A DNA stretch of 64,000 nucleotides, from positions 34,301,554 through 34,365,553 of the forward strand of contig OX485803.1 of assembly GCA_950295325.1 (NCBI GenBank). The letters run 5' to 3'. Below are positions 1 to 64,000 of this stretch, in pieces. Position numbers and translations under genes: made by a program. Origin of the DNA: Polytrichum commune (lineage: Eukaryota; Streptophyta; Polytrichopsida; Polytrichales; Polytrichaceae). The notes under the pieces were generated by a model. The model searched no databases. It was not told the origin of the DNA and saw only the letters and a program-made list of their open reading frames with translations. Within the stretch, counting starts at the first letter, position 1. Each line of letters begins with the position of its first letter.

Positions 1-479
1 TGCTAGTTGCTTATTCATGTGCAAGTGCTCTAATGATGTAAGCAAGCATGGTTTGGGCCCTCAAAAGAGTTACCCTTCCAACAAGTGGACGCTCCTCTTA
101 ATCCCACATGATTGAATCCAATATATGGTTTTAAATGGGCTCAACTTCATAGTAGCAATGCAAAATCTTAATTGGAATTGTGATGACCACCATTGGTGTC
201 ATTTGTGATAACCACTTGGAACTCATCAAACTATATGCATAACCTAAACCATACATAATGTACATTGTCATGCAGTTGAGGCTTCAATATGTCCTAATGT
301 TGGTTTTAGGTTCAAAGTTGGTTATAGGTATAAGTACCCTTTTTTTCTAACATAAGTTCAAACTTACAAGGACCAAGTGGTGGTTTTTATTTATAAGATC
401 CATTTAACAAGCCGACATTCTTTCAATTATGTTGAATTGGATTGCCTCCAACGTTGACACGTACCACTCCACTTACAAC

Positions 480-1850
480 AAGGTGTGAAAGCCATATATA
501 TTATTGTTTGTGTAATAGTACAAATTTATGATGACGCACATGGTAAAGTTATGTGTGGCATTGGTGTCAAAAAGGAAGCTCCCTTCCTCCTACACTACTA
601 GCATGTATAGTGATGAACTTGAGACATATTTGGACAAGATTAACATGGTTCTTCATGGTTATTTAACAAGTGGTCACTATTCTCCCTTATGTTGACGTCA
701 AGGTTTTGCTCTACAAATGAGAAGCATGATTACAAAATTCCCTCAACAACCTTTATGAGGTTTACATTTTTTCTAATCCCGATGTCAATATATCTAAGAC
801 CAAAATCATGATCTTTGCCCAAAACAAAGTGATACTAAACCAATGAGCATTTTACCTAGGTAAACGAAAACTTGTAAATTCCACTCATATAGTTACTTTG
901 AGCCATCAAGAAAAGGCAACAAAGATGGAATCTCCAATGGCAGCCTTCATGAAATCAATAATAGTTGGAGTCACATGTTGGAAACTTAAATTCCACCTAT
1001 TCATGTTGTTGATGGTTCCAACCTTCACATATGGTGCAGAGGTTTGGGGGAGGTGATTTGAAAAATTCTCATTGAAATCTTTTTAAGAAGTGCACGAAGA
1101 TACATATAAGGTGTCACGTCAAAGTACATTCGTCATCAACCATATATATATATATATATATATGGCTAAATTTGGAGAAGTTCTCATGGAATTATATGCC
1201 TATAATTCCATTATAATTCCATTGTTACTCTAGAGTTACTCTAGTTTCCAACAATGGCTTGCCCACTTACCCACCTCTTGATTAGTTTGTCGACCAACTT
1301 AGTTTCTCAACAACTAGCAGAAAATGATAATCATGTGGAAGACATCATGGGGTCTACCTCAATGGGAAATTCATGACATCCCAACGTCACCAAAAATCAT
1401 GTTTGATGCTCTCAAGGTGGCCCTCTTTTTGTAGAAGAGTGGGACTTTTTCTAGACTATTTTCACCTCATGGGAAAGAAACTAAATTATCTCCTTCTCAA
1501 AAACTTTCCCATTTGTGAATGTGAATAGTACTAGAAGCAACCATTGACACCACCCAATGTAAAACGATTGTTGTTTACTACACTTCAAATCATAGACTTG
1601 GCATTGAAATTGACCAGTGGTTGACTATCCCCAAAAATCACAACTTATGCCACCTTCGTTCTCACAATGTAGTTGAAAACAATAATGCTCCTTTTCAAGA
1701 TGAGAGAGTTAATTTTTCAAATTTTTTACGTTTTACATGTCGAGGGTTAGACAAGAGATCCACTTTTCTTGGCTTTCCAAGAATTTTGTACCAATCTAAC
1801 TCCCACCTAATTCCACCTACCTGTTTGAAACAATGAGACTTTAGAGCTCG
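480..1850 (+). pseudogene. LINE (non-LTR retrotransposon) reverse transcriptase relic
   Basis: Degenerate coding sequence readable only by jumping frames. Around 560-650 it reads like the end of the RT palm (GVK..., then DELETYLDKIN). At 735-850 it reads NSLNNLYEVYIFSNPDVNIS followed by KTKIMIF and AFYLGK, the usual LINE motif downstream of the catalytic YADD box. At about 1150-1310 it reads like the post-RT region (KFGEVLMELYA..., QQWLAHLPTS). At 1621-1720 it reads LTIPKNHNLCHLRSHNVVEN, resembling the C-terminal zf-RVT-like motif of plant LINEs. The YADD box itself is not recognisable and there are many stops, so the copy is dead. The family assignment rests on remembered motif order. An (AT)n run at about 1142-1163 interrupts it. 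Confidence 0.6.
1142..1163. repeat. (AT)n microsatellite
   Basis: About eleven AT dinucleotides in a row inside the LINE relic. Similar short AT runs lie at about 3173-3188 and 18428-18443. Confidence 0.9.
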
Positions 1851-4800
1851 GATTATACAAATGTTGTTGATATCTTGTCGGAATCTTCCTCAATTAAAGC
1901 AAATTAGGAGTTCATATAGCTTGGCTCGTGAAGAAATTTCCATTGGTCTATCGCCCAAACAACAAAATCCTACAATTGAGCATGGGATGCTCTATTGAAG
2001 TCCTTGGGTGCTATCTCCATGTTTACCTCTCATGCCTCCACTCCTAAGGTTGCCATGCCCCAAAGACCATCAATACCAATACGAAGCAACAATACTCCAC
2101 AAAGCCCACTCACTCCACACAATAATTGACACTCCTTCACACAACGTACCAAGGACTCTAGGCAAAACAAGAGCATAAGTTTCAACAAGACGTATAAAAC
2201 CCACACACAAGCACCTCCAACCGACATTCTCGAACTTCAACTCCACATGCTTCATGAACTCCAACTTGCTCGCCATCTAGAAGCTTCTTGAACAGACAAC
2301 ACAAAACTAATGAAAGGAAGAGCAGTCAGACATCCACACCCAACAGAAGAAACACAAACAAACTCACTCCACCACAACCGACTGCACATAATTCCCTAAA
2401 AACACACTCCCTATAAACACCAACATACTAAACCTAAAATCTACATGCTACAATTTTCACCACGAAGAAAACTCAAGAAAAATACATGGATACAACACAC
2501 ACAAGCTCGGCTACAAACAATCTTCATTCATTTGCACACCCAATACATGCACCAAAATTGCTTACAAAAGGGACACAACCCACTCCAATCTCAACACTCA
2601 AGCATCTGAAAACAACAAAACACAACACTCCACTCAACAACAACAATAGGGCTCCAAACTACAGAGGACCGACTCCAAAATTACAAGTGCCCATGACCTA
2701 GTGGAAGAGAAACCAATCACCAAATTGCCGTGGAACCTCTACACAATGTAATTGGAAGGTGGCACAAAACAACTCAACACACCTCAAACCTACCCTCTAG
2801 TGTCTACGCAAGGAGGATATTTCTCACATAGACTTACACAAATTCAAGACCACCGCCATCATGAGCAATGACACAACAATGTATTCCTCACCATGCCGTG
2901 AGGAATACATACCGTGCGTACCATACCGTGCAAAAGCAAATACCAAAATTTTACAAAGCAACCAACACTCAAAGTACACACCTCTTGTGAGTGGCGAGGA
3001 ATGCAAAATATTTAATAATAGGCCCACTCGTATCTTATAGTTATTGTATTTTGGCCTAAAGAATGACACTTTTAGGGTTCAGTGTTAAGAAGGATGGGGA
3101 TGATAAACAACATGAATGCTAGATTGTGAGCAACGAACAATGAGAAGAAAAAAATAGGTACACGACTATGGGCATATATATATATATAGACACAATTTAC
3201 ATAGTTGTATTGCATGCCCTATGATAATGGAATGGAAAAAGTTGAAGTGAAGATAATGATTATCATTGACATTCATGATATGAATAGTTTTTTAATAAAA
3301 AAACATGTTGCAAAGGATACTTTATTTTAATTTTGTAATAGGTTGATAATACAACACAAATAAAGAAATTGCAAAGAATATAGAGTTGAACACAAAACAT
3401 GTGTAACTTCAATGTATAGCAAAAGTGACTTTTTATTAATAATAAAACCAATAATAAACCTTCTGTTATATCTAGTTTAGGGAATCCAAAATCTTGCGAT
3501 CATAATATCTAGTTTTTTTTATGGGTTGGACTTGCTAATAATTTTGCATCTTCAAAAAAAGGCCGCCAAAGTCGTCGCCATTGTGGTATCACATTGTTGG
3601 CATGTGACAACATAGGTGTCTTACTAATTATTGATATCTCTATAATACTTTTAAAACAATACATATAGAATATGCTTCAAGTGAAAATTATGATATCAAA
3701 GTTATGAAGCATTTGAGCAAGAGAAACAAATATCATGTACTCACAAACTGGATAGTTGGCTTCGCGATTAAAATTTGGAGAATCATCCAAATTTTCAGAA
3801 TTGGTCTCTTTGTCAATAATTACGGGGTTTTGTATAATCAAAGGTTTCAAGACATATTCAATAACATCTTTGTCACCTTCCAATGCCAAGAGGGGTTGTT
3901 GCAAAATGCGGCAAGCATGTATAGAGGGTCTTATCACAAGTGATAATACACAATTATCAAGAGAACAATAAATGAGAGCATTTTAGATGGTATTGAAGTT
4001 ATATTCCAAAACAACCTTGAAGAAAAAACATCTTGGTTTATACTTGTGGATACAATGAGGTTTCTAGCAATGCCTTCAGGTTTTGACAAAGCATCAATCA
4101 AAACTTGGAAGAACAATGAATGTTTCTTTCATGAAAGGATTGGCCAAACGAAGTGGGTTCACACAAATCCAAGGTTCATGACCAACATTTGAAATTATAA
4201 TTAAAAAATAAGAAGATAATTATTTTATCCGCTTTGGATCTTCATGGTAAAAGATTAACAAAGCACCATCGTCATAAAGAAAATGCATACAAAATAAAAA
4301 TATCATAAGATGAAATTGATTAGAATTTGCATTTCAAAAAGGTTTTGAAAAAGCATGTATTGAGATTCCAAGTATATCAAACCATTCTATAGTATTTGCA
4401 ATACCCAAATCAACTGATGGTGTTGCTTTTTGAACACCTTAGTAGTAGAATGTGTGATTTGTACCAACCTTGATAATATAAATACAACTCATGTGAGTTC
4501 AACATATTTTAGAGCAACAAAGTAAAAACATATAAATATAAATTGAAAAAATCAACAAAAAGTTTGATTGATAGGTCTAAATATAATTTGAAAGAATCCA
4601 TACAAACATTACCTTTGTAAAAATTGATATTATGCAAAGATGGATGCTAAGTTTTGGTTTTTCTTTGACATCCAATGTATTCAAAATTAAGTCATTGAAA
4701 ATGAGCTCAAAATGAATCTTTATCAAAATAACATTATGTAATTTGAGAAGCTTTAGTCTTCATTCTTGAAAAGAAGATTGGCTTTAAAATGATAGAAAAA

Positions 4801-7588
4801 ATGTGATTGGTATCGGATGGAGTTGCAAGCTTAAGGACCTTAGGCTTCTTGCCAAAAGGTCATTACTCAAGTTGTCAGTGTCTTTAGACTGTTCACGCAC
4901 TTGTGTATTATTTTCCTCTTTCCGCTTGTAGGTTTTATAGATGATCATTTTTCTTTTAATGTAGCTGGAACAAATATGGATTCGAGACAATTAGGCAATT
5001 CTCATTAAGGCAATCCAAATACAATTCATATTCATGCCAATGGACCTCATCCCAATTCTTACATATTTCAAGAGTGAATATAAAACTCCCCGATTGCACA
5101 TCTTTGATACCATAATAAAAAAGGGAATGTCTTGTCCAAAAGATTGAGAGGAAATAGTGTACTTTTTATTTATACGTTAAAAGAATTTTTTTGATATCAA
5201 AGCTAAAAATATTCTTAAAATGAAACAAAATAAAGTGAGTACATATAAACAACTCATCTCATAATTTCAAATCCATTATTTTACTTATCAAAAGTCATGT
5301 TTCTCATAATGTCATCATTTAACTTCAACATTTTGAGTTTTTTTTTTCCAAACAAGGCATTTTCCAAGACTGAATGTAATCAACAAAATTTGAAAAATAT
5401 TTTGGTGCATTTGGGATGACCTTGATGGTGATGTTAATTTCATAATTATTAAGCGCAAGAGATTATTTAGCCAATTTTTGTATTAATTTTTTAGCAATAA
5501 ACATACTAAAGAAACATGATATGCAAATATAAATTACAAAATTTTGAAATGCTAAAATTTAATTTCACATGTGTTGCATGCAATGTTGCATCCATAAACT
5601 TGGTGACCTCTTTAAAATACATTTCATGTTCTGAAGTCAGCTTAATTTTTTTCCACGTCTCTTGCCTCGGAAATCTCCCACTAACAAATCAAAAACAACA
5701 TTGTTTCAATACAACAATATCATAGAACATACGAAACTCATGAAATAATGAAAATCTAGAAACTGGTAAAAACGTCTATACCGTTGCAATTGTTTTTGTG
5801 TCACATTTTTTGTAGTGTTTAGGTGCGAACAAGTTTTTAAAGCTTTCAATAGACAAACCTTTAATAACTTGCACACGATACAATTGATAAAAAAACTTTG
5901 CCTTTACATATGAATGAACTGAAACAAACAACATAAATTCAATAAGAAATATAAATAAATAAAATATATTTAAATAAAAAAGTACATGTTTAGATGGTGT
6001 AATGAACTAAGTACCACACTAATATTCAGGGATAGATACGACAAAGTGGATACTACTAAATATGAAATTTTTCCTTTTGAAAATGAATCTTGTCAATAAT
6101 TGACCTTCAAGTTAGCAAACAATAATTTCTATTTCAAACCTAGAACATCTAACCAAAAACTTTTTTGAGGTCTTCATTTTTTTTTAAACAAAATTATCAA
6201 ATTCTTCATTTGTTGTTTACCACTAAATACTCCGAAATCCTATTAACTTTGATGTGACATTTTGAGTTTCCATATGTTTGTTGCTTAATGAGATATAATT
6301 TACTGCACTTCCAACTTTGTACCCGTGAATAATTCATTGCTCCTATCTCATGATATTTCATTTTAAAGTATGCTATACCAACATCATTCAAACCAAACAA
6401 CGTAAGATAATATATAACGTTGACTTTAGAGATAGTTAAAACAAAAGCTTCTTAATTAATGATTTTGAATCAAACATATGATCAATCAAAATTTCATATG
6501 AAAAAATATTACATGAGTTCCAATGAATCATTTTGCTTGTAGCTATTGCAAGCCAAGTGTTGTGACCAAGCCTTGGTTTTCTTCTTTTAAAAAATGACAA
6601 CTTTCAAAACATGTAACTATCAATCTATTAAAATCACCTAATAACAAAAATAATGTTTGAAATACATAAAGTTGAAAAATATTTTATCAAAACATTAAAT
6701 AATATGAAAATATTTTATAAAAATAAGATGTGGATTGAACAATAATGACCATGGTCCAATTTATTTCAAATTTTTCATCTTAAGTTATTATAGGCCTTTG
6801 AAGTTCCCTAATCAAAAGTTGACTTACAAAATGAATAATTCTAGTGGATTATAAATCTAAAGCCATACAAAAACAAATTGGACTCTTCGGATTTATCAAA
6901 ACTTGAGATTAATGCTTAGAATCACATAATAATGATGATGTGTTTATATGATTGACATCTATACACAAAATAAAATTTGAACTTCATCCAAGTTAGTTTG
7001 AATTAACATATTATTTTAAAACGACATCAATTACCACGGAATTGGCGGCATTGCTAATACCCTCATATACTCTCACAATGCTTATCAAAAGCATGGCAAT
7101 GTCTGAGCTTCTATCATGTAACATTTCTTCATTTCGTACGAGAAAAGTATTGGGATGCTTTTAATACCCCGATTGCTCTCTTTAAGATTTTTAGAGAATC
7201 TCACGAGGGAATTGTCGGTGCTATCAAAACATTTTTTCAGTTGCAGTTCTTAGGTTCTTAATATTCTATTTATAGGATATAGGTTTTTTCATTAATACTT
7301 TGGAGTTCTCTTTAAATTGTTGCAGATTCCTATCAGTTGAAAACCCAAACTTGTTGTTATAATTGAAATGATTTTTTCTATCATTATGAGTATGCTTGAA
7401 ACATAAGAAATTCAATTTGACTACTTACGCGTAAATTGTCTTCGACTTCAGCTACTTTGTTGTCGTCTTGGGTGTTGTTTTCAACTTTTAAACATCCTAC
7501 TATATTTGGTTAATTTTTTTTTTCTTGAACTTCATATTTTTCCCCTGGCTCAAACCCTCTTTTGTGAAAACTTAAACTCATTCACGGC
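1851..7588. other. AT-rich spacer, no supported gene
   Basis: Strongly AT-rich from about 3.1 kb onward. The short open frames here (all under 90 codons) have no recognisable motif or shared codon pattern. The 2.0-2.7 kb part is A/C-rich on the plus strand and therefore open by composition. I see nothing functional. Confidence 0.6.
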
Positions 7589-7775
7589 GGAAAATGAAGT
7601 GCCAAACGTGAACTTCAAGGGTTTTGGAACGTATACTGCTGAAGCAAATTGGAATGCGGTCATGAGAATATGATGAAGGTGACCCAAGGATGCCAATGGC
7701 GGGTTGTGAGCACATTTATCTTTTCCAATGGTTATAGAGCCTACATAGGGTGACTCACAAATATATTACATAAAT
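7589..7775 (+). pseudogene. Fragment of Mutator/SWIM-type transposase family
   Basis: A short plus-strand stretch reads AENEVPNVNFKGF, then TAEANWNAV, then a frameshifted DP..PMAGCE and a tail like SLHRVTHKYI. The same block occurs on the minus strand at 21105-20900 (KVSHMNFKCFMADNA, ANWNAL, NDDPSLPM) and at 33850-33700 (ENGVAHMNFKGFMVDKA, DWNVVW, GDPTVPI). The FMADxAxANWNAV pattern is like the region around the second catalytic aspartate of MULE-type transposases. Only this short segment is present and it carries stops, so it is a relic. Confidence 0.45.
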
Positions 7776-9949
7776 TAATTACATTGTAGATTCCATTTGA
7801 GGGGAGATTGTTTCTATAATAAATGAAATGATGATTGAGTATATATTGATATTAATGAACAATCAATAATGAGTAGAGGAAAAACCATAGTCTATGAGGT
7901 TCAGCCAAGGAAGGGAAATTATGAATTGTAGCGAGTTGTTCATTGTCATTTTTGGAGTTGAAGGGGCGAAGAATAGGAAACATAGCTTGGCCATTGGTAG
8001 TTGAAGAGATAAAGTTTATGTACTAGTTGCAACGTGGTAGCATGTAAATAGTAAGGATAGACCGGGTGTTGGGGAAGACATACACAACTTGTGTGCAAGA
8101 TGGGGGTGGTTCAACCTTGACCATAGCCATGATGAAAGTTCTAAGTAAGGAAATAAAATGTAACTCTTTGAGACTAAGTAAAGGAACATTAATTGAAAGG
8201 AACATCACAATTTGAAATGGAATAAATTCTTCAAAGGTATAAATGTTAGCTACTGAATTTGATGATGAATACCTTGGATTAAGCCATAACGAAGTTAAGG
8301 TGTCATGAGATGGTTCCAAAGAATTCTCCAAGAATATGGCTTGGATCATCGTCATAACTAAACATTATCTAAGTAATTTGGGACCTCTTGCAAATTGTAA
8401 GTAAAATCATCTAAAAGTCAAGGAATTAATAATTGTTTTGGCACTTATCAAACATGCCATGGACAATAGTTTTGGAAACTTACACGTCGTTGTCCTTCAA
8501 TTGATCCAAGTAAGGACAATGGTTAATAAACTCACCAACCTGCATGATTTGTTCTACAATATTTCATGATGCATTCAATCATAATATAATTAAAGAAAGA
8601 TTATGGTTCATATCAGGTCGTCCTTCGCCTTGATAGTATGATGTTATTGGCACTCAAAAGTCAGTTGATGAGTTGTGACTCCCTGCATTGAAATCCATGA
8701 TATAGCAAGTAAGTAATACTGGACTATGGTTGATTGCAAGGGAGAAACTGCGTAATTGCATGTACTGCACTAAGTGACCTTTAAATACCATCCCTCAATC
8801 TCACTTTAACCCATAAAATACATGAAGCAGGGTCTAACATAGATTTGGTGTGCAACCCTACATAAAACTCATTACGACTTATCAATTTCCTTAAGAATGA
8901 AATTTAAATCCACAAACTGACAATTATTTGGCCTTCCATGTGTTGTTTTGTTAGATTGAACCCAATTCATAAGCATGTCTACAAAACTCTCAATACAAGT
9001 CCTAATCCTTACCTCCAAAAAATATTACCATGAAGGCATCCATATCATACTTGGGACTTAGAACATGAGACCCCATGTGACTTGACACCAAATTCCCTAG
9101 TTTCAAAACTATAGCCATATATAGGCAAAACATGTTCGCTCTCATGTCACATTATGAGGTACATTGTCCTTTTATTTATTTAGAGCTAACCTTTCACAAT
9201 TTGCAGTTACATAAATTTGATCTATTCAGGGCATCGCCAGTGGATCTAGGTAAAGCTCACTGCAAACCAAAACCTATCTTTTGACAGACCTAAAATTAGA
9301 AATTGAAATTACCATCATTAGAAGCACACCTAAATAAACGTGAGATATTTCTCAAGAAAAAAGAATTGTAAAAATTTGACGTAGGTGAAATCCCTCATTG
9401 AAAACACCACATTTTCAAAATTTAGAGGGAGTGCACCAAATCTTGCTTAAAAATGGAAAGATCCTCCCACACTCCCTCCAAATTTCTGATTGTAAACATA
9501 AGCATAATGCCCTCATAAGCATTGTAAACACGCTAGATTTGTGGGCAGAGTCGGTCCCAATCCTCTCCAACTTGTTACATGCTGTGGTGTGTAGGTCTTC
9601 CTTTATTTGTTTGAGGTATTTTCTATTGATGGGTTATTCGCCTGACGTCTTGAACAATAACCGGTTAATTCTTAAACGCAACCAGTTCATCTGTTCCTAG
9701 CAATGTCTGGGGAGCAGTGTCTGAAAAGTTTTTGAAGTTATTGAGATTAATTGCCTACGTCTTTAAAAGGGCATAGGCTATTTCCCTCATAACATAGATT
9801 GCATCCTACAATATCAAATTTTTGTAAGTTGAAAACCTTTTGAGTTTTTAAGTTACCCACCAATTGCCTTCAAAACTAATTTTTAGTAGGTCAAAATCCT
9901 TCATATCTTTTAATGTTGTAGGCTTTAAATTCAAAATTTGAGTACTAAG
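7776..9949. other. Spacer, no supported gene
   Basis: The longest open frame here is 110 codons on the minus strand (8355-8023). It has no recognisable domain and no promoter or codon evidence, so I do not call it a gene. Confidence 0.55.
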
Positions 9950-10040
9950 TGGTATCCTTGGCAGGAATTGAACCTGGCTAAGCCCTTCACCACGTTTGAA
10001 GGCCAAGGATTAACCAACTCTAGCAAAAACCTCGCACACA
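9950..10040 (-). other. tRNA-like sequence (tRNA relic or SINE head)
   Basis: Read on the minus strand, the segment has a good Pol III B-box (GGTTCAATTCC, 10 of 11 to the GGTTCGANNCC consensus). It also has an A-box-like GCTAGAGTTGG about 50 bases upstream and an AAGGATACCA-like 3' end. Acceptor and T-stem pairing is imperfect and I cannot assign an anticodon, so this is not a functional tRNA call. It could be the head of a SINE or a chance match. Confidence 0.3.
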
Positions 10041-10049
10041 CACAAACAG

Positions 10050-10260
10050 AGTTCAAATCGCTCACAGAGTTCAAATCGCTGACCTCGCACACACACACAC
10101 ACACACATAGAGTTGCTTGATCTGCGACACTTGAATTTCAACGTTGCTTGCGCAAGAGATTGAGAGAGTTGCTTGATCTGCGAGACTGCGACACTTGAAT
10201 TTCAACACAGCGAGCAAGCGAGAGAGAGAGAGAGATGCTTCACACAGAGAGAGGAGCTGA
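10050..10260. repeat. Simple-sequence and short tandem repeats
   Basis: Contains a doubled GAGTTCAAATCGCT unit, a (CA)n run at about 10089-10108, a doubled block beginning GAGTTGCTTGATCTGCGA, and a (GA)n run near 10210-10234. Confidence 0.8.
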
Positions 10261-10608
10261 TGAGAGAGGAGTTGTGATGAATGGTATTTGTAAAGATTGG
10301 CGGGAAGGGAGTTAGGGCTATTATTGATATCCGTCTATGTGCCACCCAAGAGCCCCGAGTATTAGCCTAAAGATATGTACCTAGGTCAACTAATTTCCCA
10401 ATTTGAAGAAGGATGAATGGCTAAAATCCTCTCTTTTAAAAACTTTGTAGGCAAAATTTCCTACATGTTTTTTATCACATAGGTTGATATCTTATGTTTT
10501 TAAATTGTCCATAGGCTCTTTGTCCTACACTTTCAAAATTTTATAGGCTAAGTCACAAATTTTGTAGGCTGCATTTACACTAGCCTTAGGCTCTTGGCGG
10601 ACTATGCT

Positions 10609-10821
10609 GGGGAGACCCAACGGTTAGTTATAGATGAACCAGTTGGGTTTGAGAAATAACTGGTTGAAATTGGAGACTTAAAGAGAATTACTGGTCATTT
10701 TAGAGGAATCTATAAAAGAATATACCTAAAATGAATGAAGCAAAACTGGAAGATGTCAACATGTAATTAGCTGGATTTAAAATCACTAGGATCTTGGCCA
10801 ACTATGCCCAGAAACATCCTG
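10609..10821 (+). repeat. Dispersed ~215-270-bp repeat (ACCGG family), copy 1
   Basis: Begins GGGGAGACCCAACGGTTAG and ends near GCCCAGAAACATCC. It shares almost every 10-20 base block, in order, with the copies at 11807, 23431 and 23817: the AACCGGTTGA-like internal repeats, CATTTTAGAGGAATCTATA, AGATGTCAACATGTAA and CACTAGGATCTT. Short inverted termini (GGGGAGA and TCTCCC in the better copies) suggest a MITE, but I could not fix a target-site duplication. Confidence 0.6.
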
Positions 10822-11806
10822 GGCATTGGTTCCTAGCGCTCAATTCTCCCTCCATGTTCATTACGATAGATGATGCAAAACCAACGACCCATCTTAAAAC
10901 CAACATCCCAAAATCTTGCACAAAGAACAACTTACACGTTGACTTTGGAATGTCCATCACCTCAACATCATTTGTCAATAAAACTCGAACCCTTATAGAA
11001 TTCGCATCACAATATTATTCAACCCAGTGGATAGTCGGATGGGGTTGGGAATATGTCGTGTAAGGTGCTAGAATTATACCTTATGGATGATTATTTAAAT
11101 ATAGATGCAACATGATAAACTCATGTGATGCATTGTCATTGGATATGATTAGACTAGAACGGTTGATAATAGCTAAATAATGCTACATTAGGGTAGTTAA
11201 GAAAACCATACTTTGATGCAGTAGAATCCTTTTTCAATTGTTACTAATAGTTGCATAAACTTTTTAGACATTATAATAGTGTCTTCTTTCTTAGCACTTG
11301 ACAGATGAACACCATCTACTCATCATACATATATAGAGAGACGCATTATTATGTTGATGACATAACATTACTTAGATGATGAGTTGGGTTCAATTGCATT
11401 GACTTCAAGTTCAGTCTAAAGCGATGAAAGGTTGGCATCCGGAGTCTTTATTCTTAAATCTACTGCTGGACCAATGAACACAACTCATCACTGGAGTAAT
11501 GTTATGAAGAGCGTGCAATTTGTGAGTTGAAATTGCCACAAACTCAATGATGACTTACACCTAGGTTTCCCTTGCTTTCATGCAGATGCTATGAAATTTC
11601 CATACTGTCGGAATTGACTATCAAATGCTTCATATTTTTTAAATGCCAAACTATATTTTCCGCATGGGTTGTCTTCAGTCTTTAGCAATGCAAGGCTGCT
11701 ACAAGTACACTGACATTGTATCAAGTTTGATTGCTTAATATTCAACAGCCGAAGCAGGAACCACTGGACTCTTACTAAATAAATAACTAAATAACCAACC
11801 TATGAT

Positions 11807-12022
11807 GGGGGACAAAGAACCGGCAGTTAGTTACAGATGAACCGGTTGAGTTTGAGAAATAACCGGTGGAGGTTCAAGACTTCAGGAGAATTACCGATCA
11901 CTTTAGAGGAATTTATGGAATATACCTCAAATTAATTTATAAAAACCGAAGGATGTCAACATGTAACCGGTTGGACTTGTAAACACTAGGATCTTATTCG
12001 ATTATGTCCAAAAAATCTCCCT
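11807..12022 (+). repeat. ACCGG-family dispersed repeat, copy 2
   Basis: Same block order as copy 1. It starts GGGGGACAAAGAACCGGCAG and ends CCAAAAAATCTCCCT. Together with copies 3 and 4 it supports GGGGAGA/TCTCCC-like ends. It is in the same orientation as the other three. Confidence 0.6.
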
Positions 12023-12966
12023 AATCACTGTAACCAATGTTGGGCAATCTGACGTAAATTTGAGTCCGTTGGCCCTACCCTGCTCAAGAATCCTCTTGGT
12101 GCAAGGTGGGGTTAACTGCCTGCCTTGTGGTGGGTGGGCTCTTGGCTTCCTACCTACTTAGTTTTTTTTTTGAATAATTTTTGGGTCAAGTAAAGAAAAT
12201 ATTTCATAGCGTTAATTGAACCACCAACCACTTCATTCGGAAATGGTACCTCTCCACTATCACATGGTAGTTTAGGGTCATCTTGGACCACACTCTTATT
12301 TACAATACACTCAGATAGAATTGGTTGTTCAAATGCCCTAAGTTCCCATTATTGACCAAAAAGTGTTTGCCTCTAATTACATGCTCTACTAAAACTATCA
12401 CAAAGAAGTGCTAGATCATGACTACACGTTGTACACCAAAAGGCAACACAAAGGGGGGCCAAATCGGGTACCATTATTCTAGAGGGGAGTAGTCTCATCA
12501 TATGTCCCACACGTTCATTGCATATGAGCTTTATAAATTGTGGGTCTCATGATCAAAATGTTAGAATACATGGGGCTTTAAATAGAAATAATTGGACTAA
12601 GATTCTCTTTGGTCAAAGATTTGGAGGTACCAATAGTTGGTTCTCTTGTAGAGAAGTTGAAAGTTGGGCTACAACGAACCCAAGTCATTCCAGCCTTGGA
12701 GGATTTTTGGGACCCCACCAATGAAAGGGCTTTATGGTTTGCCAATAGAATTACAGTGGTTTGACATGATGCATGAATCAAGCTTGTAAGCTAAACTTGA
12801 CATTGTTCCATTGAAGACCGTTATATGGAGAAGCAATGAACATACTCTTATAACGTTGTTTAGGGAGTTTCATAGGTAACATAACTCTATGTGTATTTCA
12901 AGACATGAAATCTAGGTGTATGTAGGTGAGAGGTTCACGATGTCAATGAAGGGAGCCTGACAAAAG
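12023..12966. other. Spacer, no supported gene
   Basis: The overlapping 67-68-codon frames on both strands at 12518-12781 have no recognisable motif. Nothing else is seen. Confidence 0.5.
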
Positions 12967-13235
12967 CTCGGGGGGTTCACTGGCGAAAATCGTAGAACAA
13001 CATGCGATAAAAATTAGGGTCTAATATATTCATTGTAGATAAATTTTGTAGAAAACTTACATATAATATAGGGGGTTTTAAAATAGTGAAAAAGAATTAC
13101 ATGTAAAATACCATCACACCTTTATTTTGAAAAATACCATACCTTATAATATTTTCTGCAAGATAAATAGCCTCCCAACAAATAGGTCCCGAACGCATGT
13201 GTATGCAAAATATAAGAGGGAGTGAACCCCCCGAA
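12967..13235. mobile_element. MITE family A, copy 1 (8-bp TSD GACAAAAG)
   Basis: A 269-bp element. Left end CTCGGGGGGTTCAC; right end GTGAACCCCCCGAA, an inverted copy. It is flanked by GACAAAAG at 12959-12966 and 13236-13243. Its interior matches the copies at 15418 and 29049 along the whole length, for example ATATATTCATTGTAGAT and AATAGGTCCCGAACGC. There is no coding capacity. The 8-bp duplication is compatible with a hAT-driven non-autonomous element. The superfamily is inference. Confidence 0.85.
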
Positions 13236-15417
13236 GACAAAAGTCCAAACAAGAATACATAATAGAGACGTTTGATCTTTGTGTTTTTGGTACAGCTTCA
13301 AGATGATAAACTTCATGAGTTTCACAAACACAATGTGGGCTTCACCACTACACATGATCATCTTTGCACGACTTCTAGATAAATGAATAATACAGTTAAG
13401 AAGTTTGTCAAACACTTCAAGCATTTGCACGTGCACAAGTTTCTAATAAAATCATCAGCCATATATTTATTGGACTATTTATAAGACGAAGATACATCCA
13501 TAGACATTTGTAGTTGTTCAGATGATCAGCCTAGCAATATGCTATTTTTGCTTGTTTATGTAACCCTCGACCATCCAAGAGGCCCAACTTGGGCCTCTCC
13601 ATGCATAAGATCCATGTATAAGAACATGGAATTGAGCTATATACTTCAATTTGAAGCTAATTATTGCCAAAGTGATCTTATTTGAAATTAACTTAATATT
13701 AAAGTGTACATCATGAATTAATTGAAACTTCAAATGATATTGAAGATTTGAGCTCAAATACACAACCTAGGTGCTAAGATAATGTATTCTATAAGGTTCC
13801 CGAACTGTACAAATTTTTATTCTTGAACTTGGTGAGGCTTGTTTAAGGTGTGCTTACCCTAAGTGCACTTGATGCCCGTGGGTGAAAGGTTTCTTAACCC
13901 TTTATTGCCCATGTGAGCACCACGGGCCATGGGCTAATTCTCACAAAGAGAAACCACGTGGAGCCACATCATGTCTTCATCCAGGGGACCAACTCAACAT
14001 GGATATATTTTTATGTTTGAAGAGTAGATGGTTGCACATCCATTCAAATTTTCTTGAGTTGAAGAATAACAATCATCTGCATTGATTTTGAAGCCCATAG
14101 AAGCTCACTAAGACTTGACCAAGAAAGCAATTTTTTCCCTTGACTGTGAGTGTTGCACTTTGTAAGGATCAACCATATTTAGTCATGTGGGCAACACCCC
14201 GAACCAAAACATACTCCAAAAATGATATTTAAGCCCATCATCTGTCAATAAACTTTGATCACTTCGAAAAGTTTGAATATGAACTCCAAATGTAAACATT
14301 TATATACTCACATATATTCATCATAAAGATACATCTTTATGTATAAATTACATGTGCATCCTCATCATCCCATCGCTTAAAACTATAAAACAAAAATATC
14401 AAGATTTACACTAGCTACCTCAACTTGAGAACGCCAAGTTTATGATTGTTGTGTCTTCTCAAATGTTGTTGAAATGAAAGGATTGTCTTTTGAGATCTTC
14501 ATGATAAAGTTTGTATTCACATACAAGTGATTGAACATAAACATGTTAGTAATAATGGACTAAATTGCCTTTGTCATTCGGGGTGGAATTTATTGGAATA
14601 CACCCGTAGGCGATAAGCAGCCGCATCGAACCCCGACTGTCATTGTATAGGTTACCAATGTTCAAGATGAATTTGGTTCAATTTTGGATCAAGACATTCA
14701 AATTTCATCTATATTTTATAACTTATGGACATTGCATTTACCATAGAATCACAATTTCAAAGTCTCAAAGTGCAAATTCCATGTAGAGATCTCATTAGGA
14801 ACCAAATAATGAGCACTCATATACGACGAGTGATGGAGGACAAAGGGTATTGTTTCTTTAATCACTAAATAGATTTCAATTGTAGTTAATTTGTCAATGC
14901 TCATATTTAAAAAGTAGTCAAAATCTTGATGGTCTTCTAGTTATATCAATGCCCCCCCCCCATCACTAAGAAAGACATGATCACTCAAGCTAGTAAGAAC
15001 TTTGTCACACGTTTCTCTCATTCTCTCCTCGCCTCCCTCTTTTGATATTTTGCACAACTTCCTACAAGCTCTATCTCATTTTGAGTCGGGACATGATCTT
15101 AATCCTTGATTGGGCCGGTTCGTTATAATAAACTCAAAACCTCAATGTCACCCTTGATGTCAACAACATTTGAGTCCACCACTACCAACATATGTTAGGA
15201 TTAACCACTTGTATTTTGAAGGGAACTTCATCGTCATAAAGCTAAACTCTCAGGTCGGGGAAACTAGTAGAAGAATTTTCCCCAAATTTAGACAATGCTT
15301 TGGAATGTTACGTACAATTTTGTCGATGCATATGGCTTCTTAGATTCCATTCCATTGAATTAAAGTTTGGACCACATTTAATGTTCTTGTAGGACATTTA
15401 ACAGTTAACCCTTGAAA
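13236..15417. other. Spacer, no supported gene
   Basis: AT-rich sequence with short random open frames, including one of 104 codons on the minus strand at 13436-13122 that partly overlaps MITE copy 1. A poly-C run lies at about 14949-14960. No domain is recognised. Confidence 0.5.
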
Positions 15418-15670
15418 CTCGGGGGGTTCATTGGCAAAAATCATAGAATAACGTGCGATAAAAAATAAGGTCCAATATATTCATTGTAGATCAATTTTGT
15501 AAAAAATGTACATGTAAAATAGGGGATTTTAAAATAATGAAACAATGTTTACATGTAAATTACCATCACCTTATAATCTTTTCTGCAAGGTAAAGGTAAA
15601 TAACCCCCCCAATAAATAGGTCCCGAACGCACGTGTATACAAAATATAAGAGGGAACCTTGAGCCTTGAG
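15418..15670. mobile_element. MITE family A, copy 2 with aberrant right end (TSD CCTTGAAA)
   Basis: Starts CTCGGGGGGTTCATTGGC and follows copy 1 through AAAATATAAGAGGGA. The expected right terminus (GTGAACCCCCCGAG) is missing and replaced by a short CCTTGAG duplication. CCTTGAAA nevertheless occurs both at 15410-15417 and at 15671-15678, consistent with an 8-bp target-site duplication lying just outside the altered end. Confidence 0.75.
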
Positions 15671-16620
15671 CCTTGAAAGCTCCAATATACATTCTATGGT
15701 CAATGCATTAACATATACAAGCTTTCTATGATATATACGACAAGTATTATAGAGGTTTATGAGATTAAACCATGTAATAACATACACAAATATAAAGAAA
15801 AAGTTGAAATATAATATTATAACCTTCTATATTAACAATGATAATATACAAGGTATGGGGTTGCTTTTGACATTCACCCCTAAACAAGCAATTGACCTTA
15901 ACCCTTCAAAGTTGTTGGGCGTTTCTTGACATTCAAAATACCTCAAGTATTTTTCACACAAATTAAAGTTGTTAAACATATGAAGACTACATCCGCACAA
16001 TTGCAATGTAAGTTCAACATCATGACATGAAAAGATGTTAAATATTGCATAATCACGAATATCAATTAGACTTCATTAAAATTTTCATTAGGTATTACAT
16101 AATAAATTGTTCCAAATAGCTCGAAACATACCTATGTACATACTAGCTGAAGGAATGAAAAGAAAGGCAACCTTGTGCACAAATAGTGGCTAAAAAGACT
16201 AGATATTGTAGAAAATTGTACATTGTATTTCTTTGTTCATATATCACACTTATTTCTTTGATTGAAAAACCTAACTAAAGGGATGAAGTTATGTCTTAAA
16301 TAACAAACTCGTGGAATACATGATAAAAAATGAAGTTAACAACAACAAGAACAATTTTTATCTCCAAAGCCCCGTATGAACTTTGTGATACTCAAATGAT
16401 AAACACTTCCAAACCAATGGACCTCTTGAACCCTAAAAACATTAAGAATCAACGTTGTCATATTCAACCTTGTTTTGATTCCTATCAAAAAATTCCATGT
16501 GGAGTTCTAATTGGCTTCAATGCAATGTGGCAAAGTTTCCAAGAACAATCAATTATTAGTAGCTAGAGCACGAACCAATTTTTGTACGGTGGCAAGTGGA
16601 AACGACATGTAGGGAGGGCC
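15671..16620. other. Spacer, no supported gene
   Basis: AT-rich. A 78-codon plus-strand frame at 16330-16566 has no recognisable features. Confidence 0.5.
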
Positions 16621-17420
16621 TTTAAGGAAGATGAGTCTCAAGTGACTCAATTTCTTAATCGGGCCCCTATGTTTGATTGGTATGTGGTACAGTGATGATC
16701 AAACAACAAACATCATAAAGACACATGTCCAAAACAGATTGGACTACGCCTTCAAATAATAATAACTACACTACACTACATTACATTCAATAAGGAACAC
16801 ATTTGGGAGGACCTACGTACACGGGGAGGTCACTTCATTGTCAAGTTGACACCACGTGCGGACAAAGTTTGCTACCCCTATATTACATGCCATATATAAT
16901 TTTAAAATTTATGATATTTTTTCTACATATACGTAAACATTGATAGTATCTTTTGTATACTTTTTTGAAATTTTTAGTCATATTTTTTTAGTAATTTTTA
17001 AAGTTCCATTATGTGTCATTCTAGTTAGAAATGGTATGTTTTATGAAAAAACAAATCATCAAATTTAGTTATCACTTTTGACTATGTCATAGGCACTGTG
17101 TATATCTACTCATGAAAACAAATTGATAAAAAATTGACCCATTTTGATGGTGCAACTTATCAAAAGAAGATTTTTTTTGGTCGCACGTGGTGTTCAACTT
17201 GACAATGGAGTGATCTACCCGTGCCTACGTATCCAGGGAAGAAATTAACAAACATGCACTTCCAATAATCATAACTAAATCATGGAAAGTCCGATTCTCA
17301 ATCCGGTTTTTGCATATGTTTTGTTGTAGATCGACTTGCTAATGCAACATGGGGTTTGTTGTGTGAATCTAATCACTAGAAGTTGGAGAATTTGAAAAGT
17401 GAACGAAACAACACTTCCAT
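16621..17420. repeat. Long dispersed repeat, copy 1 (split by a MITE)
   Basis: 16621-16819 and 17224-17420 together match 23050-23410, which runs without the intervening 404 bp. Shared landmarks include GATTGGACTACG, GGGAGGACC, CATGGAAAGTCCGATT, TTGCTAATGCAACA and AGAAGTTGGAGA. The unsplit paralogue documents the pre-insertion state. Confidence 0.75.
16820..17223. mobile_element. MITE family B, copy 1 (8-bp TSD CCTACGTA)
   Basis: A 404-bp element with about 40-bp terminal inverted repeats. The left begins CACGGGGAGGTCACTTCATT; the right, reverse-complemented, begins CACGGGTAGATCACTCCATT. Both continue into GTCAAGTTGA and CACCACGTGCG. It is flanked by CCTACGTA at 16812-16819 and 17224-17231. 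The paralogous repeat at 23050-23410 lacks the insertion. The interior is AT-rich and non-coding. Confidence 0.88.
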
Positions 17421-17790
17421 ACCTGAAGGGAGTATCATTTAATGAAGGGTGAGGATGCCTGTGTACTAGATTGGCTTTTGTCAGCCTCACATAACTTCAA
17501 GGCTCAGTTGGAAGTACGGAGACCACCTTATGAAGTACTTGGGTGAGTAGTCGTAGTGTATGGAGCATGATCGGGTGTTATGGGAAAAGGGAATCAGTCT
17601 TGTACTCTGACATTGTCTTGCATGCTATAAATTAACGAGTAATTGAAACACATATTTAATAAGGTATGTGATGATTGGCCTTCTTCCGAAAACCTCCTAC
17701 ATTTACTTCAACTTCAATTCTAATGATATTCCATAATGCACTTATTTGCTCTTGGTGTCATGATTACACTAGGGCCGTAAGATGCTCTAA

Positions 17791-18376
17791 CATTCGGCAT
17801 TTAGTAAACCCTAAAAAAGACGATGACGATGATTTGGAACTCGTTCAATTTCATATAAGTTCCTTAATTACCACGTGTAGGTGTCATTCGGTCCGTTTTT
17901 CAAGCTCTCCGACTTTTGCCAATTATATTTACTCAAAACAATTTGTGTTGCATTAGATATTTATAGTCAGAGAATTAACCTCCTCTGATTCAATCATGAT
18001 TATTGGAAGTGTATGTTTGTTGCTTCGTTGCCTAAGTACATAGGTCCTCCCAGTTGTGTTCGTTATTAGGCGTGGGGTAGGTAATAAACATTTGGCATTT
18101 AGTAAACCCTAAAATAGAGGATGGTCGGAACTCGTTCAATTTCATATAAGTTCCTTACTACATATAGGTGTTATTCGGTTCGTTTTTCAAGTTCTCCAAC
18201 TTTTAGCCATTAGATTTACACAAAACAAATTGTGTTGCATTAGATATTTATAAATGGAGAACTAAACCCCTCTAATTTAGTCATGATTATTGGAAGTGTA
18301 CATTTGTTGATTCCTTACCTAAATGCAAAGGTCCTCCTTGTTGTGTGTGATATTAAGCCTGGGGTAGTTGATAAGA
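17791..18376. repeat. Tandem duplication, period about 298 bp
   Basis: 17791-18088 and 18089-18376 are two divergent copies. They share GGCATTTAGTAAACCCTAAA, GAACTCGTTCAATTTCATAT, TTGTGTTGCATTAGATATTT and CATGATTATTGGAAGTGTA. Neither is coding. Confidence 0.8.
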
Positions 18377-20639
18377 AGTTTAAGGGTGTGGTTTAATATC
18401 TTTGAAGCATGTGTGTTTATGATTTTATATATATATATATATCATCACCTAACCACAAACCAATAAGAAATAGGTGTCCAATCAAGAAAAATAATTGAAT
18501 AACACCTGCATACCTTGATTTAAAAGGGTCTAACCCTCCCACTCTTGGGTTAGAGGGTTAGTTCACACCACTAGACTACTCACTTCCATGCGAGTATATT
18601 CACAATGTCAATCTCTCAAAGTGAATGTGAACATTAATGATTTTAAATTGCAAGGACCCAATTGGCTTATGGTACTAAAAATTAATACAATTATAAATAG
18701 ATGCCTCTTCTACGATTTTTGGGTTTGACCAAGATTTGAAGAACCTCACAACACTACAACGGGATATGAAATGGTACCTAATAGAACAAAAGAACATGAA
18801 CAAATGGCCCACAAATCCAAATATACACAACCCATAACTAAACTAATTCATACATCAACCTATCGAAATAGGTCGACCCCCCCCCCAAGAACGCACGAAG
18901 CAATTTTGTGGAAGTCCTTAAGGCAATTTATGGAGTAGGACATGCCATTCTCCACCATCTCAAACACCTCGCTTAGATAAGATGTGTTTGAAGCACCAAA
19001 TCCTACAATTTTTAAAAGCTCACCATTACATGGTTTTGAATCACGTGGCCATGTTGGACAAGTTGATGCCTCCTTCATCGCATTCAATTCGAATTCCCTC
19101 CAATGTTTGTTCGATTTTGGCCAAGTGTGTGCTCTTGGTTCAAACAAATTGGGAAATGAAAAGTTACTCTTATTCTAAAGTTAGGTCTACAACATATGGT
19201 TCGCAAAAACCTTCTTTGTTATGTCATTCTTGACATCACAAATTAATCTAGCACAAGCGCCTCATACATTATGCTTAGCCCACCTATTTGTCCATAATAC
19301 CTCCTATATTAATCCACACACAAGCCTTCCCAATGTCCATGTTGGAGAGGATAATTGGACATTGAGGCTTACAAATATTTGTTGATATTGTCCAAATGCA
19401 CAAACAACTTGCCAATTGCGAAAATGGATGTGTGAGAAAGTAACACTAGGATTTTATTTATACAAACTTGTTTTCTTTGTATTCTTTAAAAATTCTAGTT
19501 CCATCTCACCACGCAACAAAATCATCATCTCTACGTCACAATACTTTCAATTCTTTGAGCGGATTCTTCATCTTCTTCCACGTCCTTCACATTCTTATTC
19601 CAAGGTTTTTTTTTGGTTGCGAGCCCTTCTTCTTCGGCGCTAGTAGAGCTACAATCTATACATCCTCGTCCCAATCTATTTCATAGCTTTTGTCTTTAAA
19701 TTACTTATGCACATGTCCATAATGAACAGAGGCTGAAGAAGAATATAACTTCCACGAGGCGGTTGAAAATTTTGAGAACCCTTACACCATCTACATTTTA
19801 TTGTAAAGGAGTTTAAAAGGGCTAGAAAGCATGAGCTTGAGCACTTTGGTACCTTTGCATCGCCTCATACACTTTATAAGAATTCCAACCACTTCTCTTT
19901 AAAAACCCCTCCATACTATCCCTACAAACGATAGCAACAATTTCGCAAGCGCAAAATTTTTTTAGCAAAATAAGCCTTAAAGAAAAAGAAAGAGAGATAA
20001 AGAAAATAGAGGAAAGGATGAAGTATGGATGAACCATAAGAGCCGTTCAAATGTCTACATAATTTGACGGATGTGGTTCAATGGAAAATATATATTATAT
20101 TGATTTAAAAAAATTGAAATCTAACATTGGCCTTGAGGCCAAGAAATTGGCCTTTAATTTTTGGTGCACCCACTTCAACAAGCTCGGGCCATGTCAGATC
20201 ATGCATTTTTTTATTAAAAAAATCATATCACCAAATCGCCCAGGCCTCTGGGTGTAAAGGGGTTGGGGTTGATTTCAACCTTTTGACCAATCACAAGTAA
20301 GAAATCCAAGCCTCTTACACAACGAATTGGCCCGGCCTCTAGGTGTAAAGTGGCCTTAAGCTTGTGTTCAACTAATCAAACGTTTAGGAGTACTAACTAC
20401 GATATTTATTTACAAAGAATTTTGAATCTTATAATAGTTTATTTGTCAACTAAAGGTAAGTGCAAACCAACCCTTCACTTCGAAATCTAATGAGTGTTTA
20501 TTTTACATCATACTTGTCGACAAACTAATGTAGCTACTTGTTATGAATTGTTACTACAAGGTTACACATTGGCATTTATGCATATTTATCTATAGTCATA
20601 TCCTACAATCAATTCACAAATTTATAGTAGATTATATAT
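18377..20639. other. Spacer with short unassigned open frames
   Basis: The longest frame is 95 codons on the minus strand (19147-18860), of unknown identity. Overlapping frames at 19416-19686 are S/F-rich and look compositional. No gene is supported. Confidence 0.5.
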
Positions 20640-21105
20640 ATACCATAGATTTTCAAATGTAGAAGACATTTCCGATTGGAATGTGATCCAACACTTACAA
20701 TAATCATTTGACCATCCTACTGCTTGTAATGGAAGTACTAGAACCCCAAGCATTTGGAGAGACCAAAAATGCTTTTTTTCTATGGCTATTCCAGATGATA
20801 ACCACAAAAAATAGATTGCATGATACTTAGTTTCAGCTTTGTCCGTTATCTTTGAATCCTCATAATCCTTGCAAATTTGCTTGTGTTGAAACTAAAGAGT
20901 GTAAAATTGTATATTTATGTCAATGTATCCAAGCTCGCCAACAAGTGGAATAGACGTGTGCATTCCCAAGCCACCATTGGCAAACTTGGATCATTGTCAT
21001 CATATTTCTTCCCAGTGCATTCCAATTAGCCTAAGCATTGTCCGCCATGAAACATTTGAAGTTCATATGGGACACTTTATTCTCCGCCATGACCTCAAGG
21101 CGATC
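20640..21105 (-). pseudogene. Fragment of Mutator/SWIM-type transposase family
   Basis: On the minus strand, from high to low coordinates, it reads VMAENKVSHMNFKCFMADNA, a stop, ANWNAL, then after a frameshift NDDPSLPM..ECTRLFHLLASLD. It then reads QANLQ/FQHKQICKDYEDSK-like residues, AETKYHAIYFLWLSSGIAIE, and a tail at 20807-20622 reading HFWSLQMLGVL. The same order appears in the relic at 33600-34351. It contains several stops and frameshifts and is non-functional. Confidence 0.5.
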
Positions 21106-21127
21106 ACACCCCCTTTCGTTTCATAAC

Positions 21128-21505
21128 CACGTGAGATAAAAGTTTGGTACCCTACATTATGTGCCATAGATTATTTTAAGAATTATAATATTTTTCTACA
21201 TATAGATTACCATTGATAATATATTTTTTATATATTTTTAGTCATCTTCATTTTTGTAGTGATTATTTTAGTTCAATTCTACGTCATTCTAGTTAGAAAC
21301 GGTATTTCTTTCTTAAATTTTTTTTTCATTCAAATGTGGTTACCATTTTTTACTATGTAATAGATACCGTGTATGTCTACTCATGAAAAAAAAAAGTTGA
21401 TAAAATGTTGACCCATTTTGGTGATGCTCTATGTATAAAGTAGTTTTTTTCTTAATAATTTATTGCACGTGGTGTTCAACTTGACAATGGAGTGCATCCC
21501 CCGGG
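21128..21505. mobile_element. MITE family B, copy 2 (left end degraded)
   Basis: The interior matches copy 1 in order: ATGTGCCATA, ATTTTTCTACATATA, TTCTAGTTAGAAA, CCGTGTATGTCTACTCATGA, TGACCCATTTTG. The right end is preserved as GCACGTGGTGTTCAACTTGA through CAATGGAGTGCATCCCCC. The left terminus is not recognisable, so no target-site duplication could be assigned. Confidence 0.7.
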
Positions 21506-23049
21506 GCCATGATTTTGTCAGTTTCATTGCGTCAACAACATTTAAAGATGAAGATGTGGACGTTAAGATTGAGTTCCTTGGCAAGCCAACCTCATGCAAA
21601 GGGGGGTGGATGGGGTGTCATTAATATCTACAAATACTTGAAAGGAGTGGGCATAGCACCTCCGAAAAGAAAAGGTGATGTGTCAAAAGATCAAATGTTG
21701 AACAAACTTCAACATAATAACATCATTCCCAATGGGCTCCAATTTAACAATGAGAAATGTTGGAATTTGGGCAGTTGAAGTGTCAAACTTGTTTGTTAAA
21801 ATGATAGGGGAAGCTTGCATCTAAGAATCCGAAAGACCTATAATCCCAAATGATCCCGGACCAAGAATCCATATACGGTGATTGTCACTCATGTTCTTAT
21901 GCATCAAGATTGTTACATATATGCCAATGTCCACATAATGCATTTTCTACTCAACACACATTGTTCTTAAGCAGAGATTGAACCTCAAACTAAGTAAATC
22001 CTTTAAGATACTCACTTCACCATCATCATTTAATTGCAAATGGAAGGGTATAAAGGAACCATAAGCTCTAATGGTAGCCATGAAGAAGTACACGAAGAAT
22101 TGGGACACATCAAAATATGTGGGTGAGCTAGTATTTGTACTAGGTGCAAGGTTTAGGACACTTCAAATAAATTATAGTTATGGAGGGGAAAAACAATTGA
22201 ATTGGACAAATTGCAGTATTAGAAAAGACGTAAGATATGTGAACCATGCTCTTAGTTTGCAAGTTTGCAAAGCCATTACCAGTGACACTATTGGTACGGG
22301 TATTATAAGAATGTGCACGACAACCCATGAATGTGCAACAAGTGCAATATAACCAGAATAACCTAGGCCGATGATGGCTACCACTACATGACAAACAACA
22401 ACAAGTGGAATCCACAACTCTAAACCCAAAACCCAAAAAGATATGTATTCACCTTGTACAAAAGAAATATGGAGAAGAGACAAGCAAATTTAAGTTAAAT
22501 GTCAAAGACTCTCCCAACCCTTCCATAGGTAGTCTTGCAGATGCAGGTACAATGTACGGACATATTTTTTCTTTTCTTTTTCTTTCGTGCAGATGCAAGA
22601 ACATGATACACCACAAAAATGACGTAGGAGGAAAAATAGACTACTCTTCTCTTCCAACAAAGCATTGAAGAGAACAATTATGAGAAAAAGATTGTGTAGA
22701 ATCTTTGAGTGCGACATTGCATACCCCGCACGAGCACAACGTTTCTAAGAAGATGGTAATTGAAAAATGGGAGTTCAACAAGTATGTCACAACCAAACAT
22801 TTATGGAATAGACAATGATGACAAAGTGAGCAACAAAACCCAAGATGCATCAACATCTGAAGTTTGGAGATTTACAAGACCAAATAGATGTATAAATCCT
22901 TGAAACAAAACCCTATACATCTCTTCTCCCAACCTTGCATTGTGGCAATGCCATTGTCTTTTCTCATGGTATTTGAAGTTGGGTTTAGGTTAGAATGGGT
23001 TTGTGGGCACTTAACCCCACTCCTTCCCACCTCACATCAACCCACAATC
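21506..23049. other. Spacer, no supported gene
   Basis: Several overlapping frames of 60-101 codons exist on both strands between 22071 and 22717. Both strands being open together points to composition rather than coding. No domain is recognised. Confidence 0.45.
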
Positions 23050-23410
23050 TCCCATCAAAGGTAGATGAGTCTTATGTGGCTCGTTTTCTTAATTGGACCT
23101 CTAGATTTGATTGGTATGTGGTTTGGTGAGGTTTAAAGAGCAAACGCTATACATGTTTAACAAAGATTGGACTACGTTTTCAAATAGTAATGAATACTCA
23201 CACTCGATATTGAACACAACAGGGAGGACCAATGTACCCAGTCAAAAAAATCCCACAAACACGACTTCCACTTACTAGAAGTAAAACATGGAAGGTCCGA
23301 TTTTCATTCCAAATATTTGCAGATGATTCATGGTAGATTTGCTAATGCAACACGAGTTTTGTTGGGTAAATCTAATCGGAAGAAGTTGGAGAGCATGAAA
23401 ATGGAAACAC
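23050..23410. repeat. Long dispersed repeat, copy 2 (unsplit)
   Basis: Paralogue of 16621-16819 plus 17224-17420. It lacks the family-B MITE and so acts as the empty site (GGGAGGACCAATGTACCCAG). Confidence 0.75.
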
Positions 23411-23430
23411 AAAACACCCACAACCAAGGC

Positions 23431-23655
23431 TCGGGAAGAACCGGCAGTTAGTTACAAATGAACTAGTTGAGTTTGAGAAATAAGCGGTTGAAGTTGGAAA
23501 CTTCAGGAGAATTACCGATCATTTTAGAAGAATCTATAGAAGCATATACCTCAAACGAATGATGCAAAACCGGAAGATGTCAACATGTAACCAAGCGGTT
23601 GGACTTAAAATCACTCGGATCTTGACCGACTATCACATAGGCCCAAAAACTCCCC
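23431..23655 (+). repeat. ACCGG-family dispersed repeat, copy 3
   Basis: Starts CGGGAAGAACCGGCAGTTAG and ends AGGCCCAAAAACTCCCCC. Same block order as the other copies. The right end runs into a poly-C tract, so the terminus is approximate. Confidence 0.6.
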
Positions 23656-23816
23656 CCCCCTTCCCCCCCGGGCACTGCCCACAAGCCTTTACCCCACTCC
23701 TTCCTGACACATGTTCACCAACAGTGGGCACTGGGCAGCTCCACAAATGGAAGGCAAGAGCCGCCCCAGTTTTGGTGGAGGAGCAGGAGAAAAGTGGGGA
23801 TCACTTGGCCAGGAGT

Positions 23817-24086
23817 GGGGAGAACCGGCGGTTAGTTACAGATGAACCGGTGGAGTTTGAGAACTAACCGGTTGAAGGTAGAGGCTTCTGGAGAATGACC
23901 GGTCATTTTAGAGGAATCTATAGAAGAATATACCCCAATTTATTACAGGAGAAACATGTCACCGGTTGGCCTTGTAAACAATTTAATACAGGGGATATAC
24001 CCCAATTTAACCGAAGAATGTCAACATGGAACCAGTTGGCCTTGCAAACACTAGGATCTCAACCGTTTCTGCCCAAAAATCTCCCT
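23817..24086 (+). repeat. ACCGG-family dispersed repeat, copy 4 with internal duplication
   Basis: Starts GGGGAGAACCGGCGGTTAG and ends GCCCAAAAATCTCCCT. Its internal segment is partly doubled: the ATATACCCCAATTTA and CCGGTTGGCCTTG(T)AAACA pieces occur twice. It is therefore about 50 bp longer than its relatives. It is separated from copy 3 by only about 160 bp. Confidence 0.65.
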
Positions 24087-25498
24087 GATCACTTTGTCTT
24101 TTGGTTACCTCTCATTTAAACCTCGGTGAGGTCTTTACATCAAGCGAGTTCCAACAGCAACCTCGAATGTGTAGATAAGTTTCCAACTTTTGAGCTTGCA
24201 TATGAAGTGAATGACTTTCAGTTCCTTGGTATGAATTTATTTTGAGTCTTGGTGAGAATTTTTGGTGCGATTACTGAATTTTGAATGATTTTTATGTTTG
24301 GTATGAACCAGTGTTGAACGGGTATCTGTCCCGCACACGGGTCTGTAAAAGGGTATGTACACTGGTTTGTGATACCAGCTTGAACTACCAAACAATGCGC
24401 AAATATCAGGTTCATACCCGGGCCCTGGACTCACTGCCAACCCTAAACCTGGTCACTAACCCGTACCTTGCTCAACGATGAGCTTGGAAACCCTTAAACA
24501 TGCACGTCTTTGTTCATTATGCCTGCTTCCGGTGATGTACGGGTTTGTTGTGTGCACAGTGTACTACAAGTAGTGGAGCTTTGTTGCTGGGGTTAAGCTA
24601 GCAACGTTGATTAATGTGGGAGAGAGGGTGTTGCACCTTCAAGAAGAGGTAATTCCGTTTTGTCTTTGCTTGAAGCACCAACTTCATATAACAACTAGGG
24701 TTTGTGTTTGCTAAACAAGTTTAGTGAAGAGGAGTTGATTGCAGCGGGTGATCTATAGTGAGATTTAGCTTGAGGGCATTGTTTGATTGTTTTTTATCAA
24801 TTCAACTTTGTTTGATTAAAGTGATGTTGGTCGAAGTAGTCCATGTTGATCCGATTCAATACTTAGTCAAGCATGACAATTTGATAAATTCAAATCATGA
24901 TTCAATTTGATCAGTTTGCTCAAGTTCATGCTTCATCTGTTTTGGATTTTTTATTTTTTATTTTATTAAATTATTAATTAATTAAATTCTCACTTAAAAA
25001 CCTTAAAATGACATACCATACCCTTGCACTGGGCACCCTGGTATATGAAAAAAAAATCACACCATAACACGTACCCTAAAATTCAAGAAATTTTACAAGA
25101 CCACATACACATACCCTACCTTGAAAATACAAAACCTTTGTAATATCAATACCTCGATGTTCTACATTTCCAAGAAATTTTCAAAAACCAAGCCTCCCCT
25201 GTATGCACTTTACAACATACCCGTTCAACATTGGTATGAACGAGCTTGAATTTTGGTGTGATTGATGACAACGATGCTTGGTCGAACCTACTCTCTCTAT
25301 GAAGACAACAAATTCCTCAAAGGCTTTAGAATTGCATGCTACAACTCTGTGAGTTGCCAACTCACCGATTTACTAAACTGAAGCGCTCGTACTAGACACC
25401 TAACCCTAACAAACGCTAGTAACTAATATAACAGTCCACAAGACAATACCATACCACAAGGTCCGATTGCCTTGGAAAATTCAAACCCAACATTATAG
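24087..25498. other. Spacer, no supported gene
   Basis: No recognisable coding sequence. Frames of about 65 codons open on both strands at 24218-24481 are probably compositional. Confidence 0.5.
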
Positions 25499-25915
25499 AT
25501 GTACGTGGCGCCCCATTTGAGCAAAATGGGCCCTCTTTTACCCAAACCAAACCTCACCATCAAAATCGTCAAGTTCACATTCACAGTTGATAGGTTCTTT
25601 GACAAAGCCATACAAACAAAAGAAGACAAATATAACCCACTAATAGGTGCAATTAGAGCCCAAGGTTGGAAATTCAAACCCCTCATAACTATAACCGCTA
25701 TAGTAAAAGGTGCTATACACACAAGAAGCCTTGAACTCCTCAAAACACTACAAAGTCCCAAATTACCGATCAAGAAAACCATGAAAAATATCCACCAAAT
25801 ACCTCATGTACAATCTGCTGAATATAAGGAAACTTTGACAATGAACCAGTGGACGGAGGAGATTAGAGGAGAGGGTTGTATTGGTCAGATCCGACGGTCG
25901 AGAAAGCACAGGTGA
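25499..25915 (+). pseudogene. Possible LINE C-terminal relic
   Basis: An open frame of 138 codons reads LTIKIVKFTFTVDRFFDKAI, then KEDKYNPLIGAIRAQGWKFK and PLITITAIVKGAIH. This order (a strand-rich VEFTxxxDR, then KxxKYxPL, then a hydrophobic segment ending GAIH) resembles the region after the reverse transcriptase in some LINE ORF2 proteins. There is no RT motif in the window next to it, so it would be an isolated tail. The assignment is from remembered pattern only. The minus-strand frame over the same bases (25782-25423) is taken as a shadow. Confidence 0.4.
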
Positions 25916-27019
25916 CGTGGCCTCACAAGAAGCCAGAAGTTGCTTTCATCACCCATAGACTTCTTCTCGACAAGAACCCGTACCCCCCCCCCCTCCCTAG
26001 TAAATGGATACTAAAGCAAAGCTAGTTTTATAATTATGAACCCACCTACTTTTAAGGGAGGGAAGCTAAAACATATACGTTGGGTAGTGAGCAATGAGCG
26101 CTAACACATGAGCAATGATCCATCACATGTGGTCGTTTAGGACAAATATATAGTAAGTTTTACACAAATATAGGGGGCTTGTTCTACACTTTGTAATAAC
26201 TTGATCAACTCCATTCATATGTGTATTATTCATACTAATGAAAGTGACAAATCAAGGGAGTTTGTCAACCGATTGCTCCCCCTTGTATATCATAGCCAAT
26301 AGAAGTTTGGTTACACTCATAGGCTGTAAAATGAGGGACTAACAAGAAGATGTATATTTAGTAGAGAAAAATGAATGAATGTAATTATTTTACGATAGAA
26401 ATATGTCAATTATGAATTATCCATGTATGTATTGTACCTTCCAAACAATAAACAACTAGCAAAAGAGTATGTAAGACTTGTATATGCATTTAATTTTGGT
26501 TTTGAAAAACCTCAGTTGAGATTTCAAAATAGAAGTTGTTCTTATTATTAAACCTAGGTTTAGGGTTTCTAATTAGGTTTAAGGCTAACAATCATGTTTA
26601 AAATTATCACTTAGGATTAGAGTTCATAATTAGGATAGGAATTGGATTAGATTTTCATCCAATTATAAGTTCTCATTTAAGTTGTAAATTTTCATTCCAA
26701 CAATTATACATCTAATTTGTAATCATTCAACCAACTAAGATAAAGATAAATATACATACAATGCAAAAAAATAGAAAACTTAGAAAGAGGAAAGAGCATG
26801 TATAAAATGAACAAGAAACTTAAAATATTGGTTAGCCATAAATATAACACTTCAATACATTAAGAAATATTTATTTAAATAAATATCATAACAAAAAGTC
26901 TACTTTAATTTATTTGATTTATATGTTTTTAAAATGATTAAAAAAATAACTACATCCTCACAATATCTGAAATAAATGTCAAAAGCAAATTCAACAGATA
27001 TGGCTTTGAGAAGCCAACC
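25916..27019. other. AT-rich spacer, no supported gene
   Basis: A poly-C run lies at about 25984-25996. The rest is AT-rich with no coding signal. Confidence 0.55.
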
Positions 27020-27660
27020 CTCCCAAATCCTAAGGCAGTTGGTAATTCTTCAGTCTAATATCTATAGTGTTTACATACAAGCTCCAAAGTGAGATAGCTT
27101 TGGCTCTTTAGAAAGCTAAGAAGAAGACATTAAATCACTCAAAATTTCAAAGCACCTACACAAAATTTGTCAAAGATATTGCTTTGGAAATTTGACACTT
27201 TCAACTTGGCAAGATACATGATACTCTTTCATTCTAATATCCATAGTATCTATACGCAAGATCCATAATGAGTGAACTTTGGTTTTTTAGAAAACTAAGA
27301 ACATAATCTTCAACCACGCCAAATCCCAAATCAATTCCACGAAAATTTTATGAAATATTGTTTGGAAAGTTGGCACTTTTAACTTGGTACGATAGTTGAT
27401 ATTTGTTCATTCAAATGTACATAACTTCTACACACCAACTCCAAAGACAAGACTTCAAGCCCTTGAAATTTCAATGTGACTTCGTAAAGTCTTTAAGTGA
27501 CATCACTTCTAGAAGTTGGCGTTTTCGATTCGTAAGGCCGCTAACACCTCCTTATTTTAATGTAGATAACTGCAACACACCAACTCTAACTTGGATGAGG
27601 CTTAGCTTTTTGGAAAGTCAATATCAACGCCAATATTCCTCAAAGTTTTGCAACTAGATC
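27020..27660. repeat. Degenerate tandem repeat, period about 140-180 bp
   Basis: Four divergent copies are anchored on TTCAGTCTAATATCTATAGT (27049), TTCATTCTAATATCCATAGT (27230), TTCATTCAAATGTACATAAC (27406) and TTATTTTAATGTAGATAACT (27551). Each is followed by a CAAGCTCCAAAG-like block and a CTTTGGCTxTTTAGAAAGCT-like block. An 84-codon frame across the last copies is not considered real. Confidence 0.6.
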
Positions 27661-28269
27661 TGAATGTTTTGACACACTGTACTAGAAAGAAAAGGTGGTA
27701 GCAACTTGAGGGTGAGAGGGGGAGGGAAGGTCAATAAATGGAAGCTTTAGGGAATGACCAAGGAGAACGACAGAGGTCTAAGGTGGAAAAATAAAAGTGG
27801 AGATGATAAAGTCATGTGAGACCACCAATCAACTTTCATCATTTGCATAACATCTATTATCCTTCAATGCTCTAAGTTTCTCATTGTTTGTCAGGTAATC
27901 ATTGCACTAGGCTAATCCCATTGGCATTCCAATGAACCACCGTATTTCCAAACCTGAGATTAATATAATGAATATATCTCCTAATAATTTTCATCAAATG
28001 AAAGTTCAAAGTTGTTAATATACGATAATTCTATGGAATTAAGGTGATGATACCGAACATCTCTGTGAGCTCAATTATGTGCCCACAAATGGACTTAACC
28101 ATAAAAACATGAAAAATATTAGGACTTGCATGTACCTAGAGTTAAGTAGGAAAATAATAGATGAAGAGGGTTCTTAGTTGAGATAAGTTAGTCGAAATGC
28201 AAGATATGTGTGAACAAGGGGAAAAAGAGAGAGTAGAGTGGTCCATGTTAATTTGTGTTTGCGTTGTAT
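27661..28269. other. Spacer, no supported gene
   Basis: Nothing recognised. Confidence 0.5.
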
Positions 28270-28720
28270 GCTAAAACTCATGTCTTGTTAGCGACCCAAT
28301 CGAAAGCAGGGGGCCAAGAACGGATTCTCGGTTTGTGGATCGGGTTGCCTGAAGGGTTTTGGGCAGCATGAGGAAAATATGGAAGTCTAAGCAGCAGAGT
28401 CTCCAAGTGTGAGCGTGGGGAAGGAGGCTCTCCCTCTCTCTTATCCAGAAGGGCGAAGGGGGGTTTAGGAAGAGGGTTGCGCGCGGTGCTAGCAGTTGCA
28501 TGTTGGCTTGCAGCCAACGATGGCAGGTTGTTTTTTCTTGGTGTTCTGGGACTGACAGAAGAAGTGCCCATGTGGGTAGAGGGAGGCCGAACGAAGGACC
28601 CGGAAATAGCTGAATGTGAGAGCCCTTGGATGGAGGTGGGTGAGTGCCGAGTGGCCGAAAAAGGGGATCTGAATTCGTGCTCGATAACATTGGCAAGCTG
28701 ACTTTGTCATAAGTATTTGT
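28270..28720. other. GC-richer island, open on both strands
   Basis: Distinctly more GC-rich than its surroundings. It contains a 141-codon minus-strand frame (28696-28271) and a 74-codon plus-strand frame (28477-28701). Neither reads like a known family, and simultaneous openness on both strands favours a compositional cause. It could be a decayed retroelement or gene exon; the sequence alone does not decide. Confidence 0.3.
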
Positions 28721-29048
28721 TGGTGTGTGAATGAACTTGTCCTTTGCATAATCTACCTTGCATACGAATCTAAGGGCCGGTTTTCACTATTGAAGAGGGC
28801 GTTTTTAAATGGTCCGAGTTCATGGTCCGACTTCCATGGTTTGATTTCTTTAAATTTTTGTTTTGAAAGCCTTGAAGTGTAAACCAAATGTGGGCCAAGA
28901 AGAATGACCATTCACCAAAAAATAAATGTGCTGATTTATTTTAATACATGCCCAAAAATGGTAGTTTTGGAAAAAATTCAAGTTTGAACATTCTCTTGTC
29001 TTCTCTTGGGCATCACTTGTCTTCACTTCTTGTTATATGTGTCAAAGA

Positions 29049-29339
29049 CTCTGGGGGTTCACTCCCTCTTATATTTTGCATACACGTGTGTTTGAGACCT
29101 ATTTGTTGGGGGGGGGGGTTATTTACCTTGCAGAAAATATTATAAGGTGATGGTATTTTACATGTAAAAAGCTTGAAAATATTATATGTGATGGTATTTT
29201 ATATGTAAACATGTTTCACTATTTTAAAATATCCTATTTAACATGTACATTTTTTACAAAATTTATCTACAATGAATATATTGGACCCTATTTTTTATCG
29301 CACGTTGTTCTACGATTTTCGCCAGTGAACCCCCCCGAC
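29049..29339. mobile_element. MITE family A, copy 3, inverted (8-bp TSD GTCAAAGA)
   Basis: A 291-bp element in reverse orientation to copies 1 and 2. Ends CTCTGGGGGTTCACTCCCTC and CGCCAGTGAACCCCCCCGAC. It is flanked by GTCAAAGA at 29041-29048 and 29340-29347. It contains a short internal duplication (the ATATTATA..GTGATGGTATTTTA block twice), which accounts for its extra length. Confidence 0.88.
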
Positions 29340-29774
29340 GTCAAAGATGTGGCTTGCAAATCTTCTCAGAACAATTTTTACAACTAATAAGCAATTTAAT
29401 ATGCACATGTTCAATGTAATTTGCATGTGACATGTACCTTGTGTTGTCACTACATTAAATAGGATATTTAAGTTTTGATTATATTTAATGTTGTTATCAC
29501 TGTACCTTGCGCGACACTAATTTTCAATTCATTGGTAATCAATGTTAGAAGGTTTGCTAGAAGATGTGTTGGAATTCTCCTTTTATTATTTTTATTTTCA
29601 TTTTCATATCCTTACTGGCACTAAATTAAAACATGTAACTTCCACATATTACCATAGTTGATATTTAGTGTTTGAGTTTACATTTAATGTTACTTGCTTT
29701 CATAGGGTTATTGATATTTAGTGTATGCATTCGTATTTAGTGTATGAAACAGATTTTTAAAACTATGTAAAAAT

Positions 29775-29803
29775 GAACCGCAATCGTTTTTCCATTGCGG
29801 TTC
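29775..29803. repeat. Short hairpin, 10-bp perfect arms
   Basis: GAACCGCAAT (29775-29784) faces ATTGCGGTTC (29794-29803) across a 9-base loop. The stem extends with A-rich/T-rich flanks after a bulged base. It lies about 80 bp from the larger hairpin. Confidence 0.75.
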
Positions 29804-29885
29804 TTTTGACCAGCCTGATTTACAGTCACCAAAAACTACAGATGTTTTTTTTTGATATGGAAACTGTACTTTTTAAGAGTTGCAA

Positions 29886-29946
29886 GGCGTGTAATATACC
29901 GTTGGAAAGGTATTTTCAATACCTTTCCAACGGTATATTACAAGCC
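29886..29946. repeat. Perfect 25-bp inverted repeat with 3-base loop
   Basis: The left arm 29890-29914 (TGTAATATACCGTTGGAAAG then GTATT) is the exact reverse complement of 29918-29942, separated only by TTC. With one mismatch the arms extend to 29886 and 29946. It interrupts a 96-codon plus-strand frame (29773-30063) of no known family. It could fold as a miRNA-like or terminator-like hairpin, or be a snap-back duplication. Confidence 0.9.
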
Positions 29947-30489
29947 CCCAATGTCCAACCATTTCAGTTGGTAGACCAAAAAAACAAATCTGCACTCAAA
30001 TTCTTGAGTTCTAGATGTCCCACATTGTTTGATGAAACATGTGGGAGCAAGTTTAAGGGGTAGGGCATGGAAGAAATGTAATGTCTTGTGGGCTATGATA
30101 TGGTCTTGGCCCAAAGAGGGTGGTCTTGTTTCTCAAGATTCATTATATTATGTAGATGTTGAAAAGTGTGCCTTATGATCCTTATGTAGTGGAAAGAGTT
30201 GTATAATAAAGTTCCCAAGAAATATTTCTTTAGAAAGGTACGACAACGGAATTTCTTTGCCATGAGACCATATTTTTTCCTACCAAACCACCTCTCCTGC
30301 CTCTCTCACCGCAAAACCCGTTGGACCATTCAGTGCATTTATAGGCCTTGAAAATTGTATTTTGGGGACCTTGACCTCCATACTCCCTCTTCCATTTATT
30401 CCTTAGTGTAAATTGAAGTGGTCTTGGGACAAGTTTAGCAGCTAATCAACCCTCTTGCAACGCCCTAGTTCGACTTCTTGGTCCATATT

Positions 30490-30830
30490 GTACATTGTCC
30501 CTAAACGACATAGTATGGGTGTTTGCAATATGTCCATTCGCCCTTCTTTCCCAAATCGTTAGATGGTATTTTTATGATGTTAAGCATGTGTATTGTGGCA
30601 TGATGCCAAATGTGACTTGGTAAGAATGGTCCTTCTTTGACATGACGTTGATGATTACTCCAAATCTTGAATATGGAATGGCAGTGACTCCAACAACCAT
30701 GAGACCCATCCATGATTCCAACGCTTTCCCATTTTCTCTTGTAATATGTTGTTGGTGTTGTTAAATTGCAATGCACTATCTTTGGCAAAATGTAAGTTGG
30801 GTGGACATTTGGGTTTGGTGGCACATGAAA
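30490..30830 (-). pseudogene. SWIM zinc-finger-like fragment
   Basis: The minus-strand frame ends SNDLGKKGEWTYCKHPYYVV. This resembles the CxH half of a SWIM finger as found in Mutator-like transposases (usual pattern CxC, spacer, W..CKHLYYV). The upstream CxC half is only recoverable in another frame (YTCLTS-like). It lies on the same strand as, and about 2.5 kb downstream of, the MULE-like relic at 33-35 kb, so it may be the C-terminus of the same dead element. Confidence 0.4.
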
Positions 30831-31179
30831 ATGTTACCAAGGAATCGGGAGGGTTGCAATAGCGGATAGACTACACGGCAGTGATAGTGCCTCCCTCTAT
30901 TACAATTAAAACCTAGTGTCCTCAAGCGCCAACACCTTTTTGTGAGCCCAATATGGTGCCCACATGGCAACTTGACCTTTAAAATGTCCAAAACCTTAGG
31001 ATTTGTTTTACTTTGAGTTAGTTAGCCGTACAAAGAGGATTGAAGTGTCAAAATTACAATCAAGCTGAGTTAAGTGTTAAGCTAGGAACAATGTAGGATG
31101 AAAAGAAACCAAAAAGAATGGAGAGAAGGCTCTTTAGAGGAAAATGCCATTAAAGGCCAACCCTCCAAGGGCCAATTCA

Positions 31180-32340
31180 CCTTTTAGGAAGGGGCTGCCC
31201 AATCTGGGCAACAAGGAAAAAAATGTGAATTGCGAGGAGGTCGGGAGAACTCAACCAGGACTCTCTCAAAAAGCAGGATAAGGCACAAGGAGAACGGTGG
31301 CGTGGCGACACTGTGGTGAAGTGCTTCACGGAGATGGCAGATTGGGGGGAAGAGCAACATTTTTTTTGTTGTTTTGATTTGTGTGTGCAACTAAGGAAAC
31401 CATGACCGGGACAGAGCGCGGAAGCTCCGCCCAAAGGATGAAGCTCAAGGCCAGGAGCGGAGGGGCAACCAACAAACTCAAGCTTTTGGGTTTTAAGGCG
31501 GTAAGTGAAGAGATTGGATCAGCTGCTTGTGCAAGTTTCGCCAGCAGCTAGCGGCGCCAGCTCCTGCTGTTGTTGCGGTTGCGAGTCTGCATTGTCAAGA
31601 CCGCATTGCATTTCGGGGCTTTGAGCAAAGGGATTAGGTATGAAACTTGTGCGAGTGCCCAACCCAAAATGAACGAGGGTTGGGCTGGCAGGGTGGTAGC
31701 TGAAGCCACATATTGAATGTTTGAAGCACAACTGTTTGCCGAAGGCATCCAATGACGCTCCCCGGCCCTCACAATCACACAACTCCAGGGCTACCTGGGA
31801 ACGATCTCGGCCATTTGCACAACGCCCACATTGCTATTGGAAAATCTCACGCTTACGCCTAGGGAGCAGGAGCTGGATTAATCACCGAAAGTGGGGGAGG
31901 GGGACCAGCTGCTCCCCGAAGGTCATGAGCCTTGAGCAAAGGGTGTTGCCGAGCTTGCGAGGGAAGGTCCTACCTCGCTGCCGGTTGCATGCGTAAGAAT
32001 TAGCTAATACCAAAATGCACAGAGGGAGAGGTACTTGGAGGAGTGAGAGGAGTTGGTCGAAGCAGGGGGCATTCATGAGCTGAAGAGGTGGCAGACTAAG
32101 AGTCGTCAACTGCCCGAGTGGGAGCAGCTCCAGTGTCTTGCTGAGAGAAAGGTGCCGCAGCTACAAGATATGGTCTACTGCTGGAACGGTTGCTAGTTGG
32201 AATCAGAGGGGCTTTGTGTTGGAAGACAGCTAGGGGTTGCTGTGATTGGGGGGCAGCTGAGACTCAACTGGCATATTGTGGCACAACGGGCGAACTAGAG
32301 TCCTAGGAGTTGCAAGGTCAAAGCTTTAGTTTAAGATTTT
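31180..32340 (+). pseudogene. GC-richer degenerate coding relic (possibly retroelement gag-like)
   Basis: GC-rich compared with its flanks. On the plus strand at about 32030-32200 one can read YLEE, a stop, EELVEAGGIHELKRWQTKSR, QLPEWEQLQCLAERKVPQLQ, DMVYCWNGC, stop, LESEGLC: a glutamate/glutamine-rich, helical composition with scattered stops. A similarly composed relic lies on the minus strand at 61.5-62.5 kb. No protease or RT motif is present. I assign no function; a gag-like coiled region of an LTR retrotransposon is one possibility. Confidence 0.3.
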
Positions 32341-33509
32341 TTGTGTGTAAGTGAATTTAAGTTTTGATTGGTGTGGTAGCCACTCGGGTATTTATAAATG
32401 CTTGTTGGCCAACGATTAATAAAGGAAGGATGTCATGTGCATCATTTCATTTCCCAATTGGAAGAATGCAACACATTCCCGTAAGTGATTGGTAAGAATT
32501 GTGGAAGGGGGATCCCTCACTCGGACCACGACACATTTAAGGGTTGGGGTGATCCTGGCTCACACTCTTCCCTCGAGAGATTGGCTCCTATCTTCACCGA
32601 CCACATATTGGGTACTATTGGTTAGTCTAGTACACAATTGTTCTTGCTCCAACTCATGTGACATTTTATGTCATCATGGCAAAACTATAATTCATACTCC
32701 ACATTGTTGGTGGAGCATAATTCTTTCTTCATCCCTTTGTACGTTGGAGCAAGGGTGCCATGTTTTCCATTTCCAACTTTGACATTAAATATAGTCCTTG
32801 TGTCGGCTTACAATGCCCAACATCTTTTGCCAGAGTTGGGTGGTATTTTTGGAATGTGCCACTAAGAGGCAAGGGAATCAGCCTCTAATACAAATGTGAT
32901 ATGAGCCACACCATGTTGTGCAAAATACATAAACTTTTCAATGTGAGTTATTTTTGCATTTGTGTTTGGACATGAAATGGAAAAGCTCATTTTGTCACGT
33001 CGATGGGAGTCGCAATCAACACAAGGTGGCAAATCCAATTTACTCTTGGTGGATCCAAACAATTTTGACCCCTTCAGAGTACATCGCCGGGTGTTTAGGC
33101 TTGTTGCACATAGAATCGCCTTCATGGCATCCACCAATACTTTCAATCAACACACTTTGTTGCAACCTCTAGATTTGAGGAAGCATGGTTTGGACCTTTA
33201 CCACTTGGTCATCCTTTCAACCATGACCTCTATTTCGCAATTTTCGTAAATGTTCTAATGAAATTGTCCACGGTAGCTTCATAAAAACATGTTATCTTGT
33301 TCCTAGACTATTGAAGATATTTGTTGTGGGCCTTCTCTGCAATGTTGCAAGCTAGCATTTATGCACGATGGTCTATAGTCATGTCATGTGTACAATTGAC
33401 ATTACATGTGTTAGAGGCTTAATCATTACAACTACAGTCAAATTACTAATAGCCAAAAGCAAAGCATGAAACGTGAAGACATATATACACTTACAAGTAG
33501 CATATGGTC

Positions 33510-33524
33510 CCCCCCCCCCCCCAA
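33510..33524. repeat. Poly-C run
   Basis: A run of about fifteen C residues. Confidence 0.9.
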
Positions 33525-33599
33525 TTGCATGTAACGAGAATGTCAAAAACCCCATCCACTCTTAAAGACCCAACAACCCCTCCTATGTGGCAACATTAG

Positions 33600-35076
33600 A
33601 AAACACCACCATGATCAAATGACATGGTATTTAGTTTCAACATCCTCCATTGCAACTATGCCAACATCCTTGTAGTCCTTGCAAATATGCTTGTGTTGGA
33701 ACTACTAAAAGGGTTTCATATACTTTTGTGTGATCTTGTCAAGGTTTGTAAACCGATGAAAAAGGCCAGTGCACTCATGATCTTCTATTGGCACTGTCGG
33801 ATCTCCATTACCCTAGCTTTTCCAAACAACGTTCCAATCTTTTTCGGCTTTGTCAACCATGAAACCCTTGAAATTCATGTGTGCCACACCATTCTCTACC
33901 ATGACAACACTCAAGTTTCCCAAAATAAAGTTTGTTCAAATTGCATGTCACAACATATATAAGTAAATACTTTACAATATTTGGTGTTATACACATGACA
34001 TGCCAATTTTGTCCAATCCTTCACACCTTTAACGTGATTGAAAATGATCCAAGAATTCTTCATGTCCCGCCTGGCATGCATGCGGTTCACAAGCTCCACC
34101 ACAATAGCTAGGAAGTCCACTACCATCTTGAAGAGGAACAATTTGTCCTTCGATTGGTTAAGGAAGTTACTATCATAGACACATTTGAGAGCATAGTGGT
34201 ATTTCAAAGCTATAATACTATCCATAATGCCCATTTCACTACGGAAAAAATATTTTGACCCTGACACGAAGTTACAAAAGTTGGTGATGCAAGAGTTGTA
34301 AATTTTTCCATAACCATCTCTAAGAATGATGATCCTTCTAGGTGATGTCATTCACCATTTGTAAGGGACTTGAGGATGTAATCACCTAGAATTTGTTTTT
34401 GTGTTGCCATTACAATTGCATTGTTTTGCCATTGGAGTCTTCATCACTTTGTTTGCCACACTTGGTACATGATATCCAGTGTCTCATGATAAATGCCATT
34501 CAAAATAAGGTGGTTATGTACACCAAGATGTATGCAATTATGAGTCATCCCTACGTGCGTGGAATGAACATGCACTTTACATGCAAAGCACAAAGCTAGG
34601 CACACCGGTTCGAGTGACATACTTTAGACTTCCACGACGGTTTTTCAGGGGCCACAACTCCCACACTGAAAGAGGCACAAGTGGATCTTGACTACTCAAT
34701 GCTATACTGACTACCTCCATTGTGGATGAGGTAAATGCAAAAGTCCTTTGGGCATTGCAGAAGACCCGCACATGTTGAACGTTATAATGACAATCCATAG
34801 TCATTTTAAATGTTGGTCGTTTTGTTGTACACCAAGCATGGGCACTCCTAAAAGGAAATGGGCATATATTTGATCCAATGCTAGACAAACATCATTTTTA
34901 AAATCTAACAACACAAGGACATTGTTGTATTTGGGTTTCAACTTAACAATTGCAATACTTGGAATTTGAACCGTAGATGTGCTAGACTCATTGATGAGAA
35001 TAATCGTTAAAGCTTGCATGTAGGAATTAGACATCCCAATGACCCTATACAAACCAGGACCCAATGTCCAATACAA
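33600..35076 (-). pseudogene. Mutator-like (MULE/SWIM) transposase relic, longest copy
   Basis: Read from 35076 downwards. A 91-codon frame (35076-34801) and a 103-codon frame (34888-34577) have no recognised motif. A 146-codon frame (34351-33911) contains IIALKYHYALKCVYDSN, DKLFLFKMVVDFLA, NSWIIFNHVKGVKDWTKLAC and YCKVFTYICCDMQFE. Next come VMVENGVAHMNFKGFMVDKA, DWNVVW, a TAG, and GNGDPTVPIEDHECTGLFHR. Last is FTNLDKITQKYMKPF, two TAG codons, and QHKHICKDYKD with ETKYHVI and SWW. The last blocks match the relics at 7.6 and 20.6-21.1 kb. The pattern D...CDMQ(F/S)E...MADxAxANWNA is compatible with a MULE DDE core. Stops throughout mean it is dead. The family call is from motif memory. Confidence 0.5.
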
Positions 35077-35835
35077 ACCATTGGCACACCTAGTTTTTTT
35101 GCATCAACAATTTTTACATACAACTTCTTGTTCAACGTACTTCATAGCAACATGGAAATTGAACCTTAACCGTAACAATTCTGCTCAAACTACAATACCT
35201 CAAGGTAATGTGAAGGGCACTAAAGAACTAGAGAACCTAACGGGAGCCATGGTGAACCCAATATTTGAATTTTGATGTGGAAGGTATGGAAATTATGGGT
35301 TCAAGTAGTGGCACCAATTGAATTTTTAAGAATATAGTGAATGATCTAAATATTATGCATGCAAATTACACGCAGTCAACAATAGCACAATCCCATATTC
35401 AAATAGCAATCCCCACTCTAAGGTTAACACATCTTCCACCTAACCTCAAACCCTAAGCGATCAAGTGGAAAGGACAACGAAAGGAGAGAAGAACATCCAA
35501 CACTATATTCGGTAATCGGAGACTTTTTGATGATTTTGAGACTATTCAAGGACGTGGTTTTCAAATTTGAGCCAATGTTAACAACATTAAAATACCATAT
35601 GTATAACATTGGATATAATCATCAACATAAATGCATCAAAGTGAACAAAAAAATGAATCATACATGAAAACATATGTGTATAAAATGACAAATTGTTGCT
35701 AATGGACAGGAAGATGTGGAGAATGATTGGAAATTGAATCTATTCAACGGGTTTGAAATACAAACATAATGGAAATACCATTAATGTCTTGAAGACCTTC
35801 AAATAGAATGGATAACCAAGCACTATGCTCTACCC
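35077..35835. other. Spacer, no supported gene
   Basis: A 78-codon frame at 35039-35275 has no recognisable features. Confidence 0.5.
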
Positions 35836-36132
35836 CTACACACATTTAGGGAGTCCGTAGGCGTTTAAAGTCCCACTAGTACGTCCCACTATATTTTTTC
35901 TCGTGGCCATGTCCTTATCTTTTACGGTGGCTTCTCTCTGTAATGCTCCAATGGCCTCTATAGCTTTGAAAATCTCCGGCCCGCAACTATAGCCAAGTTT
36001 GTTGACTGGCCTCGAATATGTGTCGTTCTTCAATATGTCCAAACGCGCTCCCGAATTGTACGAAGTGGTATTGTAGTGGAATACAAAGGCATCTGCAAGA
36101 GAGAATGTCTTGCACTTCTCCGGAGGGCCAAA
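35836..36132 (-). CDS. Unassigned open frame, possibly an exon
   Basis: An open minus-strand frame of about 99 codons ends in TAG at 35836. It reads FGPPEKCKTFSLADAFVFHY, then GARLDILKNDTYSRPVNKLG and YSCGPEIFKAIEAIGALQRE. The amino-acid mix looks protein-like and the reverse strand is less so. There is no in-frame ATG at its head, and a TTTCACAG|GT acceptor-like site lies about 100 bp upstream at 36238-36246, so it could be an internal or terminal exon. I do not recognise the family. It sits just downstream, on the same strand, of the phosphatase fragment at 36330-36635. Whether the two belong to one gene is unknown. Confidence 0.3.
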   Translation of the reverse strand, partial: FGPPEKCKTFSLADAFVFHYNTTSYNSGARLDILKNDTYSRPVNKLGYSCGPEIFKAIEAIGALQREATVKDKDMATRKNIVGRTSGTLNAYGLPKCV

Positions 36133-36329
36133 CAACGATCAGACTCGGAAGATGCAACCTTGAGTTGTGTGCGTCTCCAATGAAGAAGTCAAGGAGGGTC
36201 GGCCACCAAACGAGCGTGGAACGACCTGTGAAACAATATCATAGACAGAGTGGAGTGGGTAAATTAAGGAGGGGCGGTTTGGGATGGGCGCTCGTAAAGT
36301 GCATAACATGCAGATGCAAGAAAATGAGA

Positions 36330-36635
36330 GCAACGGTGAAAGAATAGAAGGGGACAAAGAAGGCTCTTGGCGGTGTTGTCGTCGATGAGGAGGGTATTCT
36401 CCAGAGTTGGCCAGCTCCCGTGGGGGACTCCCTCCAATAGGGGGGTTTCTAGTCACAACCTGGACCTCAAGACCTTGAGGAAATGTTGCCCTCCGCCTCG
36501 ACCACCAAACTTGGGCATTGGCACACCATTCTCGTCAATTAGCTCATCGCATACTTCTTGGCCGAGAACGAGGCAAGGGCTTGGGAGATCACAGATGAGG
36601 AACTTGAAAATGGGCACCGTGTTCTCCAAGACCAT
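36330..36635 (-). pseudogene. FCP1/SCP (NLI-interacting factor) HAD phosphatase fragment
   Basis: The minus-strand frame from 36635 reads FKFLICDLPSPCLVLGQEVC, then DELIDENGVPMPKFGG and QHFLKVLRS. It then meets a stop or frame change near 36453. Resuming in another frame it reads PTLENTLLIDDNTAKSLLC. In FCP1/SCP-type HAD phosphatases the cap segment is followed by a lysine-containing FLKDLxxxW block and then the NTLLIDD motif that supplies the magnesium-binding aspartates. Both are seen here in the right order and spacing. The DxDxT nucleophile motif, which should lie upstream, is not in the visible frame. It is a partial, probably broken, copy of a host-gene family. Confidence 0.5.
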
Positions 36636-36691
36636 ACTTTATGCACAATATAAAGTATATCCACATTCAATTGTTAAAGTAGATTTTGGTA

Positions 36692-36780
36692 GCATATTTA
36701 CGAACAACCGTTCGTAAATCAGTGTAATGTGTAATGTGTAAATCAACATTACGTATTTTTACGAATGTGTGTTTGCAAAT
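36692..36780. repeat. Outlying copies of the 22-bp palindrome
   Basis: ATTTACGAACAACCGTTCGT followed by AAAT at about 36699-36720, with a degraded copy at about 36758-36778. It lies about 1.4 kb left of the main palindrome array. Confidence 0.8.
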
Positions 36781-37668
36781 ATGTATAGTGGTTTCGTTTA
36801 TTTGCACAAACATAGATAAGATAGAAGTTAAGGTAGAAGTTAGCACCGTGTTTTAAGAACATAAAATGTTCATAGTAAACCAACCCATCAAAAACTAACT
36901 AGTTGGTCGCGAATTGTCGAAAGGGCAAAAGAATGCTAGTTTACTAGTTGACGTCAAATTTCTCCCTAATGCAATTAGTTGTTAAAACGTCCACTAATTG
37001 GTTTTTTACTGTTTTACTACTAAGCAATTTATTCAATAGTAGTAATTATTTGGTGTTAATAATTTAGTTGGTCAGATAATGACTTGTTGGTCCAAAGTTA
37101 TTAAATAGCATTGCATTTTTGTGACTAGTTGATCATTTTTTATGACCTCAGTATGCCAGTTGGTCATGTATTGGACAAAGGGCAAAAATGCGTGAGGACA
37201 GCTAGTTGCAGTGTTTTGACAGGGTGGTAACCTACCAAGTTGACCCACCTAGTAGGTAGTTGTTTTGAGGTATATAAAGATTGTCCTAGAACCTTTTGGC
37301 TCTCTTAGTACACATATGTGAAGATAGCTTAGACTCTTAGAGAAGGTGTGTATGCTTGTAAGTTTAGACCTAGAAATGTGAGGAAGTCTAGACGGACAAC
37401 AGTCTTGGAAAACAAGCAACAAAGTGTTGAAAGAGGGATTTGAAGAGTAGATTCATTGTTGGCATTCTCCTATTACTGCTCTCCTTCTAAGATAACATAG
37501 TCCTTAGTGTTGGCAAGACAAAGGTGTTGAAGGTGTTATTGAAAATGTGCATTGGACAACTTGTCATGTAGGAACAAAGAATGCATTAGAAAGTAGAAAG
37601 GGTGGGTATGCGCAAACGTGACACTCATAGGAGACGTCTAGAGCAAGTAGTTAGAATGACTTGAAAAA
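36781..37668. other. Spacer left of the foldback, with a TATA motif
   Basis: No coding sequence. A clean TATATAAA lies at 37271-37278 and could drive plus-strand transcription into the left foldback arm. This is inference. Confidence 0.4.
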
Positions 37669-38062
37669 TGTACCATAGGTTGGTTGAAGCTTAGAAACGT
37701 TGGATCTGGATTCAGTTTGCGAAAACCACCTTTGACCAAAAACGTCAGCTAGTCATAAGGACCCGAAAACTCCACTATAGGTTGTAGAAGGTTACAAATG
37801 CCAGCTCTAAGCTTATATTATGGAAACAACATCTAAGAGTTGGCCATTCAGACCAAAAACGTGAGCTCGTAGGTAGCGTCCAAGACATATTTTTTAGCCT
37901 TAAACATAAGTTTAAGGCGATCATACGTCAAAGGAGTTTTATAGAGATGCACTAGGTTGGGAGGTGTTTTTGCAAGGCTTGGAAATGACTAGCAACAAAA
38001 GAGTTAATGTAGCAAGGAAGGACTGCAAACACCCATTAACAATGGGCTTTCATATATACGTA
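37669..38062. repeat. Left arm of large inverted repeat (foldback)
   Basis: Starts TGTACCATAGGTTGGTTGAA. It is the near-complete reverse complement of 42898-43298 over about 395 bp: GATCTGGATTCAGTTTGCGA against its counterpart, AATGGGCTTTCATATATACG against CGTATATATGAAAGCCCATT. It contains no gene. Confidence 0.92.
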
Positions 38063-38115
38063 CTCCTATTCGCTATTGATTAGTGTAGCAGGGGGGTGGT
38101 GCACATTTTCATTGT

Positions 38116-39312
38116 ATGTAGCCAAGGTTTATGAGCGTGCATTCGTAAACATGCAGCCCTTGGTTATTACGCCGAAGTTCACAATTGCATGTTCGTAAAT
38201 ATGCAACCTTTGTTGTTGGCCAAGGTTTACAAACGCGCATTTGTAAATACTCGTCGAGGTTTACGAACGCACGTTCGTAACAGTGCAACACTTGGTTGAT
38301 GAGCAGAAGTTTACGAAAATGTGGGCCGAGGTTTACGAACGCCCGTTCGTAAAAGTCAGCGCACATTTATTAACTATGCAGCACTTGGTTGCTGCGCAGA
38401 AGTTTACGAAAATGTGGGCCGAGGTTTACGAACGCCCGTTCATAAAAGTCGGCGCACATTTACTAACTATGCAGCACTTGGTTGTTGCGCAGAATTTTAC
38501 GAAAATGTGGGGCGAGGTTTACGAACGCACGTTCGTAAATGTGGGCCGAGATTTACGAACGCCCGTTCGTAAAAGTCGGCGCACATGTACTAACTATGCA
38601 GCACTTGGTTGCTGCGCAGAATTTTACGAAAATGTGGGCCGAGGTTTACGAACGCCCGTTCATAAAAGTCGGCGCACATTTACTAACTATGCAGCACTTG
38701 GTTGTTGCGCAGAATTTTACGAAAATGTGGGGCGAGGTTTACGAACGCACGTTCGTAAATGTGGGCCGAGATTTACGAACGCCCGTTCGTAAAAGTCGGC
38801 GCACATGTACTAACTATGCAGCACTTGGTTGCTGCGCAGAATTTTACGAAAATGTGGGCCGAGGTTTACGAACGCCCCTTCGTAAAAGTCGGCGCACATT
38901 TACTAACTATGCAGCACTTGGTTGTTGCGCAGAATTTTACGAAAATGTAGGGCGAGGTTTACGAACGCACGTTCGTAAATGTGGGCCGAGGTTTACGAAC
39001 GCACGTTCGTAAATGTGGTCCGAGATTTACGAACGCCCGTTCGTAAACGTGAGCCGACGTTTACGAACGCACGTTCGTAAAAGTCGGCGCACATGTACTA
39101 ACTATGCAGCAGTTGGTTGCTGCGCAGAATTTTACGAAAATGTGGGCCGAGGTTTACGAACGCATGTTCGTAAATGTGGGCCGAGGTTTACGAACGCCCG
39201 TTCGTAAACGTGAGCCGACGTTTACGAACGCACGTTCGTAACTGTGCAGCACTTGGTTGTTGCGCTGAAGTTTACGAACGCCCGTTCGTAAACATGCTCC
39301 GGTATTTACGCA
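38116..39312. repeat. Palindrome satellite array, left (220-bp higher-order unit)
   Basis: More than twenty copies of TTTACGAACG-NN-CGTTCGTAAA, mostly with GC or CC at the centre, spaced by GTGGGCCGAG and GCAGCACTTGGTTG(C/T)TGCGC linkers. The GCACAT(T/G)TA(C/T)TAACTATGCA block recurs at 38361, 38581 and 38801, an exact 220-bp period made of a 94-bp and a 126-bp monomer. The long plus-strand frames here (for example 38283-38792) are read in several registers of the same repeat and are artefacts. Confidence 0.95.
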
Positions 39313-40134
39313 TGTACATATGTTTTTTATATTCATATATAAACAAATACAAATATGCATTGGTCTATAATGGAGTGGTTGATATGTATCAGTGATTTGT
39401 CCATTCCATCTTGCCACTTTTGGTTTGTGATTGATACCTATCAACCTTGAAATGGTGCCTTTACATACTGCAAGTGAAGATAAAACTTGAGAACGATAAA
39501 AATTGAAACAACCGAATGAAAACATAATTGAGTTTCAGGTTGTGAGAGAACACTAAATCGAAAAACATGGGGAAGCTTGCAAACAAAACATGCCAAAGCT
39601 CAACATACATGGAAAAAAACACATCATGATGGAATTCAACAATGAAAAAAATTTCAAAATGTGAAGGAAGTGAGTTCAGGAGGATTACACTATGCACGTT
39701 GAATTGGTATACATCCAAAACTTGTGCTTCCTCATTTAGTGAAAAACTTCGAAAACCTCATAATTGTAAATTCAATCTACTGCACCCTCACATTAGTCAT
39801 TCCTCCCTCACACTCTTAAGCCCTCGCACGTTACATACAAACCCTTGCAACAACTCTTATGTGTATGCAACTTTCAAGTTTGTAGCTCTCAAGCTCTCTA
39901 CTAGCAAACTTGCAACTCTCAAAAGAAATCTTCGACTCTCAAACACGCGCGCCAACAAAACAAAGAAAAGATATGAGTAAAGAAATGACAAGAGGTCCGC
40001 TCCGCATGTGCTCAACGTTCCGCTTCTCCTTTCTATGCTCCAAATGACAATGAAAGGAGAAGAAGGGGTGCGGGGAGGTAGCCAACGCCGCTAGGGTTTC
40101 CCTATCGTTGCTACGTGGCCTCCTCCACGTGAGA

Positions 40135-40235
40135 AGGGTTGGGATGTGGTGGGATGGGGTGTGGGGAGGGGAGGGGATGGGATGGGATGGGTTGGGATGG
40201 GTTGGGATGGGATGGGATAGGGGTGGGGAGGGAAT
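40135..40235 (+). repeat. G-rich (GGGAT)n-type tract, G-quadruplex-prone
   Basis: About fifteen G-runs of three to five, separated by one to three bases (GGGATGGGATGGGTTGGGAT and similar). The plus strand is a textbook intramolecular G-quadruplex candidate. Confidence 0.85.
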
Positions 40236-41020
40236 TTATTACCATTGAAATGTGCTAGTTTCATCCAAGTTACGATACATGAATTGTTGTCATATTATGG
40301 AGGCAGTCATATGATTACCTTGTCCATACTTGTTAGGATGGAAAAACGTTCGATGACTCTCTTGTATGAAAATAAAAGTAAAATTTGTAAGTAATGAAGG
40401 CATGCTTAATTCATGTGTTGTAAGTATATGTAGTATAGGTGTTTATCATATTGATTTGAATAACTTAGTATAAATACAAATGAATTTTTTCTCCCCATTC
40501 TATTAGTCCCTATACATTTCAAATTGGTTCTTTTGTAAACATTAGTTACATAGGGAGTATAAATTTGTAGTGAACAATGCACATCATTTAGTAGAAATTT
40601 GATGAAGAATCCAACCCCAAGGATGCTCATATGGTGTTTTGAAATATTTTGTTTTCAAGAATGAAATATCTTTCAAGTTGTTCATTAGTTCCTATAATCA
40701 TTATTAGCTTCATAAAATACACAATTTGAGATTGGGGGGAGGGGTGAACTTAATTTTAGTAGAGGTGGAGGGAAATTCAATTTCGAACATGTCATCAATT
40801 CATATAATTAGGTGTCAACTTGAACTAACATTTGTATAGTGCATTGAACTTTAACTTCAACTTGAACTAAGTGTATTTGAGCCATGTGATCGGATGTTTG
40901 GCAAGTATAAAATGTGCATTCTACATAATTAAGTGAGTGCAATATGGGCTATTGAGTAGTCAATACCGTTAGTGTGTGTAATCTATTGTATTAACTGTCG
41001 GACATGCACAACTTTCACAA

Positions 41021-41047
41021 ACCCTAACCCCAAACCCTAAACCCTAC
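41021..41047. repeat. Interstitial telomere-like run
   Basis: ACCCTAACCCCAAACCCTAA then ACCCTAC, about three and a half units of the plant CCCTAAA repeat. A second short run lies at 52377-52396. Confidence 0.8.
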
Positions 41048-42255
41048 ATCCCTAAATCTTTTAATCTTACCAATATTCAAAATATGTGGCCATGTTGTGG
41101 TATGTGGGCATGTCCAACTGGTCTACCAATGTTGGTTGGATTGGATATTGCTTCATCCGGTTAATAACAACTATTGAGAATCATGCCGATTGTCATTTCA
41201 AGATTCAAAATTGGATTTGAGATACAACTTTGGTTTATGTCAAAAGTGAAGTTTGGAATTCTTCCTCTTTCACCTTAATAATGTTGAGTGCATTTTGATC
41301 ACACAGTCCATACTTAATCTTATTCTAACATGCATGTCTTAAGACTCAACTTTAAATGAATACTTTTAGTTATGCACCTACTTCTCGTAGGATGCAAAAA
41401 CATGCAATTAGTGTGACTCGACCTAGGTATGTTTTGAATTCATATGCTTACTCTACCTTATGTACCATTCCAAATTAATTTCAATCTTGCAACACATTCC
41501 GGATTAATTCAATCTTTCCACATCTAGGTTTGCACTTAAATTAAGACCTACATTATATTTAGGTATGGTTTCATATCATATCCTTCCTCTACCTTACAAG
41601 CCATTCCAAATTAATCCGACTTTTTATTGGTGTCCACACACTTAGTGAGCATATTCTGGACATGTTTTGATGTGAATCATATAATATATACAATTTTAGG
41701 GGCCTCCACAACTAATTTTGACCCACTCCTACCTCATTGTATGTATGTGTATATATATATATCACTTAGACCTTGGTAACATATAGGTATCAATTGTCCA
41801 AAAACTTGGATTTCATAACTTGGTCGCAAATCATTTATTTAATGTTAAGCCTCATCATATTTCAATAACATTTGACTATTATAGTATTTATGTTTTTATC
41901 CTGAGGCCTTGGTAACACCTAAGGTGTGTGAGCGACATTAATATTTTCAATATGTTGCATGCATGCCATACATGTTCCATACATAGCATCATACATGTTT
42001 CGCATGGATAGAATGACATATTGTTAGGTTAAGGTAGGCGGCGGGAATCCGCTTTTTAAAGAGCATCCAAGGGATTTTGAATCGCCCTAGAACAGTACTT
42101 AAAGGTCTTCCCCCCCATACCATAGCTTTTTTTTGCGGCATGCTCTAGAGACTGCTCTAGAGACTTGTAGGAGTGCGCGCATATCACATTTCTATGCGTC
42201 CACACTACACACTTCATGTACGTACAACGTATATCCACCGCATATACCGCCGCGT

Positions 42256-42890
42256 ATTCCGGAGGTTTACGAACGCCCGTTCGTAAACGTCGGCCCACAT
42301 TTACGAACGGGCGTTCGTAAACCTCGGCCACATTTACGAACGGGCGTTCGCAAACCTCGGCCCACATTTTCGTACACTTATGCGCAGCAACCAAGTGCTG
42401 CATAGTTACGAACGTGCGTTCGTAAACGTCAACGCACATTTACGAACGGACGTTTGTAAACCTCGGCCCACATTTTCGTACACTTTTGGGCAGCAACCAA
42501 GTGCTGCATAGTTACGAACGTGCGTTCGTAAACGTCAGCGCACATTTACAAACGGGCGTTCGTAAACCTCGGCCCACATTTTCGTACACTTCTTTGCAGC
42601 AACCAAATGCTGCAGAGTTACGAACGTGCGTTTGTAAACATTGGCGCACATTTACGAACGGGTGTTCGTAAACCTTGGCCCACATTTACGAACGGGCGTT
42701 CGTAAACATCGGCCCACATTTTCGTAAGCTTCTGCGCAGCAACCAAGTGTTGCACAGTTACGAACGCCCGTTCGTAAACCTCGGCCCACATTTACGAACG
42801 GGTGTTCGTAAACCTCGATGCACATTTACGAACGGGCGTTCGTAAACATCGGCCCACATTTTCGTAAATTTCTGCGTAGCAACGAAATGC
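42256..42890. repeat. Palindrome satellite array, right (inverted, 106-bp unit)
   Basis: The same palindrome and linkers as the left array but in inverse orientation: CTCGGCCCACATTT and GCAGCAACCAAGTGCTGCA. The AGTTACGAACGTGCGTTCGT block recurs at 42408, 42514 and 42620 (106-bp steps), then at 42760. Confidence 0.93.
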
Positions 42891-42897
42891 TGCATAG

Positions 42898-43298
42898 TAC
42901 GTATATATGAAAGCCCATTGTTAATGGGTGTTTGCAGTCCTTCCTTGCTACATTAAGTCTTTTGTTGCTAGTCATTTCCAAGCCTTGCAAAAACACCTCC
43001 CAACCTAGTGCATCTCTAGAAAACTCCTTTGACGTATGATCGCCTTAAACTTCCGTTTAAGGATAAAAAATATGTCTTGGACACTACCTACGAGCTCACT
43101 TTTTTGTCTGAATGGCCAACTTCTAGATGTTGTTTCCATAATATAAGCTTAGAGCTGGCATTTGTAACCTTCTACAACCTATAGTGGAGTTTTCGGGTCC
43201 TTATGACTAGCTAACGTTTTTGGTCAAAGGTGGTTTTCGCAAACCGAATCCAGATCCAATGTTTCTAAGCTTCAAGCCTTCAACCAACCTATGGTACA
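42898..43298. repeat. Right arm of large inverted repeat (foldback)
   Basis: Reverse complement of 37669-38062, ending CCAACCTATGGTACA. No target-site duplication is evident outside the two arms. Confidence 0.92.
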
Positions 43299-43850
43299 AA
43301 TATAAATCACAAATCACAAATCAATGCATTTGTAGTATTGGTTCAAACATAGATGATGGTTGAGAGTTTACAAACGCACGTTCGTAAATCATAAATCAAC
43401 ACATTTGTAGTATTGGTTGAAACATATATGGTGATTGAGAGTTTACAAACGCGCGTTCGTAAATCACAAATGAACGCATTTGTATTAATGATTCAATCAC
43501 ATGTGATGGCTAAGAGTTTACGAACGTGCGTTCGTAAATATCACTTGTGAGTATGGTCTATGTATCTAGCAATATCCATAGATAGACATACATCTATGCA
43601 TAGACCCAAACAATATATCATAGTGATATACGAACGTGCGTTCGTAAATACCACCTATGAGTATGGTCTATGTATCTAGCAATATCCATAGATAGACATA
43701 CATCTATGCATAGACCCAAACAATATATCATAGTGATATACGAACGTGCGTTCGTAAATACCACCTATGAGTATGGTCTATGTGTCTAGGAACATCCATA
43801 GATGGACATACATCTATGCATAGACCCAAACAATATGTCATGGTGATATA
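43299..43850. repeat. Palindrome satellite, 110-bp tandem unit (target of the hAT insertion)
   Basis: After three divergent units of about 70-75 bp, CGAACGTGCGTTCGTAAATA begins exact 110-bp units at 43521, 43631 and 43741. The next unit start, expected at 43851, is found at 58558 beyond the transposon. Linker: ATGGTCTATGTATCTAGCAA and CATAGATAGACATACATCTA. Confidence 0.95.
43843..43850. other. Target-site duplication, left (GTGATATA)
   Basis: Eight bases identical to 58550-58557, as expected of hAT insertion. The same octamer occurs naturally just before CGAACG in neighbouring satellite units. Confidence 0.95.
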
Positions 43851-43934
43851 CAGGGTTGTCTATTGTGTCGTGACGGAGGGTAATCCCAGCATAATGTCGT
43901 GCCGTCACGACACGTATCCGTCACGACATTATGC
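43851..43934. promoter_or_regulatory. Left terminal inverted repeat and subterminal motifs
   Basis: The terminal 13 bp match the right end. Just inside are repeats of TGTCGTGACGGA: forward at 43866-43877, inverted at 43918-43929, near-inverted at 43902-43913. The last two lie in a hairpin with 13-bp arms (43889-43901 and 43922-43934). The right end carries the same dodecamer at 58488-58499. Clustered subterminal motifs are the usual binding sites of hAT transposases via the BED finger; that role is inferred here. Confidence 0.8.
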
Positions 43935-44082
43935 CGGATGCTGTCTTTATCCTGACGGACTTGAATTTTACCGATTTTTTTGTGTAATTACATTAACCCA
44001 ATTCGGACACGTAGGATTTACAATGTCCACGTGTGATGACATGTCAACAAAGTAAAGGTAAAGTGGGGAAAATTTTACTAGA

Positions 44083-44456
44083 GCCCGTCCCCCCCCCCCG
44101 TCCGCTCCCGCTCCCCTCCCCGTCCCCAACCCGTCCGCTTCCCCGTCCGCCCCCCCGTCCCCAACCCGTCTGCTTCCCCGTCCGCCCCCCCGTCCGCCCC
44201 CCCCCCCCCCCCCGTCCGCTCCCCCCCTCTCCCGTCCGCCCCCCCCCCCCCCCCCCCCCGTCCGCTCCCCCCCTCTCCCGTCCGCCCCCCCCCCCCAGTC
44301 CGCCCCCCCGTCCGTCCGTTCCCCCGTCCGCTCCCCCGTCCGCTCCCCCGTCCGCCCCCCCGTGCACTCCCCCCCCTCCGTCCGCTCCCCCATCCTCTCC
44401 CCCGTCCGCCCCCCCGTCCGCTCCCCCGTCCGCCCCCCCCCCCCCCCCCCCGTCCG
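44083..44456 (+). repeat. C-rich minisatellite array 1
   Basis: Irregular units of CCCGTCCGC(T/C)CC with long C-runs. It ends about 10 bp before the TATA-like box of the transposase gene. Proline-rich or glycine-rich frames across it are artefacts. Confidence 0.95.
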
Positions 44457-44466
44457 ATTCGAATAC

Positions 44467-44473
44467 TATAAAT
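44467..44473 (+). promoter_or_regulatory. TATA-like box of transposase gene
   Basis: TATAAAT, about 235 bp before the start codon, between array 1 and the gene. A 3' splice site (TATTTGCAG, ending at 44690) with a pyrimidine-rich lead lies 13 bp before the ATG, suggesting a 5' UTR intron. Confidence 0.5.
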
Positions 44474-44703
44474 TGAGGGTTCAAGGTGCCATTTTTGCCT
44501 CCAGTGACATAGTGTGTCTCAAGTCTTTTGATTCTCCTTTGAGGAGTGAGGATTGAATGCGTGACACCCGAATGCAGAGGATACTTTGTCCAATCTAGTG
44601 ACTGTGAATTAGGGTTGCCATTGTGGCACTCTTGAACAGGACCTAGTATGCGATCAAAGTTACTTGCTCTAACTTGTTTGTATTTGCAGGTTTTGTTGAA
44701 GTC

Positions 44704-47700
44704 ATGCCACGCCGAAATGATGCATGGGATCATTGGTACGAGGATAAGGGGATGGTTCCCGGTAAATCACAAAGGCAGGTTAAATGTAGGTTTTGCCCGT
44801 TCGTCATATCTTACCGAGGAAATAGAATGTTGGCCCACCTTGGTTATAGACCTCCTGTAGGGGGTGCTTGTGATGTTTCCACATGTAGGATGGTTCCCCC
44901 GCATATTAGGGTCTTGTTTGAACATTGCGGAGGCATTGTGCCCTTACATGTAGGCATTGTAAATGAGGACTCTCCGGTGCCAGATATTGTACCTCTGGAG
45001 CCTATTATAGCGGACTCCGTAATTAGTGAAACAGAGCCTTTGCTTATGTCCCAATCCACTCAACATTCTAATGTTGTGATATATGGCACACCTCCTCGTG
45101 AACTACGTCAACTCAACATAACGGAGGGGTTCAATGTGTCAACAAAACAACTCCTTGATAGAGCATGGGCAACGGCTTTTTATGAAGCTAACATTCCTTT
45201 CAACATTGTGAGACATCCTGCATTTGTTCATGCTGTGCGTGAAACTGCCCGTCATCGAATGCTAGCCTACACACCACCATCGTACAATGCCATCCGTACG
45301 AAGTTGTTAATTGATAAAAAGGTTGACCTAGATAGGCAAGTGAAGGAGAAGCTGGGGAATTCCGTTGACAAATATGGCGTTACAATATGTTGCGATGGAT
45401 GGGACAACGTGCAAAACCGACCTCTCCTAAACGTTCTTCAATGTGGCACAAAGGGAGACGTTTTCTTGGGTACCATTGACACCACGGGAAATCACAAGGA
45501 TCATGTCTACGTTGCTGCTCAAATTCAACCATTTGTGGAAAAGGTTGGTCGACATAATGTGGTCCAAGTTTGCACCGACAATGCCCCAGTTATGGCCTCC
45601 GCTGCTCGCGACTTGATTCGAGCAAATCCCGATCTATATTTTCAAGGATGTGCTGCACATTGCCTAGATCTCCTCTTAGAAGATTGGGGGAAGGAGGAAT
45701 GGGTGAAAAAGTTGGTAAAAAAAGCGCGCCATATTTGTGTATTTGTTAAAAACCATCATGCTTCTCAAGCTATATTCCGGAGGTTGTCACCAAATCTCTC
45801 ACTCCGCCTACCTGTAGAGACCCGTTTTGCAACGAACTTCATCATGATAGAACGTCTTCTCCAAGTACGCAATGCTTTGGAAAGAATGGTGGTTGATGAG
45901 GATTGGCCTACTCTAATGCGTGATATGAGGAGGAGATCTCGCACCTCTTACATGAAGGGCTCTGCTGTGCGAAGCTTTATACGTTCTGATGGATTCTGGA
46001 ACACGTGCGAAAATTTCTTGTATATGGTGATCCCGGTTGTTAAAGCTCTTCGTGTATTTGATGGCAAGGCGCCTGCAATGGGAATGGTTTGGAGGGTCAT
46101 GCATGATTTACAAACCCATATTCGTGGATTCAGTAAACCTCCATTTCGCTTAAGCCCTGAGCTTGCTGCAAATGCTATGCTAACGTTTCAAAATAGATGG
46201 AGGTTGATGTTGAATGATTTACATTGGGCTGGAGCGATGTTAAATCCGCTTCTACGTGGTTGGACCCCACTCCATGAGGATGACAATTCGAGGACAATCC
46301 TAAATCGAGTTCTTCGCAGGCTTGCTCAAGATGAGGACACTTATGTCCAAATCCTCCACCAGTACCAAGATTTCCTTGAAAATCGAGGGCTTTTTGCTGA
46401 TTCTACTGACCCGAGCGTGCATGCCGCACCTCTCCATGAATGGTGGGATGCAATGGGAGGTGGAGCTAAAGCCCTCCAAACAATAGCAAGACGTATCCTT
46501 GCACAAGTATGTTCCGCATCCGCATGTGAACGCAATTGGAGCATGTACTCATATGTTCACAACAAGAGTCGCAATCACTTGAAGCATAGTCGTGCTGAGG
46601 ACCTCGTCTACATATATACCAATAGTAGGCTCATTCGACATCGCAGGGGCCCAAGACCTGCGCAATGGTACGAATTGAATGAGGTCCATTCTGACGATGA
46701 CCTTGATGAAGAAGATGACAACGAAGATGACGTGGATCCAAATGATAGGGCCGGAAATGATGATGACAACAATGTTGATGACATCGACTTTGATTTGGAT
46801 GACCTTGATTCTGAAGATGAGGATGACAATGGTGGTGATGGAAACCTTGGGGTGTTTGATTTTGATGAACCGGATATCCCCCAACATAACGACGGAATGC
46901 ATGATGATCATGAGGGGTCTATTGGAGGACCGCCTTTTGAAACTCTCCACACTGGACAAGGGTTTCGCCCTGACCATAATGTTGCTATGGGGGCAAGTGA
47001 GAATGTAGGAATTGAAGTAGATTCCTTGCAACCTCGGAGCGATTATCTTTCTTTTGGTGAAGGTGACAATGTACTACCCGCAAATGACCCAACGCACGTT
47101 CAACAGGATCCACTTCTAGCCCGAGTACATTCTGAATCCATAGACGCCTTCCTCATATCCAACCATCGTGTAGAAGATCAAACGCCTAATGTTCCTGAAA
47201 TACCTACAACTCGATTCCGTGCTCTTCAAAGAACTGCATCCACCTCTACGGTGCAAGTGCATGCACAAGGTCAACGTCGTCCTCTCACTCGAAGTATTGC
47301 CAATACTTCTAGATTGGGTGTTTCACGTGCAACTACGGTGGGTGCTACTTTGGTTGCTATACACAATGTTTCAAGAAATGTTACTACTGAGGCGCCACGT
47401 CGTCAATCTGTTCGTCGACATGTTGTTGAGAACATACCAATTGCAATTCCGTCCGCATCAGTTTCACTTCCACATAGTCAATCCAATGGAACAGGTGGCC
47501 TTGGAATTGGAGGCGGAAGTACAACGGGGGATGTTTTTATAGATGGAAGTAGAGATGAAGTGCATTCAAGTCGTGGTACGGGTGGAGGGCGTCAGAGAAC
47601 TACGAGAGGTGTCAAACATACTAGGAAGAGGTATCAGGGAAGATCGCTTCCGTTTACTGCTGAAGACTACAATGAAGATGAGGGTAGACCACACCTAGAT

Positions 47701-47886
47701 GAAAATGGCATACATGATGCAGAGGGCTCCCGGCCGACCAAAAAGATAATTACCTCACAACGTGACCGAGAGTTGCATCTTCGGAGCGCGACTCCCCAAA
47801 CGGATGATGATTGCAGCACAGACGAGTCTGAAGAGGATCCAAGATGTGTCGAAGCAAATGATCCCACAGTACGGATTCGAACGTAA
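44704..47886 (+). CDS. hAT transposase, BED finger, intact, with long acidic C-terminal extension
   Basis: A 1060-residue protein. I start it at ATG 44704 (MPRRNDAWDHWY) because the frame upstream runs through an apparent splice acceptor. Residues about 6-60 form a BED-type zinc finger (W8, W11, C28-x2-C31, H45). About 170-320 is the DUF659-like part of the RNase H-fold: CCDGWDNVQNRP carries D231 and VCTDNAP carries D292. GCAAHC is the conserved C316-x2-H319. The last catalytic residue is E609 in SASACERNWSMYSYVHNKSR, within the hAT C-terminal dimerisation domain (about 590-650). So all three DDE residues are visible and the frame has no lesion. Family members usually stop near here. This one continues about 400 residues with a D/E-rich stretch (about 660-725), a low-complexity region, and basic KHTRKRYQGR near 975. 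It probably cuts and pastes the 14.7-kb element in the nucleus. It converges with the minus-strand RING-like gene. Confidence 0.95.
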   Translation: MPRRNDAWDHWYEDKGMVPGKSQRQVKCRFCPFVISYRGNRMLAHLGYRPPVGGACDVSTCRMVPPHIRVLFEHCGGIVPLHVGIVNEDSPVPDIVPLEPIIADSVISETEPLLMSQSTQHSNVVIYGTPPRELRQLNITEGFNVSTKQLLDRAWATAFYEANIPFNIVRHPAFVHAVRETARHRMLAYTPPSYNAIRTKLLIDKKVDLDRQVKEKLGNSVDKYGVTICCDGWDNVQNRPLLNVLQCGTKGDVFLGTIDTTGNHKDHVYVAAQIQPFVEKVGRHNVVQVCTDNAPVMASAARDLIRANPDLYFQGCAAHCLDLLLEDWGKEEWVKKLVKKARHICVFVKNHHASQAIFRRLSPNLSLRLPVETRFATNFIMIERLLQVRNALERMVVDEDWPTLMRDMRRRSRTSYMKGSAVRSFIRSDGFWNTCENFLYMVIPVVKALRVFDGKAPAMGMVWRVMHDLQTHIRGFSKPPFRLSPELAANAMLTFQNRWRLMLNDLHWAGAMLNPLLRGWTPLHEDDNSRTILNRVLRRLAQDEDTYVQILHQYQDFLENRGLFADSTDPSVHAAPLHEWWDAMGGGAKALQTIARRILAQVCSASACERNWSMYSYVHNKSRNHLKHSRAEDLVYIYTNSRLIRHRRGPRPAQWYELNEVHSDDDLDEEDDNEDDVDPNDRAGNDDDNNVDDIDFDLDDLDSEDEDDNGGDGNLGVFDFDEPDIPQHNDGMHDDHEGSIGGPPFETLHTGQGFRPDHNVAMGASENVGIEVDSLQPRSDYLSFGEGDNVLPANDPTHVQQDPLLARVHSESIDAFLISNHRVEDQTPNVPEIPTTRFRALQRTASTSTVQVHAQGQRRPLTRSIANTSRLGVSRATTVGATLVAIHNVSRNVTTEAPRRQSVRRHVVENIPIAIPSASVSLPHSQSNGTGGLGIGGGSTTGDVFIDGSRDEVHSSRGTGGGRQRTTRGVKHTRKRYQGRSLPFTAEDYNEDEGRPHLDENGIHDAEGSRPTKKIITSQRDRELHLRSATPQTDDDCSTDESEEDPRCVEANDPTVRIRT

Positions 47887-48585
47887 TGGTTTTGCACAAA
47901 TGTGGTATTTTGGTGCTCCCACGTACTCCCATAATTTATTACTTACGTCAAAATTGATACAAGTTACAACCTTAGGGCCTTCGGTAAGACATTTAGACCA
48001 CAAAGCGAACGTTACCTTCGAAGTTGTATCATTTTATTATAGTAATAAAATTATTTATTGCATGTTTTTTAAAATTTTAAAAATACAATATGGTTGTCAA
48101 CTTAGCATTGCAATTAATCTCCAACAACATGTTATGCCTTTATTAATTACTATTTTGTATTATTCTTACTGTAAATGGAGTTTTATGTTTATTTATTGAG
48201 TTTCTTAAAGAAAATACTTTTATAAATATTACAATCCCCTATTGCTCGATTGTACATGCTTTGTTGGTGACATCCTCTTTTTGAGGACCTTTCTATCCGT
48301 TTTATATAATTATATCTTTATGTGGTATTCAATATTGACTATGTAGTCAATAGTACTTTTGGTTAGACTATCATATGAATTACTAATATTCAAGTAAGTT
48401 TATAAAAGTTTTGAATAACATTAAAACATGTGGCATCCATATGCTATCTTTTACACGATCTTAGAAATGACAATTTGTCGGTAAATCCTCTTTATATTAC
48501 ATATTCTTTGAACATGAAATATGTTCATTGTGTCCAAAGTCTTCTTCCGTTCCTATACAACTTTCTAAACATGGTACAAAAATGC
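47887..48585. terminator. Convergent 3' region with polyadenylation-like signals
   Basis: The 700 bp between the transposase stop and the stop of the minus-strand gene are AT-rich. AATAAA lies on the plus strand at 48044-48049. AATAAA-type signals lie on the minus strand at about 48054-48059 and 48188-48193. The two genes would end transcription head-on in the same interval. Confidence 0.5.
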
Positions 48586-50894
48586 CTAATCCGAATCTGA
48601 ATCGAGGTCTATTCTAGCTGAAGTAGATCCTCGTCGTGCTCGAGATGATTCCCCCGCTTCCATGCTTCGCGTTGTTCCACGGGTGAGGTATGGACGAATA
48701 CCAGGAGACAATGGAACGGCATTACGTGGTCTAGGCCCATCATTTAGCCATCTCAATACCACATCATCCGCAACTCTATACAAGAGTGTATCAATTGCAG
48801 CCAACTGCAGCCTGTTCTTATGGTACCCCACCTCTAACTGCAATTCATATCTCGGATCCCGTTCCGTAGGCATGTCATCTGCATCTTCTTCCAAATCATG
48901 CTCCGATACTGATTCGAGACTTGCTGCATTGTACAACCGAGGCTGAATGCCTCTCTTTAATTGTCTGCTGGTTGTATCCCAATGTCATTCAAGAGTTTGG
49001 TATAAAAATCTTTTCAAGCCATTGATCGGGGGGCTTGTTGGGATACAACTCGTCTGCAACATACAAAATTTGACGTGCATTCCGTGTCCAGTCGCCATCT
49101 CTGTTCTCGTGCCATAGCTCAATCTTGGCACAATTGTATAACTAACTCCACTCAACATTCTCCCCATCAAACTCTTGAAGATCGAAGGGAAAGTCCCATG
49201 GCTTTAATACCCAGTCGTTAGGCATATAATCCCGAAGGCCAAATTGGACGTACAAACGAGGGTGGAAGGGTGATCTGCAATGAGGACATTGGCGTTTCTT
49301 GATCATATTCCCTATTAGACATTATGGATGGAATTGGGCCCCACATGATCCAACTTGATAGCATTCTTCCGGGCCAAATTGAGATTGGCAAATCGCACAC
49401 GCGGTTCCGTCGAAGACCATTGTATGTGGATTTGGCCATAACAACTCACCCCTCATGCGGAATGGATATTCATGCACTTTGGTCACATCCCAATGGTGAT
49501 CTGGGTCGGTCACTTGACGCCAATCGATGCTCCCGTTTGGCAATGTCACCTCATTAGTTATATTCCACCTACTAGGGTACATATGCTCATCTTCTGGCCA
49601 TGACGTGAGCATCATATTCCGCATTCTCTGCTTGCGGTTCCATTCCTTCTGGATGCTCTCAAACTCAGCTTCAAATTGACGAGCCTTGGCCATAGCAAGC
49701 AATGTGCTTGTCCTCATATTCTTGCGCTCCAAATTCGCATCCAACAGGAATTTCTTCAACCTTGCATTCTGCTCCTCCAGTCCGCCAATCTTGGCTTCGT
49801 GATCAACAACCACTTCATTGACCACTTGAAGTTGTTGTTGGATGTCCACCACCTCCTTCTGCAAAGCCTCTATCTTTCCTCGCATTACTTCATTCCTCAT
49901 ACATACTTCCAGAGCTTGTGACTTTGCAATCTTGGCCTCCTGTAAAGCTGCGTCCCTCTCTGCTTCCAAAGACTGAAGGTTAAGTGGTGTACTACTTGAA
50001 CTACTACCCTCCCCCATCGTAAGTGTTGCAACTCGATTTTCCAACTCGAAAATCATCGTTTTATATTCACGAATTTCCAACGCATGTTATTTACGCAATT
50101 ACTCCATTCTGCTCTCCATCGGGTCCGCTCCAAGTTCACCAAGGTTTACCTCGTCTAGGACCTCGTTAACCATGTTGTTGATCAGGTTGTTGACCTCGAC
50201 ATTGCATCCATGCCCTCATCCATATGCTCAAACGCCTCATCGATGGCCATCTCCACGTCATTGGCTGGTCGTTTACGATTACGTGGTTTTTTTGGTTCCC
50301 GACCCTCTGGAATTGGGGCCCCAGGCTCATCCACTAGTCGAGGATTCCTCCTGAACCACTCCGGAACGGAAGTGTATGGAATATCTGGAACTGTGCATTT
50401 AGTGAATGCAATTCCAATACCCCAAATTTTTGATTATGCAGAGCAGCCAAACTTGACCAATCCACCCTAACTCGCAACACGTGCTCCGCATATATCATAC
50501 ACGCCACCGACTTTGGAATTGCACTCTTGGGCCATCTATCCAAATTGGAGATACCTCTAAGTATCGTTAGGAATCTCCATTTTGCCTCCACGTCATCAAG
50601 CTGCATATAACTCGCACTGATGGCCTTGCAATGTCGCTCGTGACAAGGTCTTGGCCACAACCGATCAAAGTGAGGGAAGCCCACGTACTGCATTGCAGTC
50701 TTCGCTGACCACGGTTGTGGTACATTCTCCCAACCTGCCCTGGCTTTTTGGGTGTTGTCATCATAAACATCCCACTCCAACCCAGCAGCCTTGCGTACAT
50801 GTGATCTGTGACAACCTGATCCTCCACTTGTACTTGCCATGTCTCCAGATCCTCCACTTGCCATGTTTGGAAATCCTTCACTTGCCGTATCCAC
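48586..50894 (-). pseudogene. Coiled-coil / RING-like zinc finger cargo gene, broken
   Basis: One minus-strand gene, about 760 codons, readable from 50894 to 48586 in four frame segments. Segment 1 (to about 50422): Ser/Gly-rich start, then WDVYDDNTQKARAGWENVPQ and a helical region. A frameshift at a C4 run (50420-50423) leads into VPEWFRRNPRLVDEP and basic KKPRNRKRP. A second frameshift near 50203 leads into a long coiled coil (about 50110-49600). Then comes a RING-like finger (about 49405-49276): CAIC, C-x5-C, QFHP, C, and QCPHC. In-frame stops: TAA 50099-50101, TAA 50087-50089, TAA 49322-49324 (inside the finger), TAG 49142-49144. A third frameshift near 48990 and a TGA (48985-48987) precede the last segment, which ends IDLDSDSD. 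Each stop sits where Gln or Arg would fit and is one C-to-T change from CAA, CAG or CGA. The start is uncertain: the first in-frame ATG is 50865-50863, while 50894 is GTG. A RING finger suggests ubiquitin-ligase type function, but that is inference. No host homologue is recognised. Confidence 0.75.
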
Positions 50895-51309
50895 CCAAAT
50901 TGTAGTTTTTAATTCTAATCTAGAACTCTAATTTTTAAATTACTAATTGCACTTCATAATAGTGCTACAAAACATCCAAGCATACACTTCAAAATAGTGT
51001 TGCTATGGAATTAGTTCAAAAATGTCGTTAAAATTAAAGTTTAAAAATTCAGCACACCCTTCGAGCACCCCGGTACCAGCGCTTACGGAGAGGCCAGTTG
51101 ACTGGGCGCGTCACAAGGAATATGCCAAAAAGGCAATATGCCACGTCACAAGGGAACGGGTCCACGTGGATCACACCCACAAACAGGTGAAAAAAAAGAG
51201 TATAAAAGGATCCCAAAAAAGGGATCCTAAACTCCTCCGAGCACCCCGCTACCCCGCACTCTGTAGTAGAGGAGGGTCGTCCGGGCGCCCACAAGGAGTG
51301 GAGTGGGGT
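50895..51309. other. 5' flank of RING-like gene with local duplication and small hairpin
   Basis: A GAGCACCCCG(G/C)TACC block and a following GGGCGC..CACAAGGA block occur twice, about 177 bp apart (51062 and 51239). At 51208-51229 the arms AGGATCCC and GGGATCCT face each other across A6. A plus-strand TATAAAAGG lies at 51201; no TATA in the orientation of the RING-like gene was found. Confidence 0.6.
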
Positions 51310-51317
51310 ATGTAAGT

Positions 51318-51882
51318 GGTTCCCACCCTGTTCGCACCCGTTCCCCACCCAGTCCGCACACGTTCCCTACCGTCCGCGCCCGTTCCCGCCCAGTCCCACC
51401 CGTTCCCTCCCGTCCGCTCCCGTTCCCGCCCCCGTCCGCACCCGTTCCCCTCCCAGTCTGCCCGCGTTCCCCTCCCAGTCCGCACCCGTTCCCTACCGTC
51501 CGCACCCGTTCCCCCCTAGTCCGCACCCATTCCCGACCGTCCGCGCCCGTTCCCCCCCAGTCCGCACCCGTTCCCGACCGTCCGCGCCCGTTCTCCCCAG
51601 TCCGCACCCGTTCCCCCCCAGTCCGCACCCGTTCCCGACCCCGTGCGCACCCGTTCCCGACCGTCCGCGCCCGTTCCCCCCAGTCCGCACCCGTTCCCGT
51701 ACGTCCGCACCCGTTCCCGTACGTCCGCACCCGTTCCCGTACGTCCGCACCCGTTCCCGTACGTCCGCACCCGTTCCCGTACGTCCGCACCCGTTCCCGT
51801 ACGTCCGCACCCGTTCCCTTACGTCCGCCCCCTCGTTCCCTACGTCCGCACCCGTTCCCGTACGTCCGCACCCGTTCTTTAA
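51318..51882 (+). repeat. C-rich minisatellite array 2
   Basis: Units mixing CCCGTTCCC and CCGTCCGCAC. From about 51700 to 51820 it is a perfect 20-bp repeat (ACGTCCGCACCCGTTCCCGT). It lies about 420 bp upstream of the RING-like gene. The 228-codon glycine/arginine and 286-codon proline/arginine frames across it are artefacts of the repeat. Confidence 0.95.
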
Positions 51883-51904
51883 AGCTTCTATATTTGATGG
51901 GTTG

Positions 51905-52376
51905 TCCTTTCATTCAACAAATCACATGTTTGTGCTTCAACCTTAGTGGTTCGTATGGTTTCACAACCCACACGCATTCAAATGTCATTTTAATTCAACA
52001 AAATACATATTTGTGTTTCAACCTTTGTGGTTCATATGGTTTCACAACGCATTTCAGGCATGCGAATGCCATTTTCATTCAACAAATCACATATTTGTGC
52101 TTAAACCTTAGTGGTTCGTATGGTTTCACAACCCACACGCATTCGAATGTCATTTTAATTTAACAAAATACATATTTGTGTTTCAACCTTTGTGGTTCAT
52201 ATGGTTTCACAACGCATTTCAGGCATCCGAATGCCATTTCATTCAACAAATCACATATTTGTGCTTCAACCTTAGTGGTTCGTATGGTTTCACAACCCAC
52301 ACGCATTCGAATGTCATTTTAATTCAACAATGTACATATTTGTGTTTCAACCTTTGTGGTTCATATGGTTTCACAA
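51905..52376. repeat. 165-bp tandem repeat, about three units
   Basis: ATTCAACAAATCACAT recurs at about 51912, 52077 and 52242. Each unit has two related halves (CTTCAACCTTAGTGGTTCGT and TTTCAACCTTTGTGGTTCAT, each followed by ATGGTTTCACAAC). It ends in a telomere-like CCCTAAACCCTAAACCC at 52377-52396. Confidence 0.88.
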
Positions 52377-52396
52377 CCCTAAACCCTAAACCCTAC

Positions 52397-53454
52397 GTCT
52401 ACGTCATTTCAAATTGCTACCACATATGTGCCATTGTTTTGTTCTCATCTCATGTAGAAGTGTTTCCATACATGGTTTGAGGGTTTAGGTTCTCAGCTTT
52501 CCAACGAACCCACCCGCTTTTTTTTACGATGCCTACAGTGAAAGATAAACGTTCGCAAATTGCGAGGACTACTTCAAGTTGGCACAATCTCTACTTAGAC
52601 ATATAACTTATGGTATACATTGGGGTTTTAGAAGGGGTCATGAACGCACGTGATTTTCAAACATAATGTAGAGTGCATCCCCCGAGTTCCCATAGACTTC
52701 ATAAAGATATCTTACCAACACCTTACACAAATTAGAACATTATAGAAAAGCAAATTAATCTGGTCCACATTGATATTAAACTAGGGAATTGGTGTGGGCT
52801 TAAATTTAATGTGGCCCACATTAGTGATCAATTGGGGGGGGTGCACTATACTAAATCCGTATGAGTATATGTGAGTGCACAAATGAGGTATTGATTTGAA
52901 CTTTGTTGTATTATGTATACATATTCTTCATAGAATTATAAGTTGTAATTATGTAAATATATAGAATAATTTTAAAAAATATACAACATCTCTACTAACT
53001 TGTATGGTAGTGTCACTAGATTTTATAGAATAAGGTTTATTTTATTTTAGTATTGGCTTAAACTGGTACATAAAAAGAACCAACCACATGTGAACATACG
53101 ATCTTACATATCATTTGATGGTAGACTTCAAAACAATAATTGCATTAGCTTTTATGACATGTATTACAAATCAGATTATGGGAGGATTGAATGGAAACAT
53201 ATGCTTAGGGACTTGGAAAAAGGGTCGGACGTGGCCTACCATGACATTCTTAACAAATTTGATTTGATTTGGGGGGTCAAAGGTCTTATTGTGACCCGTA
53301 GCAACTTAGTCCCTACTTGGAAGGATAGGCCTCATTTGAGCATTATTTATAGATTTCCACTTAGGCTGCGCTGTTTCGGCTGGGTTGGTTGTATTTTGAA
53401 TTTGAATTTTCAATTTGTGCCAAAAAAAGAATAAGACATGTATTGCAAATCTAA
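52397..53454. other. Spacer inside the hAT element with one unassigned frame
   Basis: A plus-strand open frame of 114 codons (53090-53434, GTG at the head) includes FYDMYYKSDYGRIEWKHMLR and DLEKGSDVAYHDILNKFDLI. It looks mildly protein-like, but I recognise no family, start or promoter. The rest is AT-rich with nothing seen. Confidence 0.35.
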
Positions 53455-54040
53455 GGGCCGGTTCACAATATGGCCAAACTTTGAGAGGTTCAACATTTGG
53501 ACCAATGAAAATGCTGAAATGCCCAAAGTCCGTCCTCTCGGCCTTCACACTAGAGGCCGAAGTCCAAAGGACGTCGCCTCCAAAAGAGCCTAGGTGGCAA
53601 CACTTTTAGGAAGTTATGGCGCCAAGAGTTCGGCCTCTCGAGCAAAGTTTGGGTATAGCAAAATGCTCAACCCAAACTTCCGTCGAGAGGCCGAACTTTT
53701 TTTCATTAAAATAATCAATCATTGACAAGATCTTGGCCGTTAGATTGGAGGGGTTATTTTGAGCAAGGAATAAAGTGGCATGCTCCTTTGAGTTTGGACT
53801 TTGGGCTTGGCCTTTGGAGGCTTCACACTTTGGCCATCCAAGCCGAGAGGCCGTGGGAGTTCATGGCCAAAGGTTTGGACTTTGCGCTTGGCCTTTGGAG
53901 GCTTCACACTATGCCCAACTAAGGCTATCCTTACTATATTTTATTGACTATTTTCAGTTCATTTCTTTGGACTCTCAACAAAGTTGGGCCACTCAATCGC
54001 ACGGCCTCTCGACTTGGACGGCCATAGTGTGAACTCGGTC
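53455..54040. mobile_element. MITE nested inside the hAT element (Tourist-like)
   Basis: Left end GGGCCGGTTCACAATATGG preceded by TAA. The right end, reverse-complemented, is GACCGAGTTCACACTATGG. The termini, and TAA at the left junction, fit PIF/Harbinger-type MITEs; the right-hand TAA is not preserved. The interior is rich in GGCC and GAGAGGCCG motifs, with a partial internal duplication (CTTGGCCTTTGGAGGCTTCA at about 53802 and 53887). Confidence 0.55.
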
Positions 54041-54061
54041 ATTTACACTTTTTTTTTAAAG

Positions 54062-54216
54062 TTTAGACATAGTGTCCGTTTTTTGGCTCTCAAAAATTCA
54101 TATGAAGTCCAAAAAACGAGTTCTTGGTATCCATGGATAGGTAATGAAGTCCTCTACATGAATATGCAATAATATTTCTACTGCCAGAAAATACATGGCC
54201 GCAATTCCACGTTGTT
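54062..54216. repeat. 155-bp block, copy 1 (leads into array 3)
   Basis: From TTTAGACATAGTGTCCGTTT through GAATATGCAATAATATTTCT to ATGGCCGCAATTCCACGTTG. About 90% identical by eye to 57712-57866, in the same orientation. Each copy runs straight into a C-rich array. Confidence 0.92.
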
Positions 54217-54740
54217 CCCCTGCCCCCTTCAACCCGTTCCCTCCCGTCCGCCTCACGTTCCCCACCCGTCCGCTCCACGTTCCCCTCCGTGCGTTCCCGT
54301 TCCCTCCTGTTCCCTCCAGTCCGCCCCGCGTTCCCCTCCCGTCCGCCACACGTTCCCCTCCAGTCCGCCCCGCGTTCCCCTCCCGTCCGCCACACGTTCC
54401 CCTCCAGTCCGCCACACGTTCCCCTCCCGTCCGCCACACGTTCCCCTCCCGTCCGCCCCGCGTTCCCCACCCGTCCGCCCCGCGTTCCCCACCCATCCGC
54501 CCCTCGTTCCCTCCCGTCCGCCCCACGTTCCCTCCCGTCCGCCCCTCGTTCCCTCCCGTTTGCCCCACGTTCCCTCCCGTCCGCCCCTCGTTCCCCTACC
54601 GTCCGCCCCACGTTCCCTCCCGTCCGCCCCTCGTTCCCTCCCGTCCGCCCCACGTTCCCTCCCGTCCGCCCGAGTTCCCCTACGTCCGCCCACTCGTTCC
54701 CTCCGTCCGCCCCCGCGTTCCCACGCTCCCCATACGTCCT
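54217..54740 (+). repeat. C-rich minisatellite array 3
   Basis: Units of about 18-23 bp, CGTTCCC(C)TCCCGTCCGCC with CC/AC variation. It ends about 60 bp before the TATA box of the kinase-like gene. The long P/R-rich frames on plus and G/R-rich frames on minus are artefacts. Confidence 0.95.
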
Positions 54741-54798
54741 TTTCGTGCCCCATGTCAAATCCGACCGGGATCCCATAATGATTGTGCACCGCTTTGCC

Positions 54799-54806
54799 TA
54801 TATAAA
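54799..54806 (+). promoter_or_regulatory. TATA box of kinase-like gene
   Basis: TATATAAA in a GC-rich context, followed 25-45 bp later by a pyrimidine-rich start-site-like region (TTCCCCTCACTTTCCTCTCC). The leader to ATG 55052 contains a threefold CACTCACTCATTTCTACATT repeat (about 54964-55034). Confidence 0.65.
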
Positions 54807-55051
54807 GCCGTGGGGCTTTAGTTCCCCTCACTTTCCTCTCCTCCCACCACAAAGGGACCCGAGACCTTGTTGCCGTCCCAAGGACAGCGGCACCGCGCGG
54901 GTCTCAGGGGGTTTGGGAGGGCAGGGCAAATTGTGGGGGAACCCTCGCAATTTTTTTTCCAGATTCACTTGCTGATTTCTACATTCACTCACTCATTTCT
55001 ACATTCACTCACTCATTTCTACATTCACTCACTCACGCGGGTTTTTTCACG

Positions 55052-56967
55052 ATGGAGGGGGAGGACATTGCTCCTTACCAAGACGAGGATACGAGGGTGC
55101 ACAGTGCTTGGCTCCAACGCACTCCATCTGCGTATACTGGAGAGGGTACGGGAAGCGATGCCGGAAGTGGAAGTACTGCAGCCCGTCCCCCACGTCCAGA
55201 TCCTTTTCGGTTTGGCGAAGAGTTCTTTGTTGTTGGTCATTCAGGAGGCAACCAAACACGTGGAAGCCGTGGAACACGTGGGAGTCGGGGAAACAGTGGC
55301 CTTAGAGGGAGAACAGGAAGGGGACCAAGCTCAGGCAGTTCTACAGATATATATGCAGCCACTCGTGGTGAGTCCGTGCCACCACGATCTCCGACACGGC
55401 AGACATCAAGACTGGAGAGCCCTGCACGTGATGTACCTCAGGGTTCGGAGCATGGTGAAAGACGGGGACAGAAACGCCCAGCAGTTTCGGAAGGGACGGA
55501 GGAAGGGTCCGCGGTATCAGGTTCGCAATCAAGGAAAAAGAAAAATAGAGGCAAACGCGACCCGCAGATCGATGAGGCTCGAAACCATTGTAGGGTCGTG
55601 CTGTTGGAGTGGTTTAGAAATAACAGCATGGTTTATTTGGAAATAAAATACCTCAATGATGGTACAAAGGGTTTAGAGTTGGTCAGGAACGAATTGATGC
55701 TTATTCTCACGGAAGCCACGGCTGGACCGGAGTTTGAAGAAGCTAGGGGCATGAACGATTCGGACACCTGGATTGAACAACAAGCCAGGGAAGCAATCTA
55801 CAATCCAACATTGGCATATGATGCTCTGCATCCTGGCGAGGGAAATAGTAGTGGCAGGAAGTCCGAGTTGTACATGAAGCTAGAGAATTGGAAAAAAGGC
55901 GTAATAGCAGCAAAAGGAACATCCGCCCGCAACCTTCCCATTTTTATTGACAGGCAGATGGCAGACAACATTGCCACTCAGGGCCGGCAGGGTGTCATAT
56001 GGTTGCCTAGGAATGCGGAGATCAAAGCCTTGGATAGGAAATCTTCCAAGGGACCTTCGGAGTGGTGCGGAGAGTCACAATTCATGGAGCATCATTCATC
56101 CCTAGCTGGATAGAGTGGGCTGGGAAGACCATGAAGGCCACGAATAGTCTGGAGAACCGAAAGGAGCGTTCAATTGAAGCATTGGCGTGTCCAGTAGATC
56201 ATCCTGGGGTAATCAAGCTACAATACCTCAATATGAAAACATACGAATCCTATTCGATGTGGTGGAATGGAGGCTCCTTGAAGAACATGAGGGTCTATGA
56301 CTTCAGCGTTCCGGAAACCCACGAGCGCACAATCCTTCAAATGTCTGGGGCGGACTTTGAAGCACGGAAACGGTTGGTTGTATATCGAAGGCATCGAGCT
56401 TATTTGGCATGGGCTCTAATGTGCATTGTGGATGTAATGCACAAGCATGACGTGTTGCACAATGACCTTAATCCCAACAATGTCATGCTGCATTTCCCAC
56501 AAGACCGTGATAACACGGTTTACATTGGTGTGTGTGATTGGGGCATGGCATCCTGGGGAGGTGAAGACGCACCCTCCAACTATGGAAGAGATTCAGTGGA
56601 TGAGATGAACAAGCACAAAGCAAAATACAACTGTGCTGGTCCAGAATTATTCCATGTACGAGGGCAGCGTGGAACATCCACCTCTCCGGTGAGGATGGCT
56701 CGGAAACATAGGCACACGTTTCTCTCGGAGTCCTTCTCAATGGGTGCTTTGGCAAAGAAGATTTATGCCAGGGATGCGACTTCCCCCTTGTTTCAGCTAA
56801 ACAGTGATCCAAATGGCTTGAATATGCGGTTTGAGTTAGCATTGGATTCATTGACGAAGACCAATCCAGCGGAAAGGTCAACCATCACACATGTAGTGAA
56901 CATTTTGAAGTCCCCTCCATACAACATGGTTAACCCGACAATGTGCTTCCGTGACACTGTAAAATAG
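55052..56967 (+). pseudogene. Protein-kinase-like cargo gene with one frameshift
   Basis: ATG 55052 opens a 353-codon frame; a second frame carries on to TAG at 56965-56967, giving about 640 residues in total. Residues 1-170 are Gly/Ser/Arg-rich and disordered with basic SRKKKNRGKR. 175-330 is an unassigned helical region (HCRVVLLEWFRNNSMVYLEI). Then comes a divergent kinase fold. A glycine-loop-like KGPSEWCGE lies at the break near 56075. A beta-3-like WAGKTMKA and a helix-C-like RSIEAL follow, then HPGVIKLQYLN and MWWNGGSL. The catalytic loop is HNDLNPNN (Asp codon 56464-56466), in place of HRDLKPxN. The metal-binding motif is CDWG (Asp 56536-56538), in place of DFG, followed by AGPELF in the APE position. 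A one-base deletion in the glycine loop explains the frame change. A 41-base GT-AG removal would also restore frame but is shorter than usual plant introns. Activity is doubtful because the catalytic-loop Lys is replaced by Asn. I see no resemblance to plant receptor kinases. Confidence 0.75.
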
Positions 56968-57711
56968 ATTTTTTTTATTTTTTTTGCAGCAATTTTGAAT
57001 CATACCAATTTTGGAACCGTTGGAGATGTAAATAAAGCCATCATTTTTTCATACAAAACTTGTATATTGTATGAGGTTTATGGATCTTAGTGCAATGTTC
57101 ATACTCCATGAGGCTTTTGCTCCATAATCGAGAAGAAGTCTATGGGAGGCTAACCAAGGTTCTCGCCTCTCGTGAGGCCACATCGTTCTTTCACATCGTT
57201 GTTATCACATCCATGTGCTAAGTTCAAGTTACCTATAGTTGTTTGTGATATGTCTTGCCAAAATGCAGTTACCTATATTTATTCTAATTTTGGTATGCCA
57301 CAAAATGTAGTCAACTATAGTTATATCTAGTTAACTAAAGTTGAGCACAATATTGCAATAGTTATATCGGTTGTACACGTGATCCTCAACATCTCTAAAT
57401 GTTAACTTTCTTCTACTCCCCACATATTGCACACTATAAATGTTAAACGTGTTAAATGTTAACAAAATGGTATTCCCTTCTTTGTGAATATGACTCTATA
57501 AACGTTAACGGATGAAATACAACCATAATATGGATGATAAAAACTACACATCCAGTTACATTGATTCATATTCACTCGTGGTTTGTAAACTTGATATTGA
57601 ATAAAGTTTTGATTGGGTGTGCAATTTTATGAATGGTATTCTCTCACAAGGACTCTTCACAATTGCTTATATTTATATTTATATAATTCAGAAACACTTT
57701 TTTTTGGATGT
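56968..57711. other. 3' region and spacer of kinase-like gene
   Basis: AATAAA at 57031-57036, 64 bp after the stop, is a good polyadenylation signal. The remainder is AT-rich with nothing coding. Confidence 0.55.
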
Positions 57712-57866
57712 TTGGACATAGTCTCGGTTTTTTGGCTCTCAAAAATTCATATGAAGTTCAAAAAATGAGTTCTTGGTATCCATGGATAGGTAATGAAGTC
57801 CTCTACATGAATATGCAATATTATTTCTACTGCCAGAAAATATATGGCCGCAATTGCACGCTGTTC
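57712..57866. repeat. 155-bp block, copy 2 (leads into array 4)
   Basis: Second copy of 54062-54216, same orientation, ending ATGGCCGCAATTGCACGCTG and running into array 4. Confidence 0.92.
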
Positions 57867-58293
57867 CCCTCCCCCCCGCTCCCCTCCGCGTTCCCCCGTC
57901 CGCTCCAGCGTTCCCCCCTGTTCCCAACCCCCCTCCCCCTCCGTCCGCTCCACCCCCCCGTCCGCCCCACGCCCCACCCCCGTCCGCTCCACCCCCCTCC
58001 CCATCCGTCCGCTCCACCCCCCCCCCCCCCCCCGCCCCCGTCCACTCCACCCCCTCCTCCGTCCGCTCCACCCCCCACCCCCGTCCGCTTCCCCGCCCCC
58101 TCCCCCTCCGTCCACTCCACCCCCTCCTCCGTCCGCTCCACCCCCCACCCCCGTCCGCTTCCCCGCCCCCTCCCCCTCCGTCCGCTCCACCCCCCCTCCC
58201 CCGTCCGCTCCACACCCCCTCCCCCGTCCGCTCCACCCCCCTCCGCCGTCCGCACCACCCCCCTCCCCCGTCCGCCCCCGTCCGCCCCACACC
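57867..58293 (+). repeat. C-rich minisatellite array 4
   Basis: Units of CCCCCCGTCCGCTCCAC with C-run variation, plus a duplicated internal segment of about 81 bp (CTCCTCCGTCCGCTCCACCC through CCGCCCCCTCCCCCTCCGTC). It stands about 255 bp from the right terminus. Confidence 0.95.
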
Positions 58294-58479
58294 CTCCTTA
58301 GTCATGTTTTTCTACTTTGATTTTAACAGAATGATAAACACAATGGCAAAATGGTTTACTTGGCAAGGGAAATATGCACATCCACGTCGGCGTTTTCTGC
58401 CACATAGGACGCCACCTTGGCAAGAAGGTAAGTATTTTACCCACCCTAGTCCATTCACCCTATGTTGACCCTACGTGGA

Positions 58480-58549
58480 CCCTATTGTGTCGTGACGGAG
58501 GGGTCTGTCACGGCACGACACTGTCATGACGTCGCGATAGACAACCCTG
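58480..58549. promoter_or_regulatory. Right terminal inverted repeat and subterminal motif
   Basis: Contains TGTCGTGACGGA at 58488-58499, the imperfect palindrome TGTCACGGCACGACA at 58506-58520, and the terminal ATAGACAACCCTG, which mirrors the left end. Confidence 0.85.
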
Positions 58550-58557
58550 GTGATATA
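58550..58557. other. Target-site duplication, right (GTGATATA)
   Basis: Identical to 43843-43850, and followed directly by CGAACGCACGTTCGTAAA, the next satellite unit. Confidence 0.95.
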
Positions 58558-59212
58558 CGAACGCACGTTCGTAAAGATATGATCCAAAGCCTTATGAACG
58601 GTCGTTTGTAAATACCACCTGTGAATATGGTCTATGTATCCAAACAACATCCATACATAGCCACATCTATGCATCGACCCAAATATGATGATGATATATG
58701 ATACAAGTCTGTCATGATGATATACGAATGGGCATTCATAAAGATACCTACCAAAGCTTTACGAACGGCCATTCGTATGGAGTATACCAATCCAATTGCC
58801 CCAAATACCCGTATGATGGCATACGTTTTGCGAAAGTACATCCGTAAAATACCACAATTATTACAGTCTAAATTTTATTTGCCATAAAAAATACAACATG
58901 TGACATACGCGCGGCCGTTCATAAAGATACCCTCCTGGGATATGTATAGGGAGGTATACGAACGCCCATTCGTATATCCCAAGTCGTATTTTTTTGTATT
59001 TTGGGCCTATAATCGACGACATACATCGTATCGACTGTGTATGCGACTAATATTTTTTAAATCCATATCATTCAGTTTTTTTCATATGCATGTATAATGT
59101 TCTTTGACACCAATGTGAATATATGTATCGTGTGATCTTTAACATCATGTGTTGTTTGTCCCATGCACAATTTGATCATGAAATGGGATGTGCTTTACGA
59201 CCGCGCGTTTGT
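58558..59212. repeat. Palindrome satellite, degenerate continuation
   Basis: More copies of the palindrome, increasingly mutated (CGAACGCACGTTCGTAAA at 58558, ACGAACGGCCATTCGTA near 58761, ACGAACGCCCATTCGTATA near 58958), with the ATGGTCTATGTATCCA linker. It fades out near 59210. Confidence 0.85.
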
Positions 59213-60821
59213 GAACATATGTGAAAATCATGTCTTGTATTGATGTAGAACCATGTCCATGGTTACTTAACAAATCATTTCAACGCCTTCTAAAGATAAT
59301 AAATAACACCATGTGATGCCCATGTTTATTGGAATGGAAAAATAAGGATTATTTGCACCTGACCATGGATTGTTTTGGAACACATGTACGTGTTTATTTA
59401 TGAGGTTCTCCAATGGTATCCCAACACCTACTTTTTAATGTCCACAATGCGAGTGTGTCTTTGGTTTGCTAGTCATTATTGTCTCTTTAGTTGGAAAATG
59501 TATGTATTTCAGGTCATATATACTCACATATAGTGTGTCCACTCTTATTTGCATAGCATCGGTTATGCGGTTGTCCATTCCATGGTTGTTTTTTAGGTGT
59601 GATGGTAGTGGATGTAGTAGATAGTGCCTTTGTGTTGTCGACATATGCATCGTCTTTAGATAATGAATGTGAACTCTCTTCCCGATCGGCTGACAATATT
59701 GACGGGACAATCGTGGTGGGTGTGTTTGTGGATACATCTTTCGGTGGACATAACATAGGTTGGAATTAGTGTGAAAATAGGGGCATTGTATAGACTTGGT
59801 TGTATTGCGGCTACATTCAAACTTATTTTAAATAAGTTTGGGATATGCCATCTAATTCAATAAGACCTTTCCATATGGGATGCGCATCCTAGACTCTATA
59901 ATGACATAAAACCATTTTTTGGGAGATTTGATTGTTATTTTCCATGTGAAGTTCATGTTTTCATCACGATATTTAAAATTACTATATTTAGTAATGTGAA
60001 TATTCTTTGCGTACAAACTTATGAACTATCATTTTCCCAATGTTCCCAATGTTCCCATTATAATGTATGCTCACAATATTGGCATCCCAAACTATGGGTG
60101 AATTTGATTTTGAGACTTTCCAAAGTCTCCGATTAACGAATATAGTGTTATCCATGACATTTCATTTTCAATTAAACAATAGGGTGCCAATAGTTTGCCA
60201 CATGTGTCAATATTTGTAGTGCACTCATTGCACCCATTCAACACCTTGGAATCAAAGATGAAAAAAAAAAATTTACATTCAACCTTGAAACAATTGAAGA
60301 GGGGCATGGTGCCAAAACAATTGAGCAACACAATATAGAGCGACACCATAGACACCACGTGAACTATGCACTTCTCTTTGACTACAACCAGTGGCAATGG
60401 GTCACTAGCAAATGAGCCACACAGCCTTTCAAGTTTGCAAAGATTAAATAAGGTGGTTGACACGCTTGAAGAGATAGAAGACTTGGGGAACAAAGAGGAG
60501 ATCTCAAAGTAGGTATGGTGATTCTAATCACTTATTTTGACGTTTGTGCACATTTATTTCGATTCCCTATGGACAAGTTGTAAATGTAACATCTTGTGTG
60601 GTGCTCTTTCACGCCTATGAACGTTCAACGCCTTTGGCATTTTGTGATTTGTGGGATACCCATTTGTGAGCCCTAAACCTCCACCCCTTTGCGTCGTGGT
60701 CCGGGTGAAGGCCTATGGCTCACATAAATTCCAGTAACATGACTTCAACATTGGGACTCAACACCCATTGCATCAACAGAATGAATGTCACTCACACAAT
60801 TTTATTCAAAAGGAATCAGGG
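59213..60821. other. Spacer; weak coding-like stretch at 60235-60510
   Basis: In one plus-strand frame the end of this interval reads SLHPFNTLESKMKKKNLHST and, after two stops, TMHFSLTTTSGNGSLANEPH and SLSSLQRLNKVVDTLEEIED. The residues look protein-like, but no family is recognised. A 133-codon minus-strand frame (60493-60092) covers the same bases and may equally be the shadow. Confidence 0.3.
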
Positions 60822-61317
60822 CACGGGTAGATCACTCTAAGGCATTTTTGTGCACCACGTGCAGCTAGGGGTTTTTTGTTTTGGGGTTATTTACCTTCAA
60901 GGGTTGAATTAAAGCCTCCCTATAATTACTTAAATTTCAAAAATGGCCCATTTGTTTGCACCCTTCCATTACTTATATTGTCCAAGTCACTGTAATTTTT
61001 TGTACTCTATATTCCTTTTAAGTAAGTTTGGACAGACGGAAATCCCAATTATCATCCATCCCCGTGAGTCCTAAACCCATTTACACACCATACTAAACAT
61101 ACCTTCTAGGATCCTTATCTTCAGCCCCTATATTAATTTTACAAAAAATAATGGCCCACGTTTTATGTCCATCTAACTTACTTATAATGGGATTGTCTAC
61201 ATTTAATGGCCCCTTCATTATTTGGAATTCCGTTATAATTTTTATTTCAAATGATTTTAATCCTCTCTACATTATGCCGCACGTCGTTTTTAAAATGCAC
61301 TAAGTGATCTACCCGTA
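60822..61317. mobile_element. MITE family B, copy 3 (8-bp TSD AATCAGGG)
   Basis: Left end CACGGGTAGATCACTCTAAG. The right end, reverse-complemented, is TACGGGTAGATCACTTAGTG. Both continue to an ACGTGC-type motif. It is flanked by AATCAGGG at 60814-60821 and 61318-61325. It shares the outer 15-bp terminus and the ACCACGTGC motif with the copy at 16820, but the interior is different. Confidence 0.85.
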
Positions 61318-61519
61318 AATCAGGGTCACCAACATTCAAAAATGCTTTATGCCCTTGTAAGTATTTCCCAAACGTCGCTACTCATCAAGTGGCAACTCCC
61401 ACGATTAAGCCCTCCAAAATCACTAATGTGACTACTCTAAGCCAAGTCAATGCCAACACCTAGCTGGGTAGTGGGTTTGACTACACAACCTACTTTAATT
61501 AAACTAATTACTCCACACC

Positions 61520-62560
61520 ACTATGTTTTCTAGCAACCCCTGTCACTGGCCATCTTGGACCTGTGTCAACTGTGGCAGTCACCTCCTGTTTTGCAAGTTA
61601 CCCAACTGCAACAATGTCATCGTGGCTTCTCAGCCTCGTTATCCCCACATTAGCACTTTGAGCAGGGGCATTAGCCCATGCCTCCACCTCAGTCGTTACA
61701 GAACTGCAGCAATTCGTGAGCCCCCCTAGCTGTCTTTACAACCAATCATTTTTTCCCCTTGAAGACTGCCTTATGCTCCTTGATTGAGTTGCTAAGCTCC
61801 TGGAGCTAATCCTCACCTTTGGCATTGCATTGCCGCAACTCGCTCCCCTTCAGCTGCTTTAGCAACATCAATTCAACTGCATAATTCTTCTCCGAATTGG
61901 CCTCTGCCTTGCTAGTGCCTTCTACCAGAGCGATGCCTAAGCCTCCGCTCACATTTTCAGGTCTCTCCTCCCTCTATGTCGCCACTTCATTCTCGCCATT
62001 CGCCGGATCTTTTTTATCCTCGGCCTTTGTTAATGCTTCCGCACAGATCTCGGCCGCCCCTACTGCCTCCTCTTTTTTGCGCCCTCACTGCGAAAGCCAC
62101 CTCGCAGTAATGCCGATGAAGATTTTGGCACCGGCTCAACCCAACGCGGATGCTCATGTAGCTAATTGTCCCACCTCTCTAACTCCACAGATCCATTTAA
62201 GCCGCTCAGAACACCACCGCCTTGCTAATGGCTCGCCTCCTCCGATTTCTTTTAACTCGGATGCATGCTGTCGCTCTTGCCATCTCCCTTTCTCCTACAC
62301 TCACCCTGGCAGCTCACCCGAGAGCCGTCGCCTCAGCTGGCTTTCGGCACCTCCTGAGAGTAGAGCCTCTGCTCCTCTCGCCCACACATTTTGTCTCCAC
62401 CGAGACCCCACCAGTGGATACATGCTTCAATGTCTCCCTCCGCTCCGAGCCCTCAACCTCCAAACACTGAATCCCACACATTCGAAGTTGTTGACCTCAT
62501 TCGGTTCCCTGTTACTCAAGACTTGTCCACGCCCACAATGCTAGCATCAATCCTTATCGC
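61520..62560 (-). pseudogene. GC-richer degenerate coding relic
   Basis: A long plus-strand frame (61897-62544) is open, but the minus strand reads more like protein at about 61960-61690. It gives IALVEGTSKAEANSEKNYAV, then ELMLLKQLKGSELRQCNAKG, a stop, LQELSNSIKEHKAVFKGKK, a stop, and VVKTARGAHELLQF. It is Glu/Lys/Leu-rich, helical, and broken by TAG and TGA codons. The composition resembles the relic at 31.2-32.3 kb. A gag-like origin is possible, not shown. Confidence 0.3.
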
Positions 62561-64000
62561 TTGTAGAAGAACAAAAGGTCCAGGAAGAATTTTTAGTAGC
62601 GTTTCCGCTGCCATATCTTCAACCTGCCCCCTTGCCGAATGCCAGCTCCCCACCTCCGCAGCCGAGACCCCTCCTCAGCTTCTCTGGGAATCCAGTGGTT
62701 CCCTCATCCTCACAAATGGCTCTTTTAGCAAGCCACAACTTTCCCTCTAAGTCCCTTGGTCCCAAATTGTGACTTGACCCCTAGGCTACATACTTTAATC
62801 CTTCTTTTTGGCTTTTTTTCTCTTTTAATTGCTCCTAGTTTGAACTTTAATTCAAATCTATCTAGAAATTTGAACTTCAATCTTTTTTTATGTTTTCAAC
62901 TAACTCAAACAATTGCAAATGTGGGTGGGTATGGAGATGGAACTACAACCCTAGAGCTTGAGCAATAGGTTCAGCTACTAAGTAGGGAAGCAATAGGAGG
63001 ACATGATGATGGCATGGTAGGGAATGATACAAAGAAGGATGAATAAATGGGCATTGACAGTGCCATATACAACAACCTTTAAATCTTGGTTGTATCAAGA
63101 CCATGGGGGTGGAAAATGAACTCCCAATCATCTCCCACGGTAGTTGATTCAACCATGCTAAAAGCCTATAAGTTTTGGGAAATGGAGGCTTGGATTGAAA
63201 ACCAACCCCCTCATTCACACCCCTTAGCCTTACGGGCCTAGAAGTGATGCCAAGAGCACCCACGTAATTTCACAAGATGCCGAACAAAAGGCCCAAAGAC
63301 TAGGAGGGAAGAAAATAAAACCTCGACATTGATACTTTCCTTCCATTTTAGAGTGCTTCTTTTAAATACCCTGGGCAGTTTTTCAGGCTCTCTCCTTTTT
63401 TGTTTTCTAAGATTTTATTTTGGAAGTGGAGTGGCCAATTAAGAAAATTGATCAAACATCCTTTTGGATAGATTGGGGTACTTGGTCCTATTTGAATGCT
63501 AGGCCCCCAAAATGAGGGCTTTGTGAAAGCATATAAGTCAATAAAGAAATACATGTAGTTTGTGAAACCAACTATCAAGGGTATCTAATGTTTATGGTTT
63601 AAGTTCCTAGAGCCACATCTTGAAGGTTGCTTCACTTGACTTCCAATTTCTAAGGGATATTAATTTGTAAAGAAATTGGTTTGGAAGCTTATAGTTTTAG
63701 ATATTACTCTTAATCTAGATTATTATATTGTTTGTTGTAAAGTTTGTATTGAATAGTGTCCAAAACAATCATATGTCTAACACATTATTCCTAGATGAAC
63801 ATTCTTTTGACAAATGTTGTCAAATTGGCTCTCATTAACCAATAAATCTACTTTTGTGCTAAGCTAGAGTTCACGAACTTGTCTTAAAATTCTATCAACA
63901 ACTTCTTCATAGTTTCTCCATGTTGGATTTTTTAAAGTCTGAAAGGTATATATCTAAAATTATCACGGGGTATACTTTTGTATCTATCAACCTTCCATAT
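62561..64000. other. Spacer, no supported gene
   Basis: Frames of 70-119 codons exist on both strands without recognisable motifs. Nothing else is seen to the end of the window. Confidence 0.5.

Follow-up and report, generated by a model that had tools for sequence, protein, structure and literature searches.

Cut-and-paste transposons are usually small. MuDR, Pong and CACTA elements carry an accessory protein beside the transposase, but these belong to superfamilies other than hAT, and we know of no kinase or RING gene in any of them. The element described here lies in a 64,000-nucleotide stretch of Polytrichum commune DNA (the window). It shares with the hAT superfamily (Ac/Ds, Tam3, Tip100 type) a DUF659 domain with a C-terminal dimerisation domain, short terminal inverted repeats (TIRs) of the CAGGG type, 8-bp target-site duplications and small gene-less derivatives. 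Unlike these, its family adds two genes to the transposase gene (T), a RING/coiled-coil gene (R) and a protein-kinase-like gene (K), and measures 13–17.5 kb. The longest consensus among the 276 plant hAT sequences covered by a 2018 survey was Chlamydomonas Gulliver, at 7,144 bp, and no hAT turned up there in the moss Physcomitrella (PMC6027215, in part).

Several other systems invite comparison. ToxhAT (ToxTA) of wheat-pathogen fungi is likewise a gene-bearing element, of 14 kb, and was formerly called a hAT. However, it is reported to have a TA duplication and 74-bp TIRs and to occur as a single copy, and the proposal is that it represents a non-autonomous Tc1/mariner element (PMC12506042, in part), whereas the window element has an 8-bp duplication and 13-bp TIRs. 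Fungal hATs that have transduplicated histone H3 also multiply a non-transposase coding sequence. In that case the captured transcript is that of a known host gene, and the hundreds of copies, in one species, are RIP-inactivated (PMC6710886, in part); the moss family, in contrast, has two genes, for which our search of the host's own genome found no close parent. Starships are also giant cargo-bearing eukaryotic transposons, but they use a tyrosine recombinase and live in fungal hosts (PMC12506042, in part); the Pfam hits obtained for T, K and R include no tyrosine recombinase domain. Among the papers listed by literature searches, covered by the beginnings of their abstracts, there was no hAT with a kinase gene, and the whole word 'hAT' is absent from the accessible part of PMC6431247.

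The window element occupies positions 43851–58549 (14,699 bp), with the following features:

43843–43850, no strand: left copy of the target-site duplication (8 bp), GTGATATA
43851–43863, plus strand: left TIR, 13 bp, CAGGGTTGTCTAT
44084–44456, no strand: C-rich CCCGTCCGCCCC tandem array near the left end
44704–47886, plus strand: open, intronless gene of the hAT transposase T (1060 aa), with an acidic C-terminal tail (open reading frame and Pfam)
48586–50894, minus strand: RING/coiled-coil gene R, broken here (pieces 48586–48936, 49322–50080 and 50334–50894)
51319–51877, no strand: C-rich 20/40-bp tandem array
51908–52379, no strand: 81/165-bp tandem array in the middle segment, matched in other copies
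54233–54722, no strand: 22-bp C-rich tandem array preceding the kinase segment
55052–56967, plus strand: protein-kinase-like gene K, frameshifted here into two overlapping frames (55052–56113 and 56062–56967)
57870–58288, no strand: C-rich tandem array near the right end
58537–58549, minus strand: right TIR, 13 bp, exact reverse complement of CAGGGTTGTCTAT
58550–58557, no strand: right copy of the target-site duplication (8 bp), GTGATATA

The first-pass annotation had claimed matching 13-bp CAGGG-type termini, a perfect 8-bp duplication, an intact hAT transposase with all DDE residues and two further genes between the same termini. The termini do form a perfect inverted pair (13/13 bases), and the duplication is identical on both sides. 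All three genes lie between this one pair of ends and T is open, but K and R are broken in this copy, with one stop in K and five in R when aligned to open copies. The TIR CAGGGTTG fits the short-TIR pattern [T/C]AGNGNNG of the hAT superfamily (PMC6027215, in part). The insertion site is a 110-bp tandem repeat (43519–43851). Since adjoining units of this repeat read GTGATATACGAACG uninterrupted at 43623 and 43733, and the sequence 3' of the right end, from 58550, also reads GTGATATACGAACG, an empty site adjoins the element.

T is a single open frame from the ATG at 44704 to 47886, and open T frames in other copies encode 1061–1065 aa. It scores above the Pfam cut-offs for DUF659 (E 3e-34) and also for Dimer_Tnp_hAT (E 2e-9), so the claim of an intact transposase holds for the frame and the domains. 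As for the DDE residues, the motifs CDGW, TDNA, CxxH and CERNW are all found, and we take these to be the catalytic set. An N-terminal BED zinc finger is common, though not universal, in the hAT superfamily; T has no Pfam match to zf-BED at E≤1, and a C..C..H-like stretch can be made out only by eye. Acidic residues and serines abound in the long tail of T.

Open versions of both additional genes exist elsewhere in the family, encoding 635 aa for K (copy L003) and 777 aa for R (copy L001). K matches the Pfam Pkinase profile at E 2.6e-6, although its 27.5 bits lie below the curated cut-off of 31.7. The Gly-rich loop, beta-3 Lys, HxD..N, DxG and APE-like motifs of protein kinases are present in open K copies and mostly kept. 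In the catalytic loop, HNDLNPNN is kept in 52 of 60 copies and DWG in 55 of 60, and this stretch contains an in-frame stop in 13 of 60. The full 635-aa K has no relatives in the PDB at E≤0.01, while the C-terminal 301 aa of the window K give weak kinase matches there (best E 0.0023); a single-sequence structure prediction of K (pLDDT 33) was not usable. R does not qualify as a RING E3 ligase by its profile score or by its eight zinc ligands. The zf-RING_2 match scores 24.7 bits, below the curated cut-off of 27.3, and where a zinc-binding His is expected as fourth ligand all 18 copies carry Ala, the other seven ligands being kept in most. The RING of R nevertheless matches RNF38 in the PDB (E 8.6e-5).

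The family was then assessed across the host genome, which comprises 408 Mb in seven large contigs. Both R (<12 kb) and K (<22 kb) accompany 75 of the 102 giant-type T copies; a further 13 have R alone, 6 have K alone and 8 have neither. Cargo with no giant-type T in range is a minority (14/103 for R, 31/114 for K), and 15 of the 114 merged K matches are out of range of both giant-type T and R and also fall outside the decayed family discussed below. Ends examined at 31 loci gave identical 8-bp duplications at 22, one mismatch at 2, mismatching duplications at 4 and a missing partner end at 3. The 22 perfect loci represent 20 distinct insertions, because three of them are one triplicated segment. 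The 24 elements with perfect or one-mismatch duplications are 13.3–17.5 kb long, the class-2 lengths having been obtained by arithmetic. Three different gene layouts share identical ends and each retains T, R and K, and open frames of all three genes were found in other family copies.

Pairwise distances of T, R and K among six copies are strongly correlated (r 0.98–0.99; exact permutation counts 3, 5 and 7 of 720), and r is 0.76–0.92 when the most divergent copy is removed. Related empty sites were found for two copies: uninterrupted repeats elsewhere are up to 92% identical to the joined flanks of one over 172/172 bases, and to those of the second up to 82% over 170/172 bases. A search with 300 bases from the left end gave 638 first-look candidates, of which 40 were scored; of 8 further left-end copies sampled, 5 are gene-less elements of 1.0–1.3 kb. 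By their anatomy, the three genes move as one unit. The proposal of a cargo-bearing giant hAT lineage, whose genes should travel together and whose insertions should have empty counterparts, is supported by these counts, and the transposase-only arrangement is not the rule (8/102). The refuting conditions named in the first-pass annotation thus do not hold.

The association with a kinase extends beyond the giant family. Within 6 kb of at least 8 of the 25 decayed T relatives there is a member of a set of at least 51 decayed K relatives (150 of 267 candidates scored), and all 8 pairs are head-to-head; in 2000 random placements the mean count was 0.04 and the largest 1. For the other 17 of the 25 there is no K relative within 6 kb among the matches listed from the same 150 of 267 candidates. 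At three decayed loci examined, no match to R was found. The head-to-head arrangement indicates a long-standing link with the kinase: K is part of a hAT-kinase lineage that is older than the giant family, and 'cargo' may be too weak a word for a gene whose age would fit a core component of this hAT lineage.

Based on this, it seems likely, with a probability of about 0.82, that the window element is a copy of an autonomous three-gene giant hAT family (full copies about 13–17.5 kb) in which K and R are long-term residents, presumably working for the element. The ends and duplications are observed, and we infer from the family of T that this enzyme recognises the CAGGG ends, mobilises the element in cut-and-paste fashion and generates the 8-bp duplication. 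The short gene-less elements with the same ends are presumably mobilised by T in trans. K and R are accessory genes within the moving unit; their joint passage through many separate insertions suggests that they may be working parts, not accidental baggage. Most likely K would phosphorylate T, which has the acidic, serine-rich tail, or a host silencing or repair factor, and so control when transposition succeeds, with R as a putative ubiquitin-ligase-like or scaffolding partner. The first-pass annotation suggested that the two proteins perhaps influence host signalling or protein turnover.

An unlikely alternative is that K and R were captured long ago, are useless to the element and persist because autonomous copies replicate whole. 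Evidence for selective constraint bears directly on this, and it is clear for T, modest for R and weak for K. With sites taken as independent, amino-acid changes are depleted among shared relative to single-copy variants in T (p 0.006) and R (p 0.014), the latter arguing against a useless passenger, while K gives p 0.20, or p 0.47 with 60 copies. K variation within class 1 looks near neutral (ratio 0.93 for single, 0.56–1.32 for shared variants), as a passenger would predict. Of the K variants, only those in six or more copies seem depleted (ratio 0.45; p 0.033), in a bin picked after the data were seen, and those in 3–5 copies seem enriched (1.88). Fixed differences give a significant result for T (p 0.014 and 0.003), and neither K (p 0.42 and 0.70) nor R (p 0.72 and 0.79) reaches significance; the ratios for whole K and R (0.37–0.55) do not differ significantly from private ones, which again suits a passenger, as do the stops carried by 13 of the 18 R copies analysed. 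Between classes, T, R and K all have a pairwise dN/dS of about 0.5, probably raised by post-insertion changes. In the variant counts, just one of the two tests favours constraint on R, and for K the support is confined to the deepest split. Decay or loss would nonetheless be expected of a passenger, yet many copies still have long open frames for K and R, the three genes are all retained across three gene orders, and in a second family K homologs of about 30% identity form pairs of fixed layout with a hAT transposase.

It is far less probable that K and R are host genes amplified mainly for host benefit, as in Pack-type or transduplicated genes, although the capture of host genes by DNA transposons does occur, the fungal hATs with histone H3 being one case (PMC6710886, in part). 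Among the 131 of 213 K candidates scored in the host's own genome, no close parent of K was found, and the next matches below the element copies were three decayed genes (28–32% identity) of the hAT-linked second family; with this share scored, a host parent could be missed. No host parent of R was found in the own-genome search. That K and R came from other mobile elements nested in or beside an ordinary hAT would suit a long element with many tandem arrays and a K segment inverted in the sister subfamily, but this is rejected for the family as a whole, because three-gene units recur with the same ends, a single 8-bp duplication each (20 distinct perfect insertions) and near-constant spacing (a gap of 2749 bp between matched T and R stretches in many copies). 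Single family copies may hold later insertions.

Returning to the reading of K and R as residents working for the element, the family is about twice as long as the longest hAT in the 2018 plant survey and has kept its kinase-like and RING-like genes despite changes in gene order; with a kinase association that predates it, the family makes transposon-encoded signalling directly testable. For annotation of moss genomes this is a warning, as the kinase and RING open frames of the giant hAT family are transposon genes. More tentatively, there could be a deep plant hAT lineage that encodes its own kinase as a core transposition factor, which the RING-like protein joined later. In that case a cut-and-paste transposon would carry its own phosphorylation control: the kinase would act on T or on silencing or repair proteins of the host and would let a 15-kb element move efficiently.

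The window element, a giant hAT transposon, lies in a tandem repeat of 110-bp units, with GTGATATA flanking it on both left and right. Its main features in window coordinates are:

43519-43851: 110-bp tandem repeat, the insertion site
43851-58549: the element (14,699 bp), bounded by CAGGGTTGTCTAT on the left and the exact inverse on the right
44084-44456, 51319-51877, 54233-54722 and 57870-58288: C-rich CCGTCCGC-type tandem arrays, close to both ends and intergenic

The matching termini and perfect 8-bp duplication described in the first-pass annotation are therefore both present. Its further claim, that three genes lie within these termini, is borne out: the hAT transposase (T) is open at 1060 aa, and the RING/coiled-coil gene (R, minus strand) and protein-kinase-like gene (K, plus strand) both lie between the ends, R and K being damaged in this copy. 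Long open frames within the C-rich arrays we take to be meaningless. The unoccupied site sought as a check, GTGATATACGAACG, was found in neighbouring 110-bp units, and the element is inserted within a satellite-like array. Sequence resembling the 110-bp repeat resumes past its right end.

The host is a plant, as LEAFY domains match its genome at four places, and probably a moss: of the five LEAFY structures listed, one LEAFY exon is nearest to 4bhk, the Physcomitrella entry. Seven chromosomes might suit Polytrichaceae. The host assembly (408 Mb, 64 contigs, of which seven of 42-78 Mb hold 406 Mb; the window is on contig C1) was searched with each gene. K gave at least 132 matches (131 of 213 candidates scored), R gave 127 (146/146 scored) and T at least 70 (the best 70 of 243 candidates scored), while a decayed relative of T gave 131 (147/147 scored). 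Among the best 119 of these 131 matches, the 12 weakest being excluded, the 102 with less than 39% identity to the decayed relative were taken as giant-type T. The proposal that the three genes travel together is borne out, as 75 of the 102 have both cargo genes nearby, taking limits of 12 kb for R and 22 kb for K; 13 have R only, 6 have K only and 8 have neither, although by eye R or K lies at 13-26 kb for five of these 8 and is missing for three. Among merged matches, giant-type T was out of range for 14 of 103 for R and 31 of 114 for K; of those 31, 13 have R in range, 3 belong to the decayed second family, and the remaining 15 have no R in range and fall outside that family.

Ends were checked at 31 loci, comprising the window element, five whole copies, 19 further copies and six of a second layout (class 2). 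Separate insertions with 8-bp duplications were recovered: duplications are identical at 22 of the 31 and differ by one base at two, proportions that are not a genome-wide rate because loci were selected for detectable ends or genes. Flanks are unlike at four loci with both ends present, and at three no partner end was found within the stretch fetched. Of the two loci with a single mismatch, the one on C3 at 28.0 Mb has T and K and shows no R match. Three of the 22 perfect loci, at C1:21867927-21967824 and of identical layout, have the duplication CTTTTTGG in common, which suggests triplication of a segment after insertion. Counting this trio once leaves 20 distinct perfect events, no two of which have the same 8-bp sequence. 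For two insertions, the joined flanks match uninterrupted repeats elsewhere, which serve as related empty sites. T, R and K thus sit between hAT-type ends with hAT-type duplications at many sites. Separately, at C1:7131761-7133784 a left terminus is flanked by two K-gene pieces from another copy, as if one member of the family had inserted into another.

Three layouts were distinguished, with T set to plus and cluster counts resting on the best 70 T matches:

Class 1a: T+ R- K-, with 36 simple clusters the most frequent layout
Class 1b (window type): T+ R- K+, seen in 14 simple clusters, plus two copies within a double one
Class 2: K+ T+ R-, with T 87-90% and K 79-83% identical to the class 1a reference proteins

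Classes 1a and 1b differ by inversion of a K-bearing segment of about 3.4 kb. In other copies, overlapping matches to the C-rich arrays are located at the edge of this segment, and such arrays could drive the inversions. All six class 2 copies examined have duplications (five perfect, one with a mismatch). Over six copies, T, R and K distances correlate at r 0.98-0.99 (permutation counts 3, 5 and 7 of 720), or 0.76-0.92 with the class 2 copy removed, as expected if the three genes are inherited as one unit; they have long been co-inherited.

The same ends also bound much shorter elements. A search with the left 300 bases yielded 638 first-look candidates, and 34 of the 40 scored had no other family feature within 20 kb, considering the best 70 T only. 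Five of eight sampled left ends (L094, L095, L098, L100 and L101) belong to elements of 1.0-1.3 kb that have perfect 8-bp duplications and no room for the three genes; for the other three no partner end was found within 1.3 kb. The ends therefore serve autonomous-type giants and derivatives alike. In Ac/Ds, too, autonomous elements and small derivatives have common ends, and the giant family resembles that system.

Decayed relatives of K and T also occur side by side in a second, apparently older family. The K search returned three stop-bearing kinase relatives at 28-32% identity. The first is head-to-head with a decayed hAT transposase some 2 kb away, whose main pieces are 30-45% identical to T; the second is near a short match to the T N terminus, also head-to-head; for the third no T match was found in the stretch fetched. 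No R match was found at these three loci. Searches with both decayed genes gave 25 loci for T and at least 51 for K (L077, L078, L079 and others), the latter apparently older than the giant family. K lies within 6 kb of 8 of the 25 decayed T, head-to-head in all eight, compared with a random mean of 0.04. From these decayed pairs, the association of this kinase with this transposase lineage would appear to predate the giant family.

K, read from an open copy, is 635 aa long, and its C-terminal half contains kinase motifs (Gly-rich loop, beta-3 Lys, HNDLNPNN, DWG and an APE-like PELF); its Pkinase profile match (E 2.6e-6) falls under the curated cut-off. R (777 aa) begins with an N-terminal part lacking any Pfam match at E<=1, followed by a coiled-coil-like stretch and a RING-like CxxC...C-G-A-Q-F-H-x2-C...CxxC motif related to the RNF38 RING, with Ala at the expected-His position in 18/18 copies. 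Beyond its dimerisation domain T extends into a long tail, acidic and rich in Ser, that is a plausible kinase substrate.

T, R and K alike show a pairwise dN/dS of about 0.5 between classes. Treating sites as independent, amino-acid changes are rarer among shared than among single-copy variants in T (59:53 vs 97:42, p 0.006) and R (74:51 vs 108:39, p 0.014), and not significantly so in K (56:37 vs 84:38, p 0.20; p 0.47 in the full comparison over 60 K-domain copies). K variants in at least six copies are depleted (36:30 vs 123:53, p 0.033, in a bin picked post hoc), unlike the variants found in 3-5 copies (25:5). The fixed-difference test gave significant constraint on T only. Constraint is clear for T and modest for R; the case for K comes from the deep split and from motifs that K has in common with the decayed second family.

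It is fairly unlikely that K and R are passengers, a reading to which the variant counts for K lend something and the constraint on R and the old kinase pairing do not. That they are captured genes benefiting the host is a good deal less probable, and their being a product of nesting is very improbable.

A 2018 plant hAT survey gives a longest consensus of 7,144 bp and includes no moss hAT (PMC6027215). ToxhAT (14 kb), the obvious parallel to the giant family, has been proposed to be Tc1/mariner (PMC12506042). The portion of the open literature covered yielded no report of a hAT carrying a kinase gene. We suggest that T mobilises both the giant element and its small derivatives, and that K and R may aid this transposition.
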